A DNA stretch of 34,124 nucleotides from Bacteroidales bacterium. Lineage in GTDB: Bacteria > Bacteroidota > Bacteroidia > Bacteroidales > P3. The position numbers were made by a program, and so were the translations under genes. Positions 1 to 34,124 of this stretch are shown piece after piece. The notes under the pieces were generated by a model, which searched no databases, had not been told where the DNA came from, and saw nothing but the letters and a program-made list of their open reading frames with translations. Numbering within the stretch: position 1 is the stretch's first letter; every line of letters begins with the position of its first letter. The DNA lies in the NCBI GenBank assembly GCA_017454015.1, contig JAFTDW010000031.1, forward strand, positions 1 through 34,124. Direction: 5' to 3'.

Positions 1-624
1 CGGGAAGGGGAAGATTTCATCTGTCTTTTCCCTATATTCGACACTACGGGGCTCGACATACACGGTTTCCGCTGGATAGGACAGTGCGACACTGTTCGGA
101 AACTAAGGCTCCTGTATATAGAAAACGGCAAAGCATATATCACGTGGCATTCCACTGCATACTCCTTGTGGTGGGAAGTGGCCTATGGCCCTGAAGGCTC
201 TGCCCCCGAGGACTGCGCACGCGACACCAGTCATTCATCGATTTTTTGCATGGAGCATCTGCGGCCGGGAGAAAGATACGTGGTCTACGTAAGGGAACGC
301 TGCCAAGACGACACCCGCGGTCCGTGGGGAGACTATATCACGCTGACAATGCCTGAAAGCAACGTGTCCATTCAGCCCGAACAGACAGATGTTGACCTCC
401 ACACCCACATAATGCCCAACCCAACAGACGGCATAACAACGGTAATATCGGGCTTCAAGATGTCCTCGATAGAGGTATACAACACCGCAGGCGCACTCGT
501 GGAAGCCGTCAAAGTGAACGCCAATACTGGAATGGTAGACCTATCCAAACTGCCCTCCGGCACCTACATACTCCGCATCAACACAAATCACGGCGACACA
601 GCAAAACGAGTGGTGAAACTCTGA
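1..624 (+). CDS. T9SS type A sorting-domain protein, 3' part only
   Basis: The frame is open from base 1, so the gene starts left of the window and only its last 207 codons are seen. About residues 55-120 of the visible part look like a fibronectin type III fold: a Trp-Glu-Val-x-Tyr-Gly strand, a Leu-Arg-Pro-Gly-x-x-Tyr turn and a Val-Arg-x-x-Cys strand, as found in Bacteroidota cell-surface proteins. The last ~75 residues form a type A T9SS sorting domain, with MPNPTDG, an IEVYNTAG strand, LPSGTYILRI and a final basic strand (KRVVKL). The protein is therefore expected to be exported by the Sec system and then by T9SS, and anchored or released at the surface. The stop is followed 90 bp later by another T9SS cargo gene on the same strand. 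The catalytic or binding part is outside the window, so no specific function can be given. Confidence 0.85.
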   Translation, partial: REGEDFICLFPIFDTTGLDIHGFRWIGQCDTVRKLRLLYIENGKAYITWHSTAYSLWWEVAYGPEGSAPEDCARDTSHSSIFCMEHLRPGERYVVYVRERCQDDTRGPWGDYITLTMPESNVSIQPEQTDVDLHTHIMPNPTDGITTVISGFKMSSIEVYNTAGALVEAVKVNANTGMVDLSKLPSGTYILRINTNHGDTAKRVVKL

Positions 625-714
625 ACAAACCATTGACAAAAGTCTATATATACAACAGAAATCATTCAACTGAATATTTGATTAACCGTTAACACATTAT
701 ATCATAATATAGCC

Positions 715-3700
715 ATGAAGAAGAGACTATCAGTAATAGCGCTGTTATTGGCAGTAGTACAGGTGCAGCTATGGGCACAGGGAGGCACCCAGACTACGAA
801 ACTCGACGCCACAACCAACGGGACAACCATCAATTTTTCTCCTTCGACAGGTTTCATACTCTCCGATGACGACGCCGGCGACTCCCGTGGACGCTATTCG
901 AGGAACAAGGACTACCGCATCACAGTGTGCGGCTCATGCCAAGCCCCCCTCCGCTTGGGTTTCACCTTCTCCCAGTTCGACGTTGCGCCGGGCGACACAC
1001 TCTTTATCTACGATGGCAACAGTATCAATGCCCCATGCCTTGCCGCTGCCAACAATAACAACTCCATTGAATTCCGCACCTTCTTCACCTCCAACCTCAA
1101 CTCCTCGGGATGTCTCACCCTCCGCTTCAAGACCAATGCAGACACCGCTATAGGCACCGGATTCCTGATGAGCACCGACTGCTCCTACCCCTGCGAACTC
1201 ATTACCCCAGTGATAGAAGAGACCTACTTCAAGCAACTCGACGGCGTGATAATAGAGACCCGCCAAATGAACGACTACAACGAGTACGACACCGCAATGG
1301 TTGTTGACCCTGACTTTGGCGACACCACCATGGACATACAAACCACCACATACCACGGTGCAGTGCTCTGCTTTGGCGAATGTCTGGTGCTCAAAGCCCA
1401 CGGCGACTACCACCACGACTACGGTGCCTACAACCCTACCGATGCCACAACCACTTTCCGTTGGGATTTCGGCAACGGCGACACTCTTGTTGGCATAGGC
1501 CCTGCGGCAATGACCGGCGTGGCCTGCTACCGGCAGGTGGACTGCTACGACATCACGCTGTCGCTGACGGACTCCGCAGGGTGCGAGTCGACCACATCGG
1601 CCTCCATCCGCGTGCGCCTGGCCCAGAACCCCATAAAAACCATTTACGACCTTGCCAATATATGCTCCAGTGACTCATTGCTCGTCAATGCCGACTACAA
1701 CAGCAACTCCACCATCACCCTCGCCCCTATCGCGGCTAACAATGTGGTGTCGAAGACCAACCCTGCAAAAACTTTCATCCCCGACGGTCCCAACTGCCCC
1801 ACGCAATGCTACCGCGCCCCTGTGAACTTCAATGAGTTTCCGCGTGGACGCGCAGTGCAAAGCAAGGAGGATATATGCTCCATCTGCATCAACTATGAAC
1901 ACGAGTTCATGGGCGACTACGAGCTTTCCATAATATGCCCCACACAGCGCAAGGCTGTGCTGAAATACAAAAACGCCCCCACGGGGATGCCTGCCGGCAC
2001 CGGGGCCGGCAGCGGTACTTTCAACGGCTATCCCTACGGCGGAAATAGCCACCACTCATACGACACATCGCCTATCTGCGACTCCCTCAGCAATATGTAT
2101 GGCGACGGATTGGACTATTGCTTCTCGCGCAACAGCTCGTACATACTAGTCACCGGTGTGGTTGCCAGCGACCCCGCAGCAACAGTGGTATCCAACAACT
2201 ACATGGGACACACAGGCTCCGCCCCGACATTTATAGACCAGGTGAGCTATACCTTTGGCACCATACCCGCGCCCTACCTGCAGGCTGGTCAGACTTGCGG
2301 TACACAGAGTTTCAGCACCAAGCATCCGAGCGACCACGCCAACAAGTTTGACTACTACCTGCCTGCCGACGACTTCTCGCAGCTCGTGGGCTGCCCGCTC
2401 AACGGACAGTGGGACGTGGAGATCTGCGACTCATGGGGCTCCGACAACGGCTGGGTGTTCAACTGGTCGCTGGACATCTGCGGCATCAGCTCCGGCGCAG
2501 GCTGCCACTACCAGGTGGCTCTCGACACCATCATCTGGACCCCTGACACCAGCTACGCAGACTTCGACCTCGGCCATTACCGCGGCGCCGTGGTGCGCAG
2601 CGTAGGACACGACAACCTCAACTACGTCTCGACCCCCGACACCGCAGGCACGTTCCCTATCAAAGTGCGACTGATTGACGAGTTTGGCTGTATCTGGGAC
2701 ACTGCCACCAAGATCACCTCTACCTGGACACCGGCCCCCGACCTTGGCCCCGACCGCGTTGTATGCGATGTGGAATATGCAGTGCTCGACGCCAAAGACC
2801 GCCACACCGCCAGCTGTAACTACAAATTCATGTGGGAGCCCACCGGCAGCAACAACGACACGATACACACCATGAGAAACGTCGGCTCCTCAACGCTCTA
2901 CACTGTTGCAGTATACAACGAGATGAACAACTTGCGGTGCGAGGCACGCGACTCTGTACGTGTACACGTCTACATGCAGCCTGTTCCCAACTTTGACCCC
3001 GGAGTGTTCCCCCTCGAAGGTTGCGAACCATTCACCATCAACATCACCAACACCTCGCAATATGCCACCAACTTCCGCTGGGAGTTTGGCGACGGTGCGG
3101 TCTCATACTCTGAAAACCCCTCTCACTCCTACTCCGCCGGCACCTACGACTTCCGCCTCTATGTCTCGACCCCAGAAGGCTGCAACGACTCGCTTGTATA
3201 CAAAGAACTCATAACAGTATACTCGAGCCCCAAGGCAGGCTTCTCGTGGAATCCTGTCAACCCCACTATCCTGCATCCGTCGGTGCAGTTTGCCAACCAC
3301 ACCGACCCGCAGTCACCCGAAAACATCTACCGCTGGGAGATACAGTACGACAAGGACAACCCCGAGTCATACCACACCCTGACGGATGTCAACCCCACTT
3401 TTGAGTGGTCGTCGCCCGACGGCACCGACTTCTCGTCGCGCTACAAGGCCCGCCTCATAGCACGCACCGAGCAGCTGGGTCCCAGCGGAAACCTCATAGT
3501 GTGCGCCGACACCGCCGAGAGCACCATACTGCTCATAAACGACTTCCTGCAGTTCCCGTCGGTGGTGACGCCCAACGGCGACGGCATCAACGACAAATTC
3601 ATTATCAACAACCTTATAGAGGGTCTTGGTTTCCCCTATAACTCCCTTGCCGTATACAACCGCTGGGGAGAGCGCGTGTTCTACAAAGAGAACATAGCAA

Positions 3701-3825
3701 GCGAGGAGGATTTCTGGGATCCCGGCAAAGACAACACCCCCGCGGGCACCTACTTCTACCGCTTTAGCGGCAAGGGCTACCTTGGCAATGTCCAGCGCAC
3801 AGGCACCGTCGAGGTGCTGCGATAG
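715..3825 (+). CDS. Large secreted protein: CUB-like, PKD and P-domain-like modules, gliding-motility C-terminal domain
   Basis: 1036 residues. The start ATG is followed by a clear signal peptide (MKKRLSVIALLLAVVQVQLWAQ). Residues ~65-155 resemble a CUB fold (phrase DTLFIYDGNS). Residues ~225-300 form a PKD domain (FRWDFGNGD ... DITLSLTDSAGC). Residues ~360-590 resemble the proprotein-convertase P domain (CINYEHEFMGDYELSIICP ... GQWDVEICDSWGSDNGWVFNW). A second PKD domain is at ~758-838 (FRWEFGDGAVSYSENPSHSY). The end (~943-1036) is the gliding-motility-associated domain (SVVTPNGDGINDKF, VYNRWGERVF, GTYFYRFSG), which acts as a type B T9SS sorting signal in related proteins. It is probably an adhesin-like or matrix surface protein; no protease catalytic domain is visible, so the P domain is likely structural. 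It follows another T9SS cargo gene on the same strand and ends at a bidirectional terminator shared with typA. Confidence 0.9.
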   Translation: MKKRLSVIALLLAVVQVQLWAQGGTQTTKLDATTNGTTINFSPSTGFILSDDDAGDSRGRYSRNKDYRITVCGSCQAPLRLGFTFSQFDVAPGDTLFIYDGNSINAPCLAAANNNNSIEFRTFFTSNLNSSGCLTLRFKTNADTAIGTGFLMSTDCSYPCELITPVIEETYFKQLDGVIIETRQMNDYNEYDTAMVVDPDFGDTTMDIQTTTYHGAVLCFGECLVLKAHGDYHHDYGAYNPTDATTTFRWDFGNGDTLVGIGPAAMTGVACYRQVDCYDITLSLTDSAGCESTTSASIRVRLAQNPIKTIYDLANICSSDSLLVNADYNSNSTITLAPIAANNVVSKTNPAKTFIPDGPNCPTQCYRAPVNFNEFPRGRAVQSKEDICSICINYEHEFMGDYELSIICPTQRKAVLKYKNAPTGMPAGTGAGSGTFNGYPYGGNSHHSYDTSPICDSLSNMYGDGLDYCFSRNSSYILVTGVVASDPAATVVSNNYMGHTGSAPTFIDQVSYTFGTIPAPYLQAGQTCGTQSFSTKHPSDHANKFDYYLPADDFSQLVGCPLNGQWDVEICDSWGSDNGWVFNWSLDICGISSGAGCHYQVALDTIIWTPDTSYADFDLGHYRGAVVRSVGHDNLNYVSTPDTAGTFPIKVRLIDEFGCIWDTATKITSTWTPAPDLGPDRVVCDVEYAVLDAKDRHTASCNYKFMWEPTGSNNDTIHTMRNVGSSTLYTVAVYNEMNNLRCEARDSVRVHVYMQPVPNFDPGVFPLEGCEPFTINITNTSQYATNFRWEFGDGAVSYSENPSHSYSAGTYDFRLYVSTPEGCNDSLVYKELITVYSSPKAGFSWNPVNPTILHPSVQFANHTDPQSPENIYRWEIQYDKDNPESYHTLTDVNPTFEWSSPDGTDFSSRYKARLIARTEQLGPSGNLIVCADTAESTILLINDFLQFPSVVTPNGDGINDKFIINNLIEGLGFPYNSLAVYNRWGERVFYKENIASEEDFWDPGKDNTPAGTYFYRFSGKGYLGNVQRTGTVEVLR

Positions 3826-3845
3826 CCTGCGCGGTGCATAGAGCA

Positions 3846-3887
3846 AAAAGAAGAGAGAGAGGAACGAAAACGTTCCTCTCTCTTCTT
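3846..3887. terminator. Bidirectional intrinsic terminator between convergent genes
   Basis: The 62-bp gap between two convergent stop codons contains a long purine/pyrimidine inverted repeat. The arm agagagaggaacg and its complement flank an AAAA loop at 3867-3870; the stem then continues through a 2-base bulge into AAGAA/TTCTT. T-rich stretches follow on both strands, so it can end the large T9SS gene on + and typA on -. Confidence 0.85.
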
Positions 3888-5720
3888 TTATTCCTGCGAC
3901 TGGGCAGCGATGCGGGCTCGCTTTCGCTCCGTCTCGTCGAGTATTATCTTGCGTATACGCAGCGACGAGGGGGTGATTTCCAGATACTCGTCGTCGCGTA
4001 TGTATTCCATAGCCTCTTCGAGGCTGAACTTGATAGGCGGCGTGCATGTAGACTTTTCGTCGGCGCTCTTGGTGCGCATATTGGTGAGGTTCTTTGCCGT
4101 GACGACATTAATCACAATGTCGTTGCCCGGCCTCAGGCTCTCCCCTATCACCTGTCCGGCGTAGACCTGCTCGCCCGGGTCGATAAAGAAGGGGCCTCGG
4201 TCTTGCAGCTTGCTGATGCTGTAAGCCGTGGCGGTGCCTGTCTCCTTGGCAATCAAGGCGCCCATCTTATGGTCGTTCATCTCGCCCTTCCAGGGCTCAA
4301 AACGCACAAAACGGTGGGCTATGATGGCTTCGCCATTGGTGGCTGTGAGCAGAGTGTTGCGCAAGCCGATGATGCCGCGCGAAGGTATGTCGAAGTCGAG
4401 TTGCGTGCGGTCGCCCTTGGTGTCGACATTGTTGAGGTCGCCTTTTCTACGGGTGGCAATATCGATAACCTTGGAGCTGAACTCCTCGGGTACAAGCACC
4501 GTGAGCTGTTCGATAGGCTCGCAGTTGACACCGTCAATCTGTTTGATGATAACCTTGGGCTGTCCCACCTGGAGCTCGTAGCCCTCGCGCCGCATGGTCT
4601 CTATAAGTATAGAGAGATGGAGAATGCCACGGCCGTAGACTATCAGGGAGTCTGGGGAATCGGTCTCCTCCACTCGCATGGCGAGATTCTTCTCAAGTTC
4701 TTTGTACAGGCGCTCGCGGATGTGCCGCGACGTTACATACTTGCCCTCCTTGCCGAAGAAAGGCGAGTTGTTGATGGTAAAGAGCATACTCATTGTAGGC
4801 TCGTCGACCTTGATAGGGGCGAGAGGTTCGGGGTTGTCGGCATCGCAGATAGTGTCGCCTATCTCGAAGGAGACATTGCGGTCGAGGTCGAGCAGCACGG
4901 CGCATATATCGCCGGCCTCTATGACATTCTTGGTACGCTCTTTGCCGAGACCTTCGAAGGTGTAGAGTTCCTTGACTTTGCTTACCATGTGCGAGCCGTC
5001 GCGCTTGGCCAGTACTATGGGCTGCCCTGCCTGCAGCGAGCCGCGGCTGAGGCGACCCACGGCGATGCGGCCCAGATAGGAGCTGTAGTCGAGCGAGGAG
5101 ATCATCATCTGCGTGTTGCCCTCGGCGACGCGCGGGGCGGGGATATGCTGGACGATAAGGTCCATAAGGTAGGCAATGTCGTCGGCAGGCTTGTTCCAGT
5201 CGTCGGACATCCAGCCCTGCTTGGCGCTGCCAAAGGCCGTGGGGAAGTCCAGCTGGTCGTTGTCGGCTCCGAGGTTGAACATAAGGTCGAAAACAGCCTC
5301 CTGCGTCAGGTCGGGGTTGCAGTTGGGCTTGTCGACTTTGTTGACAACCACAATAGGCTTGAGTTTAAGCTCAATGGCTTTTTGCAGCACGAAACGGGTC
5401 TGCGGCATGGGTCCCTCAAAAGCATCGACAACGAGCAGCACACCGTCGGCCATATTGAGCACACGCTCCACCTCGCCACCGAAGTCGCTGTGCCCCGGAG
5501 TGTCGATGATGTTGATTTTGCACCCCTTGTAACGGACGCTTACGTTCTTGGAGAGTATGGTGATGCCGCGCTCGCGCTCAAGGTCGTTGTTGTCGAGAAT
5601 GAGGTCGCCGGTGTTCTGGTTGTCGCGGAACAGGCGAGCCTGATGAAGCATACGGTCGACAAGGGTGGTCTTGCCGTGGTCGACATGCGCTATAATGGCT
5701 ATATTGCGAATTTCCTGCAT
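3888..5720 (-). CDS. typA: TypA/BipA ribosome-associated GTPase
   Basis: 610 residues, the usual TypA/BipA length. It is a translational GTPase related to EF-G and LepA that binds ribosomes and supports ribosome assembly and stress or cold adaptation. The G motifs are intact: AHVDHGKTT (residues 11-19), DTPGHSDFGGEVERV (about 75-90) and NKVDKP (about 129). EF-G-like domains follow, then the TypA-specific C-terminal domain ending IRIRKIILDETERKRARIAAQ. The ATG at 5720 (MQEIRNIAIIAHVDHG) is chosen because the family starts there; the open frame extends 57 codons further upstream but that stretch is an out-of-frame reading of the preceding gene. It begins 4 bp after that gene's stop with no Shine-Dalgarno, so coupling by proximity is likely. 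The leftward transcript ends at the bidirectional terminator just beyond its stop. Confidence 0.97.
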   Translation of the reverse strand: MQEIRNIAIIAHVDHGKTTLVDRMLHQARLFRDNQNTGDLILDNNDLERERGITILSKNVSVRYKGCKINIIDTPGHSDFGGEVERVLNMADGVLLVVDAFEGPMPQTRFVLQKAIELKLKPIVVVNKVDKPNCNPDLTQEAVFDLMFNLGADNDQLDFPTAFGSAKQGWMSDDWNKPADDIAYLMDLIVQHIPAPRVAEGNTQMMISSLDYSSYLGRIAVGRLSRGSLQAGQPIVLAKRDGSHMVSKVKELYTFEGLGKERTKNVIEAGDICAVLLDLDRNVSFEIGDTICDADNPEPLAPIKVDEPTMSMLFTINNSPFFGKEGKYVTSRHIRERLYKELEKNLAMRVEETDSPDSLIVYGRGILHLSILIETMRREGYELQVGQPKVIIKQIDGVNCEPIEQLTVLVPEEFSSKVIDIATRRKGDLNNVDTKGDRTQLDFDIPSRGIIGLRNTLLTATNGEAIIAHRFVRFEPWKGEMNDHKMGALIAKETGTATAYSISKLQDRGPFFIDPGEQVYAGQVIGESLRPGNDIVINVVTAKNLTNMRTKSADEKSTCTPPIKFSLEEAMEYIRDDEYLEITPSSLRIRKIILDETERKRARIAAQSQE

Positions 5721-5724
5721 GGTG

Positions 5725-6183
5725 TCATTTTTTTTCTTTGATAGTGAAAGAGCGGTAGCGAGAGGTGGTGCTTGGCGACTCCTCGACGAGCAGCACCTTG
5801 TCGCCGAAATAGAGGGTCTTGACGTTTGCGTCGGGGTTGTCGGTCTTGTACGACTGGAACAGGCGGTTGAAGTCGTCGAGGAACGCCGCACTGCGGATAT
5901 CGACCACTATCTCGTAGCACTCGTCGGTTGTCGGGTCGGTCTTGAAAGTGCAGCGATAGTCGGCGGTGTTGATAATCATTACCCCTTCCACACGGTTGGC
6001 CGCAGGCATGTAGGTAATGTCGAAAGCCTGGCTCTCGGCACGCTCGTTGCCCACAAAGGCACCGAGCGACTGCACGGTCTGGTGGGCGTCGCGGCCTATC
6101 TGCTCCACTATGTATGAAGCCTGAGCAAACACCCAGATACTGCATTGCATTGCAATCACTATGGCTATAAACCTTTTAATCAT
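5725..6183 (-). CDS. Small secreted protein of unknown function upstream of typA
   Basis: 152 residues. The first ~20 residues (MIKRFIAIVIAMQCSIWVFA) form a signal peptide with a probable cleavage after FA-QA. The rest is soluble, with no membrane segment, no lipobox and no T9SS tail, so a periplasmic location is likely. A mixed alpha/beta pattern is suggested by alternating segments such as VEGVMIINTADYRCTF and YEIVVDIRSAAFLDDFNRLF. I do not recognise the family. It lies 69 bp after the nucleoside phosphorylase gene and 4 bp before typA on the same strand, so it is probably co-transcribed with typA, although typA itself acts in the cytoplasm and no shared role is evident. Confidence 0.8.
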   Translation of the reverse strand: MIKRFIAIVIAMQCSIWVFAQASYIVEQIGRDAHQTVQSLGAFVGNERAESQAFDITYMPAANRVEGVMIINTADYRCTFKTDPTTDECYEIVVDIRSAAFLDDFNRLFQSYKTDNPDANVKTLYFGDKVLLVEESPSTTSRYRSFTIKEKK

Positions 6184-6213
6184 AGTACTGATTTATTCAT
6201 TAATGGAACCGCC

Positions 6214-6236
6214 GACTGGCGTTGACGCTAACAGTC
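6214..6236 (-). terminator. Possible hairpin terminator after the phosphorylase gene
   Basis: In the 69-bp gap the arms GACTG and CAGTC enclose GCG/CGC around a TTGA loop, with a 3-base bulge. There is no strong T-run in the direction of transcription, so it may be a weak terminator or a processing site. Confidence 0.35.
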
Positions 6237-6252
6237 AGACAGTTGTTTTGTA

Positions 6253-7137
6253 TCATGGTTTGAAGGAAAATCTCTTCACGGTGAAGTCTATCAGTTCCTG
6301 CATCTGCGCATGGTAGTCGTTGATGAACTTGCCTGTGGTGCGGTTGGCAATGACAAGGCAGAGGGTGAGAGCCCTGTGCCCCAGCTGGCGAGCAAAGGCG
6401 TAGATTGCCGAGGTTTCCATCTCAAGGTTGGTGACGGGTATGTTGAGCCATTCAAACGAGGCGGCACGCTCAATGAAGTCGGGGATAGCCGGCGCCAGCC
6501 TGATATGGCGGCCCTGCGGGCCGTAGAAGCCCGGGGCTGTCACCGTTATGCCGCGATAGGCCTGCTGGGCGAATATGTCGAACAAATCCTCGTCGCAGCG
6601 GACGCAGTAGGGCTTGGCCCAGGTCTTGGGCATGCCTATATGGCCGGCAAAACTTTCGGCGATACCCGTTTCAAAGAGATATTCGTTACATTGGTAATAG
6701 TTCATCAGGCCGTCGAGCCCTATGGCGTAATGAGAGGCTACCACAGCCCCTGCGTCGGCTTTGGGGTTGAGCGAGCCACAGGTGCCGAGGCGGATGATGT
6801 TGAGCCTGCGATGCACCGCGTTCTTCTCAGTAACGCCTGGCGAGGTCACGATGTTGGCGGCAGCGTCGAGCTCGGTCATCACTATGTCGATATTGTCGCA
6901 CCCCATGCCCGTGCTCAACACCGTGATGGGCACACCTCCCGCCACGCCGGTAATAAGATTTATCTCGCGGTTGTTCGACTCATAGCTTATTTCTTCAAAC
7001 AGGGGCCTGAACATGGCGACCCTCGACGGGTCGCCGACCAATATCACATTGTCGGCAAGCTCGTCGCCCGCCACATGAATGTGATAGGGACGCCCGTCGG
7101 GCGACAGGGCAAGCTCGCTTGGCTGGTAACTGCTCAT
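6253..7137 (-). CDS. Nucleoside phosphorylase, uridine phosphorylase-like
   Basis: 294 residues from the ATG at 7137 (MSSYQPSELALSP). Members of this PNP/UDP family split nucleosides with phosphate into base plus ribose-1-phosphate in the cytoplasm (pyrimidine or purine salvage). Visible signatures are ILVGDPSRVAMF near residue 30, STGMGCDNIDIVMTEL (phosphate/ribose binding), IIRLGTCGSLNP, and LEMETSAIYAFA near the C-terminus, which holds the ribose-binding Met-Glu. The Met-Glu-Thr segment and overall spacing favour the uridine phosphorylase branch seen in Bacteroidota; the exact base specificity is inferred. An upstream in-frame ATG at 7179 exists, but the extra residues would be encoded by a 12-bp-stem hairpin and do not match the family, so the shorter start is preferred. 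Confidence 0.88.
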   Translation of the reverse strand: MSSYQPSELALSPDGRPYHIHVAGDELADNVILVGDPSRVAMFRPLFEEISYESNNREINLITGVAGGVPITVLSTGMGCDNIDIVMTELDAAANIVTSPGVTEKNAVHRRLNIIRLGTCGSLNPKADAGAVVASHYAIGLDGLMNYYQCNEYLFETGIAESFAGHIGMPKTWAKPYCVRCDEDLFDIFAQQAYRGITVTAPGFYGPQGRHIRLAPAIPDFIERAASFEWLNIPVTNLEMETSAIYAFARQLGHRALTLCLVIANRTTGKFINDYHAQMQELIDFTVKRFSFKP

Positions 7138-7152
7138 GATGTTTTGAAATTG

Positions 7153-7181
7153 AAATGCGGCGGGTATTTCCCGCCGCATTT
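7153..7181 (-). terminator. Perfect 12-bp hairpin between the repeat-tail protein gene and the phosphorylase gene
   Basis: AAATGCGGCGGG and its exact complement flank a 5-base loop (7165-7169). It ends 15 bp before the phosphorylase start. On the minus strand it is followed by ATTTCAATTT, a weak T-rich tail, so it may terminate the upstream gene; being so close to the next start it could also act as a 5' leader structure. No matching TAnnTTTG box was found downstream of it. Confidence 0.55.
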
Positions 7182-7295
7182 TATCGTGTTATAGAATTTT
7201 CGTTTCTCGCAGGGTTGCTGTTTTCTATTTTGGCCACTCTTTGGACGGCTCTATAGTTATTGGTCTCACGTGAACCACCGTTCTTACCCAATTAC

Positions 7296-8597
7296 TTATC
7301 GGCGACCTTGGCGGGCGTTGGTCGTGGTGGTGGTTGTTGTGGAGCTGCCACGCGACGAGCTGCTGCCGCTGTTCACTGTCGAACGCGTATTGCTCGTGGA
7401 TGTGCTTGTCGTGCTGCTGCCACGCGACGAGCTGCTGCCGCTGTTGACGGTGCTGCGGCTTGAACTGCTCGACGAAGAGGTGCTGACAGCACGCGAGGTT
7501 GTGGTGCTTGGAGTGTTGACCGTTGATGTGCTACGCGAAGTGCTGCTTGACGTTGTTGTGGCAGAGGTGCTGCGAGTGGCTGTAGTCGGGGCAGTGGTGG
7601 TCTTGGCAGTGGCGGTGCCACGGCTACTGGTGCCTGTGTTCACCGTGCCGCCGGTGGTGTTGCTCCCTCGGCTGCTGGTGCCTGTGTTCACCGTGCCGCC
7701 GGTGGTGTTGCTCCCTCGGCTGCTAGTGCCTGTATTCACCGTGCCGCCGGTGGTGTTGCTCCCTCGGCTGCTAGTGCCTGTGTTCACCGTGCCGCCGGTG
7801 GTGTTGCTCCCTCGGCTGCTGGTGCCTGATTTGATGTTGCCGTTGCCATTGCCACGGTTGTTGCCGCCGTTGTTGGTGTTGACACCTCCCCTACCGTTGT
7901 TACGGTCTGCGTCGTTGTTGCCAGTGGCTATACGCCCCGTGGGACGTGTGTCGCCGCTGCCGCTGCCAATATACTCGTGGCCGGAGAAGCCATTGTACTT
8001 ACCCGTATAACTCGGACGGTCGATACCCGGGGTGTAGGGGCGGTCGGGGGGCGGCGGGACATGGCCCGGCTGACGCATATAATAGGGATGGAGGACCACA
8101 TGCGGATGCCCAGGTGCGGGGTATGCCGGCGGGACCCAACCATATTGGTGTATCTCATAGTGATATGTACGCGAATAGCCCGGCGCATGAACCACGCGGA
8201 CAAAGGTGTTGTAGCGCGGCATGGTCCATGCAAACGACGGCGCTGTGCGCGAGTTGCGGAAACGCAGGTAGTCGGCGGCGCTGTACATGTTGCGACCATC
8301 ATGAAGCCATACGCAAGAGAGGTCTATGGGCATATAGATCTCATCGCCGGTATAGGCGTCGTAGCCGAAAATCCAAAGCTCGTAATACTTGGAGTTGATA
8401 GCTTCGTACCACACATCGGAGAGGATAACGTAGGTGGCAAGCTCATTCTGATAGCCGCAATAAATCATCAGTTCGGGTTGCACAGAGAGTGCAGCGACCA
8501 CACGATGAGCCTGCGGCAGGGTGAAAAAGCGGATATTATTAGCCGCCACGGACAGTGCTAACGCACAAAATGCCACGAAGATAGCAATTCTTTTCAT
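7296..8597 (-). CDS. Secreted protein with Ser/Thr/Gly/Asn-rich tandem-repeat tail
   Basis: 433 residues. An N-terminal signal peptide (MKRIAIFVAFCALALSVAA) precedes a folded region of about 140 residues rich in Tyr and Trp (for example YYELWIFGYDAYTGDEIY, then CVWLHDGRNMYSAADYLRF). A Pro/Tyr/His-rich linker follows (about 160-200). From about residue 225 the chain is almost entirely Gly, Ser, Thr, Asn and Arg. It contains four complete copies and a partial fifth of the 16-residue unit GTSSRGSNTTGGTVNT, then poly-Ser/Thr blocks including two copies of a RSTVNSGSSSSRGSS unit, and ends NARQGRR. There is no lipobox or T9SS domain. The tail looks disordered and could be an O-glycosylation target or a cell-wall spacer; that is inference. 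I do not recognise the folded domain. A good consensus promoter lies just upstream, so it is probably transcribed alone. Confidence 0.8.
   Translation of the reverse strand: MKRIAIFVAFCALALSVAANNIRFFTLPQAHRVVAALSVQPELMIYCGYQNELATYVILSDVWYEAINSKYYELWIFGYDAYTGDEIYMPIDLSCVWLHDGRNMYSAADYLRFRNSRTAPSFAWTMPRYNTFVRVVHAPGYSRTYHYEIHQYGWVPPAYPAPGHPHVVLHPYYMRQPGHVPPPPDRPYTPGIDRPSYTGKYNGFSGHEYIGSGSGDTRPTGRIATGNNDADRNNGRGGVNTNNGGNNRGNGNGNIKSGTSSRGSNTTGGTVNTGTSSRGSNTTGGTVNTGTSSRGSNTTGGTVNTGTSSRGSNTTGGTVNTGTSSRGTATAKTTTAPTTATRSTSATTTSSSTSRSTSTVNTPSTTTSRAVSTSSSSSSSRSTVNSGSSSSRGSSTTSTSTSNTRSTVNSGSSSSRGSSTTTTTTTNARQGRR
7348..7445. repeat. Two copies of a 26-bp repeat, 72 bp apart, in the coding sequence
   Basis: An identical 26-bp stretch starts at 7348 and again at 7420. 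It encodes the duplicated NSGSSSSRG segments near the C-terminus of the repeat-tail protein, indicating a 72-bp duplication separate from the 48-bp array. Confidence 0.8.
7621..7829. repeat. 48-bp tandem repeat, four complete units plus a partial unit
   Basis: Units begin at 7621, 7669, 7717, 7765 and 7813 (partial). They differ at only a few third-position bases, such as CTACTGGTG/CTGCTGGTG/CTGCTAGTG and TGTGTTC/TGTATTC, all silent in the protein. The 48-bp period keeps the reading frame, so copy-number changes would lengthen or shorten the protein by 16 residues without breaking it. Confidence 0.95.
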
Positions 8598-8625
8598 TAT
8601 TATATGTAATTAATAATTTGTAATG

Positions 8626-8656
8626 CAAAAATACGAAAAAAAAAGCAAACGGCAAA
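8626..8656 (-). promoter_or_regulatory. Bacteroidota-type promoter for the repeat-tail protein gene
   Basis: On the minus strand TTTG (8653-8656) is followed after exactly 19 bp by TATTTTTG (8626-8633), a full match to TTTG-N19-TAnnTTTG. Transcription should start about 20-25 bases before the ATG at 8597. Confidence 0.75.
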
Positions 8657-10137
8657 ACAAAAATACAAGTAGCCCATTGCATCCTGAACGTTATACAGGA
8701 TTTTCCATTAATATTTTGTCGTCATCACGGTATTACAGTATTACGTTAATTGCGCTTTATGCGAGACTTTAGTCCTTGACAAGGCGCACCGACAACCCAT
8801 CGCTGCGATTTGTATGTTGGTCGGGCTTCAGACTGCTGCTATTGTCGAAGTACAAATAGTAGACGGAGTATGTGCCATATCTACTAGACGAAACGTAATA
8901 ACCTGTACTACCGACTTTGCTGATAGTCTTGTTTATGCGACGGCCTGCGGCAGGCAAAAACACAGCCCCTTCGGTCTCCATAAAGGTCCAGTCCGAATCG
9001 GTGTATATGTTGCTTGTGTAGTTTGCTTCGCCTCTGTTTATGTTTGTGGGCAGGGCAACCTCGCTGGGGTGCGTGTAGTTGTCGGGAAACAGTATCAAGC
9101 CGGGGACATTGTTTACCCTTGCCTTTGCGTATCGGGCGTTTGCCGTGCCGTTCACCGTCGAGGCACTGCGTGTTTTGAACATGTAAACCCACTCATCATT
9201 GGTCAACGTACGCCACAGTCCTGGGGCGTTACCGCCGTTGCTGATGGCGTTGTACACACCCCAGTCGGCATTGGCATAGTCACCGGTAAGGTTGGTGTTG
9301 TCCATACCACCGGGCTTATAATCAGCATTCAAGGTATTGGTTGACCACGGCTGGTAGCAGTTGGCACCGCTGTTCCATCCGCTGGTGCCCCAGCAGAACA
9401 GGTCTATCCAACCGCTGTAGGAGCTTGAGATGTTGGAGTTGGCGGAGCCGATACAGTCCCACTGGTTGGTGGCAAACTTCCATGTGCCAGTGCTGGCCTG
9501 ATACTGCAGGTTGCCCTGCGAGAACCGCACCGTGCGGCCGCTCGCCACACTGAACTCGCCGTGAAGCTCCCCCGAGGGAACAACGGTAACGAAGTTCAAC
9601 CCCGTCAGCGTTATCGTCGTTATCTTGCCGCGCTCCACGACTATGCTGCTGCTGGCCGTCTTGGTGCAGGCGGTGCTGGTCGACGACGTGACGGTGATCT
9701 CAAAGGTGCTGTAGCTGCCCGCGGGCAGGTACATGTAGAAGTCCTTAGCCGACGCTATGCTCTGCGCCGTGCCCAGGCTCAGCGTCGTGGTGGCAGTGCC
9801 GGAGCCTATGGAGCCAAGGCTCACCGACGTGCCGCTGCCGCTGATGGCGGCTACGCCGTTGATGTTGCTGTTGGCGGTCACGGCTATCGAGCTCACGCTC
9901 ACAGCCTCAGAGGCCGACAGGCGGAATCGCACCACGCCGCACAGGTTGTAGAAGTGAAGGTTCTCGTCCGTGCCGTAGGCATACATGGGCAGACGATGCA
10001 GCGAGCCGTCCGCGCTGTTCTGCACCGCGGGCAGCGTCACCTCGTCGGCAGCGGTGTGTATGCTGGCGGGGGTCACGGCCTTGAAAGGCGCGACGCTCGC
10101 CGCGCTGCCGCTGTAGTACTCATAGTCGCAACTTCTG

Positions 10138-10158
10138 CTCGCCGGCGTCGCCGGCGAG
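10138..10158. other. 10-bp perfect palindrome at the frameshift site
   Basis: CTCGCCGGCG and CGCCGGCGAG are separated by one base. The palindrome sits in the middle of the only interval (about 10122-10196) where the two frames of the lipoprotein gene can be joined. Such GC-rich snap-back structures favour both replication slippage and base-calling errors. Confidence 0.75.
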
Positions 10159-10264
10159 CACATAGAGACCCCACGACGACGCATTGTCGTAAATACTTAT
10201 AGTGTCGTCCGCGCTCCACAGCAACGTGTGGCCACTCAGCGACAACTTATTCGCTTCGCTCATG

Positions 10265-10322
10265 ACGTTTCTTTGGTTCGGCAATGTGTGCGAGCCCCCA
10301 TTGCTCTCACTGTGCGAAACGT
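10265..10322. repeat. Palindromic interspersed element, copy 1 (inside lipoprotein gene)
   Basis: About 58 bp bounded by ACGTTTC (10265-10271) and GAAACGT (10316-10322), with an inner inverted pair GCAATG/CATTGC (10281-10286, 10299-10304). From 10279 it matches 18409-18452 and following bases at about 80 % identity (CGGCAATGTG and CATTGCTCT are identical blocks). It is translated in frame just after the lipoprotein signal, as part of a Ser/Asn/His-rich stretch. Confidence 0.6.
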
Positions 10323-10449
10323 TGCCATTCTCCGTGGTCTGCTCCGCACTGGCCCTGAAGACCATCCCCTCACCCGTCTCTTTGGAGCAAGATACCACAA
10401 CCGCCGCAACAACAGTGGCAAACGCTAATAAAATCAAATTCTTTTTCAT

Positions 10450-10721
10450 TGTTTTGTACATTCAATATTCTATTCAACTTTTAATTTCAACATTAATGCC
10501 CGTTATTCGCTGTCCATGTTTCATTTAATAGGTGCTCATGACCTTAGTTGATTATTCATGTAATTTTCCATTAATGATTAGTTAATGACTAATTACACGG
10601 CAATAAAAGTTTTAAAATCGTACACGCCAATTATTGTTTTATAACCTCAATTCATGGCAATTGTTTGAAGTTAATTATTTTGTTTGTCGCTTTGAACATT
10701 TGGAAATCCGCGAGACGTTGC
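10450..10721. other. AT-rich intergenic region upstream of the split lipoprotein gene
   Basis: 272 bp, much more AT-rich than its surroundings, with no ORF of note. I found no TAnnTTTG box on the minus strand. It contains ATTAG/CTAAT inverted pairs around 10575-10592 and several TTAATG/CATTAA words, similar to the inverted repeat near 13000. It presumably holds the promoter of the lipoprotein gene and the 3' end of the lipocalin-like gene transcript. Confidence 0.5.
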
Positions 10722-11072
10722 CTATTGTTTGAAGTAGCGCACTCTGTCGGGGCCTTTGCGTAGCCACATGGTCTCGCTGCCTATGCGCTCCACCACGAAG
10801 GTATCGCTCACTGCCGCCACGTCGCCGTCGGCAAAGAGCTTGCCCTCAAGGATGAGAATGCCTTTCTTTGCAGACCAATGGCTGTACTGCACAAGGGGCT
10901 TGTTGACCGAAGCCGCCCAACCGTTGCGCCCGAGGGTTATGCCTTGCGGCTCGTTGTAGTCGGAGGCTGCTTCGATCCACGTGCCTTCGTACTGGCTTGC
11001 ATTGCCGCCGCATCCTGTCAAGAGCATGGAGGCGAGAAGCGCCGCTAATGTAAAAAGTCTGGATATGTGCAT
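10722..11072 (-). CDS. Lipocalin-like small lipoprotein
   Basis: 116 residues. The start MHISRLFTLAALLASMLLTGC has a classic lipobox (LTGC), so the mature protein should be lipid-anchored at Cys21. The remaining ~95 residues resemble the lipocalin-like lipoproteins frequent in Bacteroidales: YEGTWIEA near the N-terminus, a GITLGRNGWAASVN strand, then ILILEGKLF, AVSDTFVVERI and a final WLRKGPDRVRYF strand. Ligand and role are unknown. It begins 38 bp after the MsbA-like exporter gene on the same strand and may be co-transcribed, which could link it to lipid or envelope handling; that link is inference. Confidence 0.75.
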   Translation of the reverse strand: MHISRLFTLAALLASMLLTGCGGNASQYEGTWIEAASDYNEPQGITLGRNGWAASVNKPLVQYSHWSAKKGILILEGKLFADGDVAAVSDTFVVERIGSETMWLRKGPDRVRYFKQ

Positions 11073-11110
11073 GGTAGGACAGACACGTTGATTTATGGTA
11101 ATATTGGGAT

Positions 11111-12949
11111 TTATAGTTGCTGCATTGTGGCGAGGTGGTGGTATAGGCCTCCCTCCTCGGCCATTAACTGGTGGTGGGTGCCTTGCTGCACTATGCGGCC
11201 GCGGTCGAGCACTATGATATTGTCGGCATCCTGAATAGTTGACAGCCTGTGGGCTATCACGAGCGAAGTGCGCCCTTTCATCAAGGTTGCCAAAGCCTGC
11301 TGCACCTCTTTCTCGGACTGTGCGTCGAGCGCCGAGGTGGCTTCGTCGAGTATCAGTATCTGTGGGTTTTTGAAGAGAGCCCTTGCTATGGCCAGTCGCT
11401 GGCGTTGGCCGCCCGACAGCAAGGTGCCTTTGTCGCCCACCATGGTGGCATACCCTTCGGGCAAATTCCGTATAAACTCATCGGCGCACGACAGCCGTGC
11501 CACTTCGACCACAGCCTCCTGCGTGTAGTCGGACTGACCAAAGGCGATGTTGTTCGCCACGGTGTCGTTGAACAACAGGCTGTCCTGCGGCACTATGCCT
11601 ATCAGTCGCCGCAACGAGTTAATGTTGAGCGTGTCGATGTTCCTGCCGTCGACCAAGATGGAGCCGCCCGTGACATCGTAGAAACGCGGCAACAAATCGG
11701 CTATGGTGGTCTTGCCCGCGCCCGACGGACCTACAAGAGCCACGGTCTGTCCTTTTTTGATGGTAAAGGAGACATCGTGCAGCACCTCGGTACCGTCGAC
11801 GTAGGAGAAGCCGACATTGCGAAACTCTATGGCATCGTTGAACCCACTGATACATACAGCGTCGGCTTTCTCCACAATCTTCTCGTCGGCATCTATCACC
11901 TCGAATATGCGGGCTGCCGAGGCGGAGCCTTTGAGCAGACTGTTGTAGGCCTTGACAACAGCCTGCACCGGTGGTATCAGACGGGCAAACAGTATCACAA
12001 AGAGTATAAAGACCGATGGCAGTATAAAGCCCTGAAGCACCTCTGCCCCACCAATCACAAGAATAGCCACCAGCGCCACGGTGCCGAGCACTTCGGAAAG
12101 CGGGCTCGACAATTCGCGGCGCCACGCCACCTTGACCATCGACGAGGCATAATTGGCATTGGCCTCCTTGAAACGCTCTTCCATGAGGCGTTCCTGCTCA
12201 AAAGCCTTGATTGTAGCCATGTTGGACAACGTCTCTTGGAGTGAGGCGAAGAGTGCGCCCAGCCGGTTCTGCCCCTTCATGGAGTTGCGCTTAAGGCTGG
12301 CGCCTATCTTGGCTATGAGCCACACCGCCACAGGCAACACCAGAAGAAACAGCACAAAGAGCTTGGGGCTGATAAACACCAGGGCGGCACAGAACACCAC
12401 AATATTGACAGGATCCTTGACCAGCGACTGGAGGGTGCTAACCACCGACCACTCCACATCGGCAAGGTCGTTGCTCATGCGGCTCAGTATGTCGCCCTGC
12501 CGCTGCGAGTTGAAAAAGGAGACTGGCAGCAGGGTGATACGGTGATAAATGTCGGCACGTATGTCGCCCACAATGCCATTGCGTATAGTGCTGAGCGAGA
12601 AGAGTGCGGCATAGCGCATAAGATTGGAGAGGAGGTTGAAGAACAGATAGACAGCCGACACCAGCAGCAAGCAAGGCCACAAACCCAGGGTTGACTTGCG
12701 TATTGCAAGGTTGTACTGCATCCACTCCGAGAGATACTCCTGGCTGAAAGAGAACTGCGCCGGAGGCTCCGGGGCGGTTGCCGAGCCAAACAACAACTCC
12801 ACAAACGGCACTATCATGACAAATGTGCCGAGGTTGAAAAGCACTGCCAAAATATTGAACATCACGTTAAGGACTATAGCCTTAGGGTATCGGCGCAAGT
12901 AGCCGAACACTCTTACTACAACGAAGCGTGATGCAAATTTGGCTGTCAT
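11111..12949 (-). CDS. ABC exporter, MsbA/MdlB-type fused membrane and ATPase protein
   Basis: 612 residues, the usual length for a half-transporter that works as a homodimer. The first ~330 residues form the six-helix exporter domain (for example PKAIVLNVMFNILAVLFNLGTFV, cut by polar loops). The ATPase domain has Walker A GPSGAGKTT (about residue 406), signature LSGGQRQR (about 510) and Walker B ILILDEATSALD (about 533), followed by the H-loop IAHRLST. In Bacteroidota these proteins export lipid A precursors, other lipids or drugs; the sequence alone does not settle the substrate. It lies between sufD and a lipocalin-like lipoprotein gene. A 15-bp inverted repeat lies 34 bp before its start. 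Confidence 0.92.
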   Translation of the reverse strand: MTAKFASRFVVVRVFGYLRRYPKAIVLNVMFNILAVLFNLGTFVMIVPFVELLFGSATAPEPPAQFSFSQEYLSEWMQYNLAIRKSTLGLWPCLLLVSAVYLFFNLLSNLMRYAALFSLSTIRNGIVGDIRADIYHRITLLPVSFFNSQRQGDILSRMSNDLADVEWSVVSTLQSLVKDPVNIVVFCAALVFISPKLFVLFLLVLPVAVWLIAKIGASLKRNSMKGQNRLGALFASLQETLSNMATIKAFEQERLMEERFKEANANYASSMVKVAWRRELSSPLSEVLGTVALVAILVIGGAEVLQGFILPSVFILFVILFARLIPPVQAVVKAYNSLLKGSASAARIFEVIDADEKIVEKADAVCISGFNDAIEFRNVGFSYVDGTEVLHDVSFTIKKGQTVALVGPSGAGKTTIADLLPRFYDVTGGSILVDGRNIDTLNINSLRRLIGIVPQDSLLFNDTVANNIAFGQSDYTQEAVVEVARLSCADEFIRNLPEGYATMVGDKGTLLSGGQRQRLAIARALFKNPQILILDEATSALDAQSEKEVQQALATLMKGRTSLVIAHRLSTIQDADNIIVLDRGRIVQQGTHHQLMAEEGGLYHHLATMQQL

Positions 12950-12982
12950 GCTTTTAGCTAATACATTATGTAACGTTTTGTG

Positions 12983-13024
12983 GATTAATCATTAATGCCC
13001 ATTAATTGTCATTAATGATTAATC
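12983..13024. repeat. 15-bp perfect inverted repeat before the ABC exporter gene
   Basis: GATTAATCATTAATG (12983-12997) is repeated as its exact complement at 13010-13024 with a 12-bp spacer that itself contains ATTAAT. It lies in the 83-bp gap between the sufD stop and the exporter start. Being AT-only it is a poor terminator stem; a binding site for a dimeric regulator is the more likely reading. Confidence 0.7.
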
Positions 13025-13032
13025 AGGGGCGA

Positions 13033-14325
13033 TTATTTGGTCGATGAGAGGTCTATCTTAAATTCGGGAGGAGTGCAGCCGCAGGTGTTGGAGCACGAGA
13101 GGGCGCAATCCAGACAGGCCGAGAGCTCGCCGTGGAGACGTTTCTTGACCATGTCGCCCAGTTTGTCGCGCAGCTGGTCGACGGTGATGTATCGCAGCAC
13201 CTCGTCGCAGAAAGCATAGAGCAGCAGCGTGCGGGCGTTGCGCGGACTGATGCCGCGCTGCATAAGGTAGAAGAGCGCCTGATTGTCGAGCTGCCCTATT
13301 GTTGAGCCGTGCGAGCATTTCACATCGTCGTTGTATATCTCAAGGAACGGCTTTGACTGCACAAAAGCCTTGTCGGTAAGCAGTATGTTGCGGTTGGCCT
13401 GATAGGCCTCGGTCTTTGTGGCGCCGTCGCGCACAAGCACATGGCCGTTGAACACCCCGTGCGCGCTGTCGTCGAGTATGCCTTTGTACAGTTCGTGGCT
13501 CTTGCAGTTGGGGGCGAGGTGGTCCACAAAGACGTAGTTGTCGCAGCGTTGCTGACGGTCGATAAGGTAAAGGCCGTGCATCTCGGTGGAGCACCCCTCG
13601 TGGGTCATGCGCACCACGTTGTGGTTGCGTATGTTGCCACCGTTGAGGGTGATGCCCACGGAGCAAAGCGAAGCATCGCGCTGCATGCTCACAAAAGTCT
13701 GGTTGAGCAGAGCCGTGGCGTCGTTGAGGTTCTGCATCTTGTAGTGTTCCAGACGGCTGCCTTCGGTAAGTGATGCAAGGAGCACATTGTTGGAGAAGGC
13801 CCCCTGCTGAGTGTAGCTGTCGTCACACTGTATGAGTTTCAGGCTGCTGCCGCGACCAAGTGCCACGACATGGCGCAGGTGGAGCAGCAGCGACTTGTCG
13901 CTGTTGGCAATGGAGAGAAGCTGCACGGGCTGATGCACCGTCATACCGTCGGGCACATAGAGGAAAAGGCCGTCGGTGGCGTTGCTGCCATTGATGTCGG
14001 CATAGGGGTTGCCGTCGGTGCCGACCTCGGCAAGGACCTTGCCGAGCAACTCGGGATAGCTACGGCGGGCCTCGCCGACAGTGCAGCAGACAACACCGCT
14101 TTGCTCACTCTGCTCATCAGACTTAAACGCACCGTTTACAAACGCAATGCGATGAGCTTCGAGCCCTTGAATATTGCACCAGAACTGCAGTTGGGCATCG
14201 TCGGCGGCGGTGGGCAGCACCATGTCGTCGGTTAGCTGCGGCGCGAAGTCGACATTGCGCCACACCTCGTTTTTGCGCAGGTCGTGGGCAGCCTGCCTGT
14301 ATTGGTTTATAATTCCTTGAGCCAT
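13033..14325 (-). CDS. sufD: Fe-S cluster assembly protein SufD
   Basis: 430 residues. SufD is part of the SufBCD scaffold that builds Fe-S clusters in the cytoplasm, with SufC as its ATPase. The family hallmarks are visible: LRHVVALGRGSSLKLIQCDDSY, SLTEGSRLEHYKMQNLND and, in the C-terminal half, KSHELYKGILDDSAHGVFNGHVLVRDGATKTEAYQANRNILL, then KPFLEIYNDDVKCSHGSTIGQLD. It ends with a Cys-rich tail (SACLDCALSCSNTCGC) that is unusual for SufD and is described under findings. Its ATG overlaps the sufC stop by 19 bp, so the two are co-transcribed and probably translationally coupled. sufB and sufS, which usually flank this pair, are missing. Confidence 0.93.
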   Translation of the reverse strand: MAQGIINQYRQAAHDLRKNEVWRNVDFAPQLTDDMVLPTAADDAQLQFWCNIQGLEAHRIAFVNGAFKSDEQSEQSGVVCCTVGEARRSYPELLGKVLAEVGTDGNPYADINGSNATDGLFLYVPDGMTVHQPVQLLSIANSDKSLLLHLRHVVALGRGSSLKLIQCDDSYTQQGAFSNNVLLASLTEGSRLEHYKMQNLNDATALLNQTFVSMQRDASLCSVGITLNGGNIRNHNVVRMTHEGCSTEMHGLYLIDRQQRCDNYVFVDHLAPNCKSHELYKGILDDSAHGVFNGHVLVRDGATKTEAYQANRNILLTDKAFVQSKPFLEIYNDDVKCSHGSTIGQLDNQALFYLMQRGISPRNARTLLLYAFCDEVLRYITVDQLRDKLGDMVKKRLHGELSACLDCALSCSNTCGCTPPEFKIDLSSTK

Positions 14326-15056
14326 TCGTAGCCTTCTTTTTCGAGTTTCAGTGCAAGTTCTTTGGGTCCGCTCTTCACAATGCGCCCTTCGTAGAGCACA
14401 TGGACAAAGTCGGGCACTATGTAGTCGAGCAGCCTCTGGTAGTGGGTTATGACAATGATGGCGTTGTCGCTGCGGCGCAGGTGGTTGACACCTGTTGCCA
14501 CAATGCGCAGGGCGTCGATGTCGAGACCCGAGTCGGTCTCGTCGAGTATGGCAAGCGTGGGGTCGAGCATGGCCATCTGGAATATCTCGTTCTTCTTCTT
14601 CTCGCCGCCGCTAAAGCCCTCGTTGACCGAGCGGTTGGCAAGATTGGCTGTCATCTCCACCACCTTCTTCTTCTCCTCCATGAGCTTGAGGAACTGGCTA
14701 CCTGTGAGCGGGTCGAGGCCGCGATATTTGCGCTGTTCGTTGACGGCGGTGCGCATGAAGTTGGTGATGCTCACCCCTGGAATTTCCACGGGATACTGAA
14801 AGCCGAGGAATATGCCTTCGTTGGCGCGTTGGTCGACAGGCATGGCGAGTATGTCGCGGCCTTTGTATATGACTTCGCCGTCGGTGACGGTGTATTTCTC
14901 GTTGCCGGCAATGACACCCGCCAGGGTGCTTTTGCCGTTGCCGTTGGGTCCCATTATGGAATGCACCTCGCCGGCTTCTATATCGAGATTGACGCCGCGA
15001 AGGATTTCTTTGTCGCCAATTGAGGCGTGCAGATTGCGTATGGACAAAAGAGCCAT
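14307..15056 (-). CDS. sufC: Fe-S cluster assembly ATPase SufC
   Basis: 249 residues. SufC is an ABC-type ATPase that powers the SufBD scaffold. Walker A GPNGNGKST begins at residue 36, the signature is FSGGEKKKNEI, and Walker B is LAILDETDSGLDIDAL followed by VITHYQRLL. The KKKNEI continuation of the signature and the DETDSGLD box are characteristic of SufC rather than of transport ATPases. It is the first gene of a leftward pair with sufD. A TAACTTTG box lies 41 bp upstream in a short divergent region shared with the SAM adenosyltransferase-like gene. Confidence 0.96.
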   Translation of the reverse strand: MALLSIRNLHASIGDKEILRGVNLDIEAGEVHSIMGPNGNGKSTLAGVIAGNEKYTVTDGEVIYKGRDILAMPVDQRANEGIFLGFQYPVEIPGVSITNFMRTAVNEQRKYRGLDPLTGSQFLKLMEEKKKVVEMTANLANRSVNEGFSGGEKKKNEIFQMAMLDPTLAILDETDSGLDIDALRIVATGVNHLRRSDNAIIVITHYQRLLDYIVPDFVHVLYEGRIVKSGPKELALKLEKEGYEWLKEL

Positions 15057-15096
15057 AGTAAGATAATCGGTTTTAGTTTTGACAATATTAAGAATG

Positions 15097-15104
15097 CAAA
15101 GTTA
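15097..15104 (-). promoter_or_regulatory. Promoter -7 box for sufCD
   Basis: TAACTTTG on the minus strand fits TAnnTTTG. At the expected -33 distance there is only TTTT, so this is a partial match. Transcription would begin roughly 30-35 bases before the sufC ATG. Confidence 0.55.
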
Positions 15105-15132
15105 CAAAAAATTTAGCGTATTTAAAAAACAT

Positions 15133-15163
15133 TTTGCTATTTGGGCTTTTTTTTGTACTTTTG
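15133..15163 (+). promoter_or_regulatory. Promoter for the SAM adenosyltransferase-like gene and miaB
   Basis: TTTG (15133-15136) is followed after 19 bp by TACTTTTG (15156-15163), a full consensus match. The predicted transcript start, about 15170, lies after the upstream ATG at 15079 and 14 bases before a GTG at 15184, so it helps decide the start of the gene. Confidence 0.75.
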
Positions 15164-15183
15164 CAAAAAATAAATCACCACAC

Positions 15184-16044
15184 GTGTCGCAGCCAATAAT
15201 AACACTCACCGCTGATTGGGGCGTGAACAATTATTTCGCCGGAATGGTGAAAGGGCGATTGCTACGCAATATCCCCGGTGCCGTTATTGTGGACATAAGC
15301 CTCGACATCGACTCCTACGACCGCCAGCAGGCCGCCTTTATTGTGCGCCAGGCGTGCCGTGAATTTCCGCAAGGGACCATACACATCATTGACGTTGACA
15401 GCGTGGCACGCAAGAGGGCCACCACACACTATCCGCTACAGCAACCTGCCGCATCCGGAGAGGCGCGGCAGGCCGAGGAGAAAGCCTACTCAGGCTACAA
15501 GCACATAATAGTGCTGTCGGGGGGGCAGTATTACATCACAGCCGACAACGGCATTATCGGTGTAGCCCTGGGTTCCAACATAGAGAAGGCCGTGGTGCTC
15601 AACACCGGTGAGAGGGTATCGTCGTTTGCATGCTTTGACTACTATTGCGACGCGGCAGCCCTGCTGGCGCGCGGTGTCCCCATGGAAGAGCTTGGGCAGC
15701 CCCACGGCATAGCCGTGGGCGATATGAGCGCCATACACCTGACAGACAGCTCGGTACTCAACACCACAGTGGCATACGTGGACACCTACGGCAATGCATA
15801 CCTCAACATAAGCCACAAACAGTTTGAACAGATACGCGCCGGACGCCGATTCCGCGCCGTGGTTCACGAGAACATCATCACCACGGTGAGTACCGACTAC
15901 ACCTCAAACAACTCCAACGGGCTGATGCTCACAGTGTCGGCTACAGGCCAGATGCAGCTGGTACTGCTGCACCGCAGCGCCAACCAGCTGTACAATCTGG
16001 AGAAAGGCAACCAAGTACGTTTTGTATTTCGCGACAATGAGTAG
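15184..16044 (+). CDS. SAM hydroxide adenosyltransferase-like protein (DUF62 family)
   Basis: 286 residues from the GTG at 15184 (V-SQPIITLTADWGVNNYF). The DUF62 family cleaves S-adenosylmethionine with water or halide to adenosine or 5'-halo-adenosine plus methionine. Here the start ITLTADWG, the middle VIVDISLDIDSYDRQQAAFIV and FPQGTIHIIDV, the phrase ITADNGIIGVALG, and the C-terminal half YVDTYGNAYLNI match the two-domain family. The usual DISH reads DISL and the usual VDPGVG...R reads VDSVARKR, so activity is uncertain; such changes are common in Bacteroidota members. The frame is also open from an ATG at 15079, but that lies upstream of the best promoter and adds a Lys/Phe-rich stretch not typical of the family. 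miaB overlaps its end by 8 bp. Confidence 0.8.
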   Translation: MSQPIITLTADWGVNNYFAGMVKGRLLRNIPGAVIVDISLDIDSYDRQQAAFIVRQACREFPQGTIHIIDVDSVARKRATTHYPLQQPAASGEARQAEEKAYSGYKHIIVLSGGQYYITADNGIIGVALGSNIEKAVVLNTGERVSSFACFDYYCDAAALLARGVPMEELGQPHGIAVGDMSAIHLTDSSVLNTTVAYVDTYGNAYLNISHKQFEQIRAGRRFRAVVHENIITTVSTDYTSNNSNGLMLTVSATGQMQLVLLHRSANQLYNLEKGNQVRFVFRDNE

Positions 16045-17371
16045 AGTATACATAGAGACCTACGGCTGCCAGATGAACTTCGCCGACAGCGAAGTGATGC
16101 GCGCCATACTGATAGGCAGCGGACACCGCATTGCCGAGAGTGCGGAGGAAGCCGACTATGTTGTCATCAACACCTGCGCCATACGCGACAATGCCGAGCA
16201 GCGTGTGCTGCGCCGCATTGCCGACCTTGAGGCGTGGCGCCGCAAGAGCGGCAGCCGGATGCGTATAGGCGTGGCCGGCTGCATGGCCGAACGGCTGAAA
16301 CACAACCTGCTGCAGCAGGGCGAGAGCGTGGCCTTTGTGGTAGGCCCCGACAGCTACCGCCGCCTACCTTCGATACTGCAACAGGTGGAGTCGGGCAGCA
16401 AGGTTGCCGAGACCGAGCTGAGCACCGTGGAGACCTACGACGACATAGAGCCCGTGCGCATTGACGGCAACGGCGTGTCGGCCTATATTTCCATAATGCG
16501 CGGCTGTCAAAACTTCTGCACCTACTGCGTGGTGCCCTACACACGAGGCCGCGAGCGCAGCCGCGACGCCCTCACCATAGTGGCCGAGGCGCGCCACCTC
16601 TACGAGCAGGGCTACCGCGAAGTCACCCTGCTGGGACAAAACGTCAACTCCTACCGCGCCGCCGAGACGACGTTCCCTCAACTGCTTGCCATGGTGGCGG
16701 AGGTCGCACCCGACCTCCGCGTGCGCTATGCCACCTCGCACCCCAAAGACCTCAGCGACGACCTGCTGCGCACCATGGCGTCCTACGACAACATCTGCAA
16801 AGCCATCCACCTGCCCATGCAGAGCGGCAGCGACCGCATGCTCAAGCTCATGAACAGGCACTACGACAGCGCCTGGTACATGCAACGCGTCGACGCAATA
16901 CGACGCATGCTGCCCGGATGCAGCATCACCACCGACATCATAGCAGGCTTCTGCACCGAGACCGACGACGACCACCGCGCCACCCTCGACATGATGCGCC
17001 GCGTGGGATTCGACCACGCCTTTATGTTCAAGTTCTCACTTCGCCCAGGCACCTACGCCGCCACACACCTTGTAGACGACGTGCCCGACAAAGTCAAGTC
17101 GTCCCGCCTCGAAGAGATCATAGCCCTGCAAGGCGAACTCTCTCTGGGCAACAACCGCCAAGAGATAGGCCGCCGCTACGAAGTGCTCGTCGAAGGCGAG
17201 TCGCACCGCAGCAAAGAGCAGTTCTTTGGGCGCAACAGTCAGAACAAAGTGATAGTGTTTGACCGCAAAGAGACTCGCATAGGGCAGTATGTAACCGTGG
17301 AGGTGACCGGCTGCTCCGCCGCCACACTCATCGGAAAATTAGTCAATGGGCGGTGCCTACAAGTCAAATGA
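16037..17371 (+). CDS. miaB: tRNA-2-methylthio-N6-dimethylallyladenosine synthase MiaB
   Basis: 444 residues from the ATG at 16037 (MSRVYIETYGCQMN). MiaB is a radical-SAM enzyme with two 4Fe-4S clusters that adds a methylthio group to i6A37 of tRNAs reading UNN codons. The N-terminal cluster Cys are C11, C47 (NTCAIRDNAE) and C82 (AGCMAE); the radical-SAM Cys are C157, C161 and C164 (RGCQNFCTYCVVP). The C-terminal ~65 residues form a TRAM domain (RRYEVLVEG ... QYVTVEVTG). The TTG five codons upstream is not needed. The ATG overlaps the preceding stop by 8 bp, so the two genes are translationally coupled. It depends on Fe-S assembly, and the sufCD genes lie on the opposite strand nearby. Confidence 0.97.
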   Translation: MSRVYIETYGCQMNFADSEVMRAILIGSGHRIAESAEEADYVVINTCAIRDNAEQRVLRRIADLEAWRRKSGSRMRIGVAGCMAERLKHNLLQQGESVAFVVGPDSYRRLPSILQQVESGSKVAETELSTVETYDDIEPVRIDGNGVSAYISIMRGCQNFCTYCVVPYTRGRERSRDALTIVAEARHLYEQGYREVTLLGQNVNSYRAAETTFPQLLAMVAEVAPDLRVRYATSHPKDLSDDLLRTMASYDNICKAIHLPMQSGSDRMLKLMNRHYDSAWYMQRVDAIRRMLPGCSITTDIIAGFCTETDDDHRATLDMMRRVGFDHAFMFKFSLRPGTYAATHLVDDVPDKVKSSRLEEIIALQGELSLGNNRQEIGRRYEVLVEGESHRSKEQFFGRNSQNKVIVFDRKETRIGQYVTVEVTGCSAATLIGKLVNGRCLQVK

Positions 17372-17395
17372 GCAGAGTGAGCTTGCTCGCTCTGC
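17372..17395. repeat. Hairpin directly after the miaB stop
   Basis: GCAGAGTGAGC and GCTCGCTCTGC pair over 11 positions (one G-T) around two bases. There is no T-run afterwards, so it is not a typical terminator. Its core (GTGAGC-nn-GCTC) resembles the inner stem of the palindromic element at 18411-18434, and CATGACG after it also occurs just before copy 1 of that element. Confidence 0.5.
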
Positions 17396-17459
17396 CATGA
17401 CGGAGCACTGTCTTGCGGAGCAAAATAGTTCATAAAACAATAGTCCGAAAAAATACTAT

Positions 17460-18317
17460 ATGGCAAAGAAAAACAGACATCCATTGGTCAGCACATTATT
17501 AATCATGCTCATCGTTACCGTGGGCATCGTTATCATTGCACTGCTGGTGCTGAAACTATACACACGTCAAGGCAAGGAGTACGAGCTGCCGCAACTGGTT
17601 GGCTCGCATATAGACAGTTGCGGGGACACCGAAGCGGCAATACATTTTGTGATAATCGACTCGCTCTACAACGAGGACCAGCCCGGCGGCTTCATACTCA
17701 CCCAGGAGCCCAAGGCCGGCACCCGCATCAAGAAAGGGCGTAAAGTCTATGTCTCGGTGACAGCCTACACCCCTGGCGACGTGCTTATGCCCGACCTCTG
17801 CAACGGTCCCGGCCTCTCGTCGGCCATTTCGCAGCTCTACAGCATGGGGCTGCAGGGCGGCAAGCTCAAGTTTGTTGAGGGCGACGCCAACCTTATCCTG
17901 TCGCAGAGCGTCGGCGGCAAAGTGATAGAAAAAGACACTCCCGTGAAAGCGGGCACGCCGATAGACCTCACCGTGGGCATGGGCGCCGGTGCCAAACGCG
18001 CAGTGCCGCAGGTCTTGGGGCGCACCCCGCGCGAAGCGCGTCGCACGCTGCTCATGGAGTGCTTCAACGTGGGCAAAGAGCATTACAAAGGGGTGAAGAC
18101 CCGCAGCACCGCCATAGTGTACAAGACCGACCCGCCCTACGACGGCATTAGCCACTACCCGCAAGGCACCGAGGTGGACATCTGGTACAAGGACAGCGAG
18201 GGCGTGGACGTGCGACAGATGCTGCGCGACTACAAGATTGACTCGTCACGGATAATCTACGACACGGCGACAACCACCGAGGAGGACTTTATTGAGGATT
18301 CGTTCTGGCAATTCTAA
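17460..18317 (+). CDS. PASTA-domain membrane protein
   Basis: 285 residues. After MAKKNRHPLVS comes a single membrane helix (TLLIMLIVTVGIVIIALLVL), so a short cytoplasmic tail and a periplasmic body are expected. Three PASTA repeats follow, at about residues 40-98, 105-173 and 178-245, each with the pattern 'P-x-(L/V)-x-G ... (I/V)-x-x-x-P-x-G-(T/S)-x-(I/V)' (for example QEPKAGTRIKKGRKVYV, KDTPVKAGTPIDLTV, TDPPYDGISHYPQGTEV). PASTA domains bind muropeptides or beta-lactams in other bacteria, but here there is no kinase or transpeptidase domain. In many Bacteroidota a stand-alone PASTA gene precedes an RluD-type gene; here a T9SS cargo gene lies between them. Confidence 0.92.
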   Translation: MAKKNRHPLVSTLLIMLIVTVGIVIIALLVLKLYTRQGKEYELPQLVGSHIDSCGDTEAAIHFVIIDSLYNEDQPGGFILTQEPKAGTRIKKGRKVYVSVTAYTPGDVLMPDLCNGPGLSSAISQLYSMGLQGGKLKFVEGDANLILSQSVGGKVIEKDTPVKAGTPIDLTVGMGAGAKRAVPQVLGRTPREARRTLLMECFNVGKEHYKGVKTRSTAIVYKTDPPYDGISHYPQGTEVDIWYKDSEGVDVRQMLRDYKIDSSRIIYDTATTTEEDFIEDSFWQF

Positions 18318-18330
18318 CAAGGTTATTGAT

Positions 18331-20382
18331 ATGACAAGATGTTGTAGAGGTTATAGGAACCACAGTAAATACATTGGTTGGTTTCTTCGCACCCTCGTTT
18401 TCTGGCTGCGGCAATGTGAGCAAGCTCTCATTGCTCTTGCTGAACGAAAACGTTACGCTATCTGCCTCATCGTCATGATGCTGACTGGGGTGCAAGCTTG
18501 GTCGCAGGAGCTGCTCACCCCTGCCACGCCACCGGCTGATGTCCCCGATGGCGTGGGGCACAGGGCCCGCAAGAGCGCCCTGCCGCTGCAGCTGCCCTTC
18601 TTCGACGACTTTGCGGGCCACCACGGAGCGCCGGACGCCGCGCTCTGGAGCGACCGCTCGGCGTACATCAACACCACCTACGCCGCCTACCCTCCCACCA
18701 TAGGGATGGCAACCCTCGACGCCGTAGATGAGTACGGCGAGCTGCATAGCGATGCCGGTATAGGCTCTTTCCCTGGCGACACACTGACATCCAACCCCAT
18801 ACGCTTGGACTCCATACTCTCACCCTACCACGCCGCGCTCACCGCAGCCGACTCTGTGGTGCTGAGTTTCTTCTACCTCCCTGGAGGCGGCTATGGCAAG
18901 CCGTGGGAATGCCAACGCATAGGCGACATGCCCGACCGCGGAGACTCGCTAATAGTGGATTTCTACAATGCCCAAAGAAACAAGTGGACTACTGTGAAAA
19001 GAATAGACGGCGGCATACCTGTTGACTCCCTCAATAACAAACCGTGGCTGGCATGGCAGTATGTGGCGATAGCCGTTGCCGACAGTTTTTTCAGCGACAA
19101 ATTCCAGTTTCGGTTCCGCAACAAATGCAGTCTTGACGCGAACTCCCAAGCCGGCATAGTAGGCAACACCGACCAGTGGAACATCGACGTGGTTCAGCTG
19201 ACCCACCAGCGCTCGGCGGCCACCAAGACGCGCCGCGACATAGCCTTTGTAAACCCCGCCACATCGCTACTCAAGGAATACACCGCCATGCCCTACAGGC
19301 ACTATGCCCCGTGGCACATGCGGACAAGAATCAACAACACCATCGTGAACCGCTACCACCAGGCGTTGCCGACGGAATACCACTACTACATTCTCGACGA
19401 GAACGGCACCGAAGTGCACAGCTATGACGGCGGCTCGGAGAACGTGCTGGCATTCTATCTCCACGGCAGCTACCAGACAGCGCAAAACCACAACAATCCG
19501 CCTGTATCGTTCCATTTTCCCGCCATGACGAAACCCTGCCACTACACCATACTCCATGTGGTACGCGACGGATTTGCAGGCGACAACTACCCCGCCAACG
19601 ACACCACCGCGTTCCGGCAAGAGTTCTCCAACTACTTTGCCTACGACGACGGCTCGGCGGAGAACGGCTACGGCCTCACCTCCACCTCCAACCGCATGAA
19701 GCTGGCATGCCGCTTCCACGCCTCAAAGGCCGACACACTGACATCGGTAGACCTCTATTTCAACCACACACGCGGCAACGAGAACACCGGCATAGCCTTC
19801 CACATCTGCGTGTGGGCCGCCCGGGCCGACGGCAAACCCGACACCGCACTGATTTATCGCTCCAAAACAACCTACCGCACTTCGTTCTGCGGCTTCAACC
19901 GCTACTGCAACTACAGCCTCGACAGCAACCTTGTATTAAAAGGGAAAGACACCAACTTCTACATAGGTATAGAGCAGATAGGCAACAAATACATCAACCT
20001 CGGCTTTGACCGCAACAACGACAACAGCGACAAGACCTACTACTGGACCAGCTCCAACGAGTGGCAGCAGAGCATACTGGGTGGGACGGTGATGATGCGG
20101 CCGCGCATGGGCACTGTGGCGCTGCTGGGCACCGAGCGCAAGCCCTGTGGCCAGGCTGTGAGCCTCACCTGCTACCCCAATCCCACCACAGGAGTGCTCC
20201 ACATCGCCACCGCCGAACAGAGCAACAACCTGCATATAGAGCTCTACAACCTACAGGGACAACGCTACGGCAGCTATCTGGGCACGACAACTATCGACAT
20301 GGCAACACTCCCCCCTGCCATCTACTTGCTCCGCGCCACCACCGACAAGGGCTCCGCCACCATGAAGATAGTCAAAAAATAG
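18331..20382 (+). CDS. T9SS type A sorting-domain secreted protein
   Basis: 683 residues from the ATG at 18331, 13 bp after the PASTA gene. The signal-like core (KRYAICLIVMMLTGVQAWSQ) begins only at about residue 47, preceded by an odd extension (MTRCCRGYRNHSKYIGWFLR and so on) that is partly encoded by a palindromic element. Residues ~75-290 look like a jelly-roll or lectin-like region (LPFFDDFAGHHGAPDAALWSD; VVLSFFYLPGGGYGKPWE; KFQFRFRNKCSL), a type often seen in T9SS cargo. The C-terminus is a type A sorting domain (CYPNPTTGVLHIA, ELYNLQGQRYGSY, ATLPPAIYLLRA, SATMKIVKK). Substrate or partner is unknown. It lies between the PASTA gene and rluD, all on the + strand. Confidence 0.85.
   Translation: MTRCCRGYRNHSKYIGWFLRTLVFWLRQCEQALIALAERKRYAICLIVMMLTGVQAWSQELLTPATPPADVPDGVGHRARKSALPLQLPFFDDFAGHHGAPDAALWSDRSAYINTTYAAYPPTIGMATLDAVDEYGELHSDAGIGSFPGDTLTSNPIRLDSILSPYHAALTAADSVVLSFFYLPGGGYGKPWECQRIGDMPDRGDSLIVDFYNAQRNKWTTVKRIDGGIPVDSLNNKPWLAWQYVAIAVADSFFSDKFQFRFRNKCSLDANSQAGIVGNTDQWNIDVVQLTHQRSAATKTRRDIAFVNPATSLLKEYTAMPYRHYAPWHMRTRINNTIVNRYHQALPTEYHYYILDENGTEVHSYDGGSENVLAFYLHGSYQTAQNHNNPPVSFHFPAMTKPCHYTILHVVRDGFAGDNYPANDTTAFRQEFSNYFAYDDGSAENGYGLTSTSNRMKLACRFHASKADTLTSVDLYFNHTRGNENTGIAFHICVWAARADGKPDTALIYRSKTTYRTSFCGFNRYCNYSLDSNLVLKGKDTNFYIGIEQIGNKYINLGFDRNNDNSDKTYYWTSSNEWQQSILGGTVMMRPRMGTVALLGTERKPCGQAVSLTCYPNPTTGVLHIATAEQSNNLHIELYNLQGQRYGSYLGTTTIDMATLPPAIYLLRATTDKGSATMKIVKK
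18396..18452. repeat. Palindromic interspersed element, copy 2 (inside T9SS cargo gene)
   Basis: 57 bp bounded by CGTTTTC (18396-18402) and GAAAACG (18446-18452). The inner stem GCAATGTGAGC (18411-18421) pairs with GCTCTCATTGC (18424-18434) with one mismatch and two loop bases. Relative to the coding strand it is inverted compared with copy 1. It encodes the residues just before the signal-peptide core. Confidence 0.6.
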
Positions 20383-20398
20383 TCTCCTCCCCCACCCT

Positions 20399-20450
20399 CG
20401 AAATAACGAGATTACGAAATAACGAAACAACCAAACAACCCAAACAACCC
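20399..20450 (+). repeat. Short direct repeats in the leader before rluD
   Basis: CGAAATAACGA occurs at 20399 and 20415, followed by four degenerate AAACAAC(C) units up to the GTG start of rluD. The stretch is nearly free of G and T, so it is likely unstructured in the RNA. Confidence 0.6.
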
Positions 20451-20455
20451 CACCC

Positions 20456-21496
20456 GTGGAACCCGACCTTGAGGAACTGAACAGCGAGCTCTACGAGCAC
20501 CACCGCATAGCTGTCGACAAAGGGCAGTCGCCGCTGCGGATAGACAAATACCTGCAGCTGCACCTGCAAGCCGTGTCGCGCACCAAGATACAAGCTGCTG
20601 CATCGGCAGGCTGCATCTTTGTCAACGACAAGGCTGTGAAGTCTAACTACAAGGTGCGGCCGTGCGACATCATCAGTGTCATGCTGCCCGAGCCGCCCCG
20701 CGAGCTGGAGATAGAGCCCGAGCCCATACCCCTCAACATAGTGTACGAAGACGACGACCGGCTTGTCGTAGACACACCCGCGGGGCTGGTGGTACACCCT
20801 GGGCACGGCAACTGGGACGGCACGCTGCTCAACGGGTTGCTCTACCACCTGCAGCAGGCCGGAGAGGCCGGTCACGCCGCGGCGGAGCCGTTCCTTGTAC
20901 ACCGCATAGACAAAGACACGTCGGGCCTGCTCCTCGTTGCCAAGAACGAGCTGTCGCAGGCGGGACTTGCCAAGCAGTTCTTTGTACACTCCATAGAGCG
21001 CAAATACCTTGCACTGGTGTGGGGTGACTTTGGCGAGGATAGCGGCACCATTACAGGCAACATAGGGCGCGACATGCGCGACCGGCGCATCATGGCCGTC
21101 TACCCCGACGACCCGCTGCTGCCCGAGGAGCAGCAGCGCGGCAAGCACGCCGTGACCCACTGGCGCGTGGTGGAACGCTTTGGCTACGTCACCCTGGTTG
21201 AATGTGTGCTGGAGACAGGACGCACACACCAGATACGCGCCCACATGAGGCACATAGGGCACCCACTCTTCAACGACGCCCCCTACGGTGGCGACAGGAT
21301 ACTCAAAGGCACCACCTTCTCGCGCTACCGCCAGTTTGTTGAGAACTGCTTCGCGCTCATGCCCCGACAGGCACTCCACGCCCGCATACTTGGTTTTGTG
21401 CATCCAAACTCAGGCGCCATGCTACACTTTGAAAGCCCGCTGCCGCCCGACTTCCAGAGCGTGATAGACAAGTGGCGCGCCTACGCCTCAGCCTAA
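20456..21496 (+). CDS. RluA/RluD-family pseudouridine synthase
   Basis: 346 residues from a GTG (20456); no ATG is available near the expected start. It converts uridine to pseudouridine in 23S rRNA or tRNA; the RluD assignment rests on the N-terminal S4 domain (about residues 25-85, LRIDKYLQLHLQAVSRTKIQAAASAG in short pieces). The catalytic motif HRIDKDTSGLLLVAK is at about residue 148 with the catalytic Asp in RID. Other family blocks are VDTPAGLVVHPGHGN, ERKYLALVWG and ETGRTHQIRAHMRHIGHPLFNDAPYGG. A short direct-repeat leader precedes it. It ends tail to tail with a universal-stress-like gene: the sequence CTAA supplies both stop codons, a 4-bp overlap. Confidence 0.93.
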   Translation: MEPDLEELNSELYEHHRIAVDKGQSPLRIDKYLQLHLQAVSRTKIQAAASAGCIFVNDKAVKSNYKVRPCDIISVMLPEPPRELEIEPEPIPLNIVYEDDDRLVVDTPAGLVVHPGHGNWDGTLLNGLLYHLQQAGEAGHAAAEPFLVHRIDKDTSGLLLVAKNELSQAGLAKQFFVHSIERKYLALVWGDFGEDSGTITGNIGRDMRDRRIMAVYPDDPLLPEEQQRGKHAVTHWRVVERFGYVTLVECVLETGRTHQIRAHMRHIGHPLFNDAPYGGDRILKGTTFSRYRQFVENCFALMPRQALHARILGFVHPNSGAMLHFESPLPPDFQSVIDKWRAYASA

Positions 21497-22329
21497 TCGC
21501 AGAGCACGTAGAGGTCGTCGCGCGGGTTGAGGAACAGGATGGGTATCTGCCACTGGTTGACAATGGTCTGCTGCTCCTGCGGCCCCGCCAGCTTGTCGAG
21601 GAAATCCTTGTCCTTGGTTGTCAGGCAACATAGCATGTCGATAGCGTTGGCATGGGCAAACTCAACGGCCTGCAAGTCGATATTGGAGGGCTTGGAGCCT
21701 ATCACTACGGGCTGGAAACTGAGTTTGAAACCCTCAAGGAACTTGAGCAGGAACTTCATGTTGTTGTACCATTTCTGCTTAAGTCCCTCGTCGCTGTAGT
21801 CCACATAGAGGGCGAAGAGACTGCTGCCGTCGAAGCGTGCCAAATAGCTTGCCCAGAGGAATTTCTCTTTGCTCTCGCGCAGATAGTCCACGGTGAAGCC
21901 CACCCGCGGCGCATACTGCCGCCTCTGCTGGTCGAACTGGCGTTGCACAACGAGGTAGGCTGTCTTGCACTCGGAGAAGTTGCGCAGCAGCTGCTTGGCG
22001 TTGGCCGGTGTGTTGCGGCGTGCCTGCGCGTCGGCATACGCCACCACCGCCACGGCGTTCAGCAGGGTTGGCAGAGCCGCTATTACGGTCTTTGTGTCCC
22101 CTTTCAGGGCACAGTAGGTCTCCCCGTCGGCTTTCTTGTCGGCAAGCAACGCCTCGGCCTCGTCGGTGGTGGGGCCTTTGTACGACGGGTCGTCGACATA
22201 AAGCAGTATCAGCCCCTTCTGCAGAAACGCGGCAAGCCTGCGGGCATGGGAGAGCACGCCGGACACTGCATTGTCCGACAAGTCGCCGAGATAGGCTACC
22301 ACAAACTGGTCTTTTTTCTGCTGTTTCAA
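21493..22329 (-). CDS. Universal stress protein-like protein, two-domain
   Basis: 278 residues. The start is a TTG at 22329: the frame has a stop directly upstream, no ATG occurs until deep inside, and MKQQKKDQFVVAYLGDLSDNA is a natural beginning. The first half resembles a UspA fold (FVVAYLGDLSDNAVSGVLSHARRLAAFLQKGLILLYVDD; then AVVAYADAQA). The second half repeats the theme more loosely (VGFTVDYLRESKEKFLWASYLARFDGSSLFALYVD ... NIDLQAVEFAHANAIDMLCCLTTKD, then IPILFLNP). The ATP-binding G-x-x-G pattern of classical Usp proteins is not evident, so nucleotide binding is uncertain. It is cytoplasmic, with no signal. It converges on rluD with overlapping stop codons and has no strong promoter box upstream. 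Confidence 0.72.
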   Translation of the reverse strand: MKQQKKDQFVVAYLGDLSDNAVSGVLSHARRLAAFLQKGLILLYVDDPSYKGPTTDEAEALLADKKADGETYCALKGDTKTVIAALPTLLNAVAVVAYADAQARRNTPANAKQLLRNFSECKTAYLVVQRQFDQQRRQYAPRVGFTVDYLRESKEKFLWASYLARFDGSSLFALYVDYSDEGLKQKWYNNMKFLLKFLEGFKLSFQPVVIGSKPSNIDLQAVEFAHANAIDMLCCLTTKDKDFLDKLAGPQEQQTIVNQWQIPILFLNPRDDLYVLCD

Positions 22330-22500
22330 CTATAGGTGAGTTCTATTTATTATTTGAGAGCGCGTCCTTTTTGGACGCATATTCTATCTATCTTACTTAC
22401 TGCCCCACACTGCGTGCCTTGTGCGGGGTTATTGAGAGTTAGCCTCTCCGAGGCTATTTTTAGAGGTTATTTATATCTGGTGTTTGCCCGGACGCAGGCG
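22330..22500. other. Gap with three inverted repeats
   Basis: 171 bp between two leftward genes. GCGTCC/GGACGC with a T5 loop lies at 22362-22378; CCCCACAC/GTGCGGGG (one mismatch) at 22403-22428; TAGCCTC/GAGGCTA with a 3-base loop at 22440-22456, followed on the + strand by TTTTT. The last looks like an intrinsic terminator for rightward transcription, although no rightward gene ends nearby. The first and third hairpins are each preceded by a TTGAGAG word. No ORF is convincing here. Confidence 0.6.
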
Positions 22501-25500
22501 TTAGCGTATAAGTGTTATGTCACCCTTGAACTCGGACCTCTTGTCGGCCTTGCATCTCACCCTGCACAAAAAGGTGTAGACACCCTGCATGCAGGGCTGC
22601 CCTTTGTAGGTGCCGTCCCAGCAGCTGCTCACGTTGTCCGACTCATAGACTTTCTCCCCCCAGCGGGTGAATATGGCTATGTAGAACTCCTCTATCCAGT
22701 CGCCCATGAAGCATAGTTTGTCGTTATAGCCGTCGCCGTTGGGCGTAAAGGCATTGGGTATGCGTATGTTGTCACGGCCGCAGTCGACGTAGATGCAGTC
22801 GATGCACACGGTGTCGGCGATATGACATCCGTGGGTGTCGGTAACGGTGACGATGTAGCAGGTGGTGTCGTCAGGTGTTGCCAGAGGTTCGCGCGAGGTG
22901 TAGTTGTCGAGCGACCCCGTGGGGTACCACGCATAGGCGGCTCCGTGTACAGGGGTGGCGTGCAGCCTGGTGCTCTCGCCGATAAACAGCAGGGTGGTGT
23001 CGGCCCAAGCCCTGAAATTGTCGAACGAGTGCATCGTGTCGACAAAAACAGGCTGGCTACGCACGGTGCAGCCGGTGTTGTCGACCACTGTCACCACGGC
23101 AGGGCCACCGCAGAGGTTGTTGGCTGTGCTGCCCGACTCGCCGGAGCTCCAGAGGTATGTGTAGGGAGGCTCACCGCCCGCCACAGTGGCCATTGCCGCG
23201 CCGTTGCAGAGCTCTGGGCAGGTGGGCGACAACAAAGAGGCTTCGACAGTGAGGTTGGCATTGTCGAAGACGTCTGTGGTGTCGAACACCACACATCCCA
23301 CGGAGTTGGTGATCTCCACTATGTAAGTGCCGGGGCAGAGGTTGGTGCGGGTAGGCAGGGTGCTGCCGTCGTCGAGCCAGCGACAGGTGCAGGCGCCGTC
23401 GCCCTGTATGGCGAGGTCTATACTGCCTGTACACTGCTCGTAGCAACTCACATGCACCACCTGCTTGGTGACGGTGGTTCTGGGGGCACTGGTAATCATC
23501 ACGTCGCGCTGAACCTCGCAGCCGGCGGAGTCGCGCATCACCAGGTGGTAGGAGCCGTCGCACAGATTGGCAAACACGGTGCGCTCCACCTGATGTCTGG
23601 AGTTGAGGGTGTAGGTGATAGGGTGATGTGCACCGCCGTTGGGATGTATAAGGACTTGGCCCGTGCAGTTACCGTAGCAGAGGGGATTGACAACCTCTAT
23701 GGAATCCAGTATGTTGAGAAACGAGATATGGACGCTGTCCAAGCCCGTGCAGCCGCGGCTGTCCTCCACCAGCACATAATAATACTGAGGATGCCGCGGA
23801 TAGACCATAATCTGCGGGTTTGACGGGTCGCGGTTGATGGTGTCGCCTATGTTGCGGTAGTTGGACCAATAGTAGCGCAGATCGTTGGAGGCAGAGGAGG
23901 CAATGAAAGCGACAGGCAGCTGGCAGGTCGCCGTGTCGCCAAGGATGTCGACCTCCACCTTGTCCCACACCACAACCTGCGTGGCGGTGTCGTGGCAATT
24001 GCCGTTGGTAATGACCAGCTCGTACACGCCGGCCTGGTTGACGTATGGGTTAGGCACAGTGTTGTCGCTCACCGTGCCGCGAATCCAGCGGTAGGAGCCG
24101 CCGAGCAGCGGCGAGACGCCTATCTGGGTTGGCGCCCCCGGGCAGGTGGCTACGGTGTCGAGCATGTAACGCCCCGAGCCCAGCACCTTGAAGGTGCGCT
24201 TCAGCGTGTCGGCGGCACGGCAGCCGCCGGGCATGGAGGCTATGAGCGTGACGGTGTATGTACCTGGGGAGGTGTAGATATGCGTGGGGTTTGTATCGGT
24301 AGAGGTTGCGCCGTCGCCGAAAAACCATTTGAAGCTGTCGCCGCGCCCAGTGTTACGGAAGGCTATGGTATCTGGGGCGCAGCCCATCGAGGGGGTGATG
24401 AAGTCGGCCACCGGGAAGTCGCCACTGACGTTGTAGCGGAACACGGCGTTGTTGCAGTTGGAGCTGTTGTTGGAGGTGGACCAGCTGCCGGCCGAGACAG
24501 GGAACTGGTCGTAGCCGCCGCAGCTGGCGCACACCGCCTGGCAGATGGTGGCCATGCGGTCGAAGCGACTGGTGCCGCCGTCCACATGGTCGTGGCCGCC
24601 GCCGCTGTGCTGGCCGTGCAACTCGCCGAAATAGGTGGCAAACTCCAGCCGCGACGCATCCTCGGTCATGCTCATGATATAGAAGTCCATGCCGTCGGTG
24701 TTGCGCTGATAGGCATCGCGGGTGACGGTCATGTTGTGCGTGCCTGCGGCGTTCCACGGCACACGCTGCCCGCCGAGGTAATAGCCGCCCCACTGGAGCC
24801 CCCAGCCTGCCACATATATGCGGTTGCAGATGTCGACGGCAAAGGCTGTGGGCGAGATATTGGGTGTGCCCGAGCCAGTGCCAAAGACGGTGGACCACAC
24901 CACTCGGTTGAGGTTGGGCGTGAAACGCACAAGGAACTGGCCGCTGTTGGGCACGTTGTATATGGCGTTGCGCACAAGGGAGCTGCCCGAGGCCTTGGTC
25001 TGCCCAAAGAGGAATATGTCGTCTTTCTTGCCTATACGCACAAAATAGCTCTGGTCGTAGGCCGGCGAGCCAAAATAGGTGGAGCTCATGAGGTGGTTGC
25101 CGTGGTAAGAGATCTTGCTCACAAAGGCGTCGGCGGAGCCACCGTTATAGCTGCCGGAATAGGCCGTTGCCGTGGTTGGGAAGTCGCGCGAGGTGGTGCC
25201 GCCGGTCACCACCACGTTGTAGGCGGTGTCGGTGTCGATGGAGTTAACCACATCGTCGCCCGAGCCACCGAGGTAGCAGCTCCAGAGCAGGTTGGAGAGG
25301 TTGTAGTCGAACTTTAACACTATGCCGTCCTGGCCGCCCCCGTAGGTGGGGCCGCAGCTGCCGGGAGTTATGGGGAAGTCGGACGAGAAGGTGGTCGAGC
25401 CGACGTAGATATTGTTGAGGTCGTCGGTGATCAGCTCGCCGCGGGCGCCGTCGCCGTAGTTGAAGTAGAGCGAGTCGTTGCCCAGCATCACGATGTCGTT

Positions 25501-26793
25501 GTCTCGGTTGTAGTAGCTCTTGTAGTTGATGCCGTCGTTGCCGCTGCCGCCAATGAATGTCGAGGCCTCGAGGCGCGCGCCGTCGGTGCTGAAGCGGCAC
25601 ACAAAGATGTCCACCCCCAAGGGGAAGGCAATATTCTGTGACTCATAGTAGATGTTGCGACCGCCGTTGAACGAGGTGTCGTAGGCCGTTGGCGACACAG
25701 GGAAGTCGGGCGAGCCTGTGGTGCCGAACAGTATGAGCTCGTTGAACTCGTTGACATAGAGGCTGTGAGGCATATCGGCGTGCATGCCGCCAAGATAGGT
25801 AGCAAAGAGGCGCCGCGAGCCGCTGGTGTCGAACTTGAAGATGCCTATGTCGCAAACGCCGTCGCGGTGGTCGTTGCGCTGCCCGTGGAACTGCGAGTCA
25901 TAGGCGCCGAGTGATACAGGGTAGCCAGTGTTGAACACCACACCGCTCGAGTAGGTGTTCTTGTAGAAGTCGCTGCACGCCGTGGTGCCCCAGTTGTCGG
26001 CGGTGCTGCCTGTGTAGGTGCTGAAGATAAGGTAGGGGTCTATCACCAATGGCAGGCTGTGGTTGTAGCTGCCTGTCTTGAAAGTTATTCTGTCGCCGTC
26101 GAGCTTGTAGTCCACATCCACTTCTACCTCCCTGCCATTCACCATCTGGTAGGCGTATGGGCGCAGCTCCACAATGTCGGCCACCGAGGTTCGGACTATG
26201 ATGTTGCCCTCCTGCAGCCTTATGGCGTCGGCTCCCTCGTAGCGCATCGCTATCTGGCGCGGGTCGGCATTGGGCTGCACTATAAAGTCGTACTTCATGG
26301 CATTCTCCGCGCTGTACACCTTGAGATCTATGCCGTGGTAGAGTTCGCTGTAGGTCACCTCGAGGAACTGCGGCACCTTGGAGGCCCACCGACTGCGGTC
26401 GTTGCCTATGAAGTAGTTGCTGTAGGTATCCTCCTGCATACCGCCGGCGACGGACTGCGGCGACGCGCCCTCGAAGTGCACGCGGTAGGCGTGCGTGCGA
26501 TATTTGCCGCTCTTGACATGGGCGGCATCGGCGTGGTGAAGGTTGTCGTTGTCGCGATGCTGCAGGTTGACAGTGAAGCAGGTGCGCTCCAGAAAAATGG
26601 CACCGGCATGTATCTGCGACTCATAGAGTATGTTCTCGTTCCACTGACCGCAGTTCTTCACAAAATGCATGCGCTGCCCAAGTGCCAGTGTGTCGCGCTC
26701 ATTGCGGGCTTGCACACTCACCGAGAACACTGCGAACAAGATTGTTACAACAATCCTTATAAGTGACTTATATAGATACTCACGCCTGCGCAT
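22501..26793 (-). CDS. Very large secreted protein: DUF7948, SBBP repeats, PKD, gliding-motility C-terminal domain
   Basis: 1430 residues. The N-terminus (RREYLYKSLIRIVVTILFAV, then FSVSVQA) is a signal peptide. Residues ~37-270 match the DUF7948 region seen before beta-propeller repeats (FVKNCGQWNENILYESQ; VTYSELYHGIDLKVYS; PLVIDPYLIFSTYTG). SBBP-type repeats follow to about 760 (FDTSGSRRLFATYLGG, ASTFIGGSGNDGINYKSYY, LSNLLWSCYLGGSGDDVVNS). A PKD domain is at ~793-870 (FKWFFGDGATSTDTNPTHIY). From about 1029 there are SprB-like units (VVNPLCYGNCTGQVLIHPNG; VSCYEQCTGSIDLAIQGDG; LSPTCPELCNGAAMATVAGG). The end (~1343-1430) is the gliding-motility domain (NAFTPNGDGYNDKLCF, FTRWGEKVYES), a type B T9SS signal. 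It is likely a surface adhesin or filament protein. A TATCTTTG box lies only 9 bp upstream of the ATG, giving an almost leaderless transcript. Confidence 0.92.
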   Translation of the reverse strand: MRRREYLYKSLIRIVVTILFAVFSVSVQARNERDTLALGQRMHFVKNCGQWNENILYESQIHAGAIFLERTCFTVNLQHRDNDNLHHADAAHVKSGKYRTHAYRVHFEGASPQSVAGGMQEDTYSNYFIGNDRSRWASKVPQFLEVTYSELYHGIDLKVYSAENAMKYDFIVQPNADPRQIAMRYEGADAIRLQEGNIIVRTSVADIVELRPYAYQMVNGREVEVDVDYKLDGDRITFKTGSYNHSLPLVIDPYLIFSTYTGSTADNWGTTACSDFYKNTYSSGVVFNTGYPVSLGAYDSQFHGQRNDHRDGVCDIGIFKFDTSGSRRLFATYLGGMHADMPHSLYVNEFNELILFGTTGSPDFPVSPTAYDTSFNGGRNIYYESQNIAFPLGVDIFVCRFSTDGARLEASTFIGGSGNDGINYKSYYNRDNDIVMLGNDSLYFNYGDGARGELITDDLNNIYVGSTTFSSDFPITPGSCGPTYGGGQDGIVLKFDYNLSNLLWSCYLGGSGDDVVNSIDTDTAYNVVVTGGTTSRDFPTTATAYSGSYNGGSADAFVSKISYHGNHLMSSTYFGSPAYDQSYFVRIGKKDDIFLFGQTKASGSSLVRNAIYNVPNSGQFLVRFTPNLNRVVWSTVFGTGSGTPNISPTAFAVDICNRIYVAGWGLQWGGYYLGGQRVPWNAAGTHNMTVTRDAYQRNTDGMDFYIMSMTEDASRLEFATYFGELHGQHSGGGHDHVDGGTSRFDRMATICQAVCASCGGYDQFPVSAGSWSTSNNSSNCNNAVFRYNVSGDFPVADFITPSMGCAPDTIAFRNTGRGDSFKWFFGDGATSTDTNPTHIYTSPGTYTVTLIASMPGGCRAADTLKRTFKVLGSGRYMLDTVATCPGAPTQIGVSPLLGGSYRWIRGTVSDNTVPNPYVNQAGVYELVITNGNCHDTATQVVVWDKVEVDILGDTATCQLPVAFIASSASNDLRYYWSNYRNIGDTINRDPSNPQIMVYPRHPQYYYVLVEDSRGCTGLDSVHISFLNILDSIEVVNPLCYGNCTGQVLIHPNGGAHHPITYTLNSRHQVERTVFANLCDGSYHLVMRDSAGCEVQRDVMITSAPRTTVTKQVVHVSCYEQCTGSIDLAIQGDGACTCRWLDDGSTLPTRTNLCPGTYIVEITNSVGCVVFDTTDVFDNANLTVEASLLSPTCPELCNGAAMATVAGGEPPYTYLWSSGESGSTANNLCGGPAVVTVVDNTGCTVRSQPVFVDTMHSFDNFRAWADTTLLFIGESTRLHATPVHGAAYAWYPTGSLDNYTSREPLATPDDTTCYIVTVTDTHGCHIADTVCIDCIYVDCGRDNIRIPNAFTPNGDGYNDKLCFMGDWIEEFYIAIFTRWGEKVYESDNVSSCWDGTYKGQPCMQGVYTFLCRVRCKADKRSEFKGDITLIR

Positions 26794-26801
26794 TGGAAAT
26801 G

Positions 26802-26809
26802 CAAAGATA
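26802..26809 (-). promoter_or_regulatory. Promoter -7 box for the 1430-residue cargo gene
   Basis: TATCTTTG on the minus strand fits TAnnTTTG. No good TTTG is seen 19-20 bp further upstream. The predicted transcript start falls within a few bases of the ATG at 26793. Confidence 0.5.
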
Positions 26810-26897
26810 CAAAAAAAACTTTAAATATACGCACTTATCAACAAAACAAATTGGATAAAATAGCATTATCGCCGCACAGCCATTGGAAATTTGTGTG

Positions 26898-26905
26898 TAA
26901 ATTTG
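26898..26905 (+). promoter_or_regulatory. Promoter -7 box for the EnvC-like gene
   Basis: TAAATTTG fits TAnnTTTG and lies 40 bp before the ATG at 26946; a -33 TTTG is not present at the usual distance. Confidence 0.45.
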
Positions 26906-26945
26906 CCTTTGCAACAAGCGTTGCACAAAACGCACAACCAACTAC

Positions 26946-28232
26946 ATGACTGACATTTACAGCAAACAGTGGAGTATGTCTCTTTTTCGGTCTTTACGGA
27001 AAATGGCAGGCGTAACGGCTCTGCTGCTGGCGTTGCTTGTTGCCGGACCGCTGTGCCAGGCCCAGAACAAGTCCAAAGCCGACCTTGAGAAAGAGAAGAG
27101 CCGCATTGAGGCCGAGATAAAAAAACTCAATAAAGAGCTTGCCAGCGCCAAGAAAAACACCCGCATGACCACGGCGCAGCTCAATGCCCTCAACAAAAAG
27201 ATTAAAGAGCGCACACGCCTCATTGCCAACATCAACCAGCAGGTGACGCTCATCGACGGGCGACTGCAGCAGACCAAGGACAGCATGCAGGTCATGACGC
27301 TCCGGATTGACAGCATGAAGGCCGAGTACGCCAAGATAGTGCGCGTGCTCTACCGCGAGCGCGACAACCTCGACAAGATGGCGTTGCTCTTCGACACCAA
27401 GTCGTACAACCGCAGCTTCCTGCGCATCAAATACTTCAAAGCCTACAGCAGCTACCGCCGACTGCAGGCCAACCGCATACGCCAACGCGAGAGCGAGCTG
27501 CAGGACATGGCACTGCTGCTGCAAAAACAAAAGCGCGAGAAAAGCGAGCTGCTGCAGCAGGAACAGCGCAACAAAGCCGAGCTCGACAAAGAGCGACAGC
27601 AAAAAAGCAAAGCAGTGGCGAGCGCCAAAGCCAAAGAGAACAAAATCAGCACTCAGCTCTCCCAGAAAGAGAAGCAGAAACGCCAGCTGCAGCAGCAGAT
27701 ACAACGCCTAATCAACGAGGAGGTGCAGCGTGCCGCCGCCAGCAAGGGCGGAGCCACCGGCGGGACGGGCAAAAGCGGCTCTTCGGGTGTGACGACTCCC
27801 AAGCTCTCCGAAGCCGAGGTGGCTCTCTCGTCGGAATTCTCCGAGAACAAGGGGCGTTTTGCATGGCCCGTATACTATAAGAGTATCGCACGCGAATACG
27901 GCCTCTATGTACACGCCTCCGGCGGACAGAACATGAACAACGGTATAGAGTTCATCTGCAACCAGGGCAGCGCGGTGTTCTGCATATTCAACGGCACGGT
28001 GACACGCGTCTTTACCTGCCCCAACGGCACCAAGGGCATCATAGTGCGCCACGGCGAGTACATGACTGTCTACGCCAACCTCGGCACCGTGGCTGTGAAG
28101 CAGGGCGCCAAGGTCACCACCAAGCAGACCCTCGGCACCGTGGCGGTCAACGGCGACGGTGTGGCGGAGTTCAGCTTCCAGCTGTGGAAAGGCACCCAAA
28201 GCCAGAACCCACGGCACTGGCTCAGAAAATAA
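26946..28232 (+). CDS. EnvC-like murein hydrolase activator (coiled coil plus degenerate LytM/M23 domain)
   Basis: 428 residues. A signal sequence (MAGVTALLLALLVAGPLCQA) sits at about residues 20-40; starts at residues 1, 11 and 20 are all possible. Residues ~42-265 form a long Lys/Glu/Gln-rich coiled coil. The LytM/M23 domain occupies ~300-428. Its metal-site residues are replaced: the His-x-x-x-Asp pattern reads NNGIEF (about 331), the VYAHL motif reads VYANL, and HFELW reads SFQLW. Like EnvC of Proteobacteria, it should therefore not cut peptidoglycan itself but activate amidases at division. It is periplasmic. Its last 11 bp overlap the convergent anmK gene, so the neighbourhood has a peptidoglycan theme. 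Confidence 0.88.
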   Translation: MTDIYSKQWSMSLFRSLRKMAGVTALLLALLVAGPLCQAQNKSKADLEKEKSRIEAEIKKLNKELASAKKNTRMTTAQLNALNKKIKERTRLIANINQQVTLIDGRLQQTKDSMQVMTLRIDSMKAEYAKIVRVLYRERDNLDKMALLFDTKSYNRSFLRIKYFKAYSSYRRLQANRIRQRESELQDMALLLQKQKREKSELLQQEQRNKAELDKERQQKSKAVASAKAKENKISTQLSQKEKQKRQLQQQIQRLINEEVQRAAASKGGATGGTGKSGSSGVTTPKLSEAEVALSSEFSENKGRFAWPVYYKSIAREYGLYVHASGGQNMNNGIEFICNQGSAVFCIFNGTVTRVFTCPNGTKGIIVRHGEYMTVYANLGTVAVKQGAKVTTKQTLGTVAVNGDGVAEFSFQLWKGTQSQNPRHWLRK

Positions 28233-29289
28233 GGTCGCCGCAGCAGCTGTCGCGCCTCGCGCCTGTGACGGAGGCCAGCACGTTGACCTCCCCCCTCATC
28301 CGCAGATAGCCCAGCAGGGCAAAGACTATGGCCTCTTTGTAATCGATGGTGTCATTGTCGGGCACCACCGCCTCAACGCCTTGCAGATGGTGTCTTATGC
28401 GCTCCACAAGGTAGCTGTTCCTTGCCCCTCCGCCGGTCACCAGCATACGCCCTCCGGCGGCACACGCCGGCAGGGACCGCGCCACCTGCATGGCTACATG
28501 CTCCACCACGGTGGCCAATGCCACTCGCGGCTCCACAGCAGCCATCAGCGGACGGAAACATTCAAGATACCACTCCTTGCCCAGACTCTTGGGAGGCTGC
28601 TGGCAATAGTACGGCAGGCCGTTGAGCTTTTCGAGCAACAGGCTGTCGACCTCGGCGTGTGCGGCGAGAGCCCCGTCTTTGTCGTAGGGCAGCCCGCAGA
28701 GGGCGGCAAGCTCGTTGAGCGGCATGTTGCAGGGCGACACATCAAAAGCGATGCGCACTCCGCCCTGGCTGTCGTACGACACATTGGCGAAACCGCCAAG
28801 GTTAAGGCACGCCGCATAGTCGCCAAACAGCAGCTTGTCACCTATGGGCACCAACGGAGCCCCTTGTCCGCCCAGAGCCACATCCAAGGCCCTGAAGTTG
28901 CAGGCCACGGGGACCCCTGTCACGGCACGTATGGCGTTGCCGTCGGCTATCTGCGTGGTAAGGTGCTTGTCGGGCTGGTGAAACACCGTGTGCCCGTGGG
29001 AGGCTATGAGGTCCACCTTGCAGCCATGCCGGGCTATGAACTCGTTGACCCTCCGGCCAAAAAGCTCGCCGAGCTGCACACTGGCAAGGGCATAGCCCAG
29101 GGCGTCGGCCTCGTGAAGCGTGGAGAGCCGCCTACGCCATGCCTCGTCGTAGGGGTATGTGTCGGCGGCGACAAGGTCGTAGCCTATCCCCTCCCCCGCC
29201 CGCTTGAAGAAACGGCAGCAGGCCACATCGAGGCCGTCGAGGGAAGTGCCCGACATCAGTCCCACCACATGCATCTCGTCACTTTGCAT
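28222..29289 (-). CDS. anmK: Anhydro-N-acetylmuramic acid kinase AnmK
   Basis: 355 residues from the ATG at 29289 (MQSDEMHVVGLMSGTSLDGLD); a TTG two codons upstream is unnecessary. AnmK phosphorylates and opens 1,6-anhydro-MurNAc to MurNAc-6-phosphate with ATP during cell-wall recycling. Visible family motifs are GLMSGTSLDGLDV (residues ~10-22), DLIASHGHTVFHQP, QIADGNAIRAVTGVPV, FRALDVALGGQGAPLVPIGDKLLF (in parts), LNLGGFANVSY, FDVSPCNMPLNEL and VTGGGARNSYLVERI. Length and all key motifs look intact. It converges with the EnvC-like gene, overlapping by 11 bp at the 3' ends. No TAnnTTTG box is visible upstream. Confidence 0.96.
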   Translation of the reverse strand: MQSDEMHVVGLMSGTSLDGLDVACCRFFKRAGEGIGYDLVAADTYPYDEAWRRRLSTLHEADALGYALASVQLGELFGRRVNEFIARHGCKVDLIASHGHTVFHQPDKHLTTQIADGNAIRAVTGVPVACNFRALDVALGGQGAPLVPIGDKLLFGDYAACLNLGGFANVSYDSQGGVRIAFDVSPCNMPLNELAALCGLPYDKDGALAAHAEVDSLLLEKLNGLPYYCQQPPKSLGKEWYLECFRPLMAAVEPRVALATVVEHVAMQVARSLPACAAGGRMLVTGGGARNSYLVERIRHHLQGVEAVVPDNDTIDYKEAIVFALLGYLRMRGEVNVLASVTGARRDSCCGDLIF

Positions 29290-29406
29290 AATCAATAATA
29301 AAGCTTAACGGTTAAACAGCCCTCGGTTCGTGTTGAAAATCATGAGTGATACGCGAGGATACGTGGAGAAAAATTTCGTGGTCGAAAATATGTTTTTGTG
29401 GTCGCG

Positions 29407-31509
29407 CTACTGCATCACGACAACTTTCATTGCCGGGCGGCAGCCCACCTTGGCCAGATATACGCCGGTCCGCAGCGACCGGTTGGGCACCAAGCGCCCC
29501 GTCATGTCGAACAGGGAGAGCGGCTCGCTGTCGGCGCCCTCAACCACCACGCGACCGCCAAGGGCGTATACCCTTATGTTGTCGTCGGCACTGTTGCCAA
29601 GGCTGTTGCAGTTGGGCACTATATGCTGGAAACGCCGCCATATAGGGTGCGCCTTGTATGTGGCGTCGGCGCCGCAGGGCACCACAACGGTTGCGGTGTA
29701 GCTTGTAAACGTGTTGTCGCCAATGGCTGGCGGCACGGAACAACGCAACACCAGCGTGTCGACAAGCAGACTGTTGAGAAATAGGCTGTCGCCCATTGCC
29801 GTGAGCGAATCCGAGAAAGTCACCTTGTGCAACGAGCGGCAATAGGAGAAGGCTTTGTCACCCACATAGGCTACGCGCGGTGGCAGCATCACGGAGCGCA
29901 GATTGGTGTTGTAGAAGAAGCGGCTGCCAACACGTTTCATACGCCACGGCAGGTGGCAGTAGGTCAGGTTGTCGCACCCCGCCAACACAGCGTCGCCCAG
30001 ACGCTCCATGCTGTCGGGAAACTCCACCGACCTTATGCTATTGCAATTGGAGAGAGCCTCGCTGCCAATGCTGTCGATAGCTTCGGGCATGTTTATAGCG
30101 CTGAGGTTATGGCAGTCCTTGAACACCCCGTTGCCAATGGTGGCGACGCTGTCGGGCAAAGAGATGGTCTGTAGCGCGTTGTCGTTGCAGAAAGCATACG
30201 AGCCGACAACCTTCAGTGTCGAGGGCGGCACTATAAGCACAAGGTTGGGGCAGTTTCTAAAAGCGCCGGAGGCTATGGAATCAACGCCTTCGGAAAATGT
30301 CACGGCACGCAGCATACCGCAGTCGGCAAACACACCGCTGGCCACATATCGCATGGTGCTCGGCAATGTGGTCCGCTCAAGTCCGCTGCATTTGCTGAAG
30401 GCATACTCCCCTATCGACACCAAGCCCTCCGGCAGCGACAGGTCTGACCCAATCCGGCTGGCATTACGAAAAGCCGAGTCACCGATACTGATGAGTGTCG
30501 ACGGCAAGTTACACGTATACAAAGACAAGCAATTAAGGAACGCGTTGTTGCCTATCACCCTTGTACCCTCGCCGATAGTGAGGTTCTCAAGAGACACACA
30601 GTTGGCAAAAGCATTATCGGCTATAGTGTCAAGAGTGCCGGGCAGTTTCACAAGACTGATGCTGCTACAGTTGGCAAACGCACCCACTCCAAGCCTGCAA
30701 AAAGGAGCGGAGATATCGATATTCGAGAGCAACATGTTGTCGTTGGCAAAAGCGCTGTCGCCTATCGAGACGAGCGACGACGGGAAACGATCCATTGACC
30801 TTACCCCGCATTCAGCAAAAGCCTTGTATCCAATATGTTCAAGGCTTGAGGGGAAGTTTATACTCCATAAGCGGATGCATCCATAAAAGGCATAACTGTC
30901 AATGCTTGTAATCGTTTGATTGAGACCAGGGTTAGTGAGGGATGAATCGTAGGCGAAACACCCGCGGCTGATAGACCGCAGGTTGGGGTTCTGTATAGCG
31001 AATCTCGACAGCCTTGTGCAGCGAGCGAATGCCCATTCGCCAATGCTGCGCACCGTGACGGGGATCTGCACACCGGTGAGCGAATCGCAACGGAAGAAAG
31101 CATAGTCGGCCACCGCCGTCACGAGATAGTTCTGGCCGTTCCACTGCACAGTTTGCGGTATCTGTACGAACCCTATTGGCTTGTCATAGCCCTGCCATGT
31201 GCTGCCGCTGTCGACGCTCCAGTTGCTGTTGGGGTAGAGCGGCGGCACCACGGTAACCTCGGAGTTGCCGCTTACCGCATAGTAGAGCAGCGTGCCACCC
31301 TGCGAAGTGTAGAAGTCATAGCTCTGGCACCGAGCCCCTTGTGCAAATGCCAGCACAGCCAATACGGATAAAGCCATCATTCTTGACAAACCGAGCGCGG
31401 AGGGCATACCACACAGCGCACGCACTGTGCCGGGGCGGGAATACCTCTGAATAAAAACACGCTCAAAGAGCAATGGGGTATGCAAAAAAAACAACATCAA
31501 TCGTCGCAT
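29407..31509 (-). CDS. BspA-type leucine-rich-repeat surface protein with T9SS type A domain
   Basis: 700 residues from the ATG at 31509. The signal-like core MMALSVLAVLAFAQGARCQS begins at residue 44, so the true start may be the ATG at 31407 or 31380; the extra ~40 residues (MRRLMLFFLHTPLLFERVFI and so on) are unusual. A short N-terminal domain is followed by about 20 LRR_5 units of ~22-23 residues (pattern 'SIG-x-x-AF-x-x-C-x-x-L-x-x-(V/I)-x-(L/F)-P-x-(S/T)-(L/M)', for example SIGDSAFANDNMLLSN, TIADNAFANCVSLENL). The C-terminus (RVYALGGRVVVEG, SLFDMTGRLVPNRSL, TGVYLAKVG, MKVVVMQ) is a type A T9SS domain. BspA-type proteins bind host or partner-cell molecules in oral and gut Bacteroidota; the ligand here is unknown. 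A good promoter lies 125 bp upstream. Confidence 0.9.
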   Translation of the reverse strand: MRRLMLFFLHTPLLFERVFIQRYSRPGTVRALCGMPSALGLSRMMALSVLAVLAFAQGARCQSYDFYTSQGGTLLYYAVSGNSEVTVVPPLYPNSNWSVDSGSTWQGYDKPIGFVQIPQTVQWNGQNYLVTAVADYAFFRCDSLTGVQIPVTVRSIGEWAFARCTRLSRFAIQNPNLRSISRGCFAYDSSLTNPGLNQTITSIDSYAFYGCIRLWSINFPSSLEHIGYKAFAECGVRSMDRFPSSLVSIGDSAFANDNMLLSNIDISAPFCRLGVGAFANCSSISLVKLPGTLDTIADNAFANCVSLENLTIGEGTRVIGNNAFLNCLSLYTCNLPSTLISIGDSAFRNASRIGSDLSLPEGLVSIGEYAFSKCSGLERTTLPSTMRYVASGVFADCGMLRAVTFSEGVDSIASGAFRNCPNLVLIVPPSTLKVVGSYAFCNDNALQTISLPDSVATIGNGVFKDCHNLSAINMPEAIDSIGSEALSNCNSIRSVEFPDSMERLGDAVLAGCDNLTYCHLPWRMKRVGSRFFYNTNLRSVMLPPRVAYVGDKAFSYCRSLHKVTFSDSLTAMGDSLFLNSLLVDTLVLRCSVPPAIGDNTFTSYTATVVVPCGADATYKAHPIWRRFQHIVPNCNSLGNSADDNIRVYALGGRVVVEGADSEPLSLFDMTGRLVPNRSLRTGVYLAKVGCRPAMKVVVMQ

Positions 31510-31633
31510 AATCAAAAGTGTTTGTCAGGCGGCCAACCTCGCACTTAAAGCATGGCCACACAATTAAACATCTACATTAACTATCTGTAAGACATATAGT
31601 AGCACAAAGTAACACAACAACAAAAAATACATA

Positions 31634-31665
31634 CAAAGATAAAAATAAAAAACCAAAACAACAAA
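31634..31665 (-). promoter_or_regulatory. Promoter for the leucine-rich-repeat gene
   Basis: On the minus strand TTTG (31662-31665) and TATCTTTG (31634-31641) are 20 bp apart, matching the Bacteroidota consensus. The leader to the ATG at 31509 would be about 115-120 bases. Confidence 0.6.
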
Positions 31666-31682
31666 AAAAACATTCATGACCA

Positions 31683-31814
31683 TTACGAAAAGTCGCACGA
31701 ACACAATATACCCACGGCTACGGGACAGACACACAGCTTGCCAGTAACACCGGCTACCACGACGAATAAAAGCATGATGAACCGCGGGTTTATACAATTC
31801 TCCATAATTGTCAT
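31683..31814 (-). CDS. Possible 43-residue membrane peptide
   Basis: Starting at the ATG at 31814 (or 31805) the frame encodes MTIMENCINPRF, a hydrophobic core IMLLFVVVAGVTG and a Cys-containing tail (KLCVCPVAVGILCSCDFS). It lies downstream of a minus-strand promoter box and upstream of the LRR promoter. Open frame length and lack of a homolog I know make this weak; it may be chance. Confidence 0.25.
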   Translation of the reverse strand: MTIMENCINPRFIMLLFVVVAGVTGKLCVCPVAVGILCSCDFS

Positions 31815-31929
31815 ACCGCCCCGCTTAGAGCCACCACATGTATTAAGGAGTATCAAAAACAGACAAAAAACGGGTAATATTATCGAGGAGGTTTGAATAA
31901 AAAGAGGCTCTTGTATGCGTCTGTTATAC

Positions 31930-31985
31930 AAATAATAAAGCCGAAGTATAAACCTTCGGCACGGGCGACGTACCCGCAGAATCGT
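31930..31985 (-). ncRNA. Candidate small RNA or attenuator with two hairpins
   Basis: Read on the minus strand just after a TAACTTTG box: CGGG/CCCG hairpin (about 31962-31977), then GCCGAAG (31954-31960) pairing with CTTCGGC (31940-31946) around a 7-base loop, immediately followed by TTTATTATTTG. The second stem plus U-rich tail has the form of an intrinsic terminator, so a transcript of about 55-60 bases is possible. I cannot assign it to a known RNA family. Confidence 0.4.
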
Positions 31986-31990
31986 CAATG

Positions 31991-31998
31991 CAAAGTTA
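31991..31998 (-). promoter_or_regulatory. Leftward -7 box for the two-hairpin RNA candidate
   Basis: TAACTTTG on the minus strand, within the sequence context ATGCAAAGTTAC also found before sufC (15095-15105). No clear -33 TTTG. Confidence 0.45.
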
Positions 31999-32060
31999 CG
32001 ATTTTTTAGACTGGCAGGATTTATTTTTTCAAAATCCCGCAAACACTCAACTTTTTTTCG

Positions 32061-32068
32061 TACTTTTG
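32061..32068 (+). promoter_or_regulatory. Rightward -7 box before a 31-codon ORF
   Basis: TACTTTTG followed by CAAAAAA, the same core and T-rich upstream stretch as the promoter at 15133-15163. No -33 TTTG is seen. Transcription would start about 32075, ten bases before the ATG at 32085. Confidence 0.5.
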
Positions 32069-32084
32069 CAAAAAAATTCGAGCC

Positions 32085-32180
32085 ATGACATTCCTTATTC
32101 TTTTAGCAATTGTGCCAGCGGCTTTCCTACTCATCAGAGGATTTTTGAGAATTGTGGCATGGACTGGACGCAACCTGTAG
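32085..32180 (+). CDS. Candidate 31-residue single-span membrane peptide
   Basis: ATG at 32085, TAG at 32178. The peptide starts MTFLILLAIVPAAFLLI, a good membrane span, and ends RGFLRIVAWTGRNL, a cationic amphipathic tail, the usual layout of bacterial small membrane proteins. A promoter box sits about 17 bp upstream, and an imperfect hairpin (32272-32293) lies downstream before the methyltransferase gene. It is too short for a family assignment. The 31-codon length and the fit to the promoter make it more likely than a chance ORF, but this is not proven. Confidence 0.45.
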   Translation: MTFLILLAIVPAAFLLIRGFLRIVAWTGRNL

Positions 32181-32323
32181 CAAGCCGTCGTCTATAACTT
32201 TTAGCAATAGCGGTGGTGCTTCCCTTCGCATCCTAGCCCCTATCGTTCCATTTCTCATACGCATAGCAAACCCGAGGCCTGAGAGGCTGTCGGTCTTGTA
32301 TAACAAACTGTCCTGAATCCTGT
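32181..32323. other. Gap between the small ORF and the methyltransferase-like gene
   Basis: 143 bp with no convincing ORF. An imperfect hairpin, CCGA-GCC/GGC-TCGG, spans 32272-32293. A near-promoter word TAACTTTT is at about 32194-32201 but lacks the final G of the -7 consensus. Confidence 0.4.
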
Positions 32324-32818
32324 ATGAAACTGATACGCGAAATCATTGGTTACCTGCTCGGCGGGGTTGTTTTCGTTGTTGGGATGCCCGCGCTGATGTG
32401 GCTACTCTCGGGCACGCCGGCGCTATGGCCCGTCGGGGCCGCCCGGCTTTACGCTGCCTGCCTCCTTGCCGCCGCAGGCCTGGCACTGAGCGTATGGGCC
32501 ATAGTGTATATGCGCCGCAAAGGCGACGGCAACCCCATGGACGCTTTCGGCCATGAGGTGGCTCCACGCACCAAACACCTGATGACCGACGGCCCCTACC
32601 GCCTCAGCCGCAACCCCATGCTTACCGGCATCTTTGCTTACCTCGCGGGGTGCGGGCTATGGCTGTGGACATGGCAGGCCGCAGCTTTTTTCGTGGCCTT
32701 TGCTGCCATCATGCTGCTGCAGGTGCGGAGCGAAGAGAAACGGCTGCGCCGCGACTTCGGCGACGAATACACAGCCTACTGCCGATGCACGGGCCGTTTC
32801 TTCCCCAAAAGAAAATGA
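32324..32818 (+). CDS. Isoprenylcysteine carboxyl methyltransferase-like membrane protein
   Basis: 164 residues with four likely membrane segments (about 8-30, 38-62, 100-118 and 120-137). The C-terminal half carries the ICMT/PEMT family signature: TDGPYRLSRNPMLTGIF, then RSEEKRLRRDFGDEYTAYC and RFFP at the end. Eukaryotic members methylate prenylated Cys or phosphatidylethanolamine with SAM; bacterial members are mostly uncharacterised, so the substrate is unknown. The start ATG at 32324 gives a normal short N-terminus (MKLIREIIGYLLGG). It is followed after 115 bp by ridA with its own promoter, so it is probably a separate unit. Confidence 0.85.
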   Translation: MKLIREIIGYLLGGVVFVVGMPALMWLLSGTPALWPVGAARLYAACLLAAAGLALSVWAIVYMRRKGDGNPMDAFGHEVAPRTKHLMTDGPYRLSRNPMLTGIFAYLAGCGLWLWTWQAAAFFVAFAAIMLLQVRSEEKRLRRDFGDEYTAYCRCTGRFFPKRK

Positions 32819-32871
32819 ACGCTTTTACAAACATGTTATTAACATATATACAATATGTGCTTTTTTTTTCT

Positions 32872-32879
32872 TATCTTTG
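32872..32879 (+). promoter_or_regulatory. Promoter -7 box for ridA
   Basis: TATCTTTG after a run of nine T; TSS expected near 32886, leaving a leader of about 48 bases. No TTTG at -33, where the sequence is ATACAATATG. Confidence 0.5.
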
Positions 32880-32933
32880 CAAAATTATTCTTTGCCACTT
32901 ATCATGATTTATTAATCAGTTAACTGTGTATAT

Positions 32934-33311
32934 ATGAAGAAGATTATCAACACTCCCAAGGCTCCTGCCGCCATTGGACCCTACAGCCAGGCCGTGCTGG
33001 CCGGCAACACCCTCTACATCTCCGGCCAGGTGCCTATCGACCCCGCCACCGGCAAGCTCGCCGAAGGCGGCATCACCGAACAGACCGAGCAGGTGTTCAA
33101 GAACATCAAGGCCATACTCGACGAGGCCGGCTTCACCTTCGACGACGTGGTGAAGAGCACCTGCCTGCTGGCCACCATGGACTATTTCAAACCCATGAAC
33201 GAGGTCTACGCCAAATACTACGGCCACGACTGCCCCGCCCGCGCCGCCTTCGCAGTGGCAGGCCTGCCCATGGGCGCCATGGTAGAGATAGAGACCATAG
33301 CAGTGAAATAA
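32934..33311 (+). CDS. ridA: RidA family enamine/imine deaminase
   Basis: 125 residues, the normal length for this trimeric cytoplasmic enzyme that hydrolyses reactive 2-aminoacrylate and related enamines made by PLP enzymes. Family blocks are complete: APAAIGPYSQAVLAGNTLYI, SGQVPIDPATGKL, EQTEQVFKNIKAILDEAG, VVKSTCLLATMDYF and CPARAAFAVAGLP, which carries the substrate-binding Arg, ending GAMVEIETIAV. The gene has a promoter-like box upstream and a palindrome downstream, with an acyl-CoA dehydrogenase gene 77 bp further on the same strand; co-transcription with it is possible. Confidence 0.95.
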   Translation: MKKIINTPKAPAAIGPYSQAVLAGNTLYISGQVPIDPATGKLAEGGITEQTEQVFKNIKAILDEAGFTFDDVVKSTCLLATMDYFKPMNEVYAKYYGHDCPARAAFAVAGLPMGAMVEIETIAVK

Positions 33312-33318
33312 CACACTG

Positions 33319-33338
33319 ACAACTTGCAAGTTGTTTAA
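33319..33338 (+). terminator. Palindrome after ridA, possible weak terminator
   Basis: ACAACTTGCAAGTTGT is a perfect 16-base palindrome, followed by TTAATTATT. A hairpin would have about six pairs and a poor T-tract, so termination is probably partial. Confidence 0.4.
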
Positions 33339-33388
33339 TTATTAATCAGAACACTCTGAAACTCAGAGAAATCAGAATACTCAGAAAA

Positions 33389-34124
33389 ATGGATTTCAGC
33401 AACACCAAACAAGAGGAGCTCTTCCTGCAGATGATCAGGGAGTTTGCCGAGAAAGAGGTGAAGCCCCTTGCCGCCGAGGTCGACGAAGAGGAGCGCTTCC
33501 CCATGGAGACAGTGAAAAAGATGGCCAAGATAGGCCTCATGGGTATCCCCATCCCCACACAGTACGGGGGAGCTGGCGGCACCAACATCATGTACGGCAT
33601 GGCCGTAGAGGAGCTGAGCCGCGTATGCGCCACCACCGGCGTGATCCTCTCGGCCCACACAAGCCTCTGCTGCGCCCCCATCATGGAGAACGGCACCGAG
33701 GAGCAGAAAGCCAAATACCTGCCTAAACTGGCCAGCGGCGAGTGGATAGGCGCCTTCGGCCTCACCGAGCCCAACGCAGGCACCGACGCAGCAGGACAGC
33801 AGACCACGGCAGTGCTCGACGGCGACGAGTGGGTGCTCAACGGCAGCAAGATTTTCATCACCAACGGCAGCTACGCCAATGTGTTCATCATCATAGCCAT
33901 GACCGACAAGAGTCTCGGCACCAAGGGCATCAGCGCCTTCATAGTGGAAAAGACCGACCCAGGCTTCAGCATCGGCAAGAAAGAGAAGAAGATGGGTATC
34001 CGCGGAAGCGCCACCACCGAGCTGATCTTTGAGGACTGCCGCATACCCAAGGACCGCCAGCTGGGCCAGCTCGGCAAAGGCTTCGGCCTCGCCATGAAGA
34101 CCCTCGACGGCGGACGTATAGGCA
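33389..34124 (+). CDS. Acyl-CoA dehydrogenase, 5' part only
   Basis: The ATG at 33389 opens a frame that runs past the end of the window (245 codons seen). The product begins MDFSNTKQEELFLQMIREF and matches the short-chain (butyryl-CoA-type) acyl-CoA dehydrogenases, which oxidise acyl-CoA to enoyl-CoA with FAD and pass electrons to an electron-transfer flavoprotein. The N-terminal helical domain, the FAD/substrate block IGAFGLTEPNAGTDA, the beta-domain (WVLNGSKIFITNGSYANVFI) and the start of the C-terminal domain (MKTLDGGRIG) are seen; the catalytic Glu would be beyond the window. It follows ridA by 77 bp, over a leader of short CTCAGAA-type repeats. Confidence 0.92.
   Translation, partial: MDFSNTKQEELFLQMIREFAEKEVKPLAAEVDEEERFPMETVKKMAKIGLMGIPIPTQYGGAGGTNIMYGMAVEELSRVCATTGVILSAHTSLCCAPIMENGTEEQKAKYLPKLASGEWIGAFGLTEPNAGTDAAGQQTTAVLDGDEWVLNGSKIFITNGSYANVFIIIAMTDKSLGTKGISAFIVEKTDPGFSIGKKEKKMGIRGSATTELIFEDCRIPKDRQLGQLGKGFGLAMKTLDGGRIG

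Follow-up and report, generated by a model that had tools for sequence, protein, structure and literature searches.

How do two genes that encode unrelated secreted proteins come to share a stretch of palindromic DNA? The question arises in 34,124 nucleotides from a Bacteroidales bacterium, referred to here as the window, which represent the whole of contig C10 of a 2.3 Mb assembly (G000; 63 contigs, 93.9% complete). The original prediction described two palindromes, at 10265-10322 and 18396-18452, and took them for copies of a REP- or MITE-like mobile element that can enter coding sequence and be translated. We found the arms of both palindromes at exactly these positions. The extent of about 58 bp proposed for the first is that of the palindrome, but the element itself is 75 bp long, because a non-palindromic tail belongs to it (10249-10323 and 18380-18454). 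We conclude, with a probability of about 0.86, that a short, non-autonomous mobile element has left a copy in each of the two places; it is an imperfect palindrome, mostly 72-87 bp long, and is dispersed in the genome. The features of the window that are discussed below are as follows.

8769-10184, minus strand: C-terminal piece of the copy 1 lipoprotein gene
10120-10461, minus strand: N-terminal piece of the lipoprotein gene, with copy 1 in frame; frameshifted downstream, paralogs intact
10249-10323, minus strand: copy 1 of the element, 75 bp, subfamily A, read as NVSHSESNGGSHTLPNQRNVMSEAN; defined by alignment with other copies and the covariance model, and by 25 residues missing in a paralog on contig C5
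10265-10271, no strand: copy 1 outer arm, left, ACGTTTC, complementary to 10316-10322
10281-10286, no strand: copy 1 inner stem, left, GCAATG
10299-10304, no strand: copy 1 inner stem, right, CATTGC
10316-10322, no strand: copy 1 outer arm, right, GAAACGT
18331-20382, plus strand: copy 2 gene, secreted protein with a type IX secretion sorting tail (Por_Secre_tail)
18380-18454, minus strand: copy 2 of the element, 75 bp, subfamily B with GGGTGCGAAGAAACC tail; antisense in its gene
18396-18402 and 18446-18452: copy 2 outer arms, CGTTTTC and GAAAACG
18411-18416, no strand: copy 2 inner stem, left, GCAATG
18429-18434, no strand: copy 2 inner stem, right, CATTGC

The Two Copies in the Window

A repeat search gave 76% identity between copies 1 and 2 over 54 nt without gaps, close to the predicted 80% or so over about 45 bp. 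The ungapped score of the pair (+1/-1) was 28, whereas the best of 1971 random 75-base segments of the window scored 11 against copy 1; chance can therefore be excluded. The copies point the same way on the DNA and their genes lie on opposite strands, so that they are indeed read in opposite orientations.

Copy 1 lies in frame behind the lipoprotein signal, as had been proposed, 21 residues past the lipoprotein cysteine. The same insert with similar flanks is also present in genes on contigs C53 and C9 (the latter cut by the contig end), and the three lipoprotein-family copies therefore probably represent one insertion spread by gene duplication. When the protein encoded by the C53 gene was compared with that of a 72%-identical paralog on C5, the latter lacked precisely these 25 residues at this point. 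The copy 1 lipoprotein gene itself (8769-10461) is split by a frameshift; more than 10 related frames of over 500 aa are open in the genome.

Copy 2 is located between the inferred start codon of its gene, an ATG (18331) 13 nt past the upstream stop, and the hydrophobic part of the signal peptide. The closest ortholog (G011) probably starts at a TTG 17 nt past the upstream stop, and its signal peptide aligns after the element. From this comparison, in which both start codons are inferred, copy 2 appears to have been inserted between the start and the hydrophobic core.

Two other kinds of repeat were seen in the window. Tandem repeats with 48-bp and 72-bp spacing at 7318-7848, within an open reading frame at 7296-8597 (minus strand), are by eye unlike the element. 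A second repeat family, with the core GGTCATGAGCACC...ACATGGACAGCGAATA, is represented at 10494-10566 (minus strand), upstream of the copy 1 gene; it had 80 matches in the genome at E ≤ 0.01, with a 46-bp spacing in places, and its core is nested inside some copies of the palindromic element.

The Element Is Dispersed through the Genome

The original prediction had suggested looking for further copies with conserved ends, and these turned out to be present throughout the genome. A covariance model built from 28 copies gave at least 145 matches at E ≤ 1; because 150 of 1530 candidates were scored, such counts are lower bounds. The model scores of the window copies prove nothing, since both are in its training set. 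After weaker matches and opposite-strand overlaps had been dropped, 127 copies in 98 clusters were kept. With blastn at E ≤ 10, and counting each copy's match to itself, there were at least 63 matches in the genome for copy 2 (49 with E ≤ 6e-16) and at least 14 for copy 1. Neither window copy was among the matches listed for the other. Both are linked by a copy at C57:122895, which matches copy 1 with E = 4.7e-7 and is 98% identical to copy 2, and a copy at C58:28378 also matches both.

The family thus defined consists of imperfect palindromes of about 75 bp each, of which both window copies are members. The order of a unit is AAC-GTTTTC, a spacer, an inner hairpin of 6+3 bp, a second spacer, GAAAACG, and a tail of about 12-16 bp, the outer arm being CGTTTTC/GAAAACG or equivalents. 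The main tails are CTCATGAAATGG, in the 72-bp unit, and GGTTTCGAAGAAACC-like types, in units of 75-76 bp; a longer core gives units of 83-87 bp. Of 89 units with both ends, 86 were 72-87 bp in length, and one 72-bp unit occurred 11 times in identical form. Units stand singly or head to tail, with a tandem period of 72, 75-76, 83 or 86 bp. In one copy (C18:9044) the inner hairpin is inverted relative to the others. At a contig end (L113, G000:C63:91357-91465) a subfamily-A-like unit occurs as a tandem coding array, SVAQSESSESLLTLPSQSHAANEAS and variants.

In 26 distinct rows of the alignment 98.1% of paired cells were complementary, compared with 33.8-55.8% when the partners were slid by 1-3 columns, and 17 cells carried compensatory changes, compared with 6.7 in shuffles; the inner stem (GCAATG/CATTGC) shows such changes across copies. 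Pairs changed on both sides were not clearly raised (3 versus 2.1 in shuffles, a value reached by 55 of 500 shuffles), nor were further pair types (8 versus 8.1). The copies are kin, and this covariation is therefore supportive only. When six copies were folded as single-stranded DNA, z scores ranged from -1.67 to -3.30, with copy 1 folding modestly better than its shuffles (z = -1.67). The outer-arm helix appeared in the predicted single-strand folds of L027, L320 and L071; it was absent from those of L010 and of both window copies, in which the inner stem was kept.

The flanks are almost constant. When a motif filter was applied to both ends, 91 of the 127 copies passed; in 85 of these the dinucleotide AA precedes the element, and the right flank is AAC (76), AAG (6) or AAT (3), again 85 in all. 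An empty site exists within the genome: an intergenic repeat on C7 reads ..ACGAATTTGAACGTTTATTCG.., and at C23:71165 one unit lies exactly between two AAC copies there. The constant AA is either duplicated on insertion, or represents the target plus an end of the element.

In-Frame Copies in Unrelated Genes

We used open frames as a guide to location. A frame of at least 140 aa runs through 41 of the 98 clusters (54 open reading frames, many of them overlapping or spurious); the other 57 have no such frame through them, and most copies therefore look intergenic. In about 19 credible genes the frame runs on through a copy; among them are the genes for ValS, IleS, a hydrolase of family GH92 and a pseudouridine synthase of RluD-like type. 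The in-gene copies use five reading frames, i.e., three sense and two antisense.

The evidence for these 19 genes is of several kinds. For six of them (ValS, IleS, the copy 2 gene, and the lipoproteins on C53, C10, i.e., copy 1, and C9) orthologs or paralogs could be compared. In three, a Pfam match spans the insert (GH92, PseudoU_synth_2 and Acyltransferase), and the IleS domain match does so too. The remaining 10 rest on an open frame together with domains on both sides of the insert in three (UvrD; GH3 plus PF00144; ResB plus Cytochrom_C_asm), domains on one side in five (Ro60/TROVE, S4-PseudoU of RluB-like type, VTT, NAD synthase and CHU_C), and no Pfam match in two (C57:114703 and a lipoprotein-like frame at C52:7582).

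ValS carries a double insert of about 46 residues, opposite which there is a gap in all 27 aligned orthologs, the closest of 80 returned. The element model found no match in the DNA of any of 27 ValS, 27 IleS and 29 copy 2 ortholog loci; the protein alignments were usable in 25 of 27 rows for IleS (without L305 and L308) and 27 of 29 for copy 2 (without L247 and L256). The site in IleS is a hypervariable loop, and other residues therefore stand there in some orthologs. In alignments with PDB chains the break coincides with the element in IleS (chain residues 211-217) and RluD (110-112); for GH92 it covers 393-413, a gap somewhat larger than the element. The absence that the original prediction had proposed to look for was thus found both in the C5 paralog of the copy 1 gene family and in the orthologs of the copy 2 gene within the genus. 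Because the inserts are missing from the ValS, IleS and copy 2 orthologs and from the C5 paralog, we conclude that they arose by insertion.

All 11 in-gene units with canonical ends have lengths that are multiples of 3, compared with 57 of 78 others (one-sided p = 0.042), a marginal difference in which two of the 11 units, on C10 and C53, are paralogs. Selection of the element for coding was also considered, and was rejected, because open frames per unit (2.87 in 71 distinct units) hardly exceed those in dinucleotide shuffles (2.57).

Could the similarity instead reflect a protein-level repeat motif of homologous secreted proteins, with no DNA element involved? In the lipoproteins, ValS and the Ro60/TROVE protein, subfamily A does use a single frame (NVSHSESN.. 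and the like), but the use of five frames in both orientations in unrelated proteins, together with the 57 clusters that lack long frames, refutes this reading, as the original prediction had argued from the two window genes.

An artefact of mis-joined repeats in a fragmented metagenome assembly would account for the fact that, among the 63 contigs, C9, C18, C26, C47 and C52 begin or end within copies. We regard it as very improbable, given that ValS, IleS, GH92 and others continue in one frame on both sides of the copy, and that the same architecture occurs in relatives from other assemblies.

The Element in Related Genomes

We then surveyed 118 genomes with a covariance model (R1), using stricter filters and scoring at most 41 candidates per genome, so that match counts are lower bounds. 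Matches at E ≤ 1e-5 were present in 41 genomes, this one included, all of them in the genus of the window (41 of 71 genomes there); there were none in 47 other genera, each represented by one genome. The present genome was the richest in matches, and G038 was another rich one. Named ValS relatives came mostly from uncultured Bacteroidales, many of rumen or other gut origin, and were 71-73% identical at best.

Relatives have other arm pairs, i.e., CGTTGC, CGTTAC, CGTTTCC and CGTTATC, each with its matching partner; the survey of these demanded perfect arms, so that it is no test of covariation, and it includes at least one chance match (L090). At only 9 of 84 places in relatives does the element lie within a frame of at least 150 aa, and two of these are in an IS5-type transposase gene (DUF772 and/or DDE_Tnp_1) that carries an in-frame subfamily-A element in G039 and G063 (L084:1514-1573 and L087:1514-1573). 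An IS5-type insertion sequence could ferry the element between species. A locus in G047 (L338) has the same flank as the element in that transposase gene. In G033 a copy (L070, around 1501-1590) lies directly before a sequence that resembles the start of a 16S rRNA gene.

With one 75-bp subfamily-B query, phage records gave one weak match (74%, E = 4e-3) and plasmids none. One exact pattern found nothing in viral contigs, and Rfam at gathering scores identified no family in the window.

How the Element Might Move

We infer that the element is mobile and that it is translated within host proteins. A trans-acting enzyme would recognise the element in hairpin form and move it to a place beside an AA(C) site, and the identical copies suggest recent amplification. 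Most insertions would survive outside long genes; survival within a gene would call for a unit whose length is a multiple of 3, an open frame through it and a tolerant site, such as a signal peptide, a linker or a loop. The host protein would then gain about 25 extra residues. In the case of copy 1 these may form a hydrophilic stretch behind the lipid anchor, and in the case of copy 2 they may lengthen the n-region of the signal peptide. The original idea of insertion into coding sequence followed by translation is supported by 19 genes that stay open in five frames, in which translation of the insert is presumed.

The class of mobile element is a separate matter, and two known classes have to be weighed. 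One is that the element is a MITE, i.e., what is left of a DDE insertion sequence after internal deletion, moved in trans by the transposase of that sequence. Inverted outer arms and high copy number would fit, as would the subfamily-A element carried by the IS5-type transposase gene of G039 and G063. However, that element lies inside the transposase gene rather than at its ends, a non-exhaustive look revealed no parental insertion sequence with matching arms, and the flanks are a constant AA and not a variable or TA duplication. We therefore consider a MITE unlikely.

The second class is the classical REP or BIME, moved by a RAYT (Y1 HUH) transposase at a short target. A short palindrome, a constant short target and head-to-tail arrays resemble the behaviour of REP/IS200-IS605 systems, and the present element has a constant short flanking target and such arrays; moreover, Y1_Tnp genes occur in 46 of the 71 genomes of the genus. 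Against this, there was no Y1_Tnp match in this genome, at 93.9% completeness, or in G038, and a hand count showed no association across the genus, with Y1_Tnp in 26 of the 41 genomes that have the repeat and in 20 of the 30 that do not. Alignments read by eye show no GTAG tag at one end and more than a single short stem, and units are mostly 72-87 bp, as against the 20-40 bp given for REPs in the available text of PMC3733652. A REP in this strict sense is decidedly improbable, and we rejected RAYT as the mobiliser for want of a Y1_Tnp match in the genome and of an association in the genus. The original interpretation is largely right, with two refinements to its REP- or MITE-like label: a strict REP is not supported and a MITE is unproven.

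The arms of the element presumably do not fit integron attC core sites either. Returning to the hairpin element that we favour, a tentative extension is that it may represent a genus-wide class of single-strand-hairpin mobile elements, moved by a putative enzyme that cuts beside AA(C). Thanks to a length of 72 or 75 bp, the unit would be able to enter genes in both orientations and several frames, multiply there in tandem, and so add stretches of 24-25 residues to essential enzymes and export signals; it would then be a protein-lengthening element outside the Rickettsiales.

Comparison with Known Systems

Palindromic repeats with coding potential outside Rickettsia are reportedly the subject of a paper's title cited in PMC2229807, and we found no report of the present family in the open-licence PMC literature.

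Among the closest parallels are the Rickettsia and Wolbachia palindromic elements (RPE and WPE), described in the available portions of several papers as dispersed palindromes found between genes and also, with the frame kept, inside conserved protein genes that are unrelated to one another; a tRNA pseudouridine synthase and uvrB are examples in R. conorii (PMC3733652, PMC2229807, PMC3767692, PMC10969869). The element is likewise dispersed and palindromic, lies inside and outside genes, and leaves unrelated conserved genes in frame. Unlike RPEs, it occurs in a different phylum and is mostly 72-87 bp long, whereas the typical length is 100-150 bp according to the excerpted text of PMC3767692, and unlike RPEs and WPEs it forms frequent head-to-tail arrays, is flanked by AA and is read in five frames.

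As far as the available sections of PMC3733652 go, REPs tagged with GTAG or CGTC are 20-40 bp long, the CGTC types having one stem of 8-9 bp, a loop of 4-5 bp and an unpaired tag. The same sections equate RPE-4 and RPE-6 with shorter CGTC repeats, report CGTC repeats from Bacteroidetes, seemingly without a dedicated transposase, and place intragenic REPs in many phyla, free-living bacteria included, with copies in genes for tRNA synthetases, pseudouridine synthases and UvrD/REP helicases (PMC3733652). The element resembles intragenic REPs in being a short palindrome with some copies inside open reading frames. It differs from the GTAG and CGTC types in having two nested arms and a length of mostly 72-87 bp, and its main subfamily carries neither a GTAG tag nor an unpaired CGTC. 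CGTC is found at the outer arm of subfamily A and of some relatives, with its CG within the complementary arm, and is absent there from subfamily B.

PARCEL repeats (palindromic amphipathic repeat coding elements), in the available account, are palindromic DNA that encodes units of about 25 residues in tandem arrays in membrane-targeted proteins; the domains, mostly recognised as DUF285/TIGR02167, lie in open reading frames made of repeats with another motif (PMC2996958). The element shares the palindrome, the units of about 25 residues, the tandem arrays and the membrane-targeted proteins, but the genes in which it occurs are ordinary ones, and most of its copies lie away from long frames. 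No DUF285 match at E ≤ 0.001 was found among 29 distinct open reading frames scanned with Pfam, and PARCEL was rejected on its protein motif.

As a functional kind, the element would work like RPEs and intragenic REPs, a likeness of behaviour. In view of its length and of the tag and RAYT findings, we do not file it as either. Rickettsia and Wolbachia are the genera in which in-frame palindromic insertions into conserved genes are most familiar; for several free-living bacteria, the available part of PMC3733652 lists REPs inside open reading frames. A longer and different repeat in a Bacteroidales lineage akin to genomes from rumen and gut, present in valS and ileS, adds to the case that such insertion is a general route rather than a side effect of living inside cells. 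Foreign segments of 24-25 residues in essential enzymes are something that gene callers and protein-family models will have to deal with. Since 40 congeneric genomes have matches and some genes contain tandem arrays, insertion, expansion and tolerance can be tested by comparison.
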